DNA of 64,000 bases, from contig WHTT01000019.1 in assembly GCA_009377605.1 (NCBI GenBank), positions 1 to 64,000 on the forward strand, in the 5' to 3' direction. How positions within the stretch are numbered: the first letter of the stretch is position 1; every line of letters begins with the position of its first letter. The DNA comes from Luteitalea sp. Lineage in GTDB: Bacteria > Acidobacteriota > Vicinamibacteria > Vicinamibacterales > Vicinamibacteraceae. Under the pieces are notes generated by a model. It saw nothing but the letters and a program-made list of their open reading frames with translations, was not told where the DNA came from and did not search any database. This document shows, one piece after another, positions 1 through 64,000 of this stretch. A program made the translations under genes and the position numbers.

Positions 1-55
1 TTAGGGGACATTTCTATTTCGCTCGCGAGGGGACATTATCACTTCGCTTCAACAC
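1..55. other. Possible mobile-element edge with repeated decamer
   Basis: The decamer AGGGGACATT occurs at 3-12 and again at 28-37, in the same orientation and 25 nt apart, within non-coding DNA that runs off the window. Repeats of this kind are often seen next to transposase genes of integrase-core insertion sequences. No transposase is visible here, so this is only a suggestion of an element lying to the left. Bases 56-220 hold nothing else I recognise apart from the glpK ribosome-binding site. Confidence 0.25.
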
Positions 56-220
56 CGGAGACCTCGGCGGAGACCTCGGCGACGCGACCCGCACGTGACT
101 GGTCCTGGGGCATCACTTCGCCGCGCGGCCCAACCGCTGATAGCATGTCCGTCGGACAACGTAGGGTGAAGGCGAGCAGGCCGCGCGTCGACCGCCTTAC
201 CTTCGGAGAGGAGTCTGCTC

Positions 221-1714
221 ATGCCACGTGCCGTGCTGGCGCTCGATCAGGGCACCACCTCGAGCCGCGCGATTGTCTTCGGCCGCGACGGACGGATGCT
301 GAGCGTCGCGCAGCAGGAGTTCCCGCAGATCTTTCCAGGTCCCGCCGAGGTCGAGCACGATCCGGAGGCCATCTGGAGCTCGCAGCTTGCCGTCGCCCGC
401 GAAGCCATTCAGCGCGCGGCGCTCGAGCCTCGAGACATTGCCGCGATCGGCATCACCAACCAGCGCGAGACCACAGTGCTGTGGGAGCGTGACACCGGCC
501 GCCCGATTGGCAACGCCATCGTCTGGCAGAGTCGTGTGACCGCGGGTATCTGCGATCGGCTCAAGGCGGACGGCCTCGAGCCGATGTTCCGTGCCAAGAC
601 CGGCCTCGTGGTCGATGCCTATTTCTCCGGCACCAAGATCAAGTATCTGCTCGACAAGCACGAAGGCTTGCGAGCCAGAGCGGCGCGCGGAGAAGTGCTC
701 TTCGGGACCGTCGATGCGTTTCTGCTCTGGCGGCTGAGCGGCGGCAAGCTGCATGTCACGGATGTGACCAACGCGAGCCGCACGCTCCTGTTCAACATCC
801 ACAGGCTCGATTGGGATGACGAGCTGTTGCGCGTACTGGACGTGCCGCGGGCAATGCTGCCAGAGGTACGGGCGTCGAGCGAGGTGTACGGCGAGACGGA
901 CCCGGAGCTCTTCGGCACTCCTATTCCGTTGGCCAGCGCGGTAGGCGATCAGCAGGGGGCGCTGTTCGGTCAAGCGTGCTTCGAGCCGGGCAGCGCGAAG
1001 AACACGTACGGCACCGGTTGTTTCGTCCTCCTCAACACCGCCGGCTCGCCGGTCGCCTCCGAGCATGGTCTGCTGACCACCATTGCGTGGCAAGTCCGCG
1101 GCGAGGTCACCTATTGCCTCGAAGGGGCCATCTTCGTCGCGGGCGCCGTTGTTCAGTGGCTGCGCGACGGCCTGAAGATCATCGAGCGATCGGCCGACGT
1201 CGAACGGCTGGCCTCACAAGTCAGCGACGCCGACGGCGTCTACTTCGTGCCGGCATTCGTCGGCCTCGGCACGCCGTACTGGGACGCGTACGCGCGCGGG
1301 ATGATTATCGGCTTGACGCGCAACTCGACGGCTGGTCACATCGCCCGCGCGGCTATCGATTCGATGGCCTACCAGACGCGCGACGTGCTGGAGGTGATGC
1401 AGCACGAAGCGGGTCTTCGCGTGAAGAGCCTCAAGGTGGACGGCGGCGCCACCGGGAACGCACCGCTGCTCCAATTTCAGGCCGACCTCCTCGGGGTGCC
1501 CGTACGCCGGCCGCTGGTCGCCGAAACGACGGCGCTCGGTGCCGCGTATCTCGCAGGTCTGGCGGTGGGCTACTGGAAAGATCTCGCAGACGTCCGTGGC
1601 AATTGGGCGCTCGACCGCGAGTTCTCTCCGTCGCTCGACAGCTATACACGCGAGCATCTCTACACACGGTGGAAGAAGGCGGTCGAGCGCTCGCGGGGCT
1701 GGGCGAGTGAGTAG
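221..1714 (+). CDS. glpK: Glycerol kinase
   Basis: ATP-dependent phosphorylation of glycerol to sn-glycerol 3-phosphate in the cytoplasm, the entry step of glycerol catabolism. The 497-residue product has the usual family length. The FGGY-kinase phosphate motif DQGTTSSRA lies at about residue 9, and [10 protein letters not shown] and the C-terminal DGGATGN segment of the actin-like fold are also present. The ATG is preceded by a purine-rich ribosome-binding site (ggagagg). No glycerol facilitator or GlpD lies beside it; a glycerophosphodiester phosphodiesterase sits about 6 kb away. It converges on recD2 across a palindromic repeat. Confidence 0.97.
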
Positions 1715-1738
1715 TTGTGACTTGTGAGATTTGGATAC

Positions 1739-1808
1739 GTAGCGCAGGCCTTTAGGCCTGCCAACAGAGCGTCCGCAAGGTGCAGGCAGGCCTGAAGGCC
1801 TGCGCTAC
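1739..1808. repeat. Family A palindromic repeat, two inverted 24-mers
   Basis: Two 24-nt arms at 1739-1762 and 1785-1808 are inverted with 23 of 24 matches. Each arm is itself palindromic around AGGCCTnnAGGCCT-like cores. It fills the gap between convergent glpK and recD2. The outer GTAG of the right arm, read on the minus strand, supplies the TAG stop of recD2. It could act as a bidirectional terminator. A perfect copy lies at 7266-7326. Confidence 0.9.
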
Positions 1809-4009
1809 GACTGTTTTTCGGTCAGCCATTCGCGCAGCTTCGTCCAGCGGCGACGCGTGTGTGTCCCCTTCACGGCAATTGCCAGCGCGCGAGCCTGACC
1901 GATGAGCACGACGAGCTTCCGCCCGCGCGTGATCGCGGTATACAACAAGTTTCGCTGCAGCATGACATAGTGCTGCGTCGTCAACGGGATGACGACCGCC
2001 GGATACTCCGAGCCTTGTGCCTTGTGAATCGTGGTCGCATAGGCGAGAACGAGCCGATCGAGCTCGCCAAAATCGTAGGCCACCCGGCGCCCGTCGAAGG
2101 ACACGACTATCTCGCTGGCCGCCTGATCGACAGAGACGACCAGGCCAAGGTCGCCGTTGTACACCTCCTTCTCGTAGTCGTTCTCGACCTGCATGACCTT
2201 GTCGCCGACGCCGAAGGTGTAGCCGAACCGCTCGACAGCATCCGGGCCGGGCGGATTGAGCGCGCGCTGCAGCCCGACGTTGAGCGTCCGCGCGCCGAGG
2301 GAGCCGCGGTTCATCGGACAGAGCACCTGCACGTCGTGGAATGGATGCAGGCCGTAGCGTGTCGGGATCCGTTCGCAGATGACCTGCAGGAGCTTCCGCA
2401 TCGCGACGTCGGGGTCGTCGGCTTCGACGAAGTGGAAGTCCGACTCGGTGGAGCGACCGAGGTCGGGCATCTCGCCCTGGTTGATTCGATGGGCATTGAC
2501 AATGATGCGACTGCTCGCCGCTTGGCGAAAGATGCTCGTGAGACGAACGACAGGGACGCGTGCCGAGCCAATCAGATCGGCGAGGACTTGGCCGGGACCA
2601 ACCGACGGCAACTGATCGGCATCGCCGACCAGTAGCAGCGCGGCACCGGGGCTGACGGCCCGCACCAGGCTCCACATCAGCGGCACATCGATCATCGAGA
2701 GCTCGTCGACAACGACGTGCTGGGCCTCCAGCGGATTCGATTCGTTCCGCCGAAACCGGCCCGTCCGCGGATTGACTTCGAGAAGGCGGTGAAGCGTCCG
2801 TGCCTCGAGGCCCGTTGCCTCCGACAGCCGCTTGGCCGCGCGCCCGGTAGGCGCCGCAAGGGCCGGCCGCACGCCCTTGGCGGCAAGCACCGCCACGATG
2901 GCCCGCAGCAACGTCGTCTTGCCGACGCCAGGGCCACCGGTGATGACCAGGACCTTCGTGCGAACCGCAGCGGCGAACGCCTCCGCCTGACGCTCCGAGA
3001 GGGTGAGGTGCAGCCGTGCCTCGACCCACGCGCGCGCCCGGTCGGTGTCGATCACCGGCCAGGGCGGCGCGCCCTGCGAGAGCTGGCGCAGCCGTTCGGC
3101 GAGCTGCCGCTCTGCGGAATGGAGCGCGGCGAGGAAGATGCACGGTTGGCTGTCGACCGTGTCGGCCGCGAGCGCTCCATCGGCCAGCTCGAGATCGAGG
3201 GCTTGTCCGACGATCTCCGACGAGACCCCGAGCTGTCGCGCACTCTCGGCCAGCAGCACATCGCGAGGCAGCCCGCAGTGTCCCTCGTCGAGCGCTTGGG
3301 CGAGCCGGTAGCCAAGCCCGGCACGCACGCGCATCATCGCCGTCTTTTCGATGCCGAGCCGCTCGGCAATCCGATCAGCGCTCAGGAAGCCCACGCCACG
3401 GATGTCACGGGCGAGCCGGTACGGATTCTCCGAGATCGTCTTGACGGCATCGATGCCGTAGGTCTTGAAGATGCGCACGGCACGCGCAGTGCCGACACCG
3501 TGCTGGTGCAAGAACAGCATGATGTCGCGAATCGCCCGCTGCTCCCGCCAACCGGCGGCAATACTGGACGCGCGAACTGGGCCCACGCCAGGCACGTCAC
3601 GCAGGCGATCCGGCTCGCGCTCGATGATGTCGAAGACCTCGGCACCGAATGCCGCCACCAGCTGCTTGGCGTAATGACGGCCAATGCCCTTGATCAATCC
3701 CGAGGCCAGATAGCGCTCGACGGCCTCGGCCGAGTCCGGCGGCGCCACACGGAGCCAATCCGCTTTGAACTGCAGGCCATGCGTGCGATCGTTCACCCAT
3801 CGACCTGTGGCCTGCACCTGCTCGCCAGGAGCGATGCTCGCCGCGCAGCCAATCAGCGCGACGAGGTCGCGCCGTCCCCGAACCTGTACCCGGACAACGC
3901 AGAACCCGGTCTCGAGATTGTGGAACGTCACGCGCTCCACCGCACCAGAAAGGAATTCTCGGGAATCGGGATTCGGGATTCGGCCCTTCGACCCTTCGAC
4001 TGCGCTCAC
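1805..4009 (-). CDS. recD2: RecD2-type ATP-dependent DNA helicase
   Basis: A 5'-3' superfamily 1B helicase of the RecD2/TraA class, acting in DNA repair without RecBC. The 734-residue protein has an N-terminal OB-like region (about 20-85), tandem helix-hairpin-helix segments (about 90-200), Walker A GGPGVGKTT, Walker B with DELSM, and a C-terminal UvrD-like TIHKAQGSEYPAVV motif. These are the standard family elements and the length is typical. The first dozen or so codons run through a heptamer tandem array, so the true start could lie slightly downstream. The TAG stop is supplied by the palindromic repeat at its 3' end. Confidence 0.95.
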   Translation of the reverse strand: MSAVEGSKGRIPNPDSREFLSGAVERVTFHNLETGFCVVRVQVRGRRDLVALIGCAASIAPGEQVQATGRWVNDRTHGLQFKADWLRVAPPDSAEAVERYLASGLIKGIGRHYAKQLVAAFGAEVFDIIEREPDRLRDVPGVGPVRASSIAAGWREQRAIRDIMLFLHQHGVGTARAVRIFKTYGIDAVKTISENPYRLARDIRGVGFLSADRIAERLGIEKTAMMRVRAGLGYRLAQALDEGHCGLPRDVLLAESARQLGVSSEIVGQALDLELADGALAADTVDSQPCIFLAALHSAERQLAERLRQLSQGAPPWPVIDTDRARAWVEARLHLTLSERQAEAFAAAVRTKVLVITGGPGVGKTTLLRAIVAVLAAKGVRPALAAPTGRAAKRLSEATGLEARTLHRLLEVNPRTGRFRRNESNPLEAQHVVVDELSMIDVPLMWSLVRAVSPGAALLLVGDADQLPSVGPGQVLADLIGSARVPVVRLTSIFRQAASSRIIVNAHRINQGEMPDLGRSTESDFHFVEADDPDVAMRKLLQVICERIPTRYGLHPFHDVQVLCPMNRGSLGARTLNVGLQRALNPPGPDAVERFGYTFGVGDKVMQVENDYEKEVYNGDLGLVVSVDQAASEIVVSFDGRRVAYDFGELDRLVLAYATTIHKAQGSEYPAVVIPLTTQHYVMLQRNLLYTAITRGRKLVVLIGQARALAIAVKGTHTRRRWTKLREWLTEKQS

Positions 4010-4077
4010 TTGCTTATTCCTGGTTCTTGGTCCCTGGTTCCCGTTTCCCGATTCCTGAATCCTGAACCCCGATCACG
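3961..4077. repeat. Degenerate heptamer arrays at a gene junction
   Basis: Two arrays of 7-nt period flank the boundary of the Gfo-type gene and recD2. At 3961-4002 the units follow GGGATTC and drift to GACCCTTC forms. At 4022-4077 eight units in register follow GGTTCTT, GGTCCCT, GATTCCT and relatives. The right array encodes the last residues of the oxidoreductase and the left one the first residues of recD2. Confidence 0.8.
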
Positions 4078-5051
4078 CGACCGGTCCGAGCGGACTCGTA
4101 GAGTGCTACCAGTGTCGCGACGTTGCCGCGGCTTTCGGAGGGCAAGACGCGCGCCGGCACACTCTCGCGGGCGGCCCGGCGCAAGTCGTCCACCTGGAGC
4201 TGGTACAGCGGGCCGCCTTCAATGGGAACCTCGGTCGTCTCGTCACCACGACGTACGACGATGACCTCTGTGGGGCCGGGCTTGAAGGGATGCGGCACGT
4301 CGAGCACGCCCTCCGAGCCGACAACCTGCATTTCCGTGCGGAAGGGAGCAGTGAAGCCACAATCGAACTGACCAAGGATGTCGCCTGGAAAGCGCAAGGT
4401 CGCCGCCGCCGCGACGTCGACACCCGTAGACCCCGTCACGATCGTGGCGCTCACCTCGAGCGGATCCGCACCCAAGACGTACCGCATCCAGCTCACCGGG
4501 TAACAACCAATGTCCCACAGACCGCCGCCTCCGAGCCGCGGATCCAACCGGACGTTGTGATCGCCGGTCAGCAGGAACGTGAAGGCACCGCGCAGGTGCC
4601 GCACGCTGCCCACCGCTCCCTCGAGGACCAGCTGCCGTGCGGCCAGGGTCACTGGATGATGGCGGTACATGAATGCCTCCGCCACCACGACGCCGTGGCG
4701 GGCGGCCGCCTCGCCCATCGCCTCCACCTCGCCAACCGTGAGCGCCAGCGGCTTCTCGCACAGGACATGCTTCCCTGCCGCGGCGGCGTTGATGGTCCAC
4801 GCGGCATGCAGCGCGTTCGGCAACGGGATGTAGACGGCGTCGACGTCGGGATCCGCCAAAAGGTCGTCGTAGGCACCGTGCGCACGCGGTATCTGCCAGT
4901 CGCGCGCGAACGCCTCGGCCCGCCCTCGGTCGCGGCTGGCAACCGCCACGAGCGCGTGACCTTGGCTGCGGAGCGGCTCCACTAGCCGGCGCACAATGCG
5001 CGCCGTGCCAAGAATGCCCCAGCGGAACGGCCTGGAGTCGGCAGAAGACAT
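4014..5051 (-). CDS. Gfo/Idh/MocA family oxidoreductase
   Basis: Predicted NAD(P)-dependent sugar or polyol dehydrogenase, 345 residues. The N-terminal Rossmann fold opens with WGILGTARIV, and the family's catalytic-region motif EKPLAL follows at about residue 98. The C-terminal alpha/beta domain is normal until about residue 325, after which the tail is encoded by a heptamer array. ATG 5051 is chosen because a minus-strand TATAAC box lies exactly six bases upstream, implying a leaderless transcript. The upstream extension of the frame would run into lutA. The substrate cannot be deduced. Confidence 0.9.
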   Translation of the reverse strand: MSSADSRPFRWGILGTARIVRRLVEPLRSQGHALVAVASRDRGRAEAFARDWQIPRAHGAYDDLLADPDVDAVYIPLPNALHAAWTINAAAAGKHVLCEKPLALTVGEVEAMGEAAARHGVVVAEAFMYRHHPVTLAARQLVLEGAVGSVRHLRGAFTFLLTGDHNVRLDPRLGGGGLWDIGCYPVSWMRYVLGADPLEVSATIVTGSTGVDVAAAATLRFPGDILGQFDCGFTAPFRTEMQVVGSEGVLDVPHPFKPGPTEVIVVRRGDETTEVPIEGGPLYQLQVDDLRRAARESVPARVLPSESRGNVATLVALYESARTGRVIGVQDSGIGKREPGTKNQE

Positions 5052-5073
5052 GCGCCTGTTATACCCTAGTCGC
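5052..5073. promoter_or_regulatory. 22-bp bidirectional promoter region
   Basis: This gap separates the divergent starts of the Gfo-type gene (ATG 5051, minus) and lutA (GTG 5074, plus). A minus-strand TATAAC at 5058-5063 is six bases from the ATG. A plus-strand TACCCT at 5062-5067 fits TAnnnT and is six bases from the GTG, though it is a weaker box. The two overlap, so transcription could start back to back with no leader on either side. Confidence 0.5.
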
Positions 5074-5805
5074 GTGAAGCCGCGCTCTGTGCAGCTCCTG
5101 GTGACCTGCCTCATCGACCATTTCTTTCCGCAGACCGGACTTGCCGCCGTCGAGGTGCTCGAACGACACGGCGTGTCGGTGACCTGCCCGGCCGGACAGA
5201 CATGCTGCGGTCAGCCAGCCTTCAACGCTGGCAGTTGGAATGACGCCCGGGCCATGGCACGACATACGCTCGATGTGTTGTCGAAGGACGAGCGACCCAT
5301 CGTGGTGCCGTCCGGCTCCTGCGCCGACATGGTGCTCCATCACTACGAGACCTTGCTTGCCGCGGAGCCCGCGTATGCGAAGAAAGCTCATGATGTGGCG
5401 TCGCGGACCTACGAGTTCTCGCAGTTCCTCGTCGACGTGCTCGGCATTACCGACACCGGGGCAACCGGGACTGGACGCGTGACCTACCATGCAGCCTGTC
5501 ATGGTCTGCGCGGCCTCGGCGTCGATCGTCAGCCACGCGCGCTGCTGGAGCATGTGCGCGGCATCGAGCGGTGCCCGCTGCGCGATGCTGACGTCTGCTG
5601 CGGGTTTGGCGGCCTGTTCGCCGTGAAGATGGCCGATATCTCTGGCGCGATGCTCGCAGCAAAGCTCGACGCCATCGAGGAGAGCCGTGCCGACACCGTC
5701 GTGGTCACCGATGTGAGCTGCGGCATGCACGTGCAGGGTGGCCTCGAGCGGCGCGGCAGCCGGGTGCGCGTGCGCCACCTGGCCGAGGTCCTCGCGAGCC
5801 GTTGA
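5074..5805 (+). CDS. lutA: LutA, lactate utilisation iron-sulfur subunit
   Basis: Cysteine-rich subunit of the LutABC L-lactate oxidase. It has two CCG-type modules, CCGQPAFNAG near residue 50 and DVCCGFGGLFA near residue 175, which match heterodisulfide-reductase-like iron-sulfur binding. Starting at GTG 5074 gives 243 residues, close to the usual length. The in-frame ATG 5050 would overlap the divergent gene's start codon and the promoter. lutB follows after 13 nt, so the genes are co-transcribed. Confidence 0.93.
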   Translation: MKPRSVQLLVTCLIDHFFPQTGLAAVEVLERHGVSVTCPAGQTCCGQPAFNAGSWNDARAMARHTLDVLSKDERPIVVPSGSCADMVLHHYETLLAAEPAYAKKAHDVASRTYEFSQFLVDVLGITDTGATGTGRVTYHAACHGLRGLGVDRQPRALLEHVRGIERCPLRDADVCCGFGGLFAVKMADISGAMLAAKLDAIEESRADTVVVTDVSCGMHVQGGLERRGSRVRVRHLAEVLASR

Positions 5806-5818
5806 GCACCGAACAGTC

Positions 5819-7282
5819 ATGGCAGCCCGATACATGACGAGCCCGCTACCTTTCCATCGACGCGTCGAGCAGGCGCTCGGCAACCAGCAGCTCCGCGGTG
5901 CCATTGGGCGTGCGACGGCCCGCAAAGTGGAGGGCCGCTTGGCGGCCCTGGCAGGCCTTGCGGATGCCGATCGACTACGCGACGAGGGGCGCCGCATCCG
6001 CGCAAACGCCCTTGGCCGCTTGGACGAGCAGCTCACGCGCTTCGTCGAGCAGGTCGAACGCCATGGCGGGACAGCCGTGTGGGCGCCTGACGCCGACCAC
6101 GCCGTGCGCTACCTCGTGGACCTCGCGCGCGCACGCGGCGTCAAGTCGATCGTCAAGTCCAAGTCGATGGTGACCGAGGAAATCGAGCTGAACCGCGCGA
6201 TCGAGGCGGCCGGCCTTCGCGTTGTCGAAACCGATCTCGGAGAGTACGTCATCCAGCTCGATCACGATCATCCATCGCATATCGTCGCTCCAATCATCCA
6301 CAAGACGCGGCAAGACATCGCCGCCACGTTCAAGCGAGAGGTCGGTGCCACCGACGCCGACGTGGCCGACATCCCGAGCATGACGGCGTTTGCACGCCGG
6401 AAGCTGCGCCAGGACTTCCTGACGGCCGGGATGGGCGTGAGCGGTGTGAACTTTGGGATTGCCGAGACCGGAACGCTGTGCATCTGCACCAACGAGGGGA
6501 ATGGCCGCCTCACCACGACCGTACCGCGGATTCATGTCGCCTTCATGGGCATTGAGCGTATCTTGCCCACGCTGGCCGACCTCGGGATCATGCTGCAGCT
6601 GCTGGCGCGCAGCTCGACGGGGCAGAAGCTGACCGCCTACACGAATCTCCTCACGGGACCCCGCCGGCCGGGCTTGGACGCCGAAAGTGATGGACCCGAT
6701 GAGCTCCACGTCGTCCTCGTGGACAACGGCCGGAGCCACGTGCTCGGAAGCGAGCTCGCCGAGATCCTGTATTGCATTCGCTGCGGCGCATGCTTGAATG
6801 CCTGTCCCGTATATCGCCAGATTGGGGGTCACGCGTACGGCAGCGTCTACCCTGGACCGGTTGGCGCCGTGTTCACGCCCGCAATAGGCGGCCTGGCAGA
6901 CTGGAGCGACCTCCCTCACGCCAGCAGCCTGTGTGGCGCGTGTCGGGAGGTCTGCCCCGTCCGAATCGACATTCCGCGGATGTTGCTCGCCCTGCGCGCG
7001 CGCGCCGCAACCGAAGGCCACGGACCTTGGTGGGCACGCGTGGGCCTGCGAGCCTATCGCTTCACCGCCGTTCGACCGACGCTGTTCCGCCTGGCTGGCC
7101 GCTTGACCGCGCGAGCAACGAGCTTGGTGGCGCGGGATGGGCGTATCTCGAAGCTCCCTGGACCACTGGCGGGCTGGACCAGGTATCGCGAATTCCCAGC
7201 GATGGCCCCTCGCACGTTCCAGGAACAGTGGAAAGGCAGGCGTCAGGAATCAGGTTCAGGAATCAGTAGCGCAGGCCTTTAG
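5819..7282 (+). CDS. lutB: LutB, lactate utilisation iron-sulfur protein
   Basis: Central subunit of the LutABC lactate oxidase, 487 residues. It has an N-terminal LUD domain (about 60-290) followed by a ferredoxin-like region with two [4Fe-4S] motifs, CIRCGACLNACPVY and CGACREVCPV, then a C-terminal segment. The start is ATG 5819; a second in-frame ATG lies five codons further on. The last residues and the TAG stop are encoded by a short direct repeat and the centre of a palindromic element, so the original C terminus may have been replaced. Confidence 0.94.
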   Translation: MAARYMTSPLPFHRRVEQALGNQQLRGAIGRATARKVEGRLAALAGLADADRLRDEGRRIRANALGRLDEQLTRFVEQVERHGGTAVWAPDADHAVRYLVDLARARGVKSIVKSKSMVTEEIELNRAIEAAGLRVVETDLGEYVIQLDHDHPSHIVAPIIHKTRQDIAATFKREVGATDADVADIPSMTAFARRKLRQDFLTAGMGVSGVNFGIAETGTLCICTNEGNGRLTTTVPRIHVAFMGIERILPTLADLGIMLQLLARSSTGQKLTAYTNLLTGPRRPGLDAESDGPDELHVVLVDNGRSHVLGSELAEILYCIRCGACLNACPVYRQIGGHAYGSVYPGPVGAVFTPAIGGLADWSDLPHASSLCGACREVCPVRIDIPRMLLALRARAATEGHGPWWARVGLRAYRFTAVRPTLFRLAGRLTARATSLVARDGRISKLPGPLAGWTRYREFPAMAPRTFQEQWKGRRQESGSGISSAGL

Positions 7283-7326
7283 GCCTGCCTGCGCCGCAGT
7301 TCGGCAGGCCTAAAGGCCTGCGCTAC
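7266..7326. repeat. Family A palindromic repeat, perfect inverted 24-mers
   Basis: Arms at 7266-7289 and 7303-7326 are perfectly complementary (24 of 24) around a 13-nt loop, and match the element at 1739-1808. It lies between lutB and lutC. The stop codon of lutB is the TTTAGG centre of the left arm. In RNA it would form a very stable stem inside the lut operon and could lower lutC expression or stabilise the upstream message. Confidence 0.92.
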
Positions 7327-7353
7327 GTATAGCAACTCAAGAGACGTCAGCAC

Positions 7354-8052
7354 ATGAAGCCAGAAGATCTCGCTCACATGCGGAGCACGCTTGGCCGAGC
7401 CATCGGGCGGGCGCTGCTGCCTGGTGCGTCTCCCGACGGTCCGTCGAGTGCGCGAGTGTCTCAGGGCGCGGAGCGCGCCGCCGAAAGCCCCGAGGAGCTG
7501 GTCTCCTCGTTTCGCCGTGAGTTAGAAGCACTCGCCGGTGTCGTGCACGAGGTATCCGGGGTCGAGGCGGCGCGGTGTCGTGTTCGTGAGATTGCTCGCG
7601 ATCAACGTGCCACGCGCGTGCTCTCGTGGGAAGGGCAGCACTTGCGCGTGGACGGCCTGTTGGGTGACCTGGAAGGCGACGGTCTCCAGGTCATGACCGG
7701 ACCCGTGCCCTCCGAGACCGAGGCACGAGCCGCCTCGCTGGCGACACTGGAACGAGCGGAGCTTGGTCTGACGGGGGCTGACGCAGGCCTGGCGGACACA
7801 GGGTCGATAGTGGTGCGGAGCGGTCCAGGCCGGCTGCGCCTTGCTTCGCTCCTGCCGCCGGTGCACGTTGCGCTCCTGCCACGTTCGGGCCTCTGGCCCT
7901 CCTTGACCGCATGGTTGGCGGAGGAGTCGTCGACGGTCCAGGACGTGAGCAACCTCGTCATCATCACCGGCCCGAGCCGCACCGCTGACATCGAAATGAC
8001 ACTCAGCCGCGGTGTTCACGGGCCCGGTGAGCTCCACGTCGTTCTGTACTGA
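7354..8052 (+). CDS. lutC: LutC, lactate utilisation LUD-domain protein
   Basis: Third component of LutABC, 232 residues, one LUD domain. The N-terminal 50 residues are a typical variable linker. The later GLADTGSIVVRSGPG and ITGPSRTADIEMTLSRGVHG segments are the conserved core seen in YkgG/LutC proteins. It lies 71 nt after lutB beyond the palindromic repeat. The last 50 nt overlap, in antiparallel orientation, the 3' end of the phosphodiesterase gene. Confidence 0.93.
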   Translation: MKPEDLAHMRSTLGRAIGRALLPGASPDGPSSARVSQGAERAAESPEELVSSFRRELEALAGVVHEVSGVEAARCRVREIARDQRATRVLSWEGQHLRVDGLLGDLEGDGLQVMTGPVPSETEARAASLATLERAELGLTGADAGLADTGSIVVRSGPGRLRLASLLPPVHVALLPRSGLWPSLTAWLAEESSTVQDVSNLVIITGPSRTADIEMTLSRGVHGPGELHVVLY

Positions 8053-8851
8053 AAGCCCCTGCCGACTCGAGCCAGCGCTGGACCGCGGGCACCGCCTCGT
8101 CTGGACGGTCCGTGATGATGCCGTCTGCGCCCCAATCGAGCATCCGTGCGATCTCGCGTGGCTCGTCCACAGTCCAGACATGGACGGTCAGACCGGCGCG
8201 ATGCGCAGCACGCACGAATCGGGGCGACACGATTCGTAGGCCACCGCCATGCTCCGGCACTTGGAGCGCCCGATACGGAAGGCGCCGAAGCGGCCAACGG
8301 ACCCACGACTTGTAAAGGGCCAGACGTACCTCTTCCAGACAGGCGCTGGTGATGACCGTGGGCTCGGCTTCCCGCGCCGCTCGCAGCGTGGCGAGCGAAT
8401 AACCGCCAAAGCAAACCCGCTCGAGAGCGCCAGCGCGCCGAACGACCTCCACCGCCACACGACCGAGTGTCGGGTCGATGCCTTTCAGCTCGATGACGAG
8501 CGCCGCGTCGCGCGCCTGTTGCAGCACATCCACGAGCCGCGGCATGCGAATGCCCTTACCGCGCAACGGATAGCCCTTGCTCGGGGCAAACCAATGAGCG
8601 GCATCGAGAGCGCGGAGCTCGTCCGCCGTCCGGGCCGAAATCGGCCCACGCCCATTGGTCGTCCGGTCGAGTGTCGCATCGTGGTGAACCATCACGACCC
8701 GATCCCGGGAGAGACGACAATCGAGCTCCACCCCTTGCGCGCCGAGCGCCAGGCCGTTGGCAAACGCCTCGCATGTGTTCTCGGGCATCAAGGCCGCACC
8801 GCCACGGTGGGCAAACACCGTAGGGCGAGCGCGATCAAGGATCAGGTGCAA
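8003..8851 (-). CDS. Glycerophosphodiester phosphodiesterase
   Basis: Cytoplasmic GDPD family enzyme (282 residues, no signal peptide) that splits glycerophosphodiesters to sn-glycerol 3-phosphate and an alcohol. Catalytic-site elements are AHRGG and PENT near residues 14-26, GVELDCRLS near 40 and VMVHHD near 53, with ITDRPDEA near the end. The start is a TTG inside a heptamer array; GTG 8818 is an alternative. The last 17 residues exceed the fold and lie over the 3' end of lutC. Its product could feed glycerol-phosphate metabolism with glpK. Confidence 0.9.
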   Translation of the reverse strand: MHLILDRARPTVFAHRGGAALMPENTCEAFANGLALGAQGVELDCRLSRDRVVMVHHDATLDRTTNGRGPISARTADELRALDAAHWFAPSKGYPLRGKGIRMPRLVDVLQQARDAALVIELKGIDPTLGRVAVEVVRRAGALERVCFGGYSLATLRAAREAEPTVITSACLEEVRLALYKSWVRWPLRRLPYRALQVPEHGGGLRIVSPRFVRAAHRAGLTVHVWTVDEPREIARMLDWGADGIITDRPDEAVPAVQRWLESAGAFSTERRGAHRAREHRG

Positions 8852-8865
8852 GGTTCGACGTAGGG

Positions 8866-8935
8866 GTTCAACGTTCGAGGTTCGAGGCTCGAGCTCAACT
8901 CAACACTCACCACTCAACACTCGAGACTCAAGGTG
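8866..8935. repeat. Heptamer array, ten units in register
   Basis: Ten consecutive 7-nt units keep exact register: GTTCAAC, GTTCGAG twice, GCTCGAG, CTCAACT, CAACACT, CACCACT, CAACACT, CGAGACT and CAAGGTG. Every unit differs from its neighbour by few bases. It occupies nearly the whole gap between two divergent genes and ends at the -10 box of the MoxR-type gene. Confidence 0.85.
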
Positions 8936-8936
8936 A

Positions 8937-8942
8937 TACTAT
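8937..8942 (+). promoter_or_regulatory. TACTAT -10 box, leaderless start
   Basis: TACTAT is followed by six bases and then ATG 8949. There is no ribosome-binding site in that space, so the transcript would begin at or next to the start codon. The -35 region falls inside the heptamer array. Confidence 0.5.
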
Positions 8943-8948
8943 CGCGGT

Positions 8949-10454
8949 ATGGCCCGTCCAAAGACGCTTGGTGCACTAAAACGCGACGTGGCGGCGGGGC
9001 GCATCCCGCACCGCCCGGTGCGCGCGGAGATTCGACAAAACCTCATTGCCCGCCTGAAGCAGGCGGGACCGCTCTTCCCAGGCATCATCGGCTACGACGA
9101 GACGGTCATCCCCCAGCTGGTGAACGCACTCCTCTCACAGCACGACTTCGTCTTGCTCGGCCTGCGCGGCCAGGCCAAGAGCCGGCTGCTGCGCGCCCTC
9201 GTGACGCTGCTCGATGAAGCAATGCCCGTCGTCCCCGGGTCGGAGATCCACGATGACCCGCTTGCGCCGTTGAGCGCCTTCGCGAAGCGCCGCGTGCAGG
9301 AAGAAGGCGACGCCATGCCCATCGAATGGGTCCCCCGGGAGGCACGTTACGTCGAGAAGCTGGCCACGCCGGATGTGACGGTGGCCGACATCATCGGCGA
9401 CATCGATCCGATCAAGGCGGCCCGTGCCGGCTTGCAGCTCTCCGACGAGCTGACGATGCACTACGGCCTGCTGCCGCGGGCGAACCGGAGCATCTTCGCC
9501 ATCAACGAGCTGCCCGACCTCGCCGGGCGCGTCCAGGTGAGCCTCTTCAACATCTTGCAAGAGGGCGACGTGCAGATCAAAGGCTATCCGGTGCGACTGC
9601 CGCTCGACGTGCTCATGGTCTTCAGCGCCAATCCAGAGGACTACACCGCCCGCGGGAAGATCATCACGCCGCTCAAGGACCGGATCGGCTCGGAGATTCG
9701 CACGCATTACCCGCGCACGCGAGACGCCGCCATGGCGATTACGCAGCAAGAGGCATGGGTGGAGCGAGACGGCCACGGAGGGCTGCGTGTCGACGTTCCT
9801 CCCTACGTACGCGAGGTCGTCGAGGAAATTGCGTTCCAGGCGCGCGTGGATTCAAGGGTGGACAAGCGCTCTGGCGTGAGCCAGCGCCTGCCCATCACCT
9901 GTATCGAGAACGTGGTGTCCAACGCAGAGCGACGGACGCTTCTCTCGGGTGAGTCCGTCGTCGTTCCCCGTGTGGCGGATGTCTACGCGGCCTTGCCTGC
10001 GCTCACCGGGAAGCTCGAGCTCGAGTACGAGGGCGAGCTGCGGGGCGCCGATACGGTCGGCCGTGATCTCGTCCGCAGCGCCGTGCGCGTCGTCTTCGAC
10101 GGCTATGACGATGGCGCCGACCTCAAGCCGATCATCGAGTGGTTCGATATGGGCGGGACGATGCAGCTCAGTGACACGCTGTCTGCGGCCGAGCTGCTCG
10201 AGGAAGCCGGGAAGCTGCAGGGGCTCGTCGAGCTCGGCGATCAGATCGACCGAGACACCGGTGGCGACAGTGGGCGCCGCGCCGCGGCCGTCGATTTCAT
10301 TCTCGAGGGTCTGCACGCGCAGAAGCGCGTCAGCCGATCCGACGCGTGGCAGTACGAGGCGGCGGAGCCGCCGCGCCGCCGCATCCGTACGACACAGCCA
10401 ACCATCGAGGACGAGGAGCTTCCGTCACCGGGGCGCAAGAAGCTGTACAACTGA
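8949..10454 (+). CDS. MoxR/ChlI-type AAA+ ATPase
   Basis: A 501-residue AAA+ protein of the magnesium-chelatase ChlI/MoxR group. The P-loop is GLRGQAKS, with alanine where most AAA+ proteins have glycine, and the Walker B region is FAINELPDL. These are followed by VMVFSANPEDYTARGKI, the sensor-1-like stretch. The gene is followed after 24 nt by a VWA-domain gene. Such pairs act as chelatase-like or protein-remodelling machines, with the ATPase driving a VWA partner that holds the target. The target is not visible. Transcription is probably leaderless. Confidence 0.9.
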   Translation: MARPKTLGALKRDVAAGRIPHRPVRAEIRQNLIARLKQAGPLFPGIIGYDETVIPQLVNALLSQHDFVLLGLRGQAKSRLLRALVTLLDEAMPVVPGSEIHDDPLAPLSAFAKRRVQEEGDAMPIEWVPREARYVEKLATPDVTVADIIGDIDPIKAARAGLQLSDELTMHYGLLPRANRSIFAINELPDLAGRVQVSLFNILQEGDVQIKGYPVRLPLDVLMVFSANPEDYTARGKIITPLKDRIGSEIRTHYPRTRDAAMAITQQEAWVERDGHGGLRVDVPPYVREVVEEIAFQARVDSRVDKRSGVSQRLPITCIENVVSNAERRTLLSGESVVVPRVADVYAALPALTGKLELEYEGELRGADTVGRDLVRSAVRVVFDGYDDGADLKPIIEWFDMGGTMQLSDTLSAAELLEEAGKLQGLVELGDQIDRDTGGDSGRRAAAVDFILEGLHAQKRVSRSDAWQYEAAEPPRRRIRTTQPTIEDEELPSPGRKKLYN

Positions 10455-10478
10455 TCGCCCCTCGATCATCTGCGGGTC

Positions 10479-11756
10479 ATGCGCTACAAATTTCATCGTT
10501 GGGTGGGCGACGATCTCGAAGGGCTCGACCTCGAGGAGCTCCTGTCGAAGCTGTCCGACCTCCTGATGGGGAGCGGCTTCGACAACCCGTACGGCGATCC
10601 GGGCGACACGTCTTTTTCACGGCAGTCGCTCCACGACGCCATTCTGGACGCCCTGCTGTCAGGCGGTCTTCTGTCGGAGGAAACGCTGGAACGGCTCCTC
10701 GGGGACCCGGCCGATGCCGATGCCCGATCGCAGATCGAGCAGCTCATCGAGCGCCTCATCGAGCAGCTGACCAAGGAGGGGTATCTGGTCCCGCATCCCG
10801 GACCGGCGCCCTCGGACGCGTCGCCAGACCGGGCGGGCGATGGCGGTGGCGGGGATGGACGGCCCGTGGAGTTCGAGGTCACCGACAAGGGCCTGGATTT
10901 CCTGGGCTACAGGGCGCTCCGCGATCTTCTTGGCTCACGTGGCCGCAGTGCCGTCGGCCGGCACGATACCCGCGAGCTGGCGACCGGCACCGAGGCCGAA
11001 GGCGCTCCCAAGGCCTACGAGTTCGGCGAGACGCTCAACCTCGACGCCAGCGCGACCATCCTCAACGCCGTTCGACGCGGAGGCTTGCCCATCAGTCACC
11101 AGCCGACGAGCGGCAACGCTGCCATCGACGTGCGAGAAGAGGACCTCATGGTTGCCCAGGGTGAGTATCAGAGCTCCTGCGCCACCGTTCTGCTGCTCGA
11201 CTGCAGCCATAGCATGATCCTCTACGGCGAAGACCGCTTCACGCCGGCCAAGCGTGTCGCGCTCGCGCTGTCGAACCTCATTCGCCACCAATACCCGGGC
11301 GACGACCTGCGCGTGGTGTTGTTCCACGATGCGGCCGAAGAGATCCCGCTCTCACGGCTCGCGCGTGTGCGCGTCGGTCCGTACTACACGAACACACGTG
11401 AAGGCCTGCGGCTGGCGCGCCGCATCCTCGAGCGCCAGCAAAAGGACATGCGGCAAATCGTGATGATCACCGACGGCAAGCCGTCCGCAATCACCCATCC
11501 GGATGGCCGCATCTATCGCAATGCTTTCGGTCTCGATCCCCTGATCGTCACCGAGACCTTTGCGGAGGTCTCGGCATGCCGCCGTTCGGGCATCATGATC
11601 AACACCTTCATGCTGGCGCGCGACTACGATCTGGTCGCCTTCGTCCGGCGTGTCGCCGAGATATGCCGCGGCAAGGCGTACTTCACGACACCGTTCACCT
11701 TGGGCCAGTACGTCCTCATGGACTACCTGACGAAGAAGACGAGGACGGTTCACTGA
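10479..11756 (+). CDS. VWA-domain partner of the MoxR-type ATPase
   Basis: A 425-residue cytoplasmic protein. An acidic N-terminal helical region (1-230) is followed by a von Willebrand A domain. Its metal-ion site is DCSHSM near residue 246, the DxSxS form, with MITDGKPSA near 330. There is no signal peptide or membrane segment. It is presumed to work with the ATPase 24 nt upstream. It converges on the YpdA-like gene with a gap of only 13 nt, which is too short for a terminator. Confidence 0.88.
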
Positions 11757-11769
11757 GGTCTTTCTAGAG

Positions 11770-12789
11770 CTAGGCTTGCACCGAGTCCGCTACCTCCATG
11801 CGCAACCGGTCGTGAATGATGCGAACGACCTGCGCCCCATGAAAGCGGCCGTTCTCGATGAAGATCTTGCCGCTGTTCCGACCGGTGATCACGGCGCCTG
11901 CCAGAAACACACCGGGCACGTTCGTCTCGAACGTTTCGGCATCGAAGACCGGCACTGACGTTTCCGGATCGAACTCGACACCCGCCGCGGCGAACAGGGT
12001 CGTGTCCGAGCGATACCCCGTCAGCAATAGCACGACATCGGCGGGTAACACGTGGGGTCCAGATCCATCTTCGATCAGCACCTCCTTTGGTCGAATCTCG
12101 ATCAGGCGGGCCCCTAGCCGTGCCTTGATAGCGCCATCCTTGATGCGGTTCTCGAGATCCGGGCGCACCCAGTATTTCAGCGAGTCGGAGAAGCTCTGCC
12201 CGCGATGGACCAGGGTGACATCCGCGCCAGAGCGATAGAGATCGAGGGCAGCATCGGCAGCCGAGTTGGCGCCACCCACGATGGCGACCCGCTTCTTGAA
12301 GTACGGATGTGCCTCGGTGTAGTAGTGCGAGACGTGCGGCAGCTCCTCGCCGGGCACACCCATCATGTTGGGAAGATCGAAGGCGCCCGTCGCAATCACG
12401 ACGAAGCGGCCGGCGTACTCATGAATCCTACCTTCGGGCGTCTCCGTACGTACCGCGAAGGGGACGTCGCCGTCGTTGCCAGCGCGCACGACGGCCGTCA
12501 CCCGCTCGTTGTACTGGATCGCGAGATCGTAAGTTTCGACGGCGCGCCGATAGTAACGGAGTGCCTCGACGCGCGTCGGTTTCTCGTAGGGCGTCACGAA
12601 CGGCAGGCCGCCAATCTCCATCAGCTCTGGCGTCGTGAAGTAGATCATATTGACGGGGAAGTGCAGCAGCGTGTTGACCAGAACGTCCTTCTCGAGGACC
12701 AGCGCCGAGAGCCCGCGCTGCTTGGCAGCAATAGCGGTCGCGAGCCCGGCGGGCCCAGCACCTACAACGACGATGTCGTACAGTTGCAT
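11770..12789 (-). CDS. ypdA: YpdA-like FAD/NAD(P) oxidoreductase
   Basis: A 339-residue flavoprotein of the thioredoxin-reductase fold. It has a FAD-binding GAGPAGLATAIAAKQRG at residue 11 and a NAD(P)-binding GGANSAADAALDLYRSG near 167. No CxxC redox pair is present, which separates it from thioredoxin reductase and matches the YpdA group of putative bacillithiol-disulfide reductases. Bacillithiol use in this organism is inferred only from this resemblance. A divergent binding-protein gene starts about 90 nt away. Confidence 0.83.
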   Translation of the reverse strand: MQLYDIVVVGAGPAGLATAIAAKQRGLSALVLEKDVLVNTLLHFPVNMIYFTTPELMEIGGLPFVTPYEKPTRVEALRYYRRAVETYDLAIQYNERVTAVVRAGNDGDVPFAVRTETPEGRIHEYAGRFVVIATGAFDLPNMMGVPGEELPHVSHYYTEAHPYFKKRVAIVGGANSAADAALDLYRSGADVTLVHRGQSFSDSLKYWVRPDLENRIKDGAIKARLGARLIEIRPKEVLIEDGSGPHVLPADVVLLLTGYRSDTTLFAAAGVEFDPETSVPVFDAETFETNVPGVFLAGAVITGRNSGKIFIENGRFHGAQVVRIIHDRLRMEVADSVQA

Positions 12790-12876
12790 AGAGTCAGGTA
12801 AAAGGTTTTCGTCAGCTCAAACGATTCGGGCGTCGCCAGAGGTACCTGTGGCGCCCACCATATTGGTAATTGTACA

Positions 12877-13755
12877 TTGTGCATTGACCGGAGGGCCGTT
12901 CTGGGCAGATATCCGCAACGCATCGTCTGTCTCACGGAGGAAACAACCGAGACGCTCTACAGGCTCGGCCAAGGCCACCGTGTCGTTGGTGTGTCTGGCT
13001 ACACGGTGCGCCCGCCAGAGGCGCGTCAGAAGCCAAAGGTCTCGGCATTCATCAATGCGCGATTCGAGAAGATCGAAGCGCTGCGCCCAGATCTGATTCT
13101 GGCTTTTTCCGACCTACAGGCCGACATTGCTGCAGAGCTCGCCCGTCGTGGCTACACAATCGTCGTCTTCAATCAGCGGACGACCGACGAGATTCTGCAG
13201 ATGATTCGGATGCTCGGGGCCCTGGTCGGCTGCGCCGCACAGGCCGAGGCGCTGGCTGACGAGCTCGAGCAGGGGCTCGAGGCGGTTGCGCGCTCCGCGG
13301 CGCGATTTCCCTCCCGACCGCGCGTATTCTTCGAGGAATGGGACGACCCCATCATCTCCGGCATCACGTGGGTGGAACAGCTCATCGAGATTGCCGGCGG
13401 GGAGCCAACGTTTCCAGAGCTGCGCGCATGCCGTCTCGGACGTGAGCGCATCGTGTCAGCAGATGACGTCCTCTCTCGCACGCCAGAGGTCATCCTCGCG
13501 TCCTGGTGTGGCAAGGCGGTCAAGCACGCACGCATCGCCGCGCGACCTGGATGGGCCGAGCTGCCGGCCGTACGCGGCGGCCACATCTACGAAATCAAGT
13601 CCACGTACATCCTCCAGCCGGGACCGGCATCGCTCACCGAAGGCGTCCGCCAGATCCACGCGCTGCTCGCCCGCGCTGTGGGCGTGCCCGTCGATCCGGC
13701 TCTCGCACCGGAGGAGACAAGGGGACAGGCCCCTTTCTCTACTTCGATCGGATGA
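12877..13755 (+). CDS. BtuF/TroA-like substrate-binding protein without signal peptide
   Basis: The fold resembles cobalamin-type binding proteins: [17 protein letters not shown], the [10 protein letters not shown] strand, [11 protein letters not shown] and a C-terminal helix pair (292 residues). No signal peptide is visible, so it may be cytoplasmic or its start may be wrong. TTG 12877 has no clear ribosome-binding site, while a GGAGG at 12889-12893 would suit a non-standard start a few codons on. No ABC permease or ATPase is adjacent. The last residues are encoded by a palindromic repeat and the frame overlaps folE by 17 nt. Confidence 0.75.
13728..13746. repeat. Family B palindrome (AAGGGG-ACAGG-CCCCTT)
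   Basis: A 6-bp stem with a 5-nt loop, followed by TCTC. The stretch from AAGGGG to TCTC recurs exactly at 63003. It lies at the junction of the convergent binding-protein gene and folE, and could terminate folE transcription on the minus strand. Confidence 0.75.
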
Positions 13756-14284
13756 GTTGTAAGAACTCCGCGCGGGTGCGCGCATCGCCGCGGAAGGTGC
13801 CGAGCATGGCGCTGGTCGTCGCATAGCAATTCTGTTTTTCGACACCGCGCATGGCCATGCAGAGATGCAATCCCTCCATGACAACGCCAACACCGAGCGG
13901 GTTGATCTTCTCGCGAATCGTCTCGGCGATTTGGTTCGTCAGACGCTCCTGCACTTGGAGTCGCCGGCTGAAGATATCGACCAACCGAGGGATCTTGCTA
14001 ATGCCGATGACCTTGTCCCGTGGGATGTAAGCGACGTGACACTTTCCGAAGAACGGGAGGAGATGGTGCTCGCAGAGGCTGTAGAAATCGATCTCTTTGA
14101 CGATCACCATCTCGCTATAATCAACCGTGAACAGGGCGCCATTGAGGATTTCATCGACGTTAGCACGGTAACCGCTGGTGAGGAACTGCAGCGCCCGCTC
14201 GACGCGCTCGGGCGTACGGCGAAGACCTTCGCGGTTGGGATCCTCGCCCAGCGCCGGTAGTAATTGAACGATCAGGTCTTGCAT
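13739..14284 (-). CDS. folE: GTP cyclohydrolase I
   Basis: Converts GTP to 7,8-dihydroneopterin triphosphate, the first step of folate biosynthesis. The 181-residue product has the zinc-binding [14 protein letters not shown] near residue 70 and the second cysteine in [11 protein letters not shown], so it is the zinc-dependent IA type. ATG 14284 is chosen over a start six codons upstream because a minus-strand TACAAT lies exactly six bases before it. The start codon overlaps that of the divergent TPR gene within a shared CATG. Confidence 0.96.
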
Positions 14285-15047
14285 GAAGATATTGTACCTC
14301 ACGGTTTTCGTTGCCTGCGGAGTTCCCTCTACAGTCGCTGCGGCGCTCCTGCCAGCTTCGAGAGCCGTGACCGCCCTGGCTCAGACATCGTTAACGCCAG
14401 ATCCTGATGCGCTCTATGCCGAGCGAGAAGACCCTGACAAGGCGCGTTCGGCGGTCGAGATCTGGCAGGCACGCGCTGCTGCTGATCCGACTGATTTCGA
14501 GTCCACCTGGAAGGTCGCACGAGCGATGTACTGGATCGGTAGCCACGGCCCCAAGGAGGCCAGACGGGCGGATCTCGAGGTCGGGATGAAGGCCGCACGC
14601 GAAGCCATCGCGCTGAACGAGAACCGCCCGGAGGGACACTTCTGGCTCGCGGCCACGATGGGCAAGCTCGCGGAGGACTCCAGGATGGCCGGTCTCCGGT
14701 ACCGCGGCGCAATCAAGGAGGAGTTGGAAACGGTATTGCGCCTCGATCCCGCCTTCCAGCAGGGCTCCGCGGATCGCGCGCTCGGCCGCTGGTACTATCG
14801 CGTGCCTGGCCTGTTCGGTGGCAGCAAGGAGAAGTCCGAGCAGCACCTCCGGCAGTCATTGAAGTACAACCCGAACAGCACGGCAACTCTCTTCTTCCTG
14901 GCCGAGACCCTCATCGCGCTGGACCGGAAAGAGGAGGCGCGCACGACGCTCGAAAAGCTGCTCGCCGCGCCGGCAGATTCGGAGTGGGGCCCGGAAGACC
15001 GCGAGTTCAAGGCGGCGGGCTCGAAGCTGCGGGGGGATCTGGAGTGA
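14283..15047 (+). CDS. Secreted TPR-type protein
   Basis: A 254-residue protein with an N-terminal hydrophobic signal-like segment (about 1-35, ending near ALAQT). Repeated helical pairs follow, for example [38 protein letters not shown] and [19 protein letters not shown], typical of tetratricopeptide repeats. It is probably an exported or membrane-anchored scaffold of unknown partner. The ATG overlaps folE's ATG on the other strand; TTG 14292 is a possible alternative. The stop codon lies in the first unit of an octamer array. Confidence 0.75.
14291..14296 (-). promoter_or_regulatory. TACAAT -10 box, leaderless folE
   Basis: On the minus strand TACAAT is followed by six bases and then ATG 14284 of folE. 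The box lies inside the first codons of the divergent TPR gene. Confidence 0.5.
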
Positions 15048-15190
15048 CAGGGTGAGGGGGTGACAAGGTGAGGGGGTGAGGGGGTGACAAGGTGACAAGG
15101 TGACCGCGGGGCCTGAAGGCCCCGCGCTACAGACGCTCAAACGACCCCGTCACCTTGTCACCTTGTCACCTTGTCACCTTGTCACCCTTG
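15043..15190. repeat. Facing octamer arrays between convergent genes
   Basis: From 15051 to 15106 seven units of GGTGACAA or GGTGAGGG keep exact 8-nt register. From 15147 to 15186 five units of the complement, TTGTCACC, run the other way. Between them, 15105-15126 is a palindrome CGCGGGGCCT-ga-AGGCCCCGCG followed by CTAC, a relative of family A. The TPR gene's TGA stop falls in the first degenerate unit. The arms could pair into a stem of up to about 40 bp and act as a bidirectional terminator. Confidence 0.9.
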
Positions 15191-15202
15191 ATCACTTGCC
15201 CT

Positions 15203-16078
15203 TTACTTCTCGTAGCTGTAAAATCCCCGCCCCGCCTTGCGCCCGACGTGCCCGGCAAGAACCATACGCTTCAGGAGAGGCGGCGGAGCGTAGGCCGGCT
15301 CGCGAAATTCCTCGTACATGATGTTCGCAATGTAGTACGTCGTGTCGATCCCGACGAAGTCCAGGAGCGTAAACGGTCCCATCGGATGACCGCAACCGAG
15401 CTTCATCCCGTTATCGATGTCTTCGATGCTGCCCAAACCGTTCTCGTAGGCCCGAACCGCATCGAGGAGGTACGGCACGAGCAACCGGTTGACAATGAAG
15501 CCGGGTCGATCGGGCGCCACTATCGGCTCCTTGCCCAGTGCACGTGCAAGCGCCATCAGCCGCGAGTGCGTCTCGTCGCTCGTCGTCAGTGCGCGAATGA
15601 CCTCGACGAGCTTCATCAGCGGCACCGGATTGAAGAAATGCAGGCCGCCAAACCGGTCTGGCCGTGTGGTGCTCGCCGCAAGCTCGGTGATACAAAGCGA
15701 CGACGTGTTCGAAGCCATGACCGTGTCCGGCTTCACCACGGCCTCGAGCTGACGATAGGCTGCTCGCTTCGCGTCGAGGTTCTCGATGATGGCTTCGATG
15801 ACGAGATCGCACTGCTTCAAGTCCTCATAGCGAGTGGTCCCGGTGATCTGCGCGAGGGTGGCAGCCTTCACATCTTCCGTCACCTTGCCTCGTGATACGC
15901 CATCACTCAAGAACCGCTCGATGCGACCAAGGCCCTTGCGCAACAGCGCCTGGTCGACCTCGAGCACAATCGTCCGGTAGCCGCTCTGCGCGGCTACCTG
16001 CGCGATGCCAGAGCCCATGAGGCCACAGCCCAACACACCTACGACGTTGACTTCCCGCATTGGCGGTTCTTTCTGCAT
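15203..16078 (-). CDS. 3-hydroxybutyryl-CoA dehydrogenase
   Basis: NAD-dependent 3-hydroxyacyl-CoA dehydrogenase of fatty-acid or butanoate metabolism, cytoplasmic, 291 residues. The Rossmann motif GCGLMGSGIAQ lies near residue 17, SNTSSL near 124, the catalytic His region GLHFFNPVPLMKLVEV near 144, and the C-terminal helical domain ends YANIMYEEF-like. ATG 16078 overlaps the stop of the preceding receptor gene as ATGA; ATG 16060 is an alternative and gives a more usual N terminus. Its link to a receptor gene is odd. Confidence 0.93.
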   Translation of the reverse strand: MQKEPPMREVNVVGVLGCGLMGSGIAQVAAQSGYRTIVLEVDQALLRKGLGRIERFLSDGVSRGKVTEDVKAATLAQITGTTRYEDLKQCDLVIEAIIENLDAKRAAYRQLEAVVKPDTVMASNTSSLCITELAASTTRPDRFGGLHFFNPVPLMKLVEVIRALTTSDETHSRLMALARALGKEPIVAPDRPGFIVNRLLVPYLLDAVRAYENGLGSIEDIDNGMKLGCGHPMGPFTLLDFVGIDTTYYIANIMYEEFREPAYAPPPLLKRMVLAGHVGRKAGRGFYSYEK

Positions 16079-19000
16079 CAGAAACTGAACTTCGCGAGAA
16101 ATCGGAGCTCCCGTTCCCCCTGCAAGCCTGCCGCCTGCAGGAACTGCGGATCGGGCCGAACATCGTCGCGATTGGCGGATGCAAGCGCGTCGGCGTCGAA
16201 GCCGTTGAAGAACTGCTCATCGGATACGTTGAACCGATCCCGATACGGGCGCTGGTAGATCCTCGTGACGTTCTCTTCGTCGAAGAGATTGAAGATCTGC
16301 ACTCCGACACTGAGTCGGCGCCCGCCGCCGAGCTGAAACGCGTGTTGGACGCTCAGATCGGTGCGGCTGAGTGCCTCAGTACGCCCATCGCTGTTCCGTC
16401 CCTGGTACCAGACCGGGATGCCATTCTGACTGATCTGGCGCGTGGTCGGCGTGCCGGAGGCCATCAACTGGTTGCCGCCGACTGTCGTGCCCCAGGGGAA
16501 GTCGTATGACGCCTGCAGGTTGAGGATGTGCGGGCGATCCGTCGCGAGGACGCCGTACAGCGGGTCAAGGCTACCGGACGTATCGAAGAGGCCGTACAGA
16601 CCATCGAAGTAGCGCTCGACGTTTGGATCCGTCCGCCCCGTGCCATTGTCCGACTCATCGGAGCTAGCAAGCCCGGAGTAGTTCCCGTAGAGACGGCTGA
16701 ACGTATAGACCGCGTTGAGCTGCCAGTTGTCGGCGAGCCGCTTGCGGAGCGCGAGCTCCAGGCCATCGTACTCACGCTTGGCATGCGGCATCTGTGGAAA
16801 GTCGCGTCCGAGCGGAAACAGGCCGAAGTCCTCGGAGCCCTTGCCTGGGTTCGTGATGAAGTAAATCTCGCCAACGCCGGGTAGCTGTGTGCCGACGTCC
16901 TCGATGGTCCGGTCGAGCTGCTTGTGGACATAGCGGACCCCGACGGACATCGTGGCGTTGAGCTCGTGGTCGAGGCCGACGGTGAGCTCTTGCGTCCGCA
17001 CCGGCTTCATGTCTGGATCGACACCGCCCACGCCCAAGGCCACGGCTTCGGGTCCGTTGGACGGGTAGCGATAGTCGATCTCCTCGATGAAGGTGCCGGG
17101 GCAAGACGATGATCCGATGGCGCTTGGCGGATAGTCGCACTGGATCGAAGGCCAGTCGAACGTATCCAAGGTGATCATGTAGTCGACCCATTTGTCGCCG
17201 CCGAACGCACCGCGCGCCAGATCCAGCTTCATCAGATCGTAGTAGACGCCCCAGAAGCCATACAGCTTTGAGCGTGCGCTGCCCGTCAGGTCGTAGGCAA
17301 ACCCGACGCGCGGTGCGAACTTGTCTGCAAACGAGAACTCGAGGTCCGGGGCATCGTCGCGATACGAAGGAATGAGCTCTCGCTCGGTCCGCACGCCGAG
17401 GTTCAACGTCAGCCGATTATTGATGGTCCAGGCGTCTTGCACGAAGAAACCGAGGTTGTGGCCTGTCACGTCTCCCAGCGTCTTGAACTCACGAACGATA
17501 TAGTAGCCGTACTCCCCCCGCACAGCGCGTCCATCGAGCGTCTGCCAGCTATCGTCCCAAGAGAGACGAATATCTGGCAGAACGTTGCCGCTGTCGACGT
17601 CGTTGCCGAACCGCTCGTACTGGACGCCTGTCTTGAGCGTGTGATCACCGAGCCCGTTCAAGTAGGACGTCAGGTCGCCGCTGACTTGGACGCGCCGCCA
17701 GTCGTCCTTGAGATTGCGCGCGTTCGCTATCGAGCTGTCGTATCCATTGACGTGCTTTAAATTGCCGGGAACCTCCGGAAACCCGAAGTTGCTCTCGAGG
17801 ACGCGGTAGCGGATGCCGTCGAAGAACTCGCCCTCATCCTTGCTTCCGTAATCGTAGATGCCCGTGGCGACGTTGACGTACAGCCGATTGGTGGGAGCCC
17901 AGTCGATCACTGCCGACACCGTCCGGTCGAATGAATCCGAGCGCACCGAATCCGGAAAGGACACGGGGTTGTCGAAGCTCGTCCCGTCCGGCTCGATGGA
18001 CGGAAACGCGTATCCACCCCGGAACTCGTCGTTCATCACAGACACCTTCAACCGGAGCGCATCGGTCAGACGGGTCGTCACGTTCCCGAGGAGGCGATGC
18101 CCACGCTCATCGTCTACGAACTCTTGCGTCGCGTCGTTCTCGAGAAACGTGACCGTGCGGCTCTCGCGCCGAAAGTTCGGTGCGTATCCGGCAAAGAACC
18201 ACATCCGGTCCCTGAGGATCGGCCCGCCCAAGGCGAACGTCGGCTCGGTCTGGCGGTCGCCGTCGCGAGGCTTCGTCACGTGCTCCGCAATCGTCGTATC
18301 GACTGGGTTGAGCCGCAGCTCCGGCCGGATATCTCCCGAGAGCTCGTTGTCCTCGTGATAGAGACCGATGTCGCCGTGCCACGCGTTGCTTCCGGAGCGC
18401 GTGATCGCGTTGATGACACCCCCTGTGGAGGCGCGATACTCCGCGTTGTAGCCACTCGTCTTGACCTGTACCTCCTCGACGAACTCCATTCGGAGGCCTT
18501 TGTTGTCGATGCCACTGCCGATGTCGGTGGTGTCGAGGCCATCGATGACGAAGCGGTTCTCAGACCCGCTCGCACCATCCACCTGGAACCCGCCCGACTT
18601 CGGCTCATCCTCGGCGCCTCTCGCCATACCGATGGCATCGGTGTAGTTGCGGTTGATCGGCACGCGCGTCAGGAGCTCACGCGTGATCGACGCCGTCACG
18701 GCGGTTTGCTTCACGTCGATGAGCGGCGCCTCGGGCCGTCACCTCGATGGTCTCGGCCAGGCCTTCCACCTGCAGCGTGAGGTTCACGCTCAGCACCTGC
18801 CCCAGCTCCAAACGGACGTTGCCAATGCTGTGCGACTGAAACCCCTGAAGTGCGGCAGCGATCTCGTAGCTGCCCGGCGGCAGTGCTGGGAATCGGTACG
18901 CACCGGCCGCATCTGTGACTACGGTCTCTCGCCCTACCAACGCCGGGCTCTCGGCTTCCACCGTGACGCCGGGAAGCATCCCGCCTTGTGCGTCCCGAAC

Positions 19001-19093
19001 GACGCCTTCGATCCTGCCGCTTTGTTCCTGCGCAAGGACGGGGCCAACCGACAGCCCGAGAAGTACGGCGACGCTGCAGAGCCAGCTACGCAT
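16078..19093 (-). pseudogene. TonB-dependent receptor, single-base frameshift
   Basis: An outer-membrane receptor of the CarboxypepD_reg class read in two frames. The first frame (from 19093) holds a signal peptide, MRSWLCSVAVLLGLSVG, and the regulatory beta-sandwich to about residue 118. The plug and 22-strand barrel continue in another frame to 16078. The break lies at 18733-18735, where one extra C in the coding strand (gcccgag) separates ETIEVTA from EAPLIDVKQTAV. Removing one base restores the family consensus. It could be a true mutation or a sequencing error. A ribosome-binding site GGAGGATAG precedes ATG 19093. The closest relative in the window is the receptor at 27047. Confidence 0.88.
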
Positions 19094-19437
19094 AACCTAT
19101 CCTCCTGGGTAAAGCAAAAACAATATCGTCGGGCCGGGCGGGCACCCGGAGCCCCCGAGCGATCAACAGTGCCGGAGGATAGTGTAATGATGTGCTGGAG
19201 GAATGCGCAAGCGTGGAAAACGGGGACGCCTGGACAGGCCTCCCGTTTCACCGGTCGTAGGGTTCGCCGACTCGTCCGCCCGTTTCGACTTCGCCAAGGC
19301 TACGTCGAACCCGCTGAAGCTTTAGCGAAGACGTGAGCGCGCCTAGAACCCTTGAGAACCCGAAACTTGACGCATTTGGGTCAAGTTTCGGGGCTCGCAA
19401 GTGAGCGTCGGGGAGCGCGGCCGGAGGCCGCGGTCCG
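19094..19437. other. Intergenic region of 344 nt
   Basis: No gene is visible. It contains the minus-strand leader of the frameshifted receptor at the left and a long hairpin at 19359-19392 at the right. The stretch 19270-19325 is a loose repeat of TTCGCCAAGGCTACG-like words. No clear -10/-35 pair was identified. Confidence 0.6.
19359..19392 (-). terminator. 13-bp perfect hairpin after a TonB receptor
   Basis: CCCGAAACTTGAC at 19359-19371 is perfectly complementary to 19380-19392, with an 8-nt loop. It lies 46 nt after the minus-strand stop of the receptor at 19438. No run of T follows on that strand, so termination is plausible but not proven. Confidence 0.55.
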
Positions 19438-22356
19438 CTAGAATTCGTAGCGGATCCCGAATCTGATCTGGCTCGGCGTTTGGTACTGGAGGACATTGCC
19501 GAAGTCGGGACTCTCGGTCGTCGGGTTGGTTTGTGTGTAGTCGTCGTACGCCAACACGCCTTGCCGGTTGATGAAGTTGAACGCGTCGACGAGCAACACA
19601 AGCCGACGGCCAGCAACACGAATGGCATAGTCGGCGTGGACGTTCAAGTCCACCTCCACGGGCGAGCGTTGTTTGAACCCGTCGTCCGTTTGGAACCCGA
19701 CTCCGCGCGGTGTCTCTGGAATCTCGCCGGTGCTCTGATATCGAGGGTTGGCCGCGAGGGCGGTCAACGGACGGCCGGAGCCCAGCAGCACACCAAGGCC
19801 GAGGTTCAAGCCCCAGTCGAAGCTGCGGTTCCCGTACAGCTTGAACTGGTGGCGCCGATCGTTTGGCAGCGGCCCCGCCCCAGCCTCACCGAGGAATCGG
19901 ATGTCGCCGCGGAAGCCGCGCGGCACCATCACCTCTTCGTACGACGGGTCGTCTGTCGGGAAGTCGAACAGTGATGTAATTGCCGGATCCGACTGTCCGT
20001 TGTCGTTCCGGAAGAATCCCTCGAACGTGCCGTAGAGCCGACTCCAGCGATACGACGCCTGCACCTGCCAGTTTTGCGCGAACCTCCGCGCGGCAGTCAG
20101 CTCGACCGCGTCGTAGTCATGAATCGCCTCTTCGAAGCTCGCGCCGAGCTCTGGGAACAGCACAGCTGTGTCGGCGCCCGGATTCGTGATGAAGTACTCG
20201 ACGCTATTGCCCGCCTCGTCTGGAAACAGCGTATACGCGGCCATCGGGACCGTACCCACGTCCTCGAGGATTCGGCCGAAGCTGCGGTGGATGTAGCGGA
20301 CATCGAGCATCAAGCCGGGCGCCGCCTCGAACTCGAACCCGATCAGCGCCTCGTCCAAGTAGGTGGACTTCGAGTTTGGATCGAAGTCGCTCGGCTCGAG
20401 CCCGGCCGGCTGGAAGTGCTCCGTCTCCCCCTCGACGCCGACCGGAACGCCGTTGGGGATCGGCTCGGTGAGCGCGGCGTCGTAGTAGTCCGCCAGTGTC
20501 ACACCGGCATCCGCTGAGAGCGCGCGCGCCGCGAGGTCGTTTGGAATCTTCGCGAAGAAGCGCCCCCAGTTCGCGTACAGCTTGGAGCGCCCATCCCCGA
20601 GCACGTCGAAGGTGCCGCCGACACGCGGCGCCCAGTTGTCCTTCCACCTGAACTCCGCGACGTTGCCCACCAGCTTCTGCTGCTCGTAGCGAATGCCTGG
20701 GCGCACCGTGAGCCGGTTACTGATCCTCCAGGTGTCTTGCAGGAAGAAGTTGAGGTACTCCTGCGTTGTGTCGCGGACGTTGCTCGTATTGGCGCGCGTC
20801 ACACGGTAGAACTGGCCGAGATCCGGATCCGGAAGGATGTCGATTTGCGCGCCTGTCACCGTCTGCGAGCCGTCCGGCAACGTGAACGTCGGGCCGGTCC
20901 GTTGGATGATGTTGTCGTAGCGAATGTCTTCGAGCAGCACGCCGTATCGGACTTCGTGATTGGCGAAGTAGTGCGTCGACTTGACGCTGTACTGAAGGCT
21001 TTCACCATCGTTGCCTTCGTACAGCCCGATGCCGCCGGAGCGGCGAACCACGTCGCCGGTTCGATCGGTGATCGACCACTCGTCGACCGACGGTGTCTCT
21101 TCGATCCGGTTCGCGGCCCGCGCAAACGATGCTTCGACGAGCCAGCTCGGTCGCAGCGCGCCGTCGTATTTGACCGTTTGGTTGTGTCCGCCGTAGCTCA
21201 ACTCGCTGAAGCCGGTCGTGTCGTCGCGAAGCAGCGCGATGCGGCGCTGGGGTCCCATGTCGCCCGTGGCTGGATCGCCGAAGAACGACACATCGGCGCG
21301 ATGTCCATTCGCAATCTGTGCCGTGGCCTTGGCGGCGTACGCCACGAGCCTGCGATCGCGATCGACCTCGCCCAGCTCGCTGAGCGGTGCGTCCTCCGGT
21401 GCGAGCAGCGTATCGGTCTCCCACTGAGGATCGATGGCGCCAAAGAAGAACATCCGGTTCTCGAGAAGTGGTCCACCGAGCTCGATGCCGGCGTCGTTGA
21501 GCCGCGTTGCCGTGGCGTTCACCGATTCCTCCCGCGCGAGAACCTCGGACTCAACCGGTTCGTACCCGCCTTCGAGCGCCGACGGGCGGAAGTACGCAAA
21601 CGCGCTTCCCCGCACCTCGTTGCTCCCGGACTTGGTGATCACGTTGACCACGCCGCCGGTCGACTGGCCGTACTCCGCCTCGTACCCGCCCGTCTTTACC
21701 TGGATCTCCCGCACGAAGTCGAACGGCACGCCATTCCCGAGCGAGCCGTGCAGAATCGAGTACGAGCCGAGCGCACCGTAGCCCGCGTTGGTGATGTTCA
21801 CGCCGTCGACGACGTACTGGTTTTCGAGGCCGCTGCCGCCCGCAATCGACGGGTTGGCCATGCCGGTGCCGCCGCCGCTGCTCACGCCGGGGGCGATGTA
21901 GGTCGCATCGCTCAGGCGCCGCCCGACCGGCACCTGTCGAAGCAGCTCTGCCGCGAGGTTCGCACCAACTGTCGTCGTGCTGCTGTCGATACCGGGCGGC
22001 GCGCCGCCGACTTCAATGGTCTCGACCAGCCCACCGACTTCCATCTTCAGCGAGAGGCTAATGGTCTCGCCCAGGCCCACGGTCACGTTCTCCCGCTCCA
22101 GCGTTCTCAGCCCCAGCAACCTCACGTGGACCGTGTAGGTGCCCGGAACGAGGAGCGGCACCCGAAACTGCCCGTCGGCGCCGGTGCGGGCTTCCTTCAG
22201 GCCCCGATCGCCGGTGACGGTGACCCTGGCGCCCGGAATGCCGAGTCCCTGCCAATCCACGACGATGCCGCTGATCGTGCCGGTGGTCTCTTGCGCGAGC
22301 AGGGGGCTCGACAAGGCGAGTAGTAGCAGGAGCGCCGAGCAGGGGAACAGCTTCAT
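19438..22356 (-). CDS. TonB-dependent receptor, CarboxypepD_reg class
   Basis: Outer-membrane importer, 972 residues. It has a signal peptide (about 1-21, ending LLAQ), a carboxypeptidase regulatory-like domain (about 22-105), a plug domain with GLENQYVVDGVNITNAGYG and SGSNEVRG, and a large barrel ending in FGIRYEF with the C-terminal aromatic. ATG 22356 follows GGAGGAAGAGG and overlaps the stop of the RES toxin gene as ATGA. It is closely related to the receptor at 23530. The ligand is unknown; this class often takes up oligosaccharides or other large nutrients. Confidence 0.94.
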   Translation of the reverse strand: MKLFPCSALLLLLALSSPLLAQETTGTISGIVVDWQGLGIPGARVTVTGDRGLKEARTGADGQFRVPLLVPGTYTVHVRLLGLRTLERENVTVGLGETISLSLKMEVGGLVETIEVGGAPPGIDSSTTTVGANLAAELLRQVPVGRRLSDATYIAPGVSSGGGTGMANPSIAGGSGLENQYVVDGVNITNAGYGALGSYSILHGSLGNGVPFDFVREIQVKTGGYEAEYGQSTGGVVNVITKSGSNEVRGSAFAYFRPSALEGGYEPVESEVLAREESVNATATRLNDAGIELGGPLLENRMFFFGAIDPQWETDTLLAPEDAPLSELGEVDRDRRLVAYAAKATAQIANGHRADVSFFGDPATGDMGPQRRIALLRDDTTGFSELSYGGHNQTVKYDGALRPSWLVEASFARAANRIEETPSVDEWSITDRTGDVVRRSGGIGLYEGNDGESLQYSVKSTHYFANHEVRYGVLLEDIRYDNIIQRTGPTFTLPDGSQTVTGAQIDILPDPDLGQFYRVTRANTSNVRDTTQEYLNFFLQDTWRISNRLTVRPGIRYEQQKLVGNVAEFRWKDNWAPRVGGTFDVLGDGRSKLYANWGRFFAKIPNDLAARALSADAGVTLADYYDAALTEPIPNGVPVGVEGETEHFQPAGLEPSDFDPNSKSTYLDEALIGFEFEAAPGLMLDVRYIHRSFGRILEDVGTVPMAAYTLFPDEAGNSVEYFITNPGADTAVLFPELGASFEEAIHDYDAVELTAARRFAQNWQVQASYRWSRLYGTFEGFFRNDNGQSDPAITSLFDFPTDDPSYEEVMVPRGFRGDIRFLGEAGAGPLPNDRRHQFKLYGNRSFDWGLNLGLGVLLGSGRPLTALAANPRYQSTGEIPETPRGVGFQTDDGFKQRSPVEVDLNVHADYAIRVAGRRLVLLVDAFNFINRQGVLAYDDYTQTNPTTESPDFGNVLQYQTPSQIRFGIRYEF

Positions 22357-22859
22357 GGTGACCTCTTCCTCCCTCGTGACGGGAACCGCTTTGTGCTGCG
22401 GCGCTCTGCGAGCTGCCGCAGTCGGGCATCCCACCCGACGGGCTTTGGTGCGCCCGCGCGGATGCCACGCGCCTCCGGGTGTGCAGGATTGATAATGACG
22501 TTGTGTTCCAACGAGACGATGACAGAGGGCACGAGCAGAACGGCAGACCGCTGCGCGTCGAACCATCGATCGCCGACCTCTCGGCTCGCTGCAGAGTCAG
22601 TGGCGTTCCAACCCGGCACGTCCGTGACGTCGACACGCTCAACGCGGATTCCATCGAGGATATCGATAGTGATGCATACCGCGTCGGGCGCGAACTCCGA
22701 GATCCCTGCGCGCGCCAAGTACTCGAGCATTGCGAGCGACAGGCTGGAAGCGGCATAGATAACCGGCCGGCCCTTCGAATTCCATCGTCCGCCTCGCATC
22801 CCGGCGCCGGTGCCATCAAAGAGCTTGTGGCGCCCGGACCCGAGACGAAACACTCTCAT
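22353..22859 (-). CDS. RES-domain toxin
   Basis: A 168-residue RES-family protein, predicted to break down cellular NAD+. The conserved core is GGRWNSKGRPVIYAASS, SLAMLEYLAR and SVIVSLEHNVIINPAHP, which contains the arginine, serine and glutamate typical of the active site. The last 30 residues are basic and longer than in many relatives. It overlaps the antitoxin by 4 nt upstream and the TonB receptor start by 4 nt downstream, so three genes are translationally coupled. Confidence 0.9.
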   Translation of the reverse strand: MRVFRLGSGRHKLFDGTGAGMRGGRWNSKGRPVIYAASSLSLAMLEYLARAGISEFAPDAVCITIDILDGIRVERVDVTDVPGWNATDSAASREVGDRWFDAQRSAVLLVPSVIVSLEHNVIINPAHPEARGIRAGAPKPVGWDARLRQLAERRSTKRFPSRGRKRSP

Positions 22860-23305
22860 ACCGGGAGGCCATACTCGAGACTGTAGAGCAAGTCCTCGAC
22901 TTGCCGAGCGCCAAGCTCCGTCTGCGCGACCTCGACCGGGCGCCGCTTCTCGAGCATCGCGTGCGGCTCGGTTAGGAAACGCGCCGCGAGCACCGGGCTG
23001 GCCCAGACGTCTTGAGCGAGCGAGACGATGCGGGCCAAGCGGGCAAGCTTTTCGCTCTCGTCGAAGGTCAAGCGTTGTTTACGCCTGATGCGGCGCTTGA
23101 GCGTGGATTCTGGCACCACGATGTACGGCAGGTCGGCGAGGTCCACACCCAGCCGTGATCGCAGGTAGGCCACCACAGACCGATAGGCTCGAGGCGACAA
23201 GCCTTCTTCGATGGCACGGATGAGATCCGCTGTCGTTCGCACGCGCCGGCCGACTGTGTGCTCACCGCCAAGCACCGTGACGATTTCGCTGATGTTCTCC
23301 AGCAT
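22856..23305 (-). CDS. Xre/MbcA/ParS-type antitoxin
   Basis: Antitoxin of the RES/Xre module, 149 residues. A short N-terminal helix-turn-helix-like part (about 15-75) precedes the toxin-binding domain with RRKQRLTFDESEKLARLAR and a C-terminal arm ending LLYSLEYGLPV. ATG 23305 has a GGGAG ribosome-binding site and matches the length of the second antitoxin in this window (149 residues). The longer frame upstream is not homologous. The protein probably represses its own promoter. Confidence 0.88.
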   Translation of the reverse strand: MLENISEIVTVLGGEHTVGRRVRTTADLIRAIEEGLSPRAYRSVVAYLRSRLGVDLADLPYIVVPESTLKRRIRRKQRLTFDESEKLARLARIVSLAQDVWASPVLAARFLTEPHAMLEKRRPVEVAQTELGARQVEDLLYSLEYGLPV

Positions 23306-23450
23306 AGCACTCCCGGGGGACCACTTAGCACAGATTCTAGCACCAAATGGTCCACGCGGGCAGAAGGGACACCAGTGCGGCCCTGTCGACGAGCAGCTCA
23401 CCAGCAATGTGGCAAGCGCTCGAGTGTGTGGGGAAACTGCCAGGAGCGGC

Positions 23451-23478
23451 AGAGGGGAGCCGGGTTGGGCTCCCCTCT
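23451..23478 (-). terminator. 11-bp perfect hairpin after a TonB receptor
   Basis: AGAGGGGAGCC at 23451-23461 pairs with GGCTCCCCTCT at 23468-23478 around a 6-nt loop. It lies about 50 nt after the minus-strand stop of the receptor at 23530, at nearly the same distance as the hairpin after the receptor at 19438. There is no T tract. Confidence 0.5.
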
Positions 23479-23529
23479 GGTGCGTGTCGGCTCGCCCGTA
23501 GCGTTTCACGGGCGGTGGTAGGCGAAGCG

Positions 23530-26463
23530 TTAGAACTGGAACCGGATCCCGAATCTGACCTGCCGCGGATTCTGGTACTGCAGAACGCGACCAAAGTCCG
23601 GATTGTCAGACGGGAATGTGGACTGCGTGTAGTTATCGTAGTCGATCACGCCCTGTCTATCGAACAGGTTGAAGCTATCGAACAGCAGCACGAGGCGCTG
23701 TCCGCCGAGCCGGAGCGCATAGTCCAGGTGCACGTCGAACGTGGCCTCGACCGGCGTCCGATCACGGAATCCATCCAGGGTCTCGAACCCGGCGCCGCGT
23801 GGCGTCTCCGGTATCTCGCCGGAGCTGCGGTAGGCGGGGTTCGAGGCAAGCGCGGTCAGCGGTCGGCCGGAGCCGACGTTGAGACCGAGTCCGGCATTGA
23901 GCCCCATGTCGAACGTGTAGTTGCCGTAGACCTTGACCTGGTGTGGTCGATCATTCGGCAGCGGACCGGCGCCCGCCTCTCCCAGGAACCGGATGTCGCC
24001 AAGGAAGCCGAACTGGCGACCGACCGTCGAGTAGCTCGGGTCGTTGGTCGGGAAGTCGAAGAGCGACGTGATGGCCGGATCCGACTGGCCATTGTCGTTC
24101 CGGAAGAAGCCCTCGAACGATCCGTGGAGTCGAGACCAGCGGTACGAGCCCATGACCTGCCAGTTGTCTGACAGGCGCTTGTCCGCCGTGAGCTCGACCG
24201 CGTCGTAGTCGTGGATCGCTTTTTCGAACGACGAGCCGAACTCTGGAAAGCTGACCACCGTGTCCTCGTCTGGGTTCGTGATGAAGTACTCCACGCTGCC
24301 GAGCCCGTCCGCCGTCTCCGGGAGGAAGTACGCGACCATCGGCGCCGTGCCGATGTCTTCGAGAATCCGGCCGAACCGCCGCCGCGTGTACCGAACACCG
24401 AGGTTGAGGCCTGGCGCCGCTTCGAACTCGAAGCCGACGAGCGCCTCATCGAGGTAGGTCGACTTGGCGTCCGGGTCGAAGTCCGAGCTACTCAGACCGG
24501 CGAGCTGCTCATGGTCGGTGATGAAGCTTTCCCCATCGGTGCTCGTGGCCACGCCGTCCGGAATGGGTTGCGTCAACGCAGCATCGAAGTAGTCGGCGCG
24601 GGTCACGGCGGCGTCGTTCGAGAGGGCGCGCGCCGCCAAGTCGTTCGGAATCTTCGCGAAGAAACGGCCCCAGTTGGCGTACAGCTTCGAGCGGCCGTTG
24701 CCGAGCAGGTCGTAAGTGGCGCCGATGCGCGGCGCCCAGTTGCCATCCCACTTGAAGCTGTCCAGGTTGCCAACCAGCTCCTGCTGCTCGTAGCGGAGAC
24801 CCGGCTTGATGGTGAGCCGATTACCAACGCGCCAGGTGTCCTGCACGAAGAAGCTCAGGTACTGCTGCTCGGTGCCGCGGACGTTGCTCAGGTTGGCCCG
24901 GGTGACGCTGTAGATCTGGCCGAAGTTCACGTCCGGCAATACGTCAACCTGGGCGCCAGTGACGGTCACCGCGCCGCTCGGCAGTGTGATCGGCGGCCCC
25001 GTCCGTTCGATGGTGTTGTCGTACTTGATGTCTTCGAAGAGCAGACCATATCGCACTTGGTGGTCGCCGAGGTAATGGGTGGACTTGGCCTGATACTGGA
25101 AGTTCTCACCGTCGTTCCCCACCTCGTAGAAGCCGATGCCGCCCGTGGTCCTAATAGGGTCGGTCCTTCGGTCCGTGAACTGCCATTCATCGAACTCGGG
25201 CGTCTCCTCGATGCTGTTCTGTGCGCGGGCGAAGGAGGCCTCCACCAACCAGCGGGGCGTCATCGCCGCCTCGTACTTCACCACCTGGCTGTGGCCACCG
25301 TACGTCAGATCACTGAAGCCCGTCGTCTCGTCGCGGAGCAGTGACGTGCGACGCTGCGGACCAATGTCACCCTCGGACGGGTCGCCGAAGAAGGACGCAT
25401 CCAGCCGATGGTTGTCGGCCACCTGGAATGTGCCCTTGGCCGAGTACGCGAAGACACGCCGGTCGCGGTCCACCTCACCCAACGAGCTGAGCGGCGCGTT
25501 CTCCGGAGCGAGGAAAGTACGCGTCTCCCACTGCGGGTCGATCGCACCAAAGAAAAATACGCGGTTCTGCAGCACGGGACCGCCGATCTCAAAGCCGGCG
25601 TCATTCAGCTGCGTTGCTGTCGTGTTCACGGCCTCTGACCGCGACAGGCTCTCGGACACAACCGGCGTCCAGTCCCCTTCAAGAGCATCTGGCTGGAAGT
25701 AGGCGAAGGCGCTGCCGTTGAACGTATTCGATCCGCTCTTGGTGATGACGTTTACAACGCCGCCGGTCGACTGGCCGTACTCTGCCTCATACCCGGCCGT
25801 CTTCACCTGGACCTGGTCCATGAAATCGAACGGCGTGCCGTTGCCAAGCGAGCCGAACACAATCGAGTACGACCCAATAGCGCCGTAGCCGGCGTTCGTG
25901 ATGTTCACGCCGTCAACGACGTATTGGTTCTCGAGACCGCTGCCACCGGTGATCGATGGGTTCATCTCCCCAACCATCCCGCTGCTGCTCACTCCTGGCG
26001 CTAGATACAGCGTGTCTGCTAAGCGCCGACCGACCGGCGCGCGTTGGAAGAGCTCACTCGAAAGGTTCGCCCCTGCGGTGGTCGAAGTCATGTCGACAAT
26101 TGGTGCGCCCGCAGCGACCTCGACCGTCTCAGCCAAGCCGCCGACCTGCATCTCCATGGAGAGATCGATGGTCTGACCAAGGCGAACCACCACGTTGCCC
26201 TGTTCGAGTGTTTTGAAGCCGTCGAGCGTCACCCGAACCGAGTAGCTACCAGGCACCAGGAACGGCACGCGAAATCGCCCCTGCGCGTCGGTGAGCGCTT
26301 CTTTGGCGCCCTGACCTCCGGTCACGAGGACGGTCGCCGCCGGGATGCCGAGTCCCTGTGAGTCCACGACGCTGCCGGTGATCGCACCCGTCGTCTCTTG
26401 AGCCAGCGCCGGGCTCGCAAGGGCGAGCATCAGCGCCAGCACGATAAACATTCTTCCCTTCAT
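23530..26463 (-). CDS. TonB-dependent receptor, CarboxypepD_reg class
   Basis: Outer-membrane importer, 977 residues. It has a signal peptide (about 1-21), a regulatory-like beta-sandwich with VVDSQGLGIPAATVLVTGG, a plug with GLENQYVVDGVNITNAGYG and SGSNTFNGSAFAYFQPDA, and a barrel ending FGIRFQF. It is a close paralogue of the receptor at 19438, with long identical stretches in plug and barrel, which suggests tandem duplication. The ATG follows a G-rich ribosome-binding site (gggggagg). It diverges from the receptor at 27047. Confidence 0.95.
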   Translation of the reverse strand: MKGRMFIVLALMLALASPALAQETTGAITGSVVDSQGLGIPAATVLVTGGQGAKEALTDAQGRFRVPFLVPGSYSVRVTLDGFKTLEQGNVVVRLGQTIDLSMEMQVGGLAETVEVAAGAPIVDMTSTTAGANLSSELFQRAPVGRRLADTLYLAPGVSSSGMVGEMNPSITGGSGLENQYVVDGVNITNAGYGAIGSYSIVFGSLGNGTPFDFMDQVQVKTAGYEAEYGQSTGGVVNVITKSGSNTFNGSAFAYFQPDALEGDWTPVVSESLSRSEAVNTTATQLNDAGFEIGGPVLQNRVFFFGAIDPQWETRTFLAPENAPLSSLGEVDRDRRVFAYSAKGTFQVADNHRLDASFFGDPSEGDIGPQRRTSLLRDETTGFSDLTYGGHSQVVKYEAAMTPRWLVEASFARAQNSIEETPEFDEWQFTDRRTDPIRTTGGIGFYEVGNDGENFQYQAKSTHYLGDHQVRYGLLFEDIKYDNTIERTGPPITLPSGAVTVTGAQVDVLPDVNFGQIYSVTRANLSNVRGTEQQYLSFFVQDTWRVGNRLTIKPGLRYEQQELVGNLDSFKWDGNWAPRIGATYDLLGNGRSKLYANWGRFFAKIPNDLAARALSNDAAVTRADYFDAALTQPIPDGVATSTDGESFITDHEQLAGLSSSDFDPDAKSTYLDEALVGFEFEAAPGLNLGVRYTRRRFGRILEDIGTAPMVAYFLPETADGLGSVEYFITNPDEDTVVSFPEFGSSFEKAIHDYDAVELTADKRLSDNWQVMGSYRWSRLHGSFEGFFRNDNGQSDPAITSLFDFPTNDPSYSTVGRQFGFLGDIRFLGEAGAGPLPNDRPHQVKVYGNYTFDMGLNAGLGLNVGSGRPLTALASNPAYRSSGEIPETPRGAGFETLDGFRDRTPVEATFDVHLDYALRLGGQRLVLLFDSFNLFDRQGVIDYDNYTQSTFPSDNPDFGRVLQYQNPRQVRFGIRFQF

Positions 26464-26647
26464 AATGGCCTCCCCCTGGGGGTTTGGAAGAGCCCTCGTA
26501 GCCTAAGCGCCGCCGAGAAGGGCAGCGCCCCGTTCACGAAAGCTGGATGGGCAGTCGAGCCGCTCAAGTGCATGCATTGCGCGTGCCAGCCCAGCCGTTT
26601 TTGAGGAGAAATCGCTCACGGCGATCCGCAGGGACCATGGACCCGGA

Positions 26648-26690
26648 GCAGCCTGCAGAATGGATTAATTCGCTAGGAATTGCAGGCTGC
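26648..26690. promoter_or_regulatory. Perfect 10-bp inverted repeat, operator candidate
   Basis: GCAGCCTGCA at 26648-26657 and TGCAGGCTGC at 26681-26690 are exact complements separated by 23 bp, close to two helical turns. The AT-rich centre contains GATTAATTCG. This geometry suits a dimeric regulator bound between the two receptor promoters; it is not followed by a T tract. Confidence 0.4.
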
Positions 26691-26874
26691 GCCAGGGGCC
26701 GTGAGCGTGCAACCGCGTTCCGTCGATATTCCGGATCCATGACACGAGGCCGGCACGACGCCACGACCAGACGCGAATCCAAGGCGTTGAATCGAACAAA
26801 TCCAATTGGTCGGTGGACTGCTGGTCCAGAGCCGGCGAGGCTAAATGACGGTTATGTAAATTGCCGAGCTGGCG

Positions 26875-26880
26875 TATAAT
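26875..26880 (+). promoter_or_regulatory. TATAAT -10 box of the plus-strand receptor
   Basis: A consensus TATAAT, with no good -35 at the usual spacing (TTATGT is the nearest candidate). A start about 7 nt downstream would give a leader of roughly 160 nt before ATG 27047. Confidence 0.5.
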
Positions 26881-27046
26881 GCTCCCTACTTGTCTGATTG
26901 CAGCCCTGCTCGAGCAAGGTAGATTGGCCCTTGAGCGTAGATGTTCGTGTGTCCAGGGGTGGCGTCCGGAGCTCTTTTCGTAGTTAATTCTTGATAGCGA
27001 GCAGACAAGTCGTAGGGGTAGTTTCACGGATGAGGAGGCCAGTCCC

Positions 27047-30000
27047 ATGCGTAAATGTGCGCTTGTCTCGTTGATGGCACTCGCCCTGGCGCTTCCGGCT
27101 CTTGCCCAGGAGCAGCGGGCATCGATCGAAGGCATCGTCACGGACAGCTCAGGAGCCGTGCTCCCAGGCGTCACCGTCGAAGCCAGAAGCGCGAGCGGTG
27201 CGCTCGTCTCGACCGTGACTAATGACGTTGGCGCGTTCCGCTTCCCGGCCCTCGCCCCCGGACTCTACGAGGTCTCGGCCACACTCGAGGGGTTCCAAGG
27301 CCAGAAGTACGAGAAGGTCGAGGCACTCCTTGGCCAGATCAAGCGGCTGGCGTTCAGCCTCGAGCTGGGAGGTCTCGCCGAGCAGGTGCAGGTCACCGCC
27401 GAAACACCGCTCGTAGACGTGAGGCAGAGCGCGCGCTCCACCAGCCTTCGCGCCGAGCAGATCGAGCTGCTGCCGAAGGGGCGCGACTTCAGCACGTTGG
27501 TCACGCAGGTCTCGGGCGCCAACATCGAGCCCCGGCTGGGCGGGATCTCGGTTGACGGCGCGAGTGCTGGCGAGAACCGCTTCATCCTCGACGGCATGGA
27601 GACGACCGACATCGAGCACGGCGTCTCCGGCAAACAGGTGATCGTCGACTTCATCGAGGAGTTCCAGGTGAAGTCGAGCGGCTACACGGCGGAGTTCGGC
27701 GGCTCGACCGGCGGTGTCATCAACATCATCACCAAGAGCGGCACCAGCGAGTTCCATGGGACGGGGCTCCTGAGCTACGAGGGGAGCGCGCTGAGCGGCG
27801 GCCGATATTCGTTCGGCTCTGGCACGACGATCGGCGATTTCGGCGGTTCCACCGGCGCAGCGCCCACCGCGGCCGGAGGCCGTCCGACCCTGCGCCTCAA
27901 CCCCCTGACCAACGAGATGGAGTACGTGGAATATCCGGAGGATGACAGCTACCGTGTCGAGCCGGGGTTTGCCGTCGGTGGCCCGATCGTCCGCGAGAAA
28001 GCGTGGTTCTACGCCGCGTACATGCCCTCGTTCATCGAGCACGAGCGATCGGTGGAGCTGCTCAGCGGCGGGACAGTGGCCGAGAATCAGAAGGATACAC
28101 GCCATTTCTTCACCGGTAACCAAACGGCACAGCTCGGCGACAGGCTCCGGACGCGCGTGGCCTTCAACAACAGCTACCGGAAGCGAGACGGCCTCCTTCC
28201 GGCGCTCGACGGCACCGATCCCGAGGGCGCGGCGTACGATCTCGTGCGAGAGTACCCGAACTGGACCCTGTCCGGCACGGCCGACTGGGTGGCGAGGTCG
28301 GATCTCTATTTCGGCTTCCGTGCTGGGTACTACTTCTCCGACTTTTACGACACTGACTTCCCCACGGGGCCGCGGCTCTCCTTCCCGTCGTTTGGCAACA
28401 CCGATTTCGTCGGCACCAACGGTGTGCCGGTACCTGCCGAGCTCCAGCGCGGCCAGGGCTTCTCGAGCTTCCCGGCCGGTGCGGCGTTCTCCACCGAGTT
28501 CGACAAGCAGAAGCGCTTCAATCTCCAGGCTGACGCTACGTGGTACGCACGGTTCGCCGGCCAGCATCAGATCAAGGGCGGCGTCCAAGTCGATCGCATC
28601 GGCAACGAGGTACTCTCGGGCGAAGCCGGTAACCTGGTGCGAGTCCATTGGGGCGAGCCGCTCCCGAGCGGGGTGCCGCTGCAGGAGGGTCCCTTCGGTT
28701 ACTACCAGGTACGCAGTAACGGTGTTGATCCCAAGCGGGGCTTCATCACGGAGGGGAACGTCAGCACGACCAACGTGGGGCTGTTCATTCAAGACGCGTG
28801 GACGGTTGCGGACCGCCTCACGATCAATGCGGGTCTCCGCACCGAGCGCGAGCGCGTGCCGGCATACGCGCTGGGGCCAGACTTTCCGGAGTACGGCATC
28901 GAGTTCGACTTCCAGGACAAGCTGGCGCCGCGCCTCGGTGTGGCGTGGGACCTCACGGGGGACGGCAGGTGGAAGACCTACGCGTCCTGGGGCGTGTTCT
29001 ACGACATCTTCAAGCTGGAGCTGCCGCGCGGTGCCTGGGGCGGCGACAAGTGGCTCGAGTATTACTACACACTCGACACGTATGATTGGACGTCGCTCGT
29101 CAGCAACGCCGACTGCCCGCCGGCCTGTTCCGGCACGCTCATTCGAGGGCCAATCGACTTTCGGCACGTATCGCTTGGTTTCGACCCGGAGTCTGGCGAG
29201 GGGATCGATCCGAACCTCAAGCCGATGCGCTTGCAAGAAGCCGCCGTGGGCCTCGAGCGCCAGCTCACCAATGTGATGGCCGTCGGCGTCCGCTACCTGC
29301 GCAAGCAGATCGACCGCGCCGTCGAGGATACCGGCGCGCTCGACGCAGCCCAGAACGAGATCTACGTTATCGCCAACCCCGGCGAAGGTCTTGCCGAGTT
29401 CGCGCACCCAGGCGTGGGACTGCCGAAGGGACAGCGAGACTATGATGCGGTGGAGCTCTCACTCGACAAGCGCTACGCAGATAACTGGTCGCTGCGTCTG
29501 AGCTATCTCTGGAGCCGACTCGACGGCAACTACGCGGGTCTGTCGCAGAGCGACGAGAACGGGCGCACCAGCCCGAACGTGGGCCGTCTCTTCGACTACC
29601 CGGCCATGATGTTCGACGAGCACGGCCAGCCGGCACTCGGACGCCTGCCAACCGATCGCCCGCACCAGTTCAAGGCACAGGGCCTGTACTCGTTTGCATT
29701 CGGGACCAGCGTTGGCGTGAACTACTACATCGGGAGCGGCGTGCCCGTCACCCGCGAGATCGGCATCTATCCGCCGAACAACCTTCCGGTCCAATACCAC
29801 GGGCGGTTGAGCGACGGGCGCACGGATGTGTACTCGCAGACGGACCTGTCCATCCAGCATGAGTTCAGGCTAGGCGTCAGCCGGCGCATGCAGCTCGAGT
29901 TCAACGTGCTCAACCTGTTCGATCAGAAAGCGGCGATCGGCAAGTGGCAGACTTACCAGCTCACCAATGGCATCAGTCTGCCGGACGAGGATCAGTTCTA

Positions 30001-30127
30001 TGCTGGTCAGCTCGACTTCGATCAACTGATTCAGGAGCAGGGCGTGACACAGGATCCGCGATTCCTGCAGGATTCGTGGTACCAGTTCCCAATCACCGCG
30101 CGCTTCGGCGTGAAGTTCCTGTTCTAA
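27047..30127 (+). CDS. TonB-dependent receptor, CarboxypepD_reg class
   Basis: Outer-membrane importer, 1026 residues. It has a signal peptide (about 1-20, ending PALAQ), a regulatory-like domain with GIVTDSSGAVLPGVTVEARS, a plug with GENRFILDGMETTDIEHG and GGSTGGVINIITKSG, and a barrel ending RFGVKFLF. The plug motif places it with the frameshifted receptor at 16078 rather than with the other pair. The ribosome-binding site GAGGAGG lies 8-9 nt before the ATG. A 752-codon open frame on the opposite strand is a shadow caused by GC content. Confidence 0.95.
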   Translation: MRKCALVSLMALALALPALAQEQRASIEGIVTDSSGAVLPGVTVEARSASGALVSTVTNDVGAFRFPALAPGLYEVSATLEGFQGQKYEKVEALLGQIKRLAFSLELGGLAEQVQVTAETPLVDVRQSARSTSLRAEQIELLPKGRDFSTLVTQVSGANIEPRLGGISVDGASAGENRFILDGMETTDIEHGVSGKQVIVDFIEEFQVKSSGYTAEFGGSTGGVINIITKSGTSEFHGTGLLSYEGSALSGGRYSFGSGTTIGDFGGSTGAAPTAAGGRPTLRLNPLTNEMEYVEYPEDDSYRVEPGFAVGGPIVREKAWFYAAYMPSFIEHERSVELLSGGTVAENQKDTRHFFTGNQTAQLGDRLRTRVAFNNSYRKRDGLLPALDGTDPEGAAYDLVREYPNWTLSGTADWVARSDLYFGFRAGYYFSDFYDTDFPTGPRLSFPSFGNTDFVGTNGVPVPAELQRGQGFSSFPAGAAFSTEFDKQKRFNLQADATWYARFAGQHQIKGGVQVDRIGNEVLSGEAGNLVRVHWGEPLPSGVPLQEGPFGYYQVRSNGVDPKRGFITEGNVSTTNVGLFIQDAWTVADRLTINAGLRTERERVPAYALGPDFPEYGIEFDFQDKLAPRLGVAWDLTGDGRWKTYASWGVFYDIFKLELPRGAWGGDKWLEYYYTLDTYDWTSLVSNADCPPACSGTLIRGPIDFRHVSLGFDPESGEGIDPNLKPMRLQEAAVGLERQLTNVMAVGVRYLRKQIDRAVEDTGALDAAQNEIYVIANPGEGLAEFAHPGVGLPKGQRDYDAVELSLDKRYADNWSLRLSYLWSRLDGNYAGLSQSDENGRTSPNVGRLFDYPAMMFDEHGQPALGRLPTDRPHQFKAQGLYSFAFGTSVGVNYYIGSGVPVTREIGIYPPNNLPVQYHGRLSDGRTDVYSQTDLSIQHEFRLGVSRRMQLEFNVLNLFDQKAAIGKWQTYQLTNGISLPDEDQFYAGQLDFDQLIQEQGVTQDPRFLQDSWYQFPITARFGVKFLF

Positions 30128-30160
30128 TTGCACGGAGTCGTTAGGCGGCCCACCGTCGTC

Positions 30161-30202
30161 GCGCCCTGCCAACACCTTTGCGGGTGGCAGGGCGCTTCTG
30201 TT
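30161..30202. terminator. Hairpin between convergent genes
   Basis: GCGCCCTGCCA at 30161-30171 pairs perfectly with TGGCAGGGCGC at 30185-30195 around a 13-nt loop, and is followed by TTCTGTT. It lies 34 nt after the receptor stop and just before the end of the convergent HEPN gene. It is the best rho-independent candidate in the window. Confidence 0.65.
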
Positions 30203-30204
30203 GC

Positions 30205-30663
30205 TCAAGGACCACGATCTGGCGTGTCGTCCGGCAAGGGATCCGGCGTCGGCGGCGGTTCTATGACGAGCTCTGCTCTCTGGACCGCGATCCGCGCATC
30301 ATCTACGGCGCGCTGGGCCTCCGTCTCCCCGTACTGTTCCGTGGGGATGAAGTCGATATCACCGTAGAAGGCGAACTCGCGCTCCTTGCGAAGCCAGGCG
30401 GAGATCGACGCGAGTTGGTCCACGTCTGCGGTCACGTCGGCTGGAAGACGGTCGCGATGCTGCTTGAGCAGCTCTCCCACGTCGTGCCAGTGTGGTGGTT
30501 CGACACCAACGTGTCTCAACATCCCCTTGAGAGCCAACTCGACGATCTCTTGCGCCTCCCGCACGACATCCGAGTAAGCTGCCGCATCGAACAAGACTTG
30601 CAGCGCCGTGAGCCGCACTTGCGCCTTGCGCAGATAGCTCTGAGCGAGTGACGCATTCGTCAT
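30205..30663 (-). CDS. HEPN-domain protein
   Basis: A 152-residue all-helical HEPN protein. AYSDVVREAQEIVELALKG followed by HWHDVGELL is characteristic of the nucleotidyltransferase-associated HEPN family. A clear RX4-6H RNase motif is not seen, so its toxin activity is uncertain. ATG 30663 overlaps the stop of the upstream nucleotidyltransferase as ATGA. The C-terminal tail is rich in proline and acidic residues. Confidence 0.85.
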   Translation of the reverse strand: MTNASLAQSYLRKAQVRLTALQVLFDAAAYSDVVREAQEIVELALKGMLRHVGVEPPHWHDVGELLKQHRDRLPADVTADVDQLASISAWLRKEREFAFYGDIDFIPTEQYGETEAQRAVDDARIAVQRAELVIEPPPTPDPLPDDTPDRGP

Positions 30664-31163
30664 GTCAGCTCGAACACCTCTCCCGGCCGGTAGTCCGGCT
30701 TGAGATCCCAATACCACGCGTTCCCTCGCCAGATGCGTCGGGCGCCAAGCTCGGTAAGGCGCGCCTTGAACCGTCCCAGCGCGCGCGCGAAGAACTCGTC
30801 GCGATCGACAACGATGCGCGCATCGTCGATCATGTCGAGAAACAAGGGGCTTCCCGTCTGGACCTCCGTCGGCGTCTTGAAGACGGGCGACAAGAGAATA
30901 GGGTAACCAGCCCTTCGCGCAGCATCGAGCTCTTGCGCCATTCTGGCCTCGATCGCTCCAAACTCCTCCACACGGGGGACACGTCCGCGCGGGAGGTCCT
31001 CAGCAACGATGAGGAGATCGATATCCGAGTCGGGGCGAGGCGTGCGCCGCCCCACGGAGCCAAAGACCGCGAGCGAGACCAATCGCTCGCCGTAGTAGTC
31101 GCGCGACGCAGCCGTTACACGCTCGATCAGACCGTCGAAAATGCCGAACATGTCATCGGACAT
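30660..31163 (-). CDS. MNT-type nucleotidyltransferase
   Basis: A 167-residue minimal nucleotidyltransferase. The active-site block GSVGRRTPRPDSDIDLLIV carries the GS and DxD residues. Pairs of this protein with HEPN partners act as toxin-antitoxin systems in which the transferase modifies and silences the HEPN partner; that role is inferred from family and order. A likely minus-strand -10 region (TACGAT) lies near 31210. It is coupled to the HEPN gene by a 4-nt overlap. Confidence 0.87.
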   Translation of the reverse strand: MSDDMFGIFDGLIERVTAASRDYYGERLVSLAVFGSVGRRTPRPDSDIDLLIVAEDLPRGRVPRVEEFGAIEARMAQELDAARRAGYPILLSPVFKTPTEVQTGSPLFLDMIDDARIVVDRDEFFARALGRFKARLTELGARRIWRGNAWYWDLKPDYRPGEVFELT

Positions 31164-31284
31164 CAGGTTTCTCGCAGGGCGCTCGGTCCCGGCCGGCTAG
31201 CCTCGTTCGATCGTATACCAACGGAGTCACGCCCCTCGTCCTCTGCTGTCGCTGCGGCAGATTCGAGGGCGACCCACCGAAATG

Positions 31285-32781
31285 CTATATCTCCTCGAGA
31301 TCCATCTGAGCGCGCTGCAGCCGGCCGCTGAAGTCCACGTACACCGTCTTCCACTCGGAAAAGACATCCAGCGCAGCAAGCCCCGCCTCACGGTGGCCAT
31401 TGCCCGTCGCTTTGGTCCCGCCAAAGGGCAGGTGCACCTCGGCGCCAATCGTCGGCGCGTTCACATAGCAGATGCCCGTGTAGAGGTCGCGCATCGCGGT
31501 GAACGCTTTATTGATGTCCTGCGTGTAGATGGCCGCGGAGAGCCCGTACGCGACGTCGTTGGCGATGTCGATGCCATCCTCCAACGAGCGGCATGGAACC
31601 ACCGAGACGACCGGCCCGAAGATCTCCTCCCGTGCGATGCGCATTTCGCGATCGACGTCGACGAAGATCGTGGGCTCGTGGAAGAAGCCCCGTGCATGCG
31701 CCGCGCCGCTCAGCCGGTTACCTCCAGCAACGAGCTTCGCGCCTTCCTGCTTTCCTACCTCGACATACTGCATGACCTTGGTGAGCTGTGCGTCGCTGAT
31801 GACGGGGCCCATTTGCGTATCCGCGTCCAGGCCGTTGCCGACGCGCAACGCCTTGGCCTGTTGAGTAAACCGGTCGACGAACTCCCCATAGACGCGCTCG
31901 TGGACGATCACGCGGCTCGCCGCCGTGCACCGCTGCCCGGTGGTTCCAAAACCGCCCCACACCGCGCCCTCTACCGCGAGATCGAGGCTCGCATCGTCCA
32001 TCACGAGGAGGGGGTTCTTGCCGCCCATCTCCAGGTGAACCTTCTTGAACGTCGGCGCCGACGCCTCGTTGACGAGACGGCCGGTCTCGGTCGATCCGGT
32101 GAACGACACCACACGCACATCCGGATGCACCACGAGCGGTCCGCCAGTCCCAGGCCCGTCACCGGTGACCAGGTTCAACACGCCCTTCGGCAGGCCGGCG
32201 TCGATGAAGGCCTGCACGAAGTTGACACCACAGAGCGGTGCTTCCTCTGCCGGCTTGAAGACAATGGTATTGCCGCACACGAGCGCCGGCAGAATCTTCC
32301 AGGAGGGCACCGCAATCGGGAAGTTCCAGGCGGTGATCACTCCGCAGACGCCAATCGGCTGCCGGAGGGACATGGCGAACTTGTCCCGCAGCTCGGAGGG
32401 CGTCGTCTGCCCGAACATCCGGCGCCCTTCGCCCGCCATGAGATAGCCCATGTCGATGGCTTCTTGAACGTCGCCCTGCGTCTCGGCCAGCACCTTTCCC
32501 ATCTCGCGCGTCATAGCGCGCGCGTAGGTCAGCTTACGCTCGACGAGAATTTGCGCGGCGCGATAGAGGATCTCGGCACGGCGTGGTGCCGGCACGAGGC
32601 GCCAGCGCTCGTACGCGGCACGCGCCGCCGCAACCGCGCTATTCACGTCTGTTTGGTTGGACTTCTGGAAGTATCCGATCAGATCGTCGTGGTCAGCCGG
32701 GTTGCGATTCTCGAAGACTTCACCCGACTGCGACGCCACCCATTCGCCGTTGATGTAGTTCTTGTAGGCAGGAACGGCCAT
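31285..32781 (-). CDS. NAD(P)-dependent aldehyde dehydrogenase
   Basis: A 498-residue ALDH superfamily enzyme. The catalytic cysteine is in [13 protein letters not shown] near residue 293, the general-base glutamate in HLEMGGKNP near 259, and the nucleotide-binding [11 protein letters not shown] near 236. The [12 protein letters not shown] and GTTGQRCT segments recall alpha-ketoglutaric-semialdehyde or related semialdehyde dehydrogenases, but no pathway genes are adjacent, so the substrate is open. ATG 32781 is ten bases from a TGCTAT box. Confidence 0.92.
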
Positions 32782-32798
32782 GGATGCGAGGATAGCAT

Positions 32799-33209
32799 CT
32801 AGCGCGCGCGGACGTGCTGGAGGTAATCACCCGAGGGAATGCGCGGCGCCCGGCCAAGCGGCGCGTTGTAGAAGTAGACCCACGCCTCTTGGACACGACC
32901 ATCCTCGAGGGTCACCGGTACACGCGCGCGGGTGTACAGGCTGTGGTCTGGATCACCGGGCGAGAAACCTTCGATATCGTCCAGAACCGTCAGGACCGCC
33001 TGGGGCTCGTCGGTGTCGTACACCTCGCCCCAGACGCGAGCATCAGGTGAAGGAATGGCTGCGGGATAGATACCGAGGTCGAACAGTGCGGCAGAGATCC
33101 ACCCTCGTCGACCGTCGCGGAGCTTGTCTTCGATACCGGCCCTCCGCCGCCGATCGAAGCCCGTCATTAGCGTGCCATAGAAGAACACGGAATCGGCCAC
33201 GGGCGGCAA
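32799..33209 (-). CDS. Gamma-glutamylcyclotransferase-like protein
   Basis: A 136-residue AIG2/GGCT-fold protein. [10 protein letters not shown] is the substrate-binding loop near residue 8, and LDDIEGF near residue 78 provides the conserved catalytic glutamate. Family members cleave gamma-glutamyl amines; the exact substrate is not clear. The start is a TTG; a GTG four codons later is equally possible. Confidence 0.85.
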
Positions 33210-33243
33210 CGCACACTGTTACGCAACCGAGCGAGTTTAGCAC

Positions 33244-33320
33244 GATGTTGAAAAGGAACCGGGTACCTTTTCGGCCGCGAAAAGATACCCGGTTCCTTTT
33301 CAACATCCGATCCTTTTCAA
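33244..33320. repeat. 30-bp near-perfect hairpin with partial direct copy
   Basis: 33244-33273 and 33278-33307 are inverted with 29 of 30 matches around a 4-nt loop. The outer part, CTTTTCAACATCCGA, is repeated directly at 33312-33326. The arms contain AAAAGGAACCGGGTA. It separates two minus-strand genes and could form an extremely stable RNA stem. Confidence 0.9.
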
Positions 33321-33338
33321 CATCCGAGGTGCCGCTCG

Positions 33339-34406
33339 TCACAGCCGGGGTGGCGCCGGCGGAGGGGGCGGCGGAGCGGGCGGTGGAGGCGCCCCCGCCG
33401 GCGGCATGGGCGGCATGTGGGGCTTGTGTCCGCTGACTTCGTTGGCAATGTAGTCCACCGCGGCCAGCGGTAATGTGAGCGACATGCTCACGGTCGTCCC
33501 CTCGCCGCCAATTTGAAGGGACTGCAGGACCTGTTGCCACTCTTGGCGGTTGCCAAGGGACATGCGCGCCAGCGCTGCCATCCCGGTGACCGCATCCCGC
33601 AGGTTCTTGGCCGCCGCCTCGTCAATGGTCTCGGCGCGGAGGGTCGCGGCCATGCCGCCGTTCAATCGGCTCGTCGCCGAAAACCACTTGATCTGCGGCA
33701 CCTGCGCCGCCACTGGTCCTGGTAATTTCCCCGCCGCCAGCCCTTCTGGACTCCCAACCGCCCAGACCGTCGCCTGCGCGCTCGCCTCATCGATGAGACG
33801 CATCACATCCTCGCTCGAGGGCCCGCTCGCACCCGAGTCGGCACGGTCAATCGCCAGCTTCACCGCGGGCTCCTGGCCCACCAACAGTGCGCCGTCCTCC
33901 ATGAAGCCGAACGCCAGCCGGTCTCCATGTCGCGGCCCGTCATCGGACATCAGGTACAGTTGCCGCCCGTTGTGCATCACGATCGTCGCGCCGTGCTCGG
34001 TGGCGGCCGCCTCTATGCGCTGCACGTCGAAGCGCCCCCGCAGCACGGCGAATCCACCGGATATGCTGCTCCCACCCTCGCCCGAAAGCAAACAGCCCAC
34101 CACGCTGTCCACATCCCGCTCGATATCGATGCCGGTCTCGTCGCGGAATCGATTCTTGCCTGGGCTGTCACGCTCCAGCTTCTTCATACGCTGGCGAAAC
34201 TCGGAGCTCATGACCGCACGGACGTCCGCGTAACCGACGACGGAAGCCGCGTCGGGCACATAGCGGAGGTCGTCCTGCCCGCCCGCCTGCGCCAGCACGC
34301 TGCTCGAGAGGTCGCCCCGATAGTAGGCGATCAGGCCGGTACAGAGCCCCCCGACGAGCACCACCGCCGCCGCCAAGATGAAGTAACGCGTTTTGCGCTC
34401 GGCCAT
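33339..34406 (-). CDS. Membrane-anchored protein with proline-rich C terminus
   Basis: I do not recognise a specific function. The 355-residue protein has one N-terminal membrane helix (about 8-27), an extracytoplasmic domain starting DDLRYVPDAASVVGYADVRAV, which resembles DUF3352-like proteins, and a C-terminal tail of alternating Pro and Ala or Gly (about the last 30 residues). ATG 34406 is chosen because the two preceding codons add only TTG TTT. It lies downstream of the ABC operon in the same orientation and may be co-transcribed, but a 267-nt hairpin-rich gap intervenes. Confidence 0.7.
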   Translation of the reverse strand: MAERKTRYFILAAAVVLVGGLCTGLIAYYRGDLSSSVLAQAGGQDDLRYVPDAASVVGYADVRAVMSSEFRQRMKKLERDSPGKNRFRDETGIDIERDVDSVVGCLLSGEGGSSISGGFAVLRGRFDVQRIEAAATEHGATIVMHNGRQLYLMSDDGPRHGDRLAFGFMEDGALLVGQEPAVKLAIDRADSGASGPSSEDVMRLIDEASAQATVWAVGSPEGLAAGKLPGPVAAQVPQIKWFSATSRLNGGMAATLRAETIDEAAAKNLRDAVTGMAALARMSLGNRQEWQQVLQSLQIGGEGTTVSMSLTLPLAAVDYIANEVSGHKPHMPPMPPAGAPPPPAPPPPPPAPPRL

Positions 34407-34458
34407 AAACAACCCCTATACCGACTAGTAACGAGCACTCAACAGTAAATGTTCCGAA

Positions 34459-34583
34459 GCCGCCGCCGCTTTCAGCGACGGCGCTTCGCCGATTCACCTT
34501 CGCCTTGGGCGAAGGTGAATCCCCCGAGCCGCCGCCGGCGGCCGTGCTGGCTGATTCACCGTCGCCTTCGGCGACGGCGAATC
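34459..34583. repeat. Cluster of three related hairpins
   Basis: GATTCACCTTCGCC at 34491-34504 pairs perfectly with 34508-34521 (14 bp, loop of 3). The related GATTCACCGTCGCC at 34553-34566 pairs with 34570-34583 (13 of 14). A third, less regular stem with the same TTC loop lies at about 34461-34487. They fill the gap between the membrane protein and the ABC permease. Confidence 0.85.
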
Positions 34584-34673
34584 CGGAAGCCGTTGTTGCC
34601 ACCGTTTCCTGTTTCCAGCCTTCGCTCGCCTCCGGCGAGCTACGGCTAGGCAAGCCTGTCTCCTGATTCCTGA

Positions 34674-35495
34674 TCACTGCTCGAGCACATATTCCCGGTG
34701 GCTGACGGTTCGCGCCGCCAGCCACAGCGCTATCACGGCAATGACCAGGAGCCAGAACAGGCTGGCCATCGTCGAAGGCCCCTCCCGGAAGAAGCTCTGC
34801 AGCATGCTCATGGTCGTGTCTTGCGGCATGGCATGCGGCACCAACGCCTGCAGGTAGTAGGCCACCGTGAGCTGCTTCAAATAGCCAGGAATCGCGAGCA
34901 CGGTCGGCTCCCACCCGAAGAGAAAGACCAGCCCAACGATGAGCGGACGCTTCAGCCGCGCGCCCATCCAGGCAAACAGCGCACCGTAGACGGCCAACCC
35001 AGCGGCCACGAGCCCAAGGTCCTTGAGGAGATGCGGAAACCCAGCCCCGAGCGATCCAGTCCCGCGAGGTGCCACCAGGAAATACACGACGACGATCGAG
35101 GGGAGCACGACCGCAAGCGTACACCCCAAGTAAGCCAGGTACTTCCCCGCGAGCACCGCGCTGCGCGGGACCGGCCGCGAGAAGAGATAAGTGATCGTCT
35201 TGTCTTCGACCTCGTCGGCAATGAGCGCCGTCGCGTAGAACACGGCCAGCACCGGCACCGCGAATCGCAAGTAGAGCACCCAGATCATGAACCCAAAGAT
35301 GACCGGGCCGTTCTCCATGACTCTGGGCCGCGCCTCCGCCGGTGCGAAGGTGTCGAACAGCACCAGACCGACCGCGATGACCATCGGCATGCCGACGACG
35401 AGCACCATGAAGAAGGTGCGCTTCGACCACAGCATCTGGCCGAGCGACAGGTCGGCGATTCGCAGCGACGAGTGCCAGAAGGAGGGTTGTTTCAT
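34674..35495 (-). CDS. ABC-2 type permease
   Basis: A 273-residue membrane protein with six predicted helices and the usual ADEVEDKTITYLFSRPV cytoplasmic segment of ABC-2 exporter permeases. ATG 35495 overlaps the stop of the adjacent ATPase gene as ATGA, so the two are made together. The upstream extension of the frame lies over the ATPase and is not used. Substrate unknown. Confidence 0.9.
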   Translation of the reverse strand: MKQPSFWHSSLRIADLSLGQMLWSKRTFFMVLVVGMPMVIAVGLVLFDTFAPAEARPRVMENGPVIFGFMIWVLYLRFAVPVLAVFYATALIADEVEDKTITYLFSRPVPRSAVLAGKYLAYLGCTLAVVLPSIVVVYFLVAPRGTGSLGAGFPHLLKDLGLVAAGLAVYGALFAWMGARLKRPLIVGLVFLFGWEPTVLAIPGYLKQLTVAYYLQALVPHAMPQDTTMSMLQSFFREGPSTMASLFWLLVIAVIALWLAARTVSHREYVLEQ

Positions 35496-36415
35496 TTGAC
35501 CAGATACTCGAATACGGCCTGCAGGTTGTCGTCCGGCGATGTCACCTCCTCGATCGTCCCGCAAGCGCCAGATGCAGCCATCTCGGTCAGTCGCGCGTAG
35601 AATCCGTCCGGCTTCGCTGTCTCGACTACCAGGGCGCCCGCCTCGAATCGCAGGCTGACCACGTCATCGTGCATCAGGAACTCACGCGCCAGCACGCGGG
35701 GCTGATCCGATCTGATGTAAACCGTGTGCGGATGCTCGTCGATCAGCTCACGGATCTGATGGACGTTGCCCTCTGCGAGAATGCGCCCGTTGTTGATGAG
35801 GAGAATGTTCGAGGTCATCGCCTCGATCTCGTGCAGGATGTGGCTGGAGACGACGACGCTCTTTCCCGCCCGCGCCCAGTCGCGGATGAGACGAATGGTC
35901 TTCCGGCGCGCCAACGGATCCATGCCCGCCAGCGGCTCATCGAGGATGAGCAGCTCCGGGTCGTGCGCCATGGCCTGCGCGAGCTTGACACGCTGGCGCA
36001 TCCCCTTGCTGTAGGCGCCAATCTTCTTGTTGGCCGCGTCGGTGAGCTCCACGACCTCGAGCGCGCGGCGCGCCGCGGCGCTCGCCGCACTGTCATCCAA
36101 GCCGTTGAGCCGCACGAGCGCGCGCACCCACTCGAGACCGGTCATGCGATCGTAGAAGGCATCCTGCTCGGGACAGAAGCCAATGCGCGCGTAGAGCGCC
36201 GGATTGCCCCAGATCGGTTCCTCCAGGACGTTCAGGGCTCCCTTGCTCGGCTTGAGCTGGCCGGTCACGAGCTTCATGAACGTCGACTTGCCCGCACCAT
36301 TCGGCCCCAAGAGGCCCGTGATCCCCGAAGGCACGACCACCGAGACGTCGTTGAGGCCAATGACCTGGCCGTACCACTTCGAGACGTTGGTCGCGGAGAT
36401 CACGGGGCCGCTCAC
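35492..36415 (-). CDS. ABC transporter ATPase
   Basis: A 307-residue ATP-binding subunit with Walker A GPNGAGKST near residue 36, signature YSKGMRQRVKLAQ near 137, and Walker B LLILDEP. A 70-residue C-terminal extension is typical of ABC-2 drug or copper-type exporters. GTG 36415 overlaps the stop of the upstream permease as GTGA, and its own stop overlaps the next permease start. Confidence 0.94.
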   Translation of the reverse strand: MSGPVISATNVSKWYGQVIGLNDVSVVVPSGITGLLGPNGAGKSTFMKLVTGQLKPSKGALNVLEEPIWGNPALYARIGFCPEQDAFYDRMTGLEWVRALVRLNGLDDSAASAAARRALEVVELTDAANKKIGAYSKGMRQRVKLAQAMAHDPELLILDEPLAGMDPLARRKTIRLIRDWARAGKSVVVSSHILHEIEAMTSNILLINNGRILAEGNVHQIRELIDEHPHTVYIRSDQPRVLAREFLMHDDVVSLRFEAGALVVETAKPDGFYARLTEMAASGACGTIEEVTSPDDNLQAVFEYLVK

Positions 36416-37251
36416 GCGATGACCTCCACGCCACGCACGCGGCGCTCGAGGACGAAGATCGGCACGACGATCAACGCGGCAACCGCGATGAACGACACCA
36501 CCGGCGGCACCTCATAGCGCGGGGCCACGCGGAAGATCACGTCGCCGATCTGCTCGAGATTCGCAATGAACGAGACCCACGCTACGCGCGACCCGCCCGT
36601 GATGAGCGACAGGAGACCAAACACCGCATGACTGAACAGTGCGACGCCCGCGAAGACGATGCCGCTGAAGCGAGCGCTCTTGGAGAGCGATGAGATCGCG
36701 AGCATCATGAGGGCGTTGACGAAGGTCTCCACGAGCGAAGCCAATGCAATCGACGGCACCAGGCTGATATTCGCACGGGCAAAGCTGAAGCTGCCGTAGA
36801 AGACCACCTGCAGCAAGAGCAGCAGCATCGTGGGGACCAACGTAATCGCGAGCAGCGCTGTCACGAGCACTGCCAGCTTGCCGGCCACGTACTCCGTCCG
36901 CGTGAGCGGCTTCGAGAGATAGATCTGCAGCGCGTTGGCACGACGGTCGTTCGCAATGAGCCCGGCGCCGACGTAGATGGTGACGATGAAGATCGGCAAG
37001 CCCTGGATGTCGAGAAAGTCGCGGAACATCTGCGGCGTGGGCGCGAGCAGCTGCGCTTGAGAGAAGTTGGCGGCGAAATAAATGCGCACCGCGTAGACGA
37101 CAAACGGGATCCACGCGGCGATCATCACAGCCAGGAAGGCACGGCGGCGCAGAAAGCTCATGAGGCCGTGCCCGGCAATGACCGTCCATGCGCCCGTCGC
37201 CGGTAGACGCGTGCCCTGATAGCGGCGATAGCTCTGATCGTGAATCGGCAT
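36412..37251 (-). CDS. ABC-2 type permease
   Basis: A 279-residue membrane protein with six predicted helices; IANDRRANALQIYLSKPLTRTEYVAG is the coupling segment of this family (about residues 100-125). ATG 37251 with MPIHDQSYRRY is chosen because it lies 11 nt after the ATPase stop; the longer frame covers that ATPase in another frame. Confidence 0.9.
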   Translation of the reverse strand: MPIHDQSYRRYQGTRLPATGAWTVIAGHGLMSFLRRRAFLAVMIAAWIPFVVYAVRIYFAANFSQAQLLAPTPQMFRDFLDIQGLPIFIVTIYVGAGLIANDRRANALQIYLSKPLTRTEYVAGKLAVLVTALLAITLVPTMLLLLLQVVFYGSFSFARANISLVPSIALASLVETFVNALMMLAISSLSKSARFSGIVFAGVALFSHAVFGLLSLITGGSRVAWVSFIANLEQIGDVIFRVAPRYEVPPVVSFIAVAALIVVPIFVLERRVRGVEVIA

Positions 37252-37262
37252 CTTCAGGTTCT

Positions 37263-38192
37263 TTAGCGTTCTCCAACCGCGCGGGCAAAGACGTCCTCGA
37301 GAGTGGGGACACTGGGCCGCAGGTGCCGCACTTGCACGCCGTGCCTGGCCGCCAGGCCGAACAGATCCTTGGCGTCCATGCCGGCCGGCACGAACACCCG
37401 CATCACATCGTCGTCGCCGCCATGACAATCCATCTGATGGGCGCTGAGCACCTCCACGAACGCCGGGAGGTCGCCTTTGATCCGTAGCTCGAACACGCGG
37501 CCCGCAGGCCCTTTCAGCTCGTCGATCGGGCCGTGGGTCGCCACGCGGCCACGGTCGAGGACCACGACGTGCTGACAGGTCGCCTCGACGTCCGGCAGGA
37601 GGTGAGAGGACAGAATGAGGTTCACCCCCTTGTTGTGCGCCAGGTCCTGCACCAGGGCCAGCATCTCGTCCCGGCCGCGCGGGTCGAGGCCGTTGGTCGG
37701 CTCGTCGAGGAAGAGCAGGTCCGGATCGTGGACCAACGCCTGCCCAAGCTTCAAGCGCTGCTTCATTCCGGTTGAGTACGTCTCCGAGTTGCGATAGCGC
37801 GCCTCGCCTAGGCCCACGTAGAAGAGCACTTCGTGGGCACGTTGCATGGCGTCGGCATCCGGCAGGCCCGCGAGTCGGCCGCAGTACGCAACGAAGGTCA
37901 CCGCGTTCATGCCTGGGATGTGCGCGTCCGTTTCCGGCATGTAGCCAATGCGCCGCCGAATCTCGCGGGCGCGCGTACGCACATCCAGCCCGAGGACGTT
38001 CATGCTGCCCTGATCGGGCGTGATGAAGCCGAGCAGCGCGCGCAGTAACGTGCTCTTGCCCGCACCGTTCGGGCCGAGGAGGCCGATGGCGCCGGTCGCG
38101 AACGTGGCACTCACGTCGTTCAGCGCCCGCGTCTTGGCGTAGGTCACGCTCACCTGCTGGAGCTGAACGACCGCATCTGACATCTCAGTCAT
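37263..38192 (-). CDS. ABC transporter ATPase
   Basis: A 309-residue ATP-binding subunit, first gene of a four-gene ABC operon. Walker A GPNGAGKST near residue 39, signature YSTGMKQRLKLGQ near 140, Walker B LLFLDEP near 160. The operon encodes two ATPase-permease pairs, which may form one heteromeric exporter. The start is ATG 38192, with a second ATG three codons on. Confidence 0.94.
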   Translation of the reverse strand: MTEMSDAVVQLQQVSVTYAKTRALNDVSATFATGAIGLLGPNGAGKSTLLRALLGFITPDQGSMNVLGLDVRTRAREIRRRIGYMPETDAHIPGMNAVTFVAYCGRLAGLPDADAMQRAHEVLFYVGLGEARYRNSETYSTGMKQRLKLGQALVHDPDLLFLDEPTNGLDPRGRDEMLALVQDLAHNKGVNLILSSHLLPDVEATCQHVVVLDRGRVATHGPIDELKGPAGRVFELRIKGDLPAFVEVLSAHQMDCHGGDDDVMRVFVPAGMDAKDLFGLAARHGVQVRHLRPSVPTLEDVFARAVGER

Positions 38193-38227
38193 CTAGACGA
38201 AGGGAAATGGCCCTGGGTTCTCCAACC

Positions 38228-38253
38228 GCCGCCTCGGCGAGGCGGCCCTACCT
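38228..38253. repeat. Family D palindrome (GCCGCCTCG-CGAGGCGGC)
   Basis: A 9-bp palindrome at 38228-38246 followed by CCTACCT. It lies at the 3' end of the minus-strand HD gene and reaches into its stop codon. The same core plus GCCCTACCT recurs at 47475-47502. Confidence 0.8.
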
Positions 38254-38821
38254 ACAGCTCTCCTCTGAGCCCCAGGACATCAGCCTGCTCCCGCATCGAG
38301 GCGATGACGTTGGCAATGTGCTCGTCGAGCGGGATACCGAGCTCCTCGGCACCGCCGATCAGATCTTCACGACGGACCGCGCGTGCAAACGCCTTGTCCT
38401 TCATGCGCTTGCGCACGGAGGATGGCGAAAGGTCGAGCACACTTTTCGAGGGCCGGACGAGCGCCGCCGCGGTGATGAAGCCGCACAGCTCGTCGCAGGC
38501 AAACAGCGCGTGCTCGAGGTTCGTTTGCCGCGGCACGCCCGTGTGATCGCCGTGTGAGAGGACCGCGCGGACGATCGTCTCGGGATAGCCCCGGTCGCGG
38601 AGAATCTCGCTGCCTCGAAACGGATGATCGGTGAGATCGGGCCAGCGCTCGTAGTCGAAGTCGTGCAGGAGCGCCGTGACGCCCCACAGCACCTCGTCTT
38701 CGCTGAACCGCCGCGCATAGCCACGCACGGCCGCTTCGACGGCAAGTGCGTGGCGGATCAAGCTCTCGCTCTTGGTGTACTCGGTCAGCAACGACCAGGC
38801 TTCATCACGCGATGGGCTCAT
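38252..38821 (-). CDS. HD-domain hydrolase
   Basis: A 189-residue protein with the HD superfamily metal residues: RHALAVEAAV, ALLHDFDYERWP (the HD pair) and VLSHGDHTG. This layout matches small metal-dependent phosphohydrolases. The natural substrate is unknown. It lies 60 nt upstream of the ABC operon in the same direction, across a palindromic repeat. Confidence 0.88.
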   Translation of the reverse strand: MSPSRDEAWSLLTEYTKSESLIRHALAVEAAVRGYARRFSEDEVLWGVTALLHDFDYERWPDLTDHPFRGSEILRDRGYPETIVRAVLSHGDHTGVPRQTNLEHALFACDELCGFITAAALVRPSKSVLDLSPSSVRKRMKDKAFARAVRREDLIGGAEELGIPLDEHIANVIASMREQADVLGLRGEL

Positions 38822-38908
38822 GTTGGTCTCGCTCGTCCGCAGGATCGTATCAGGAGGCGGGCCGCGGCGCGAAGGCGGCAGGACCGCCTCCTGCGGCCGC
38901 TGGCATGA

Positions 38909-38914
38909 TATAGT
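38909..38914 (+). promoter_or_regulatory. TATAGT -10 box of the NUDIX gene
   Basis: TATAGT lies 24 nt before the GTG start, giving a leader of about 17 nt. No ribosome-binding site of the usual kind is visible in the leader. Confidence 0.4.
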
Positions 38915-38938
38915 CCTTGCGCTTTACGTCTGAGCCCC

Positions 38939-39379
38939 GTGTCTGGCCGCAGCTACCCCAAACAGCCAATTGTCGGCGTCGGCGCCGTCGTCATAGACGA
39001 AGGGCGCGTGCTGCTGGTGCGGCGTGCCACGGAGCCGCAGGCAGGTCAGTGGAGCTTGCCGGGTGGCCGCGTCGAGCTCGGCGAAACGCTGACCGCCGCC
39101 GTCGCACGCGAGCTCCACGAGGAAACCGGCGTCGAGATCGATGTAGGACCTTCCGTCGAGGTCCTCGATCGTATCGTGCACGACGCCAATCGGCGCGTGC
39201 AGTACCACTACGTGCTGGTCGACTTTCTCTGCACGGTTCGGGGAGGCACACGCCGGGCTGGGTCCGACGTGAGCGAGGTTGTACTCGCCGACCCGTTCGA
39301 GCTCGCAGGCTATCAGCTGTCCAGCGATACACGTGCGGTCATCGAGAAGGCACTCGATCTCTGGCGGAGAGCACGGTGA
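38939..39379 (+). CDS. NUDIX hydrolase
   Basis: A 146-residue nucleotide-diphosphate hydrolase. The complete NUDIX box runs from GGRVELGETL to REL-EETGVE at residues 42-64 and keeps all metal-binding glutamates. ADP-ribose, dinucleotides or oxidised nucleotides are possible substrates. The start is GTG 38939. Its TGA stop is the TGA of the first GGTGA unit in the octamer array. Confidence 0.93.
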   Translation: MSGRSYPKQPIVGVGAVVIDEGRVLLVRRATEPQAGQWSLPGGRVELGETLTAAVARELHEETGVEIDVGPSVEVLDRIVHDANRRVQYHYVLVDFLCTVRGGTRRAGSDVSEVVLADPFELAGYQLSSDTRAVIEKALDLWRRAR

Positions 39380-39553
39380 GAGGTGACGGGGGTGACAAGG
39401 TGATGGGGTGACAAGGTGAGGGGTGACAAGGTGACAAGGTGATAGGGTGGCTCGAGGGCACGTGGCAAACATCGAGCGGCATAGACGCGTCGCCGCATTC
39501 ACCCGATGCTCGAATCACCCGGTCACCTTGTCACCCCGTCACCCCATCACCCT
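39375..39553. repeat. Facing octamer arrays between convergent genes
   Basis: From 39375 to 39450 about nine GGTGACAA or GGTGAGGG units run rightward, with two units of 7 or 9 nt. From about 39516 to 39553 the complementary units run leftward. Both flanking genes stop inside the first unit: the NUDIX gene at 39377-39379 and the YjbQ gene at 39549-39547. It has the same layout and word as 15043-15190, with 65 nt of unrelated DNA in the middle. Confidence 0.9.
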
Positions 39554-39963
39554 GCCTCGCCGATCACCTTGATGACAACCCGCTTGCGACGCTGGCCGTC
39601 GAACTCGGCATAGAAGACCTGCTCCCACGGGCCGAGATCGAGGTCGCCGTTGGTAATCGGCAAAATCACCTGTTGCCCCATAATCGTGCGCTTCAAATGA
39701 GCATCGGCATTGTCCTCGCCGGTCTGGTGATGGCGATACGGCAAGCCGTAGGGCGCCAGCTTCTCCAGCCAGGTCTGGAAATCCTCGATGAGGCCCTCTT
39801 CCCAGTCGTTGACATAGACGCCCGCCGTGATGTGCATGGCGGAGACGAGCACCATGCCTTCCTTCACGCCACTCTTCTTCACGGCCTTGCGTACGTCATC
39901 GGTAATGCGAACGAACTCCTGTCGCTTCTTCGTGTTGAACCAGAGATAGTCGGTGTGGGTCAT
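39547..39963 (-). CDS. YjbQ/UPF0047 family protein
   Basis: A 138-residue protein of the YjbQ family, some members of which have secondary thiamin-phosphate synthase activity. The conserved block is [17 protein letters not shown], then [14 protein letters not shown] with the histidine-rich site, then [14 protein letters not shown]. Length is typical. The true role in cells is unsettled. A heptamer array lies directly upstream. Confidence 0.92.
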
Positions 39964-39969
39964 CGTTCA

Positions 39970-40090
39970 GGCTCTTGGTTCTTGGTTCTTGGTTCTTGGT
40001 TCTTCGTGCGATGGCGCCCCGATGCTTCACCGCGGCCCCTGCGTGCGCCGCCGCACCAAGCACCAGGGACTATGGACCAAGGACCAAATT
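39970..40090. repeat. Two heptamer arrays upstream of yjbQ and at the tsaD end
   Basis: 39970-40004 is five units of GGTTCTT in register, directly upstream of the minus-strand yjbQ gene. 40056-40090 is five degenerate units related to CCAAGGA, also in exact 7-nt register. The TAG stop of tsaD (40072-40070) falls in the second array. Confidence 0.85.
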
Positions 40091-41197
40091 GGCGTGCGCA
40101 TTGAGGGAGAGCGGTGCGGCAACGCCCTGATGGAAGCGGCGGAGGCCAGCGGCCGCAATCATGGCGGCGTTGTCGGTGGCGAGCTTCAAGCTCGGCACGA
40201 AGACCGGCAGGCCCGCTTTCTCACCACGCGCCGCGGCAACCGTCCGTAAGCGGCTGTTCGCGGACACGCCGCCGGCAATGCCGACGCTACGCGCGTTGTG
40301 CCAGCGTGCCGCGTCGAACGTGCGATCGAGCAACGCCTCGATCACCGCGCGTTGGAAGCTGGCACAGATATCGGCAATGTCCCGATCGGAAAAGAGCGTG
40401 CGGGGGCTCCCGTCGACACCTGGCTCTGCGCCCTGCGCCGCCGCGCGCTTCTTGACGTAACGGAGCACTGCCGTCTTCAGGCCGCTGAAGCTGAAGTCGG
40501 TGCGATATTGCAGCGCCTTCTCGAAGCCCTTGGGGAGCCGCACGGGCGGCGCCGGGTTGCGGTCGCGATGCGTGAGGCGCGCCACCGGGAACTCGATCGC
40601 CAGCTCGTTCCCCTGCTTCGCCAGCTCGTCGATGATCGGACCGCCGGGATATCCCAGACCCAGGAGCTTGGCGACCTTGTCGTATGCTTCGCCTGCCGCG
40701 TCATCACGGGTCCGGCCCACGAGCTCGTAGGTGCCCGCGACGGGCACCAGGTATAGGCTCGTATGGCCGCCGGAGACGACCAGAATCGACGCCGGGTAGG
40801 GCAGCTCGCCGTGCTCCAGCACGAGTGACTCGATGTGACCAGCCAGATGATGCACCGGCACGAACGGCACGTCGAGTGTGGCGGCAGCCGCCTTCGCGAA
40901 CGAGAAGCCCACGAGCAGCGATCCCACGAGGCCCGGCCCTTGGGTGGCGGCAATCGCGTCGACATCGCGCCAGTCGACGGCAGCGTCCTCCAACGCCCGC
41001 TCCGCAACGCCGCAGATGTCTCGCAGATGCTGTCGCGACGCCAGCTCCGGCACGACGCCGCCCCATTCGCGGTGAATGGCCACTTGCGAGGCAATCACGT
41101 TCGAGCGCACACGCCACGGCCGCATCGGCTCGCCGGTCTCCTCGACGATCGCCGCCGCCGTCTCGTCGCACGAGCTCTCGATGCCGAGGATCTTCAC
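40070..41197 (-). CDS. tsaD: tRNA threonylcarbamoyltransferase TsaD
   Basis: Transfers the threonylcarbamoyl group to A37 of ANN-decoding tRNAs, together with TsaB, TsaC and TsaE (not in the window). The 375-residue protein has IESSCDETAAA at residue 5, the iron-binding VHHLAGHIES near 114, SGGHTSLYLV near 140 and GGVSANSRLR near 320. The start is GTG 41197. The C terminus and stop lie in a heptamer array. Confidence 0.97.
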   Translation of the reverse strand: MKILGIESSCDETAAAIVEETGEPMRPWRVRSNVIASQVAIHREWGGVVPELASRQHLRDICGVAERALEDAAVDWRDVDAIAATQGPGLVGSLLVGFSFAKAAAATLDVPFVPVHHLAGHIESLVLEHGELPYPASILVVSGGHTSLYLVPVAGTYELVGRTRDDAAGEAYDKVAKLLGLGYPGGPIIDELAKQGNELAIEFPVARLTHRDRNPAPPVRLPKGFEKALQYRTDFSFSGLKTAVLRYVKKRAAAQGAEPGVDGSPRTLFSDRDIADICASFQRAVIEALLDRTFDAARWHNARSVGIAGGVSANSRLRTVAAARGEKAGLPVFVPSLKLATDNAAMIAAAGLRRFHQGVAAPLSLNAHANLVLGP

Positions 41198-41246
41198 ATA
41201 GCACCATCCGCGCTACGGCTCCGTCACCATGTACTACGTTTGCGGT

Positions 41247-42308
41247 CTACGTCAACGCCGGCGCATCCTGCTCGACCAACGCCCGCAGGGACACCTCGTA
41301 CGGTGGCCGCGCAATGCTGCGCTCGGTGACGATGCCGCTGATGTAGGCGGCAGGGGTAATGTCGAAGGCCGGGTTCCAGACGGTCGCGCCCTGCGGTGCG
41401 AGCCGCTGCGATCCCATGTGCGTGACCTCGCGCTCGTTGCGCTCTTCGATGGGAATGGCGCTGCCGTCGGGAGAGGCAAGATCGATTGTCGACAGCGGGG
41501 CGGCCACATAGAACGGCACGCTGTGCTCGCGCGCGAGCACGGCGAGCGAATAGGTCCCGATCTTGTTCGCCACGTCGCCGTTTGCCGCAATGCGATCGGC
41601 GCCCACGACGACCAGATCCACGCGACCGTGGCGCATCAGCGCGCCCGCCATGTTGTCGGCGATCACCGTCGTTGGTATGCCATCTTTGACCAGCTCCCAG
41701 GCGGTGAGACGCGCGCCCTGGAGGAATGGCCGCGTCTCGTCCGCAAACACCTCCACCCGGCGGCCGAGGTCGACGGCACCGCGGATGACGCCCAGCGCCG
41801 TGCCATAGCCCGCGGTTGCGAGCGCACCCGCATTGCAGTGCGTGAGCACGCGCGCCTGTTCCGGAACGATCGTCGCGCCATGCCGGCCGATGGCTCGGCA
41901 GCTCTCGAGGTCCTCGTCGTGAATCCGCTTGGCCTCCACTTCGAGCCGTATCTTCAGCTCTTCGACCGATGCCCCCGCCTGGACTGCCGCCGAGAAGACA
42001 CGCTTCATGCGGTCGATGGCCCAGAACAGGTTCACGGCGGTCGGACGAGTCGACGCGAGCAGATCACAGATCTTGAGAAACTCTGCCGTGAGCTGCTTCG
42101 TGCCGCGGGCGCTGCTGCGCTTCGCGCCGAGCGCCACACCCATGGCCGCCGCGACACCAATGGCGGGCGCACCGCGAATCACCATCGTCTTGATGGCGCG
42201 TGCCACGTCCTGCGCCGTCCGACAGCGCACATAGACCTCCACGGCGGGCAGCTTCCGCTGGTCCACCATGGTCACCACATCATCGTCCCACGCCACAGTC
42301 GGCAACAT
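41247..42308 (-). CDS. mtnA: Methylthioribose-1-phosphate isomerase
   Basis: Converts methylthioribose 1-phosphate to methylthioribulose 1-phosphate in methionine salvage. The 353-residue protein has [13 protein letters not shown] near residue 50, [18 protein letters not shown] near 160, the catalytic-aspartate region [18 protein letters not shown] near 235 and [11 protein letters not shown] near 285. ATG 42308 is chosen because TATGAT lies exactly six bases before it. No other salvage gene is nearby. Confidence 0.96.
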
Positions 42309-42314
42309 AACGGC

Positions 42315-42320
42315 ATCATA
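42315..42320 (-). promoter_or_regulatory. TATGAT -10 box, leaderless mtnA
   Basis: On the minus strand TATGAT is followed by six bases and then the ATG of mtnA. There is no room for a ribosome-binding site. The same spacing is seen for folE, the Gfo-type gene and the MoxR-type gene. Confidence 0.5.
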
Positions 42321-42408
42321 CCCGATAGGTTGGACCGACTCATCGGCGACGTCGGGAAGCGGCTCGGGGTAACATCGAGAGCCGCGTTGTCCGGCGCCGT
42401 GAGCGACC

Positions 42409-43242
42409 ATGGATGAGAGAGACCTGAGGCAAACGTTCGATCAGTTGTACCAATCCTATTTCGGGGAGGCACACCTCGAGCAGGGTGCAATCGAGAGCTT
42501 GCCGCGGATCCTCGAATCGTGTGATCTATTCCTCGATGTGGGCGCGTCGCTGGGCATGTACACCTATTACGCGGACAAGCTCCTGAAGGGTAAGAAGATC
42601 ATCGCAATCGAGGCCGATCCCGATCGGTTCGCGGAGCTGGAGAAGAACTGCGCCAAGTGGCAGGGCGATAGCACGAACGAGATCGTCTCCCTCAACGCGT
42701 CCGTGGGCGATCGCGCGGGCACCGCAACCTTCTACAAGACCGGGTCGACCATCAGCGGCGCCCTCTTTCAAATCGAAGAGCGCTCGCAAGCCTACGAAGC
42801 GGTGGAAGTGCAGGAGGTGACGCTCGACGAGCTGTTCGAGCCGGCCGTCAAGATCGTGGCGAAGATCGACGTGGAAGGCGCCGAGTATCGCGTGCTCCAG
42901 GGCGCTCGGAAGCATCTGGACGCTCGCAACACGGACTTCTTGATCGAGCTGCATTGGTGGGGCGACCGGGAGCGTGGGACAACGTCGATGGACGTCCTGC
43001 GCTGCTTGTTCGAGCACCGCATGGCGATGATCCGGCCGGCCAAGCAGCAGAAGTCGCACTATCTCTTTCGGCCGGCGCGCGCCGGCGAGCTTCTGTGGCC
43101 GCCTTACATACGCTTCGCGCCGCTCTTGTTCGCCAAGTCGATGTACGGCAAGCATGCCCCCCGGCAGGTCCGTGAGATCCGCGAGCGGATCATCAAGGCC
43201 AGGCGCAAGAAGGTCTTCGGCGTTACTGGTGATCGAGCGTGA
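42409..43242 (+). CDS. FkbM-family methyltransferase
   Basis: A 277-residue SAM-dependent methyltransferase. Motif I is [15 protein letters not shown] near residue 41, the post-I acid lies in IIAIEADP, and the FkbM signature is [15 protein letters not shown] near 150. Such enzymes often O-methylate sugars in surface glycans. It starts the glycan-like cluster; the next gene overlaps it by 4 nt as GTGA. Confidence 0.88.
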
Positions 43243-44495
43243 AGCGACACGTCCTCGTCTTGAACCAACACGGTGAGAATCGGGGAGACGAGGCAGCCAT
43301 GCGCGCCATGCTCGTCTCGCTGGACGAGGCCCTGGGCGGCGCGAGCTTCACGATTCTCTACCAGTACCGGGATCGCTCGCTGCGGATGGAGCTCCCGCAG
43401 GACGTGCAGATGCTGCCGATCATCATGCCGGTGAGCGAGGCGGCGCGATTGACGCTCTTCGGTCTCGGCACCTTGGTCAGTGCGAGGCTCGGGCAGCCCG
43501 TGCTCGGCAGGCTCGGTAAGGCCATCACCGACGCTTACGAGCGCGCAGACCTGGTGCTCTCGGCGCCTGGTGGTCCGTACTTTGGCGACATCTACGCCAA
43601 TCACGAGCTCGTCCATTGGTTCTTCGTCTGGCTCGCAAAGCGCTACCGCAAGCCACTGATGCTGTACTCGCCATCGGCTGGACCGTTCGCGAACCCCGTT
43701 CTCAACCAGGTGCGCCGTCGGCTCTACCGCGCGTTCGATGTCGTGTGTGCGCGAGAGCCCATCTCAGCTCGTATGATCGAGGGGCTGGTCGGTCAGGGTC
43801 TCACCGTGCACGTCACGGCAGATTCCGCCCTCCAGGTTCGCATGCCGCCGATGGGGCGGGCGCAGTACTTCGGCTCGAGCCGCAGCCACCTGGCGGCTCG
43901 CTTCATCGTCTGCACGTCGGTCATCGACTATGCGTTTCCCGGCGACGACGATCCGAAAGGCCTGAAGTCCGTCTACGAGCGCGCACTGATCGATCTGATG
44001 ACCCACCTCTCGAAGCGGCGCGATTGTCATTTCCTCTTCCTGCCCCAGCTGCATGGCTCGGTGCATACCGACGTGCCGTACCTGCGGCACATCGCGCAGC
44101 GGCTTCCGTCCGGTCTGAGCTGGGAGATCGTGGACGACCACCTGGATTCCGACACGCAGCGCGGCATCTTTGGAATGGCTGACACGTTTATCGCGAGCCG
44201 CTATCATCCGGCGATCTTCGGCAGCTCAGCGGGAGTTCCAGGCCTGTGTTTCTACTATGAGCACAAGGCGCTGGGCTTCATGACACAGCTCGGGATGGAA
44301 CGGTTCGCCTTCGACATCCGCAAGCTCGACTCCCGCGCCCTGTGTGAGGCAATGGACGAGATTCTCGAGAACGGCGCAGCGCTGGCTCGCGAGATTGAAT
44401 TGCGCTTGCCTGCTCTGGTCGCGCAAGCAAGGCGGAGCACCGAGCTCGCGGTGGCGCTCGTCGAGTCGGGAGGCGCTAGTGCCCTGTCTCAGTGA
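43239..44495 (+). CDS. Polysaccharide pyruvyl transferase family protein
   Basis: A 418-residue protein with the N-terminal LNQHGENRGDEAAMRAML motif and LSAPGGPYFGD near residue 107, as in CsaB/WcaK-type pyruvyl transferases that add ketal-linked pyruvate from PEP to glycans. The C-terminal half has FIASRYHPAIFGSSAGVP, the family donor-site block. Start GTG 43239. The last three residues and TGA stop are formed by the left end of an inserted 166-bp element. Confidence 0.88.
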   Translation: MKRHVLVLNQHGENRGDEAAMRAMLVSLDEALGGASFTILYQYRDRSLRMELPQDVQMLPIIMPVSEAARLTLFGLGTLVSARLGQPVLGRLGKAITDAYERADLVLSAPGGPYFGDIYANHELVHWFFVWLAKRYRKPLMLYSPSAGPFANPVLNQVRRRLYRAFDVVCAREPISARMIEGLVGQGLTVHVTADSALQVRMPPMGRAQYFGSSRSHLAARFIVCTSVIDYAFPGDDDPKGLKSVYERALIDLMTHLSKRRDCHFLFLPQLHGSVHTDVPYLRHIAQRLPSGLSWEIVDDHLDSDTQRGIFGMADTFIASRYHPAIFGSSAGVPGLCFYYEHKALGFMTQLGMERFAFDIRKLDSRALCEAMDEILENGAALAREIELRLPALVAQARRSTELAVALVESGGASALSQ

Positions 44496-44641
44496 TTCGC
44501 GACATAATTCCCGGGCGGGGCATCCCGCCTGGCGTCGTTGCTCGTCGGTCAAATACGGCCTGTATGCTCCCTCCTCGCGCCTCGCCAGCCGGGCGCCGCG
44601 CTCCGGGACTTATGCCACGAATCACTGAGACAGGACACTAG
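44476..44641. mobile_element. 166-bp MITE-like element with 39-bp inverted ends
   Basis: The ends 44476-44514 and 44603-44641 are inverted with 35 of 39 matches, each bounded by CTAG. No coding capacity is present, so it is non-autonomous. Its left end provides the stop of the pyruvyl-transferase gene and its right end abuts the ATG of the next gene. The internal GGTCAAATACGGCCTGTATG region could carry a promoter, though no convincing -35/-10 spacing was found. Confidence 0.88.
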
Positions 44642-46561
44642 ATGAATCGGATCTGCGGCGCAGGCGGACAGGACGTCCTCGCCGTCTTTCGCCGCCTGAG
44701 TGCGTGGCTCGAGCAGCAAGGCCAACCCGTTCTACGCAGGCAGGTGGAGACACCGGCGCTCTGCCTCGGCTATAGCGAGGACGGAGGCGCTTTGGTCGGC
44801 ACCGCGCGCAAGGGATCGCTGGATCTCGTCTATCTCGGCACGTTCTTCAACATGGGGTTCTCCGGCGGGATCTCTCCTCAGGATGATCCGAATGCGACCG
44901 CGCTCCACCTCATCGAGCGCTATGAAGCGGCAGGCACGGCGTTCTTGAATGGTCTCTGGGGCAGCTTCGTCGTGGCGCTCGCGGATCGCCAGGACGACAT
45001 GCTGCTCCTGGCCTGCGACCCTCAGGGGAATCGCCGGCTGTTCGTAAGCGTCGACGCAGGATCGATTCGATTCGCCACGCAGCTCGTGGATTTTGCTGGG
45101 CTGATGGAGCCGCAGCTCCGGCTCGACCGGAGCCTCGAGGACTTCCTCCTCGGCTACGAATTCTTACCGGACCACCGCACCCCCGTGCAGGGTGTGAAGA
45201 CGCTACCTTCCGGTGTCCTGCTCGAGTGGCGGCCGACCGCCGGAGTGACGGAGCACAGGATGCAGCCGGCGGAGGTGTGGCCGGAGTGGACGAGCGGTCT
45301 GGATCTGCGTGACAAAGACGAGGCGACGGTCGTCGGGGCGCTCCGCAGGGCGTTCCGGAGCGCGCTCGAAGAGCAGCTGCCTTCAGCGCCGGACGTCGGC
45401 GTGATGCTGGGCGGCTTCGACTCGGCGCTGATCGCCGCGGCGCTGACCGAGATGGGAAAGCGGGTGCAGACCTTCTCGTTCGGCTACGAGGACCAGAGCT
45501 ACAACCAGCCCTTCGCAGAGGAGCTCGCCTCCTCCCTCGGGATACGACATCATTGGGTTCCGATCGGTCCGGACGTCATACGCCGTGGCCTCGAGAGCTA
45601 CGCGCTCGTGTTCAATCAACCGCTTTGTCTCCCGCACTATGTGATCGGCACGGCGCGCGTCGCGGAAGCCATGCGGTCGGCGGGGATCCGACACGGCTTC
45701 ACCGGCGATGGATGCGACGGGCTCTTCTTCGGCTATCCGACAGTGTACTTACGCGCCGTCCTCGTCGAGACCCTTTCGAAGGTGGCGCCGCTCGTCGTCT
45801 CCATCGTGAGCCCGTTGTCCAAGATGCGGGTGCTCGAGCGGCGCATTGGGCATCCCTACCGCCTCGCACGGAATGTTGCCCGTGTGCTGCGCCGGCCGAT
45901 GCCGGCGCGAGGTCATATCACCTCGTGCATTCTGGACGAGGTGTCCCTCCGCCTATTGCGGACCGGCGAGCAACCGCCGCAGGTCGAGAGCTCGGAGCAG
46001 ATTCTGGAGCGGCTCGCCCGCGGCTTCGAGCACCTCAGCGCGGTGCGCCTGGCCTACCTCGGAAAAGGAGCCGTTGGTCTCAACAAGACGAAGCTCGAAG
46101 GCAGCTCCGCCTGGACCGGCGTGAGCTTGTCGTCACCCTTTCTGCATCCCGGCATGGCGCGTGTGGCCAAGATGCTGCCCGAGCGGATGCTTCGGCCGAC
46201 CGAGAAGACGAAGTCGGAGGCCACGGGCAAGTACGTCCTGATGCGCATGGCGGAGGAGGATCGCATCCTCCCTGACCACATGATCTATCAGCGCAAACGC
46301 TCTCCGGTCACGTCACCGGTCGACGCGTGGTACTTGGGACCGCTGCGCGAGCTCATGCTGGCGCAGCTCGAGGGCCTTCCGTTTGCGTACGACCGCGCCT
46401 ACGTCGCCGATCTCCTTCGTCCCAAGGTGGCCGAGGAGCTCTTCCGCAGGCACGTTGGCATCAGTCGCTTCGCCTTGCACGCGCCGTGTCTGCTGGCGAC
46501 GTACGCGAGCCTGACGCGGCATGCGAAACCCCCGCGCGCCCTCGAAACCACACGAGGGTGA
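44642..46561 (+). CDS. Asparagine-synthetase-like amidotransferase
   Basis: A 639-residue protein of the asparagine synthase B fold. The N-terminal glutaminase-like half (about 1-195) has its cysteine at position 5 (MNRICGAGG) rather than position 2. The C-terminal ATP-pyrophosphatase half starts at about 225. The PP-loop, usually SGGxDS, reads LGGFDSA at residues 256-262. Relatives of this kind amidate uronic acids or other groups in surface-glycan clusters, so a role in sugar amidation is likely but inferred. It converges with, and overlaps by 101 nt, the membrane-protein gene. Confidence 0.83.
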   Translation: MNRICGAGGQDVLAVFRRLSAWLEQQGQPVLRRQVETPALCLGYSEDGGALVGTARKGSLDLVYLGTFFNMGFSGGISPQDDPNATALHLIERYEAAGTAFLNGLWGSFVVALADRQDDMLLLACDPQGNRRLFVSVDAGSIRFATQLVDFAGLMEPQLRLDRSLEDFLLGYEFLPDHRTPVQGVKTLPSGVLLEWRPTAGVTEHRMQPAEVWPEWTSGLDLRDKDEATVVGALRRAFRSALEEQLPSAPDVGVMLGGFDSALIAAALTEMGKRVQTFSFGYEDQSYNQPFAEELASSLGIRHHWVPIGPDVIRRGLESYALVFNQPLCLPHYVIGTARVAEAMRSAGIRHGFTGDGCDGLFFGYPTVYLRAVLVETLSKVAPLVVSIVSPLSKMRVLERRIGHPYRLARNVARVLRRPMPARGHITSCILDEVSLRLLRTGEQPPQVESSEQILERLARGFEHLSAVRLAYLGKGAVGLNKTKLEGSSAWTGVSLSSPFLHPGMARVAKMLPERMLRPTEKTKSEATGKYVLMRMAEEDRILPDHMIYQRKRSPVTSPVDAWYLGPLRELMLAQLEGLPFAYDRAYVADLLRPKVAEELFRRHVGISRFALHAPCLLATYASLTRHAKPPRALETTRG

Positions 46562-47474
46562 AGCAGCCGGCCCCCAGCGTGGCCACGACGATGAGCTGGG
46601 CGGCTCGGTCGAAGGCTCCGGCGAAGATTCCCACATCGAACGTTTGTCCGGTCGCAAAAACGACGTAGCCGATGATGAGCTCCCGGATGCCGAGACCGCC
46701 CGGTGTAATCGCCAACAGCGAGCTCACGCTGGAGGCGACGCCGAGAACCAGCAGCACCCAGGGCGGCGCGCTGGTGCCAAGGAGATGGAACGCGATGCCG
46801 AAGCGAATGCTCAGGAGCACGTACTGCGCCAGGCCCCAGAGCGCGCTCATCGCGGCAAGGCGTGGACGCCGGCGTGCGATCCCGAATCCTTCGCGGAGGT
46901 CGTGCCAGAACCGGGCGGCTCGCCTCCCGGAGAACGCAAGCGGAGGCAGGGGACGTGTCAGGGCCACGCACGCCACGATCGTGAGCGAGCCGAAGATCGC
47001 GAGGAGCGGGTAGCTCATTCGACCGCTGGTAAGGCCCCCGAACAGGAGCGCGCCAATTCCCACCAGGCCGCTGATGGAGATCTGGATCGCCATACGGATG
47101 GCCGAGAGGCTGCCGAAGCGCACATAGCCCATCCCGTACTTGCGCTTCATGTATTGGGCTCGGAGGATCATGCCGACCCTGAGAGGCAGGTAGTTGCCGA
47201 ATCCAGCGGCGGAGGAGAGCACGAAGTTCTCCCAGAACGAGATCGGCACTCCCTCCGCACGGAAGAGCACATAGGTCTGCGCGGCGATGACGATCCAGGT
47301 CGCCGAGATGACGAGCAACATCAGCAGGAGCCCCGCCCACGACGCGTTCAACGTCTCCGCCAACGGCGCGCGCCGCTGCCACACATAGAACAGCCCGGCG
47401 GCCACGAAGGCGAGGCCGAGGACGAGCTGCACTGTTTCACGGGCGCGTTGCATGGATCCTGTCGATATCGTCAC
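46461..47474 (-). CDS. LPG-synthase-TM/YbhN family membrane protein
   Basis: A 337-residue polytopic protein of the UPF0104 family, with about eight membrane helices. Conserved elements are GFGNYLPLRVGMILRA near residue 90 and the SSLLAITPGGLGIRE near 250. Family members act in lipid or glycolipid translocation or as the membrane domain of lysyl-phosphatidylglycerol synthase; here a flippase-like role in glycan export is an inference. GTG 47474 overlaps the stop of the upstream glycosyltransferase (GTGA). The 3' end overlaps the convergent gene by 101 nt. Confidence 0.85.
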   Translation of the reverse strand: MTISTGSMQRARETVQLVLGLAFVAAGLFYVWQRRAPLAETLNASWAGLLLMLLVISATWIVIAAQTYVLFRAEGVPISFWENFVLSSAAGFGNYLPLRVGMILRAQYMKRKYGMGYVRFGSLSAIRMAIQISISGLVGIGALLFGGLTSGRMSYPLLAIFGSLTIVACVALTRPLPPLAFSGRRAARFWHDLREGFGIARRRPRLAAMSALWGLAQYVLLSIRFGIAFHLLGTSAPPWVLLVLGVASSVSSLLAITPGGLGIRELIIGYVVFATGQTFDVGIFAGAFDRAAQLIVVATLGAGCFTLVWFRGRAGVSHAASGSRTSPADTARARRSD

Positions 47475-48637
47475 GACCGCCTCGGCGAGGCAGCCCTACC
47501 TTCCAACAACGTCTCGAGCACGGTGACGAGCTCCCCCGCCACACGCCTGGGCGTGGCAATCGCCTGAAACGTCTCCACCGCGTTCCGGGCGAGGCGTAAC
47601 CGTAGGTCCGGATCGTCTCGCAACCGACGGATCGCCTGGGCAAGCGCGTGGCCGTCGGCCACCGGGCAGAGCAGCCCGTCGTGCCCATGCGTGAGCACCT
47701 CACGAGTGGCCGGAGTATCACCTGAAATGATGGCGCCGCCAGCCGCCATCGACTGGTAGATCTTGTTCGGCACGACGCGCGACGCCTTCGCGGAATCACC
47801 GAAGATTCCCAGGCAACAGCCCGCCTCTCCGATGCGGGCACAGAGCGCCGCTGGATCGAGCCAGTTGATGCGCTCGACGTTGGAGAGCTGCAACGTGCGA
47901 ATCGATGCGTCGATTTGCGCCTCGAGCTGACCACCGCCGACCAGCAGGAAGCGGACGTTTTCTGCGGCGAGCTCGCGGGCCGCATCGAGGATGTGCTCGA
48001 CGCCGTGCAGTGGTGCGAACTTACTGTAATGCAGGACCGTGAAGGGCTCCCCCGTTCGACTGAGCTCCGGGCTCGGCTGAAATACCGCATCGTCCGCACC
48101 GACGCGCACTCGATACAGTTTCGACAACGGCACGCCGAGCTCCTCGTGGAAATACGCTGCGTGCGCCTGCGTATCGAGCAGCACCGCATCCGCGCGTGCG
48201 CAGGCGGCCTTGTCGAGCCACCAAAGCGCTCTGGACGGCAGGCTGCCACGCGACAACATGCCGCGATCCTGGGCCAGCGTGTCGTACAGCGAGATGAACG
48301 CGTCGAAGACCATCGGCTTGCCTCGGCGGCGGGCGAGCGCAGATCCCACGATCGCGTCGAGGTGGCCCAAGTAGCCGACAATCATCGCGTCGTGATCCGG
48401 CATCGTCATGTAGCGCCGCGCGAGACCCACGTACGCGAGGAGCATGCGAGTGGCTACTCCGGCGAGCGCAGGGGCACTCTTCAGCACACCTGTCTTGTGC
48501 CGCCTGCGCTCGAGCACCGGCGAGTGACAGATCAAGACGTCGACGCCGAGCTCGCGGAGCCCCCGAATCAGAATCCGGTTCCGGTCGTAATCCGATTCGA
48601 ACGTGCCGAAGTAGCAAACGCGGAGCGTCTTCGCCAC
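47471..48637 (-). CDS. Glycosyltransferase family 4 protein
   Basis: A 388-residue retaining glycosyltransferase of GT-B fold. N-terminal VCYFGTFESDYDRNR; acceptor-domain YLGHLDAIVG; donor-site region VLHYSKFAPLHGVEHI near 205, and PNKIYQSMAAGGAII with the family's conserved E/K-type site near 295. GTG 48637 lies 2 nt after the stop of the upstream propeller gene. The last ten residues are encoded by a family D palindrome, so its C terminus has been altered. Confidence 0.87.
   Translation of the reverse strand: MAKTLRVCYFGTFESDYDRNRILIRGLRELGVDVLICHSPVLERRRHKTGVLKSAPALAGVATRMLLAYVGLARRYMTMPDHDAMIVGYLGHLDAIVGSALARRRGKPMVFDAFISLYDTLAQDRGMLSRGSLPSRALWWLDKAACARADAVLLDTQAHAAYFHEELGVPLSKLYRVRVGADDAVFQPSPELSRTGEPFTVLHYSKFAPLHGVEHILDAARELAAENVRFLLVGGGQLEAQIDASIRTLQLSNVERINWLDPAALCARIGEAGCCLGIFGDSAKASRVVPNKIYQSMAAGGAIISGDTPATREVLTHGHDGLLCPVADGHALAQAIRRLRDDPDLRLRLARNAVETFQAIATPRRVAGELVTVLETLLEGRAASPRRS
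47475..47502. repeat. Family D palindrome at the end of a glycosyltransferase gene
   Basis: CCGCCTCGGCGAGGC followed by AGCCCTACCT, matching the element at 38228-38253 except for one base. On the minus strand it encodes the last codons of the glycosyltransferase, and the TGA stop follows immediately. Confidence 0.8.
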
Positions 48638-48639
48638 GC

Positions 48640-50928
48640 CTATGGTCTCAACCGAAAGTGCGCGACGCCAACAGACGGAATGCGTGTGTCGCCAGACCCA
48701 GCCTCGGCGATCGCGCCACCGAACCACAGCCCATCCCGGCCGAGCGCCACCTCGTCCACACCGATGGCATTGAGGCCACCGTCCAACGGCGCGATCCGCC
48801 GTTGCCTGTCGTCGTAGATGAACGCGTTGCGTCCGCCAGTCTCGGGCCAGAGCGATCCAACGGCGACCACGTACCTTCCGAGCGCGAGCAGGTCACGGAT
48901 CGCGTGAACGGTCTCTTCGCGCGGTGGAGGCAGCCCGTTGTCTGGCGTGGCCACTTCTTCCCACTGTGTGCCGTCCCAGCGGCCCAGCAGGAGGTGCTCG
49001 ACGCTCGGATCGCTCGGATTCTCGGTCGAGGCATAGACGGCATCCTCTCCCCAGGCCAGCGCGAGCACCGCTGCGGAGAGATCGGATCCGAGCGGCTCCC
49101 ACTGCCCGCCGCGGAGGCGCGCGATGCGCGCGAACGCGTCGGACCCAATTTGCGTGAATGCTCCGGCCGCGATCACCTCGCCCTCCCTGGCACTACCGCC
49201 AGGCGGAAACGCCACTCGGAAGACCATCGAATTGAAGCCGTCCTCGACGACCGTGAATTGGTCCCAGTCCCAGCGTGCGACAAAGCCGGAACCGGACGAG
49301 TCTCCCGTGCGCACTCCTCCCGCCAGCCACACGCGCCCCCGTCGGTCGACGCGCATGTCCCATACCGTGCCTTCCACGTCCAGCGGTCCGAGCGAGACCC
49401 ACTCGTCGCCGCGCAGCATCAGCACTACCGGCACGCCGGGGCCTGACGGATCCTGGCATCCCACGAACACACGTTCCCAGGGGTCGACCGCCAACTGCGA
49501 GCATCGCAGGTCCTCCGGCAGCGGTCCGCCCACGGCGGTCCAGCGACCCTCGCGAGGGCCCTGGTCGTAACGGAAGATGCCGGACGTCCTGCTCGCCGTG
49601 CCGGCATGGCTGATCAGGCCAAGCACATACGTGGAGTGCCTCCATCCACCGACGGCCACGGCACTCGCATATCCAAACAGTCCATCGTTGCTCTGGCCGA
49701 AGCCCTGCCACTCCCGACCGTCGAATGCCACGATGCTTTGAGAGGGAACGCCCGCCACTCCAGGGAGATGGCCGCCCAGGTAGACCCGCTCGCCATCGCT
49801 GAACAAGCGCTGATACCTTACATCCCAGATCGTGAACTGGTTCGGCTCGAAGCCGCAGACGCCCCACTCGAACCATGTAGTGCCGACCGGCTCGGATCCA
49901 TCATCCAAGCCTTCCCACTCAGTGCCGGTCCACCGGGCCACCGACTCCGCGCGAACAGACGAAGGATCCGACGGGATGCTGTTCGCGGATGAGAAACAGC
50001 CGGTGACGTACAGGTCTCCACGGTGCATGACCATATCGCTCACGACGCCGTAGAACTCTCCAAAGAAGACGCCCCCGCTGACAGGCTCCCAGCCCGCTCC
50101 TGTCCAGCGGACCAGACCTCCCGAAATCGCGCCGCCCGCAAACAGCTCGCCCGCCTCGGTGCGGGTCACCGCGTAGACGTGCCCGACCTCGATGGGCTCG
50201 GTGAGGTCGTACGCCGTCCAGTCTGCGCCGTTCCACTCGGCCACGTGACTGGCGGCAATGCCACCGATGCTCGTGAAATCACCCGCCATCAGCAGCGTGT
50301 CATCGCTGACCGACAGTCGGTACACGGCGTCGTTTGCAAGCCCGCCAGGAGGAGCGGACCAGGTCGCGCCGTCCCAGACTGCCAAGTTGGTCACGCCGGC
50401 GTCCTCCATGACGAAGAACCCAGCGACCCAGAGCTGTCGCTCGAACCACACCATCGAGCGCACGGATCCGCGGAGGCGTCCGATCACCTGAGCGCCGTCC
50501 TGCGTCTCCATCCAGATCTCGCCAGGTGCGGCGCCGAACGGACCGCTGTACGTACTGAGCGCGATTGCACCGGTGTCGCTGACCGCGATTGCGGAAAACC
50601 CGATCAGCGGGACCTCGCGGCCCCAGTCTCGCCGGACGGGCTGCCACGTATCGTGATCGAGCTGCACGACGGGATCGACGCGACGGTCGCCCATCCACTG
50701 AAAGCGCCCCGTTGCCAGGACCTTGCCATCCGGGCCACGTGCGAAATCATAGACGACAGGCGCACCGCCATCGTGGCCCGAGAACCCGGCGATGGTGAAG
50801 TCTTCACTCCACCCGGTCCGAGCGGCAGGGCTCAACGAGGATTCGATCGTGTTGCTGTCTATCTGTTGCGCTGATAACGTTACGGAAATTGCCGTGACGC
50901 CAACGAGGAGGAAGCTGGCGATTCTCAT
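48640..50928 (-). CDS. Secreted beta-propeller-type repeat protein
   Basis: A 762-residue exported protein with a signal peptide (about 1-20). The rest consists of recurring units such as WDGATWSAPPGG, WNGADWTAYD and WTGTEWEGLDDGS, spaced about 50 residues, each ending with an aromatic-rich strand. This is the pattern of propeller repeats with WxxxxW motifs. No enzymatic residues are recognised. It is probably cell-surface or extracellular. ATG 50928 has an AGGAG ribosome-binding site; the longer upstream frame lies over another gene. Confidence 0.8.
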   Translation of the reverse strand: MRIASFLLVGVTAISVTLSAQQIDSNTIESSLSPAARTGWSEDFTIAGFSGHDGGAPVVYDFARGPDGKVLATGRFQWMGDRRVDPVVQLDHDTWQPVRRDWGREVPLIGFSAIAVSDTGAIALSTYSGPFGAAPGEIWMETQDGAQVIGRLRGSVRSMVWFERQLWVAGFFVMEDAGVTNLAVWDGATWSAPPGGLANDAVYRLSVSDDTLLMAGDFTSIGGIAASHVAEWNGADWTAYDLTEPIEVGHVYAVTRTEAGELFAGGAISGGLVRWTGAGWEPVSGGVFFGEFYGVVSDMVMHRGDLYVTGCFSSANSIPSDPSSVRAESVARWTGTEWEGLDDGSEPVGTTWFEWGVCGFEPNQFTIWDVRYQRLFSDGERVYLGGHLPGVAGVPSQSIVAFDGREWQGFGQSNDGLFGYASAVAVGGWRHSTYVLGLISHAGTASRTSGIFRYDQGPREGRWTAVGGPLPEDLRCSQLAVDPWERVFVGCQDPSGPGVPVVLMLRGDEWVSLGPLDVEGTVWDMRVDRRGRVWLAGGVRTGDSSGSGFVARWDWDQFTVVEDGFNSMVFRVAFPPGGSAREGEVIAAGAFTQIGSDAFARIARLRGGQWEPLGSDLSAAVLALAWGEDAVYASTENPSDPSVEHLLLGRWDGTQWEEVATPDNGLPPPREETVHAIRDLLALGRYVVAVGSLWPETGGRNAFIYDDRQRRIAPLDGGLNAIGVDEVALGRDGLWFGGAIAEAGSGDTRIPSVGVAHFRLRP

Positions 50929-51051
50929 AGGATGAATGCTCCTTTCGGGACGCGGCTGGGCTGGCAAGGCGCGAAAGCCTCGAACAGCCCATACTATCCT
51001 CAGAAGGCGCCTTGCATTCCCGTATCGGTTTGGGTATGAAAGCTGTCGCAC

Positions 51052-52092
51052 GTGATCCTTCCTGAGACGTCCACACTCCCGATGCCGGAACAACGCGTCC
51101 AGCGGCGCATCGTCTCGGTCGTCGTCCCGATCTGGAACGAGCGGGAGAGCTTGACTCAGCTGCACGCCGAGCTGGTTGCGGCCGCCGAGCGTGACGACAT
51201 CCAGATCGAGATCATCTTCGTCGATGACGGCAGCCGGGACGGGTCGTGGGAGACGATTCGCGCGATTGCCAGTCGAGACGCCCGCGTCCGCGGGATTCGG
51301 TTCAGACGGAACTTCGGAAAGGCTGCTGCGCTCTCGGCCGGCTTCCGCGCCGTGCGAGGGCAGGTGGTCATGACCCTGGACGCTGATCTGCAGGACGACC
51401 CGGCCGATCTGCCGCGCCTGCTCGCTGCGCTGGAGACGGGCTACGATCTCGTCAGCGGGTGGAAGCGTCAGCGGCAGGATCCGTGGCATCGCGTGGTGTC
51501 CAGCCAGCTGTTCAACATCATCACGAGTTGGAGCACGGGTGTCTCACTTCACGATCACAATTGCGGATTGAAGGCATACCGGCGCGAGGTCCTGCGCGAG
51601 GTCGCGCTCTACGGTGAGCTCCACCGTTTCATCACGGCGCTGGCGCATGCGCGAGGCTTTCGAGTGGGAGAGATTCCGGTCAATCATCGCCCACGGCGGT
51701 TCGGGCGGTCGAAGTACGGTCTCTCACGGAGCGTGAAGGGGCTGCTCGACCTCGCAGCCGTGAAGTTTCTCACCGGCTTCGGCGGTCGTCCACACCATCT
51801 GCTCGGCACGTTCGGCCTCGTAGCGCTGCTGGCAGGTCTCGTCGGCCTGGGCTATCTCGCCGTGCTCTGGATCCTTCGCCTGTCGGATCCGTCAATTCCT
51901 CCCTTGCATGGGCGGCCGCTCATGACCTACTCTGCGGCGGCGCTGATCGTCGGGGTGCAGCTCGCGTCGCTTGGCCTGCTCGCTTCGTTGGTCACAGCGT
52001 ACGCCCAGCGTGAGCGTGATATGTACAGCGTCGCGGAGCGCATTGGCGAGGTGCCCCGCAAACGGAGACCACGCGGCGCTGGCCTTCCATGA
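51052..52092 (+). CDS. Polyprenyl-phosphate glycosyltransferase (GT2)
   Basis: A 346-residue DPM1/GtrB-type enzyme that loads a sugar onto a polyprenyl-phosphate carrier at the membrane. VVPIWNERESL near residue 23, VDDGSRDGSWE near 56, DADLQDDP near 107 and the RRFGRSKYG loop are present, followed by two C-terminal membrane helices. Start GTG 51052; an in-frame ATG ten codons later is also possible. Overlaps the next gene by 4 nt (ATGA), and the two are probably a functional pair. Confidence 0.92.
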   Translation: MILPETSTLPMPEQRVQRRIVSVVVPIWNERESLTQLHAELVAAAERDDIQIEIIFVDDGSRDGSWETIRAIASRDARVRGIRFRRNFGKAAALSAGFRAVRGQVVMTLDADLQDDPADLPRLLAALETGYDLVSGWKRQRQDPWHRVVSSQLFNIITSWSTGVSLHDHNCGLKAYRREVLREVALYGELHRFITALAHARGFRVGEIPVNHRPRRFGRSKYGLSRSVKGLLDLAAVKFLTGFGGRPHHLLGTFGLVALLAGLVGLGYLAVLWILRLSDPSIPPLHGRPLMTYSAAALIVGVQLASLGLLASLVTAYAQRERDMYSVAERIGEVPRKRRPRGAGLP

Positions 52093-53462
52093 CACCTGAC
52101 GACGGCATTTCGGCGGATGCTGGGCGGGCACAGCGCGCCGGGTCGACGCTGATACTCCTGCTCGTCGTGGCTGCCGGCATCCACGGCGCCCGGATTCTCT
52201 CCGCTCCCCCGGTGCTGATTGTGAACGACCAGTCTCGCTGGTCCACCATCCGTGCGCTGGTCGACACCGGGACGTACTCGATTGGCGGGCGATTCGGCCG
52301 CCGGTACGACGGCACTCACCGCGACGTCGGGATCGTGTCGGAGCCGGGATGGTGGACCGTCGACCAGGTCCTCAACCCTACGACGGGACGCTTCTACTCC
52401 AGCAAGCCGACACTGCTGCCGACACTGCTGGCAGGCGAGTATTGGCTCCTCAAGAACACGCTGGGCTGGGAAATCACAACCGATCGCACCAAGGTCGCGC
52501 GGACCATCCTGCTCACGATCAATTGGCTGCCGTTCGTGTGGTCGCTGTGGCTGCTCGCCCGCGTGCTCGAGCGGCACGCGCAGACGGCCTGGGCGCGGAG
52601 TCTCGTGATGAGCGCGGCCTGTTTTGGCACATTCGTCAGCACGTTTCTCATCAGCCTCAACAACCACACGGTCGCCGCCGCCGGCGTGATGTTCACGCTC
52701 TATCACCTGCTCCGTATCCAGCTCGAGAATCGGCAGGAGAACTGGCGATTCGCCGCAGTCGGTCTATTCGCCGGCTGGACCGCCTGCAACGAGCTTCCAG
52801 CCGCGTCGTTTGCGGCCGGCGCCCTCCTGTGGCTGTCGACGACCTCCTGGCGCCGCACGCTCTCGCGTGCCGTGCCGTATGCCGCCCTGCCGGTCATCGC
52901 GTATCTCGCTACGCAGTACGTGGCTTTTGGGGACATCGTCCCGACCTATGGGCGCGCCGACTGGTATCACTATGCCGGTGCCTACTGGAATCATCCGGTC
53001 GGCATCGATGCGGTCCACGAGCCGAAGCGCGTCTACGCGCTCAATCTGCTGGTGGGACATACCGGTATTCTGTCGCTGACGCCGCTGTTTCTCGTCGGGT
53101 GGTTGGGAATGCTCCGATGGATCGTCCGACCGGATGGGGATGATGTCCAGCGTCGTGGTAAGCGCTGGCTAGGCGGCCTCACGCTCGCGGTCACCGTGGT
53201 CGTGTTTCTGTTCTACGTCGTTCGGACGCACAATTACGGCGGCATCACCAGCGCGCCGCGGTGGTTCTTCTGGCTCGGCCCGTTGTGGCTCGTCACGATG
53301 ATGGGTGAGCTCGACCGATGGGCGTCGAGCCGCTGGGGCCGTCGTGTTGCGACGTTGTTGCTGGCCGTGTCGGTCGCGAGCGCGAGCGTCACGCTGGCGA
53401 ACCCGTGGCAAGCCTCGTGGCTCTTGTCGTTGCTCAGGGACCTGCGCCTCGTCAACTACTAG
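52089..53462 (+). CDS. Polytopic membrane protein, glycosyltransferase-39-like
   Basis: A 457-residue integral membrane protein with about ten predicted helices. The periplasmic loop after helix 1 contains DQSRWSTIRALVDTGTYSI and an aspartate typical of lipid-linked-sugar transferases, but no precise family is assigned. As it is coupled to a GtrB-type enzyme, it may transfer the lipid-linked sugar to a target on the outside. It ends in a 4-nt overlap with the convergent cytidine deaminase. Confidence 0.78.
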   Translation: MTPDDGISADAGRAQRAGSTLILLLVVAAGIHGARILSAPPVLIVNDQSRWSTIRALVDTGTYSIGGRFGRRYDGTHRDVGIVSEPGWWTVDQVLNPTTGRFYSSKPTLLPTLLAGEYWLLKNTLGWEITTDRTKVARTILLTINWLPFVWSLWLLARVLERHAQTAWARSLVMSAACFGTFVSTFLISLNNHTVAAAGVMFTLYHLLRIQLENRQENWRFAAVGLFAGWTACNELPAASFAAGALLWLSTTSWRRTLSRAVPYAALPVIAYLATQYVAFGDIVPTYGRADWYHYAGAYWNHPVGIDAVHEPKRVYALNLLVGHTGILSLTPLFLVGWLGMLRWIVRPDGDDVQRRGKRWLGGLTLAVTVVVFLFYVVRTHNYGGITSAPRWFFWLGPLWLVTMMGELDRWASSRWGRRVATLLLAVSVASASVTLANPWQASWLLSLLRDLRLVNY

Positions 53463-53917
53463 CGCTGTTCTCGACCGAGGGAGCGTACGTCGAACGGAAG
53501 CGGCAGCAGGTCGGCAATCCGATGCCGGCTGATCTCGCGTTCGAGATTCGCCAGCACGATCTCCAGGTCTCCTCCGAACTCCCAGAGGATCTGGCGGCAG
53601 GCGCCGCACGGCGGGGTTGGTGATTCGGTATCCGCCACGATCGCGAGCCGAACGAACTTCCGGCGTCCTTCCGAGAGCGCCTTGAACATCGCGACCCGCT
53701 CGGCGCACAGGGTCAGGCCATAGCTGGCGTTTTCAATATTGCAGCCGGTGATCACGGCGCCGTCTGCCGTCTCCAACGCGGCGCCCACCTTGAAGCCGGA
53801 GAATGCCGCGAGGGCATACTCACGCGCCCGGCGCGCCGTATCGATCAGGGCCGCGGCGTCGTCAGGTCGGCTATGGAAGCGGTTCTTCATCGGTGACAAC
53901 CGCTGTGGCATCGGCAC
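53459..53917 (-). CDS. cdd: Cytidine deaminase
   Basis: A 152-residue zinc enzyme of pyrimidine salvage that deaminates cytidine and deoxycytidine to the uridine forms. The zinc and catalytic residues are in YGLTLCAERVA near residue 70 and PPCGACRQ near 102; the NIENAS substrate loop precedes them. Start GTG 53917; ATG 53911 and ATG 53890 are alternatives. Length is normal for the small homotetrameric type. Confidence 0.95.
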   Translation of the reverse strand: MPMPQRLSPMKNRFHSRPDDAAALIDTARRAREYALAAFSGFKVGAALETADGAVITGCNIENASYGLTLCAERVAMFKALSEGRRKFVRLAIVADTESPTPPCGACRQILWEFGGDLEIVLANLEREISRHRIADLLPLPFDVRSLGREQR

Positions 53918-53993
53918 GGCATAGGGCGCCTGTCGTGAACCGGCGCTGATCGACTTGCGCGAACAGCCCGCTCGTGAGTCCCTCGCCTACTCT

Positions 53994-54593
53994 ATGCGGA
54001 AAGGCGAAATTGGGACAGCTTGGCCTCCTCCCAACGATTCGGCCTCCCTGGCCGTCCAAGAGCCTAACGGAGCGCGCTTGTACATCGACCTGGCGGATTT
54101 CGAGGCTCTCTACGAGTCTCATGGGCCGAGGATGAAGAGCCTCGCATTCAACATGTTAGGGAACGTCTCTGACGCCGAGGATGCGGTCCAAGAAGCGTTT
54201 CTGCGAGCCTATCGCCAGCGGCAGAGCTTTCGCGGCGAGGCGGGCGTGTGGACCTGGTTCTACCGCATCTTGCTCAACACCTGTTACGACATCGGCCGCC
54301 AGCGGGTCGCCCGCCCGTGGCACGAAGAGCTGGCGCCGGATGCCGAGTCGTACCCACCCTCGCCAGCCGGCGATCATCCGATGCGGCTGGCGCTACAGAG
54401 GGCGCTGGCCGGTCTGTCGTCGGCACACCGTGAGGTGTTCTTGCTGTTCGAGGTGGAGGGGTACAAGCATCGCGAGATTGCCGGCATGTTGGGGATTCCG
54501 GAAGGCACGTCGAAGCATCGGCTGTTCGAGGCCAAGCGGCAGCTCAAGGCTGTAATGCGGAGTGCGACGCTGGCCGCCGGTGAAGGATCGTAA
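53994..54593 (+). CDS. ECF-type sigma factor
   Basis: A 199-residue group IV sigma factor. Sigma region 2 runs from about residue 28 (SHGPRMKSLAFNMLGNVSDAEDAVQEAF) and sigma region 4 includes LSSAHREVFLLFEVEG and HREIAGMLGIPEGTSKHRL. A linker of about 25 residues separates them. It is followed directly by an anti-sigma gene, so its activity is probably held by that protein. ATG 53994 is selected over the TTG at 53955; the first 25 residues are not conserved-looking. Confidence 0.9.
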   Translation: MRKGEIGTAWPPPNDSASLAVQEPNGARLYIDLADFEALYESHGPRMKSLAFNMLGNVSDAEDAVQEAFLRAYRQRQSFRGEAGVWTWFYRILLNTCYDIGRQRVARPWHEELAPDAESYPPSPAGDHPMRLALQRALAGLSSAHREVFLLFEVEGYKHREIAGMLGIPEGTSKHRLFEAKRQLKAVMRSATLAAGEGS

Positions 54594-54594
54594 C

Positions 54595-55260
54595 GTGAAC
54601 TGTCACGAGCTCGAAAAAGCGCTGGGCTCCGAGAATCCGGCAGTGGTCGCGGCCGCGCGGGATCATGCCGAGCGCTGTCCGAGATGCCGCATGGAGCTGC
54701 AGCTCTGGAACGATCTGTCGGCTGCGGCCCGAACACTCCATCGCGAATGGGAGAGCCCCGCGCTGTGGCCGCGGATCGTGTCCGCTATTCGCGTTCAGGA
54801 TGCACCGCCACGCTCACATCCTAGCCGGGCGGTCTGGTGGCAGATCCCGCAGTGGCGCGCGCTCGTGGCGGTCTTGGTACTCCTCGCTCTGGTCCCCACG
54901 GCATGGTACGGCTGGCGTCTCGTGCGTCCCGCAGCGCCCTCGAGCGACCGCGAGAGCACGAGCGAGCGGCTCCTGAGCGAGCAGGCATTGGCAGACGTCG
55001 AACGTGCCGAAGCCGAGTACGTGCGCGCCATCGATGGCTTGTCGAGCCTGGCGGCCACGACCGTCGACACCTCGGCGTCTCCGCTGCTGCTGAACCTCCA
55101 TGAGCGGCTGATGACCATCGACGCCGCAATTGCCGAGTGCCGCGCCGAAATCGAGCGGAACCGGTTCAACGCGCACCTCCGGAACCAGTTGTTGCTCATC
55201 TATCGGCAGAAGCAACACACGCTGGAGCAAATCTTGGAGCAGGAGAAACATGCGTCCTAG
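54595..55260 (+). CDS. Zinc-finger anti-sigma factor
   Basis: A 221-residue protein with an N-terminal zinc-finger anti-sigma domain, HAERCPRCRMEL near residue 22, one membrane helix near 85-105 and a periplasmic region with a long coiled helix (about 115-215). The GTG start lies 1 nt after the sigma-factor stop. Periplasmic signal sensing and release of the sigma factor is the expected mode. The stop overlaps the next gene by 11 nt. Confidence 0.87.
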   Translation: MNCHELEKALGSENPAVVAAARDHAERCPRCRMELQLWNDLSAAARTLHREWESPALWPRIVSAIRVQDAPPRSHPSRAVWWQIPQWRALVAVLVLLALVPTAWYGWRLVRPAAPSSDRESTSERLLSEQALADVERAEAEYVRAIDGLSSLAATTVDTSASPLLLNLHERLMTIDAAIAECRAEIERNRFNAHLRNQLLLIYRQKQHTLEQILEQEKHAS

Positions 55261-56767
55261 AGTCGACTATCGCATCGGCGGCGGATTACTGTGCGTTGCA
55301 GTGGCGTTGGCGTTCTCCGTCGCGGCCGAGGGCGCTCCACAACGTCGCACGGCGTCACGAGAGTTCACGCGGACGCTCACGGTCCAGCAGCGTCAGTCGC
55401 TCCGCCTCGATCATCGGCACGGCGATATTCGGATCCGCGCGCACGCCGGCTCGGAACTGCAGATTCGCGCCGCTATCAAGGTATCCGCGGGCTCCTCCGC
55501 CGATGCCGACGCCCTGCTCGATGACGTTCGAATCGACGTGGAGGAGGCGCCAACCTCCATCGTTGTGCGAACGCACTACCCGGAAGAGCCGAGCCGACAG
55601 CAGGAAGACCTTTCGTTCTCGGTCGACTACACGATCGTCATGCCAGAGACGATGACCCTGGACGTGACGAATCGGTTCGGAGACCTCACGGTGGAGTCGC
55701 TCAAGGCCAAGTCGACTCTCGTCAATTCGCACGGCCGCGTGGCAGTCACCGACTGCACCGGGGAACACAAGGTGGAAAACGCGTTTGGCGCCACCGAAGG
55801 CCGGCGAATTGGCGGCAACCTGTCGGTCATCAGCGGCAATGGCAACGTGAGGACCGAGGACATTCAGGGCACGCTCACCATTGACAATCGCTTCGGCGAC
55901 GTGCGCGCCGCTCGCGTCGGCGGCGCAGCCACGTTGACGAACACCAATGGCGCGGTCGAGGTGTCGGCCGCGGCCTCCGCAGTGGTCACCAACGCATTTG
56001 GATCCGTGAAGCTGAGAGACATTTCCGGCGATGCGATCGTCAGCAACGGAAACGGAGCGGTGGACGCGCGCGGTATTGGGGGCAAGGCCGAGCTCAAGAC
56101 GTCGTTCAGCACGCTGAGCTTCTTCAATATCGGCAAGGGTCTCACTGTCACTGCGACGAACACGTCGGTTGAAGGCAGACAGGTTGGCGGCCCCATCAGC
56201 ATCACGACGACCTTTGGCGCCGTTGACGTGCAGGACCTCAAGGCGGGCATCAAGGTGTCCAATGGCAATAGCACCGTCCGCTTGGTGAACGTGGCCGGGT
56301 CGGCGTACGTGAAGACCAGCTTTGGCGCGGTCCGGGCCGAAGGTGTGCGAGGCGGGCTCACGGTCGACAATGCCAACGGCGGCGTCGAGGCAAGTAGCGT
56401 GGCTGGGTCGGCGCAAATTACGACATCATTTGGAGGCGTGGTGCTGAAGGAGGTCGACGGGACGATCGACGTCAAGAACCGGAACGGTGCCATCGACGTC
56501 GCGCCCTCGCGGCAGGCGCAGAAGTGCCATGACCTGACGCTTGCCACGTCATTCTCGCCGATCCACATCCGCCTGCGCGAGGATTCCAGCTACGTGCTGA
56601 ACGCGAGGGTGACGTTCGGCAGAATCAGCAGCGACCTGCCGGTCACCGCTTCCGGTACGATGGCCGAGGGATCGCTCTCCGGCACCATCGGCAGCGGCGG
56701 GTGCAGTCTGCGCGCTACCACCACCAACGGCGACATTCGAATCCAGAAGCTAGCGGCCAGACGCTAA
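55250..56767 (+). CDS. DUF4097-type repeat protein
   Basis: A 505-residue exported protein with a signal peptide (about 1-29, ending AAEGAPQ). The mature part repeats units such as FGDLTVESLKA, GNGNVRTEDIQGTL, NGAVEVSAAAS, FGAVDVQDLKAG and FGAVRAEGVRGG, each about 20 residues, which fits a right-handed beta-helix of the putative-adhesin DUF4097 family. ATG 55250 has an AGGAG site. It is probably the output or part of the sigma/anti-sigma unit; its function is unknown. Confidence 0.82.
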   Translation: MRPRVDYRIGGGLLCVAVALAFSVAAEGAPQRRTASREFTRTLTVQQRQSLRLDHRHGDIRIRAHAGSELQIRAAIKVSAGSSADADALLDDVRIDVEEAPTSIVVRTHYPEEPSRQQEDLSFSVDYTIVMPETMTLDVTNRFGDLTVESLKAKSTLVNSHGRVAVTDCTGEHKVENAFGATEGRRIGGNLSVISGNGNVRTEDIQGTLTIDNRFGDVRAARVGGAATLTNTNGAVEVSAAASAVVTNAFGSVKLRDISGDAIVSNGNGAVDARGIGGKAELKTSFSTLSFFNIGKGLTVTATNTSVEGRQVGGPISITTTFGAVDVQDLKAGIKVSNGNSTVRLVNVAGSAYVKTSFGAVRAEGVRGGLTVDNANGGVEASSVAGSAQITTSFGGVVLKEVDGTIDVKNRNGAIDVAPSRQAQKCHDLTLATSFSPIHIRLREDSSYVLNARVTFGRISSDLPVTASGTMAEGSLSGTIGSGGCSLRATTTNGDIRIQKLAARR

Positions 56768-56798
56768 GCCAGTCCCCTGTTACCCGCACTGAATAGAA

Positions 56799-56823
56799 GA
56801 TCTTGCGATCTCCGCGCAAGATC
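56799..56823 (+). terminator. 9-bp hairpin after the DUF4097 gene
   Basis: GATCTTGCG at 56799-56807 pairs with CGCAAGATC at 56815-56823, loop 7 nt, 32 nt past the stop. There is no T run, so it is a weak candidate. The rest of 56768-57031 holds nothing I recognise. Confidence 0.35.
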
Positions 56824-57031
56824 CATTGGCGAGATCTGCGACGTTCGCGCCGAGCAGCAGGTGTCAGGCAACGAGCTGCGCCGATTTTCGGGCTGGTCGA
56901 AGGATCGAGAGACTGGCACGACTATCGCACTAAGGTGACGATGTCATGCCAACGACCACACACGAAGTCCTCGCTGATTCCGAGGCAGTAACGGCTCTGG
57001 ACCGGCCCTCCTCTAATCTGGCAAACTGCCG

Positions 57032-57037
57032 TACAAT
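57032..57037 (+). promoter_or_regulatory. TACAAT -10 box of the second toxin-antitoxin module
   Basis: TACAAT lies ten bases before ATG 57048, so the leader would be only a few nucleotides long. Confidence 0.45.
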
Positions 57038-57047
57038 AGACGGCACC

Positions 57048-57497
57048 ATGCCACGTGTCGCACCAAAGCCTCATAAGCCGACGTCACGGGAACTGACCCT
57101 CAGCGCGCTCAGCGCTCGCGCGTCAGCATCACCGGACGCCGCCGTTGCTCGCCTCGTAGAAGGCGGCCTCCCGCTCACGATCATCGAGCAGCTCGTCGAT
57201 CTAGGATTCACGCGCCAGGAGGTGCATGCCATGGTCATCCCACAACGGACGTTCACACATCGAAAGAACCGTCATGAATCGCTCACGGCGGATGAATCAG
57301 ACAAGGCCCTGCGCCTCGCCCGCGCCGTGGCGTTCGCGGAGGAGGTTTTCGGAAATCGAGAGAAGGCCTGGCGCTGGTTGCGCGAGGCTAGCCCGGCTCT
57401 CGAGGACCACGCACCACTCGAGCTCCTGCGTACCGAAGCGGGCGCCCAAGCGGTGGAGGGAGAATTGGTCGCCATTGACGAAGGCATTTTCCTATGA
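57048..57497 (+). CDS. Xre/MbcA/ParS-type antitoxin
   Basis: A 149-residue antitoxin of a second RES/Xre module, the same length as the one at 22856. SLTADESDKALRLARAVAFAEEVFG is the toxin-binding block near residue 80, and an N-terminal helical DNA-binding region precedes it. ATG 57048 is chosen because a TACAAT box lies ten bases upstream; the 34-codon upstream extension contains that box. Overlaps the toxin by 4 nt. Confidence 0.87.
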   Translation: MPRVAPKPHKPTSRELTLSALSARASASPDAAVARLVEGGLPLTIIEQLVDLGFTRQEVHAMVIPQRTFTHRKNRHESLTADESDKALRLARAVAFAEEVFGNREKAWRWLREASPALEDHAPLELLRTEAGAQAVEGELVAIDEGIFL

Positions 57498-57940
57498 CCC
57501 TGTGGCGCATTTCCAACCATGCCGACCTGAGTGGTAAAGGCGGCAAGCGTAAGGGAGGGCGCTGGCACTCGAGAGGCCGGCCGGTGACGTATCTCACGTC
57601 GAGCCCGGCTGCGGCCCTCCTCGAGATGTTGGTACATCACGTCCGGCGCGGCAACCTCCCTGCCGATTACCAGTGGCTCGAGATTACCGCGCCGTCCGAT
57701 TTCAACGTTCAGCGCTGCGGCGAGCTTCCGCCCAACTGGCGAACTGACTACGGGGCGACTCGCGCGCTCGGTGATGCCTGGCTGAAGCAGCACACGACAC
57801 CGCTTCTCGAAGTCCCCTCCGTCATTGTTCCGAAGACGTCGAACTATCTATTGAATCCCCGGCATGCCGATGCCAGCACACTTCGTATCAGCAGCGTGAT
57901 CCGCTATCCACTCGAAAGGCGGCTTACCGTTCAAGGCTAG
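57494..57940 (+). CDS. RES-domain toxin
   Basis: A 148-residue RES-family protein, predicted to degrade NAD+. GGRWHSRGRPVTYLTSSPAA near residue 20, ALLEMLVHHVR, and VPSVIVPKTSNYLLNPRH are the conserved blocks that hold the active-site Arg, Ser and Glu. It is shorter than the first toxin (168 residues). Translation is coupled to the antitoxin by an ATGA overlap. Confidence 0.9.
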   Translation: MTLWRISNHADLSGKGGKRKGGRWHSRGRPVTYLTSSPAAALLEMLVHHVRRGNLPADYQWLEITAPSDFNVQRCGELPPNWRTDYGATRALGDAWLKQHTTPLLEVPSVIVPKTSNYLLNPRHADASTLRISSVIRYPLERRLTVQG

Positions 57941-57963
57941 AACGCGACTTCCGGTCCGCTCCC

Positions 57964-58842
57964 CTATCCCCCCTTCGACAAATCGAAGGGCTCCGGTGCC
58001 TTGTACGTCTCTGGTCCGGTCGCCTTTGTCCCGCCCGTCGGGACCTCTCGTCCAAGGGCCCAGTAGATGGCGTTGATGAGCAGGCGACGCATCGATTCCT
58101 GCTCGAAGTCCGCTGGGTGACCGAGCGTGGTGAAAAAGACGCGTGCGCCTCGGTACGTGCGCGTCCAGGCGACCGGCTGGGTGAGCGGGAACTCGTCCTG
58201 ACGGTCCAGCTGACTCGAGTCGATGCTGGTGCCATCGAGGAGAATCGTGTTGTCGTCACCGTGCAGCGGCGCCACATGGTACAGCCACGAGCGCGCCCGG
58301 AACGGCCCCACGCCTCGCAAGATGGGGTGCGCGCCGCCGCCCTCATGAATGGTCACGTCGGTGCTGGACTCATGACCGTGGTGCACGATCCATTGCTGAC
58401 CGAAGACGTCCCGCCCAAAGCCGTCGTTGAGCTCTTGATGGGGATGCCCGTCGGGATACTGGAATGCGTGCGTGGTCGTGCGCAGGCCGATCATCGGTTT
58501 CCCCGACTTCGCGAAATCGAGGATGTGCTGTAGCTCCGCATCCGGTAGCTGCCGGAAGCGCGTGAAGATCACCATGAGATCGGCGGTGTCGACCACCTCC
58601 AGCCCCTCGATATGATCCTTGGTCTGCGGCTTGGGCTTGGCGTACGCGACGGACGTCCGCATGCCGTGCTCGTCGGAAAGGATCTTTGCGATCATCGGCA
58701 TCGTGACCTCGGAGCGATACTCATCATCGCCCGTCACGAACGCCACGTGCGGCCTTGCGCGCGCGGTCTGTGCCTCTGCGCTACGCACCGCAACCACCAA
58801 GAACGAGAAGACCACGAACAGCACAAAGAAATAGCGTGGCAA
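57964..58842 (-). CDS. Secreted ThuA-domain protein
   Basis: A 292-residue ThuA-type protein (class I glutamine-amidotransferase-like fold, linked to trehalose or other sugar use). The signal peptide, MPRYFFVLFVVFSFLVV, is encoded by a degenerate nonamer array. HVAFVTGDDEYRSE, IGLRTTTHAF and WYHVAPLHGDDN-like segments are the family landmarks. It is the last gene of the minus-strand cluster. Function is unproven. Confidence 0.87.
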   Translation of the reverse strand: MPRYFFVLFVVFSFLVVAVRSAEAQTARARPHVAFVTGDDEYRSEVTMPMIAKILSDEHGMRTSVAYAKPKPQTKDHIEGLEVVDTADLMVIFTRFRQLPDAELQHILDFAKSGKPMIGLRTTTHAFQYPDGHPHQELNDGFGRDVFGQQWIVHHGHESSTDVTIHEGGGAHPILRGVGPFRARSWLYHVAPLHGDDNTILLDGTSIDSSQLDRQDEFPLTQPVAWTRTYRGARVFFTTLGHPADFEQESMRRLLINAIYWALGREVPTGGTKATGPETYKAPEPFDLSKGG

Positions 58843-58910
58843 CCTTGACCCCTTGACCCCTTGACCCCTTGACCCCTTGATCCCTTGATCCCTTGACCCT
58901 GCCCCTACTC
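58786..58910. repeat. Nonamer and octamer arrays between thuA and the propeller gene
   Basis: 58786-58830 holds degenerate 9-nt units (CACAAAGAA, CACGAACAG, CGAGAAGAC) that encode the ThuA signal peptide on the minus strand. 58843-58905 holds eight units of an octamer, minus-strand AGGGGTCA, in register. The TAG stop of the propeller gene (58907-58905) falls in the last, degenerate unit. Confidence 0.85.
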
Positions 58911-61900
58911 CCTGGCCCCTTGCCCGTCAGTGGACTCCGCCGGCCTGGTGACCTGCATCACGCCGTTCATCGTGCGCCAATGGCCGGGGAACGTGCAGAC
59001 GAACGGATAACTGTCGGGCGTGCTGGGCGCAGTGAACCGCAACCGCGCGGTCTCCTTCGGGCCAATGAGCTTGGTTGCAAAGAGCACGTCGGGCGTGTCC
59101 GGAACGAAGCTCTTCGCAAAGGCGTCCGGCTTTGCAGCCATCGCCTCAGCCTCGAGGCTGACCGTCTCCATCGCGCCGGGCGACGTGATGAGCAAGTTGT
59201 GCGGCATCTCGTCCGGATTGACGAAGACAATCTCCACTTCTTGCCCCGCCTCGACGCTGAAGCGCTCGATGTCGAATCGCATCTGCGCAGAGACGGCCTC
59301 GATTCGTATCGTGCGCACGAGCAAGGTATCCAGCGCAGAAGTGATCCGTTCCTTGTCTGCTGGCGGCAGCGCTCCGGCGAGCTGGCGACCGAGCTCGGTC
59401 GCTTGCTTGAACGCCGTGTCGGTTCGTTCTTCCGGCGGTATTTCGCCGGCGTAGCCGACAAGGCTCTGCGCGAGCGGTGCTATCTGCGGTCGTGGCCAAC
59501 GCTCCTGTGGCCTGCGGCGAATCGCCTCGATCGCGGCTGCCTGGTCGCTGCCGTCACGGATGAGGCCGGCCAGGCGCGAGAAGATCTCCGCGTCGTGGCC
59601 GGGCACGTGCGACAGGGCCCGTATCGCGGATGCCCGCACGTTGGTTGCCGCGCCCGACGATGAGCCACCAGAGGCGCTCTGTTCGTTCAACAGCTTGGTG
59701 ATGTGTGGGTACGAGGACGCCAGGAGTCTCTGATCCTGGAGCATGGACGTGCCCTCGAGCAGGTCGATGCGACTTTGTGAAGATGCGGAGGCGAGCTGCC
59801 AGGCACGCTCCACACTCTCGTCCGCCAGCACAATGGCAGCAAAGGCGCCCTGTCGCACGTTGTCGCTCTTCCCCTGGAGGGCCAGTTGCTCCAAGCGGGG
59901 CCTGATGGGAACGAGCGCCGCGGCATCGGCGGCCAGCAACATGCGTATCAATTCGTCGCTCACATCGGGATCATCCCGAGCATCGTCGCGAGGGTCGTCT
60001 TCGCTCTCTCGACCGGCGCGCCCTCCCTCCGGCTCGGTGCCGTCGATCCGGTCGATGGCGGCCGTGAGCTCCGCCAGCGGCTGCGTCCCGTTCAGCGCAG
60101 CCAGACCTTCCAGCGCCGTTTGCCGCGCCTTCGGCTCGATGCCGGGGCGGCTGAGCAAGGCGTGATAGACCGCCTTGCTGCCGGGAAGTGATGCGAGCTC
60201 GGCCGGCTCGAGTTGGTCGAGCAAATAGGTCATCGCTCGAGGGTCTGCCGTCAGCGATCGGCCGTCCGTGAGCTCGCGCCTCCATACCGGCTTCAACGTT
60301 GTCATCGCGGAATCGAGGACGTACTCCAAGTAGTAGTCCATCGGGCTCTCGAGCGCTTGGAGCGCGACCTTGGCCGCGTCGACGGTCGGAATGAAGCTGA
60401 GCGCCCGTACCGCCTCGAGCCGCACGCGCGGCGCGGGATCGTGCACCATGCGCTGCAGCAACGCCATCGCCTGCTCTACACGGTCGTACCAGTGATGCAG
60501 CACCCGCACCGCCGCCGCCCGGGCCCGGAGCTCCTTTGCCTCGAGGAGGCGGTTCAGCAGGTCTTGCTTCACGACGTCGTGATGCTGGTACACCCACAAC
60601 GCCTCGAGCAGATGGTGCTCGTATTCCTCGTCTCCGGCATCGAGAGCGGCCACCCAGTCGTCGAGCGCGGCAACGAGCGCATCCGTCGGCTGCTCTCGGA
60701 GGGCACGCCGCGTCCAGTACCGAGTCCGGTCCTCTGGGGCCTTGAGTAACGCCAGGAGGGCTTCGATCGGTTGACCATCGATCCGAGGCGGATCCAGTAC
60801 CGGACGTCCCTTGGCAGTAATGCGCCAGACGCGGCCGTGCTTGTGGTCGCGTCGTGGATCGCGAAGCGAGTACTGCATGTGGCCAATGAGCGGATTGAAC
60901 CAGTCGACCACGTACAGCGCGCCGTCCGGCCCGAACTGCAGGTCTATGGGGCGAAAGTTGGTATCCGATGCCTGCAGGAGCGCCTCCACCTCTATCCCAA
61001 CGAAGCCCGAGCCCTTGTCTTCGACCCGGTACTGCTTGATGCCCTGAAATCCAATCACATTTGTCAGGAGAAAATTCCCTTGTGCTTCCTCAGGAAAGTG
61101 ACGGCTGCTGACGAGCTCGATGCCGGCGGTCGGGCGGACCTTGGTTCCGGTGGTCCACTGCTCCATCTCTTTCTGCTTTTTCGGGTAGTTCACATGGCCG
61201 GAGAATGCCGTCCCGTAATAATTGTTACCGTTCGACGCATCCGAGACAAAGCTCTGTCCCCAGCGGTCGATGACGTGTCCCCAGGGGTTCGCGAAGGGAT
61301 ACGAGACAAAGACGCTCAGTTTCTCCGTACGTGGCTCGTACCGGAGCACGGCCCCATATTCCACGCGGACGGGTCCGTAGGGTGTCTCGACCTGCGTGTG
61401 CAGGAACGTGCCTTCTTGGAAGTACAGCCCACCGCCCGGTCCCCACGTAAAGGCGCTCGCATTGTGATGGGCATCTTCCGTACCAAATCCGTGCAGGATG
61501 ATGCGTCGCTCATCGGCGCGATCATCGCCGTCGGTATCGCGCAAGAACATGAAATTCTGCTGCTGCGAGACGTACACCCCGCCGTCGCCAAGCTCGAATC
61601 CCATGGGGAGGTACAGGCCATCGGCAAATACCGTCCGCTTATCGGCACGACCGTCGCCATCGTTGTCCTCCAGGATGACCAGCTTGTCATTCGGCGCCAT
61701 GCCGGGGTGGTAGTGCGGATAGGTCGGCGACGTCATGACCCAGAGCCGCCCGCGCGAATCGAACGTCAAGGCGATCGCATTGGCGAGCTCTGGAAAGTCC
61801 TGCTCCGACGCGAACAGGTTGACCTCGTAGCCGTCGGCCACCTTCAGCCGTTGCAGCGCCACTTCCGGATCCATCGACGCGAGGTCGATCTCACCGCCGC

Positions 61901-62060
61901 GATTCGGTTCAGTGCTCTGCTCTTGGGCGCTGCCCGTGGGCACGATGAAGGACACGAAGAAGGTGAAGAGCACGAAGAAAGGCACACCACGAAGGACACG
62001 AAGAACACGAAGGGTCAACCACGAAGGACGCGAAGGGCACGAAGAATACACGGGGCTCAT
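58905..62060 (-). CDS. Secreted propeller-HEAT-cupredoxin protein
   Basis: A 1051-residue exported protein. After a signal peptide (about 1-45) comes a PVC-type six-bladed propeller (about 60-390; GYEVNLFASEQDFPELANAI, FDSRGRLWVMTSPTYPHYHP, FGPDGALYVVDWFNPLIGHM), then HEAT-like repeats (about 400-900), and a C-terminal cupredoxin domain. The copper ligands are visible as MPHN and VCTFPGHW followed by a methionine in GVMQV. No CxxCH heme motif is present, unlike many relatives. ATG 62060 overlaps the SGNH stop by 4 nt (ATGA). Role in sugar or glycan oxidation is inferred. Confidence 0.87.
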   Translation of the reverse strand: MSPVYSSCPSRPSWLTLRVLRVLRGVPFFVLFTFFVSFIVPTGSAQEQSTEPNRGGEIDLASMDPEVALQRLKVADGYEVNLFASEQDFPELANAIALTFDSRGRLWVMTSPTYPHYHPGMAPNDKLVILEDNDGDGRADKRTVFADGLYLPMGFELGDGGVYVSQQQNFMFLRDTDGDDRADERRIILHGFGTEDAHHNASAFTWGPGGGLYFQEGTFLHTQVETPYGPVRVEYGAVLRYEPRTEKLSVFVSYPFANPWGHVIDRWGQSFVSDASNGNNYYGTAFSGHVNYPKKQKEMEQWTTGTKVRPTAGIELVSSRHFPEEAQGNFLLTNVIGFQGIKQYRVEDKGSGFVGIEVEALLQASDTNFRPIDLQFGPDGALYVVDWFNPLIGHMQYSLRDPRRDHKHGRVWRITAKGRPVLDPPRIDGQPIEALLALLKAPEDRTRYWTRRALREQPTDALVAALDDWVAALDAGDEEYEHHLLEALWVYQHHDVVKQDLLNRLLEAKELRARAAAVRVLHHWYDRVEQAMALLQRMVHDPAPRVRLEAVRALSFIPTVDAAKVALQALESPMDYYLEYVLDSAMTTLKPVWRRELTDGRSLTADPRAMTYLLDQLEPAELASLPGSKAVYHALLSRPGIEPKARQTALEGLAALNGTQPLAELTAAIDRIDGTEPEGGRAGRESEDDPRDDARDDPDVSDELIRMLLAADAAALVPIRPRLEQLALQGKSDNVRQGAFAAIVLADESVERAWQLASASSQSRIDLLEGTSMLQDQRLLASSYPHITKLLNEQSASGGSSSGAATNVRASAIRALSHVPGHDAEIFSRLAGLIRDGSDQAAAIEAIRRRPQERWPRPQIAPLAQSLVGYAGEIPPEERTDTAFKQATELGRQLAGALPPADKERITSALDTLLVRTIRIEAVSAQMRFDIERFSVEAGQEVEIVFVNPDEMPHNLLITSPGAMETVSLEAEAMAAKPDAFAKSFVPDTPDVLFATKLIGPKETARLRFTAPSTPDSYPFVCTFPGHWRTMNGVMQVTRPAESTDGQGARE
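61947..62050. repeat. Nonamer array inside a coding sequence
   Basis: About eleven 9-nt units of CACGAAGAA, CACGAAGGA or CACGAAGGG, with two short interruptions. On the minus strand they encode the Leu, Val and Phe-rich signal peptide of the propeller-cupredoxin protein. The 9-nt period keeps the reading frame. Confidence 0.88.
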
Positions 62061-62995
62061 GGATAGCGTATACCCTCGAGCGCCTCGGCGCTCCTCCAGA
62101 TTTCTCGGTCGAGCTCTTCCACCATGCGGTCGAGCTTCGTCATCTCTGGTGGGAAGTTGACCGAGCCAAACGGATCCACGCGGCGGCCCACGACATATTC
62201 GGCGTTCACCGGCCGCCAGCGGTAGAAGAACTGCTGGTTCTTCTCGCGGACCACTCCCCGCAACGCCTCGAGTTGCTCCAGTTGCGCGCCGCTCGCCGGG
62301 CGCATGTGGTCCGGGCCAAGCCCCAGCGCCTCCATCAAGATGCCCGCGACGAGCCGGTGGCCGTTCTCGTTGAGGTGAATGCCGTTGATCGTCAACGGCG
62401 CGGCGGCCTGCTCGATCAGACGCTTGGTTGGCGTGAACAGATCGGCGAACATGACGCCGTTCCGCACCGCGACCCGCCGCATCACCTCCGTATAGCTGGC
62501 AAGGTCCCGGTTGCGGCTCGCGACGTCGACCTGCTCGAGGCGCGGCAGTCGCTCGTGCGCAATAGGAGAAACCAGCACCACGCGTGGCGCTGATGTGCCG
62601 TTGTACGAACGTTGTAGATGTTCCTTTACGTACGCATCGAGATCGCGCTCGAACGTTGGGAGACCGGCGTCTCCCTCGAAGGATTCGTTCACGCCAAAGA
62701 ACGCGAGGATGACATCCGCCTTCTGCTCCTCGAGATGCGTCGGTGCAGCGGGGAAGTTCAGCGGCCGCGGCTGAAGCGTGATCGTATCCGCGCTCCATCC
62801 GAGATTGCGCATCGTGAGCTCGAGCTCCGGAAAGCGCGTCATGAGCAACGTTTCGAAATAGTTGAAATGTTGCATGCGCTCCGCCTGCGTGTTGCCGAGC
62901 AAGATGATGCGGTCACCTTTGCGAAGCTCCAGAGCGTGGGGTTGAGCCTGGGCTCCGGCGATCGACGACGCCATCAGCACCGCGCAGGCGAGCAT
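62057..62995 (-). CDS. Secreted SGNH/GDSL-type hydrolase
   Basis: A 312-residue esterase-like enzyme. It has a signal peptide (MLACAVLMASSIAGAQAQ, about 1-18), block I ILLGNTQAERM in which GNT replaces GDS, FFGVNESFEG as the Asn block, and the C-terminal NGIHLNENGH with the catalytic His. Such variants are typical of secreted sugar-ester hydrolases. ATG 62995 is chosen because the upstream frame runs over the family B repeat. Overlaps the propeller gene by 4 nt. Confidence 0.85.
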   Translation of the reverse strand: MLACAVLMASSIAGAQAQPHALELRKGDRIILLGNTQAERMQHFNYFETLLMTRFPELELTMRNLGWSADTITLQPRPLNFPAAPTHLEEQKADVILAFFGVNESFEGDAGLPTFERDLDAYVKEHLQRSYNGTSAPRVVLVSPIAHERLPRLEQVDVASRNRDLASYTEVMRRVAVRNGVMFADLFTPTKRLIEQAAAPLTINGIHLNENGHRLVAGILMEALGLGPDHMRPASGAQLEQLEALRGVVREKNQQFFYRWRPVNAEYVVGRRVDPFGSVNFPPEMTKLDRMVEELDREIWRSAEALEGIRYP

Positions 62996-63000
62996 CGGGA

Positions 63001-63063
63001 AAAAGGGGACAGGCCCCTTTCTCGTCCTGCGATCACCAGAAAAAGGGGTCCGTCCCCTTTTTC
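63001..63063. repeat. Two family B palindromes
   Basis: AAAGGGG-ACAGG-CCCCTTT near 63004-63022 and AAAAAGGGG-TCCGT-CCCCTTTTT at about 63040-63062, both with perfect stems. The first matches the copy at 13728 over 21 bases. They fill the gap between the TonB receptor stop and the SGNH start. Confidence 0.85.
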
Positions 63064-63066
63064 GTT

Positions 63067-64000
63067 TCACCACGAGAACCTCAATGACGCCTGCATGACG
63101 CGTGGCTGCCGGGTGCCGGTGACTTCTCCGAAACGCTCGTTCACCTGGTTGCCCTCCTCGTCGAAGTCCGCCCCGGTGTCAATACTCGAGAACTGCGTAT
63201 GATTGAACAGGTTGTACACTTCCCAGCGCAGCTGCAACGCACGGCGGTCGCCAAATGGGATGTTCTTGAAGAGCGTCAGGTCCCAGTTGTGCCAGCCGGG
63301 ATTGCGGATGATGTCGCGGCGCTGGTTGCCGTGCTCGCTGCGCGGCGGCACCTCTCCTTTTTCCGGACGACGAAAGACGGACGTGTCGAACCAGCTTTCG
63401 AGGCTGCGCTCGCCGCTCGACAACCGAGGATCACCCGTGACGCCGATACGGGTCCCATCGCCGCCGCCCGCAATGTCGGCCTCATCGGTTGTCGAGAACC
63501 CCACGCCGGTCGGCGTCCCGCTCGCGAACGCCGTGATCCCCGAGAGCTGCCAGTTGTCGAGCAGCGCGGCGACGAGAACGTTGTTCCACAGACGGCTCGC
63601 GCGCGGTAGATCCCAAGTGTAGTTGATGACGGCCACGTGGGTCTGGTCGTATCCGGAGAGACTATACGACCAGTCCCTTGCGTCCTGATACAAGGGCAGC
63701 CCCGCGCCATCGCCCGATCCCATATCGCGCGACCGCGACAGTGTGTATGCTACGCCAAACTGGAATCCCTGCGTGAATCGGCGGTTCACCTGCACCTGCA
63801 AGGCATCGTAGTTCGACTCGCCGGAGTTCTCGTAGAAGGTGATGCCGGCGTAGCCAGGAAACGGCCGGTAGAAATTGTCAGAGAGCGGTGTACCCGTGGT
63901 GACATCCTGGTTCGCCGACAGAAAACGCGCGCCGTAGGGCACGTTGTTGATGCTGCGCGACTGGGGCAAGCGCTCCCCGCGGCTGCCGACGTACGCAGCA
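63067..64000 (-). CDS. TonB-dependent receptor, C-terminal part
   Basis: The 3' end of a fifth receptor, open to the window edge; at least 310 residues. It contains barrel strands such as YVGSRGERLPQ, NYDALQVQVNRRFTQG and RWEVYNLFNHTQF, and ends in LRFSW with the C-terminal aromatic. The upstream part lies outside the window. It precedes the SGNH, propeller-cupredoxin and ThuA genes on the same strand, suggesting shared transcription, although repeats lie between. Confidence 0.88.
   Translation of the reverse strand, partial: AAYVGSRGERLPQSRSINNVPYGARFLSANQDVTTGTPLSDNFYRPFPGYAGITFYENSGESNYDALQVQVNRRFTQGFQFGVAYTLSRSRDMGSGDGAGLPLYQDARDWSYSLSGYDQTHVAVINYTWDLPRASRLWNNVLVAALLDNWQLSGITAFASGTPTGVGFSTTDEADIAGGGDGTRIGVTGDPRLSSGERSLESWFDTSVFRRPEKGEVPPRSEHGNQRRDIIRNPGWHNWDLTLFKNIPFGDRRALQLRWEVYNLFNHTQFSSIDTGADFDEEGNQVNERFGEVTGTRQPRVMQASLRFSW

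Follow-up and report, generated by a model that had tools for sequence, protein, structure and literature searches.

The window analysed here, a stretch of 64,000 nucleotides from contig WHTT01000019.1 of Luteitalea sp., contains a convergent gene pair, encoding a TPR protein (+ strand) and a 3-hydroxyacyl-CoA dehydrogenase (- strand), whose junction is occupied by two facing arrays of an octameric repeat. The left array comprises 7 GGTGA units with exact 8-bp spacing (starts at 15051, 15059, 15067, 15075, 15083, 15091 and 15099), separated by the spacers GGG, CAA, GGG, GGG, CAA and CAA in this order, and is faced by a row of 5 TCACC units (starts at 15150, 15158, 15166, 15174 and 15182). An earlier note on this DNA had described seven units in register meeting five complementary ones across a central palindrome, placed them exactly between two converging genes and assigned the TPR stop codon to the first unit; the unit starts, the gene orientations and the position of the TGA (15045-15047, in the degenerate unit 15043-15050) confirm this description. 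The following features are relevant to the analysis:

14283 to 15047, + strand: gene for a TPR / TAtT-domain protein of 254 aa, upstream of the arrays; stop codon in the array register
15043 to 15050, + strand: degenerate first octamer unit AGTGACAG, in the same register as the array; its TGA at 15045-15047 serves as stop codon for the TPR gene
15051 to 15103, + strand: left array of 7 GGTGANNN units in 8-bp register, the last unit counted to GGTGA only
15105 to 15130, - strand: central GTAG-type REP, GTAG-CGCGGGGCC-TTCA-GGCCCCGCG, with a 9-bp stem and a 4-nt loop
15131 to 15149, no strand assigned: remaining inner core AGACGCTCAAACGACCCCG (- strand CGGGGTCGTTTGAGCGTCT), with a similar stretch in another element
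15150 to 15186, - strand: right array of 5 units complementary to GGTGACAA, with TCACC in every 8 bp
15203 to 16078, - strand: converging 3-hydroxyacyl-CoA dehydrogenase gene, ending 16 bp past the right array
39391 to 39551, no strand assigned: second octamer element of the window; the genes on its two sides, NUDIX (+) and UPF0047 (-), converge

On the + strand, the centre of the element reads CGCGGGGCC-TGAA-GGCCCCGCG (15105-15126), a GC palindrome of 9 bp, followed by CTAC. This core, but not the arrays, has the form of a GTAG REP, i.e. a palindrome of 20-40 bp with GTAG at one end. The REP core recurs with 90% identity over 41 bp inside the octamer element at G000:C1:68689 (G000 being the window's genome), and GTAGCGCGGGGCC is present in 5 copies in 1.27 Mb. 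The genome also contains two matches to Y1_Tnp above the cut-off, one of them with an internal stop, which represent candidate RAYT-type proteins. A close relative of the remaining inner core, GAGGTCGTTTGAGCGTC, lies in the element at G000:C64:30368-30467.

The three-unit pattern GGTGANNNGGTGANNNGGTGA matches 14 times in the window versus 0 times in 100 dinucleotide shuffles, and 519 times genome-wide versus 0 times for a reversed-pattern control, which excludes a chance origin of the octamer arrays. The suggestion that RNA from either strand could form a long stem was likewise upheld, since the predicted folds lie far beyond those of shuffled sequences (+ strand: -105.2 kcal/mol, shuffles -59.2, z -10.4; - strand: -91.6 kcal/mol, z -9.0). 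As each unit consists of GGTGA and three variable bases, part of this stem would pair as GGUGA:UCACC blocks. The spacer triplets of the two arms match at a frequency of 0.179, compared with 0.185 by chance (p 0.59), so that concerted evolution of the arms leaves no signal and perfect pairing is under no visible selection. The element is not a canonical intrinsic terminator, because the required combination of a GC hairpin and a U-tract is absent, with 0 terminator-like sites in 14800-15500; moreover, in none of 32 octamer cases is the 3' arm followed by TTTT. Across all convergent gene ends, U-tract terminators hardly exceed the shuffle level (14 of 186, expected 7.3). An Rfam identity was also rejected, as the search returned just chance hairpin matches far under the gathering scores, mostly to eukaryotic miRNA families.

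Placement of arrays at gene 3' ends

Junctions of at least 60 bp were surveyed for arrays of three or more GGTGA units in 1.27 Mb of contiguous tiles, covering 19% of the genome (all or parts of contigs C1-C10 and C18 and of the window), using our own hexamer-based gene caller rather than a published one. Arrays are present at 37 junctions in this sample. The layout, which the earlier note had linked to convergent pairs, does recur at 11 of 90 convergent junctions, but it is also found at 22 of 342 tandem junctions and, among divergent ones, at 4 of 140. Convergent junctions thus carry it most frequently (12%, versus 6% of tandem and 3% of divergent junctions; p = 0.075 and p = 0.011, respectively), but its rate per gene 3' end is equal, at about 6%, in convergent (11/180) and tandem (22/342) positions, so that the comparison of junction types proposed in that note has a mixed outcome. 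Tandem sites, which adjoin the upstream stop codon, are twice as numerous as convergent ones. A device specific to convergent junctions is therefore ruled out, and the octamer array is a feature of gene 3' ends. In line with this notion, 35 of 36 stop-side distances fall between -36 and +31 nt relative to the stop of the gene next to the array, and in 21 of 36 cases the TGA of this codon falls into the array register, where one in eight would be expected. In the second element of the window (39391-39551), both stop codons are located at or inside the arrays according to our own gene calls. At this NUDIX/UPF0047 junction, a heptamer stretch of the GGTGCAA type with a CTGTCTCAGG core is present in the genus-mate. 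The window additionally contains a lone CCCCTTGA octamer array of seven copies at a tandem junction (58843-58899), for which no partner was found.

Inverted repeats in general are enriched in similar positions. When each junction of 40-500 bp was scored for its best inverted repeat, strong ones (score of at least 18) were obtained for 33 of 93 convergent junctions, compared with 12 of 126 divergent (p = 3e-6) and 60 of 369 tandem ones (p = 1e-4). In tandem junctions of at least 120 bp, the inverted repeat is separated from the stop of the upstream gene by a median of 3 nt and from the start of the downstream gene by 43 nt, with 41 of 47 repeats being closer to the stop. Among these inverted repeats are pairs of GTAG REPs and the array families, as well as a MITE-like element whose arms are 59 nt long. 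GTAG-REP pairs GTAGCGCAGGCCTTTAGGCCTGCC are located at ~1737-1809 and ~7265-7326 in the window. The MITE-like repeat (44476-44641; 59-nt arms, CTAGTG...CACTAG) overlaps a gene end, has related copies at G000 C8:7827, C3:14503, C5:15293 and C3:18407 and is absent in the genus-mate, whose two genes overlap there. The word GTAGCGCAGGCCT occurs 36 times in the 1.27 Mb of the window's genome and 0 times in 0.56 Mb of the genus-mate.

Polarity and diversity of the repeat units

Every facing pair in the 1.27-Mb sample has GGTGA first and TCACC last. Genome-wide, the facing pattern with a gap of 45-75 nt produces 46 matches on each strand, the two counts agreeing because the pattern is its own complement, whereas the opposite polarity produces 0. 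In the genus, GGTGA shares this layout with other unit families of 7-9 bp, about 29 in all. Arrays with periods of 7 and 8 are intergenic in 97 and coding in 17 cases, with intergenic DNA making up 12.9%, and the genome carries 9-bp intergenic arrays in addition. In the window, heptamer arrays of other units (TTCTTGG, TTCGGGA, GGTTCGA/ACTCAAC), facing or neighbouring and intergenic, are present at 39973-40087, 3959-4073 and 8865-8931. Facing polarity could be assigned for 85 arrays from 29 unit families in both genomes of the genus, with some of these families being close variants of each other. A single polarity is seen in each of the 19 families that have two or more members, and in 26 of 27 informative families the 5' arm contains more G than C (p = 4e-7; 71 arrays vs 1), at a background skew of 0.02 behind stop codons without inverted repeats. 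Owing to the self-complementarity of the elements, the G-rich arm would come first in both converging transcripts. Both the invariable facing polarity and the G-first rule point to a mechanism or constraint. The commonest octamer spacer, CAA (113 of about 312), gives two-G runs only, and GGG spacers give five-G runs.

Turnover and copying within the genus

Named relatives in the genome collection assign the organism to the Vicinamibacterales (Acidobacteriota). Both genomes of the genus contain octamer arrays, with 519 and 77 three-unit matches; none were detected in five sister-genus genomes, and a stricter octamer pattern was absent from the further genomes examined in the family and order (0/38). 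By this comparison, GGTGA arrays are confined to this genus. Within it, individual sites differ. The orthologous TPR/dehydrogenase junction of the genus-mate (dehydrogenase 85% and TPR protein 74% identical) has no GGTGA array; instead, AAGGGGTA arrays face each other there across a different inner inverted repeat, and the inverted-repeat scores of the two junctions, 25 and 28, are equally strong. Among six octamer junctions with a sampled orthologue, 2 keep GGTGA, 3 have another facing array or hairpin and 1 has a short unrelated sequence, according to our own reading of the sequences. Other junctions contain an element in one species, with the genes overlapping or lying 16-36 bp apart in the other. 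At a score of 12, both species have an element at 5 of the convergent orthologous junctions, only one of them at 6 and 4, respectively, and neither at 1, so that an element in one species is no predictor for the other. These unit swaps, empty orthologous sites and one-sided occurrences show a fast turnover of the elements.

Two octamer elements, at G000:C1:110009-110190 and C2:89076-89255, are 95% identical over 182 bp in spite of unlike flanks, one of them being located in a divergent junction. Their similarity stops at the array ends, which shows that a whole element was copied. One inverted pair of cores is 83% identical over 78 bp. A single conserved MITE-like core for all elements is ruled out, because most cores are unrelated; the word GCTCGA recurs weakly among them. 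The core GGGCTGTCTCAGG is present in 18 copies in 0.56 Mb of the genus-mate (G001) and in 0 copies in 1.27 Mb of the window's genome; at the genus-mate junctions that we read, it lies inside heptamer-array elements.

Possible roles and relation to known repeat systems

We consider two close readings of these observations. The one we favour, to which we give an even chance, is that 15043-15190 represents a copy of a composite inverted-repeat family with a role in U-tract-independent transcript ending and/or the protection of 3' ends. The outer arms, formed by GGTGA octamer arrays, enclose a short inner core, in this case a GTAG-type REP, and the elements settle directly behind stop codons. Since the element is self-complementary, transcripts entering it from either flanking gene would run through the G-rich arm before the C-rich one and thus form a similar long hairpin, which may end and/or protect their 3' ends without a U-tract, and do so bidirectionally at convergent junctions. 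A putative termination role of the hairpin at this site is plausible. The presence of elements at sites where the sister-species genes overlap or lie only 16-36 bp apart argues against all of them being universally strong terminators. It is tempting to extend this idea to any 7-9 bp unit in facing pairs that is G-rich first in both directions, such that lineages could swap the unit but keep the layout of a bidirectional terminator or 3' protector lacking a U-tract; in this broad form, we regard it as unlikely. The G-first rule could then act as a functional signal, for instance by keeping the C-rich arm from exposure to Rho or by promoting RNA:DNA hybrids.

The other reading, which we judge somewhat less probable than transcript ending or protection, holds that the elements are neutral or selfish repeats without a role, which may grow by slippage and copying and would survive only behind stop codons, as arrays in promoters, ribosome sites and coding sequence are purged. 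It gains support from the fast turnover, with empty orthologous sites and replacement by unrelated units, from the copying of a whole element, from the independent variation of the arms, from insertions where the sister-species genes overlap or nearly touch, and from several other repeat families, such as the GTAG REPs and the MITE-like element with 59-nt arms, that share the sites. The unmatched arm triplets and the insertions between closely spaced genes speak for weak or no selection. However, neutral growth would not lead one to expect the strict facing polarity (46 vs 0), the G-first rule in 26 of 27 unit families or the fact that most octamer sites are paired and self-complementary. Very unlikely, in our view, is a sequence-specific binding array, in which GGTGA in every 8 bp would be recognised by a protein that binds DNA or RNA, or else by the UCACC in the tail of the 16S rRNA, with the triplet as a spacer. 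GGTGA is more constant than the triplet, and, by our own reading, GGGGGUGA could pair with the anti-Shine-Dalgarno tail given one G-U, but detection seeded with GGTGA inflates its conservation (about 80% vs 43-62% per position in a less biased estimate), and other families of the same layout have unrelated units. We give even less credence to a universal translation-stop cassette whose unit would provide both converging genes with TGA in all three frames, a notion prompted by the 21 of 36 stop codons in array register: AAGGGATC, GGTCCTT, GGTTCGA, GGTTCTT and GGTGCGA, by our own reading, contain no stop in gene sense, and these families of like layout and position lead us to reject such a cassette as a general role.

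If it is the layout rather than the sequence that is kept, the genus shows 3'-end hairpins rebuilt from unrelated short repeats. It would then offer a natural test set, consisting of two sister species with a different unit or no element at the same junction, for the study of transcript ending in bacteria without obvious U-tract terminators. G-first polarity, in particular, represents a simple, general and directly testable rule.

The closest known case are the GGGAATC heptamer arrays of Xanthomonas, which are dispersed and intergenic, with 70-75 facing-pair cases per genome, hug or overlap stop codons, occur more often at convergent than at divergent junctions and coincide with transcript starts or stops more often than controls (PMC4692102, PLoS One 2015). 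Common to both systems are facing pairs, proximity to stop codons, the preference for convergent over divergent junctions and a G-rich unit; tandem units of 7-9 bp are likewise intergenic and dispersed here (97 vs 17 for periods 7 and 8), and inverted pairs of one polarity lie near stops (46 vs 0; 35/36). The unit differs, being GGTGANNN instead of GGGAATC with its G-tracts for three-layered quadruplexes. Unlike the Xanthomonas arrays, those described here are based on an octamer with three variable bases, occur mostly in pairs, enclose an inner core (a REP at this site) and belong to dozens of coexisting unit families, for which the potential to form three-layered guanine quadruplexes is not general.

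GTAG-tagged REPs and REP dimers consist of short palindromes that lie close to 3' ends, in convergent as well as unidirectional junctions (PMC3733652). The core described here resembles them in its GTAG tag, 9-bp stem and 4-nt loop and in the Y1-transposase (RAYT-type) matches of its genome, and GTAG REPs account for the inner palindrome at 15105-15130. In contrast to such REPs, however, most octamer elements have no REP core, and their arms are tandem arrays without a fixed sequence. Hairpin terminators at convergent genes are a further related case, and uptake-signal pairs are reported to be used as terminators (PMC1852404). Like the elements described here, such pairs are made of two inverted copies of a recurring genomic word, lie at gene ends and can be used from both strands. 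The octamer elements differ from these pairs and from hairpin terminators in that they have no U-tract, arrays rather than single words, no evidence of uptake and arms of ~20-80 nt. Cyanobacterial STRR heptamers are short tandem intergenic repeats of 7 bp; their unit is different, and to our knowledge they have not been described as facing pairs around a core. In the literature searched, we found nothing on intergenic repeats of Vicinamibacter and no description of G-first polarity across many unit families. Compared with these systems, the new aspects are an octamer unit with a variable triplet, dozens of coexisting unit families of one layout, the G-first rule across these families and the swap of the unit at one junction between sister species.

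Follow-up and report, generated by a model that had tools for sequence, protein, structure and literature searches.

How does a tandem repeat come to lie across the predicted signal peptide of a conserved protein? The question is raised by one locus in the window, that is, the whole 64,000-nucleotide stretch of Luteitalea sp. DNA analyzed here, where an array of the nonamer CACGAAGnn lies within the first 40 codons of a minus-strand gene for a DUF7133/HEAT/cupredoxin protein. The features concerned are the following:

61941..62044, plus strand: CACGAAGnn array in three out-of-phase blocks, with seven exact units and two units with one mismatch.
58905..62060, minus strand: gene for an exported DUF7133/HEAT/copper-binding (plastocyanin-type) protein, assigned from Pfam and from orthologues in genomes G002-G006.
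61926..62060, minus strand: signal peptide MSPVYSSCPSRPSWLTLRVLRVLRGVPFFVLFTFFVSFIVPTGSA, with predicted cleavage before QEQ, based on the sequence and on orthologues with the same position and A-Q junction.
62057..63073, minus strand: upstream SGNH/GDSL hydrolase gene, assigned from Pfam and from its junction with the DUF7133 gene in five relatives; its 5' end possibly lies further in, e.g. at 62995.

Firstly, the array is real and lies far beyond chance expectation. In the window, (CACGAAGnn)3 is matched by three 25-mers at 61953-62044 (0, 1 and 3 mismatches), and 100 dinucleotide-shuffled versions of the full stretch yielded no match. The exact CACGAAG units are located (plus-strand coordinates) at 61953-61959, 61971-61977, 61988-61994, 61997-62003, 62006-62012, 62020-62026 and 62038-62044, and those with one mismatch at 62029-62035 and 61941-61947. 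The original prediction spoke of about eleven units; the array exists, but that number is reached only if units with two mismatches are admitted. On the minus strand, successive exact and one-mismatch units start 9, 9, 14, 9, 9, 17, 18 and 12 nt apart. These spacings break the 9-nt phase, so that the array is not a single run but consists of three blocks, each in a reading frame of its own (PSR / LRV / FV). Translated from the ATG at 62060, the blocks read SSC-PSR-PSW, then LRV-LRV-LRG, then FFVLFTFFVSFIV. Thus, the array supplies both a basic n-region and a hydrophobic core, in different frames, and the core is encoded by the third block only, which is the most degenerate one.

Secondly, the N-terminus that results has the make-up of a Sec-type signal peptide according to a simple rule score (all signal peptides were judged with simple rule scripts): the basic n-region LRVLRVLRG, the hydrophobic h-region FFVLFTFFVSFIV, and GSA, which places small residues at -3/-1. 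The array-encoded peptide would function in export and be cleaved after TGSA. The stop codon of the SGNH gene (62057-62059) and the ATG of the DUF7133 gene (62058-62060) overlap as ATGA. Orthologues of the DUF7133 gene, ~60% identical over the matched region, are present in five genomes of a sister genus (G002-G006), and in all five the SGNH gene precedes it, with a stop/start offset of -1 in three relatives and +2 in two; the offset in the window is -1. Such an overlapping or abutting junction leaves little or no gap for an array, which therefore lies within the signal-peptide codons. In each of the five orthologues the signal peptide contains no array and is 27-49 residues long up to an EPNRG motif; its position and role are the same. 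At the likely cleavage site, before EPNRG, they have A-Q, for which the counterpart in the window is SA-QEQSTEPNRG. Because the orthologues have signal peptides in place, and because the junction between the SGNH stop and the DUF7133 start is kept, both the start and the export role are well supported. These relatives thus bear out two points of the original prediction, namely that the overlap fixes the start codon and that the array encodes the signal peptide. The only homologue in a genome of the same genus (G001) is more distant, being 51% identical over half of the protein. A filled versus an empty site could be recognized at the nucleotide level in no close relative, the nearest orthologues being the ~60% identical ones.

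The array might nevertheless be a non-coding intergenic repeat, with the true start located downstream of it. There is precedent for false extensions of this kind: the arrays upstream of three other genes (L036, L039 and L052) were not accepted as coding, since the proteins look cytoplasmic and their starts lie after the array. In addition, GTG codons are present in frame within the array at our locus. However, in the close orthologues translation begins at the SGNH stop and a signal peptide is present, and none of the starts downstream of the array leaves space for a signal peptide. We consider a downstream start quite unlikely, and the ATG at 62060 is very probably the correct one, although a TTG start at 62018 would give an equally good predicted signal peptide.

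As for the origin of the array, the word CACGAAGnn is dispersed in this genome, with 50 exact 25-mers against one for the reversed control, and a looser search placed the parent element at about 36 sites. Most copies are palindromic, with a CACGAAG arm separated by an AT-rich loop from a CTTCGTG arm. Among 34 copies in the sampled sequence, 29 have a facing stop codon at most 35 bp away; for intergenic positions drawn at random the figure was 17%. Copies are frequent between convergent genes, and none was found between divergent genes in this genome. Three intact copies fold as long hairpins (z -7 to -14), and no T run was seen by eye beyond the distal arm in the copies inspected, so that, despite its hairpins, the element is not a classical intrinsic terminator. 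Intact copies likely act at the 3' ends of transcripts, in termination or protection. The arms vary in length, which argues against a MITE with a fixed unit. The parent element is a dispersed palindromic nonamer array and not an export device. Complementarity between the spacers of the two arms, as a sign of a selected RNA structure, was not significant (25/74 versus 20.5 expected, p=0.11) in a rough test in which some loci were counted through overlapping copies. The behavior is shared by arrays of periods 7 and 8: an inverted partner lies no more than 250 bp from 159 of 241 intergenic arrays of period 7-9, and the reversed control gave 4. Within the window, palindromic arrays of period 7 or 8 with other words are located at gene junctions at 3959-4073, 15044-15186, 39389-39552 and 39973-40087. 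Arrays of CACGAAGnn also occur in Planctomycetota, Desulfobacterota, Chloroflexota, Acidobacteriota, Proteobacteria and other phyla (loci L088-L206), about half of them with an inverted arm. Nothing relevant on this word was found in the open-access literature.

The array at the DUF7133 gene shares with this element the tandem word and the location, since it lies 12 bp 3' of the SGNH stop, which is the facing-stop position typical of the dispersed copies. It lacks the inverted arm and the hairpin: no CTTCGTG arm is found near it, and its strand does not fold (z +1.46). With a single arm and this z value, it is a half element or a relic and not an intact copy. Alternatively, the array could have arisen in place, by replication slippage in F/V-rich signal codons, and be unrelated to the dispersed element. 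The degeneracy of the third block and the likewise F/V-rich signal peptide of the neighboring ThuA gene would fit such an origin. On the other hand, the word, the two-base spacers and the block boundaries (CTTCGTGGTTGA, CTTCGTGGTGTGCC) agree with the dispersed element, and repetition of amino acids does not explain blocks 1 and 2, as these are in other frames. We regard slippage as quite unlikely.

The ThuA region itself comprises two features:

57964..58842, minus strand: ThuA gene with an F/V-rich signal peptide and a TTG start, assigned from Pfam, its signal peptide being examined in a periodicity test.
58843..58899, no strand assigned: octamer array (CCTTGACC on the plus strand), directly upstream of the ThuA start.

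The ThuA signal peptide (LPRYFFVLFVVFSFLVVAVRSAEAQ) had been proposed to derive from a similar degenerate array. For its nonamer periodicity, comparison with codon shuffling gave a significant result (p=0.002) and comparison with synonymous recoding did not (p=0.13), and we rejected it as a second clear nonamer signal; it is weakly repeat-like, and the parallel with the DUF7133 array is unproven. The octamer array, with about seven near-perfect copies of GGGTCAAG on the minus strand, occupies the gap from the DUF7133 stop to the ThuA start and may provide a Shine-Dalgarno-like AAGGGG. In two ThuA orthologues from the sister genus (L210 and L211), the n-regions of the signals hold other short repeats (CAGGTCTCAGGTCA, GGCTCAAGGCTCA), a hint at recurrent intrusion of arrays into the ThuA operon.

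Based on this, we favor, with a probability of roughly 80%, the reading that an arm of the CACGAAGnn repeat has been exapted as the signal peptide of the DUF7133 gene. A copy of the palindromic element, or one arm of it, would have arrived at its habitual site just 3' of the SGNH stop, either landing there by insertion or growing there by expansion in situ. As the next gene starts on that stop without an intergenic gap, the array would have fallen into the DUF7133 signal codons. In the direction of the gene the arm is CTTCGTGnn, one frame of which would give the cationic LRV and another an FV-rich hydrophobic stretch, and the phase breaks would have placed the LRV block ahead of the FV-rich one, as an n-region and an h-region that replaced the ancestral signal peptide. 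We propose that a single arm was tolerated in these codons because it spelled a working signal.

Some other loci look like further captures. In the genome of the window, the start of a TPR protein (L060) lies within the distal arm of a complete palindrome. Signal peptides are present at the equivalent point in every one of its orthologues in G001-G004; the only start codons available to L060 are TTG and GTG, which leave a poor n-region. For a similar TPR protein with an array (L061), no orthologues were detected. In another genus, the lipoprotein signal PFVFVAFVSFVLHFGC of L234 is encoded by nonamers, and orthologues of this gene have ordinary lipoprotein signals. A distant orthologue of L234 (L275, genome G012) has its signal, MKCPLLSAFCPLLSALCTLLLLPSC, written in an array of the heptamer CTCTGCC type with an inverted arm just upstream, so this family appears to use a nonamer array in one member and a heptamer array in another. 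L234 is the sole survivor among the array-overlapping signal-like ORFs examined elsewhere, those at L057, L100, L139, L170, L230 and L253 being, by eye, probable antisense or spurious frames. In a CcmF-like gene, identified by eye (L064, 1052-3520), the first hydrophobic segment, TFVLFVTFVT, lies in a nonamer-like repeat. Whether palindromic arrays of 7-9 nt after stop codons repeatedly give rise to new signal peptides in nature within this group is doubtful, and we put it forward tentatively; if true, repeat capture would turn over the signal peptides of tightly packed genes.

The original prediction went further, proposing that 9-nt repeats may serve as ready-made export signals, and it called for a genome-wide search for signals encoded by nonamers. 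The results of our survey, which covered 1.86 Mb of the genome of the window taken in stretches, do not agree with this generalization. Part of the sampled sequence had been chosen for its nonamer arrays, so array counts are inflated if anything, and the gene caller and signal rules were simple scripts whose individual calls are approximate. There were 315 short-period arrays, of which 236 were intergenic, 34 lay in the last 90 nt of a gene, 29 were internal and 16 lay in the first 90 nt; gene 3' ends are thus invaded twice as often as 5' ends. Arrays were present in 4 of 371 signal-peptide-like genes (~1%), which is not clearly above other N-termini. Once spurious ORFs had been removed, roughly half of the arrays of period 7-9 at N-termini were in signal genes, versus a baseline of 26%, numbers too small for a claim of enrichment. 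Takeover of an export signal by a repeat is rare in this genome. The arms do have a weak intrinsic propensity for hydrophobic readings: a hydrophobic stretch was found in 18 of 57 CTTCGTG-sense arms (32%), versus 12% for shuffled sequences and 10% for intergenic DNA, and complete readings with n- and h-regions were not clearly enriched in these arms (10.5% versus 6-7%). That the arrays are a dedicated, reusable export module, retained for encoding signal peptides, is very improbable, since despite this propensity and three or four captures (the window, L060, L061 and L234) they lie mostly outside signal peptides, after stop codons and with hairpins that a coding module would not need. Their placement and counts point to occasional raw material instead.

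The DUF7133 case offers an orthologue-supported route from non-coding repeat DNA to a functional part of a protein, in which two usable frames of a repeat happen to encode both halves of an export signal. The case also points to a class of palindromic short-period arrays, abundant and placed after stop codons, of which we found no published description in the open-access literature, and to a nonamer word that recurs in many bacterial phyla. Several known systems resemble it in part. Rickettsia palindromic elements are inserts of 105-146 bp in many protein genes (PMC2229807) and are likewise read in frame in conserved proteins, whereas our array is a tandem one and confined to the signal peptide. 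The cyanobacterial STRR sequences, usually 7-bp repeats of unknown function, resemble the parent element in being intergenic, short-period and hairpin-capable, and one described array lies close to where the upstream gene ends; the part of that source considered here describes no signal-peptide role (PMC2670836). In yeast, random sequences could stand in for the secretion signal of invertase (Kaiser et al. 1987, as cited in PMC4585086), which shows why an arbitrary hydrophobic N-terminus can serve for export, albeit under laboratory selection and not by natural capture of a repeat. The closest likeness is Yersinia YPO1552, whose predicted signal peptide derives partly from the YPAL/RU-2 element (Delihas 2007, PMC2229807), an intergenic palindrome that is likewise dispersed and has been fused in frame. 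That element is MITE-like, measures 168 bp and is joined to a putative new protein, whereas ours is a single arm of a tandem nonamer array and lies in a conserved enzyme, the orthologues of which have normal signals. Thus, a predicted signal derived in part from a repeat was already known, and what is new is a tandem nonamer arm in place of the signal of a conserved enzyme.
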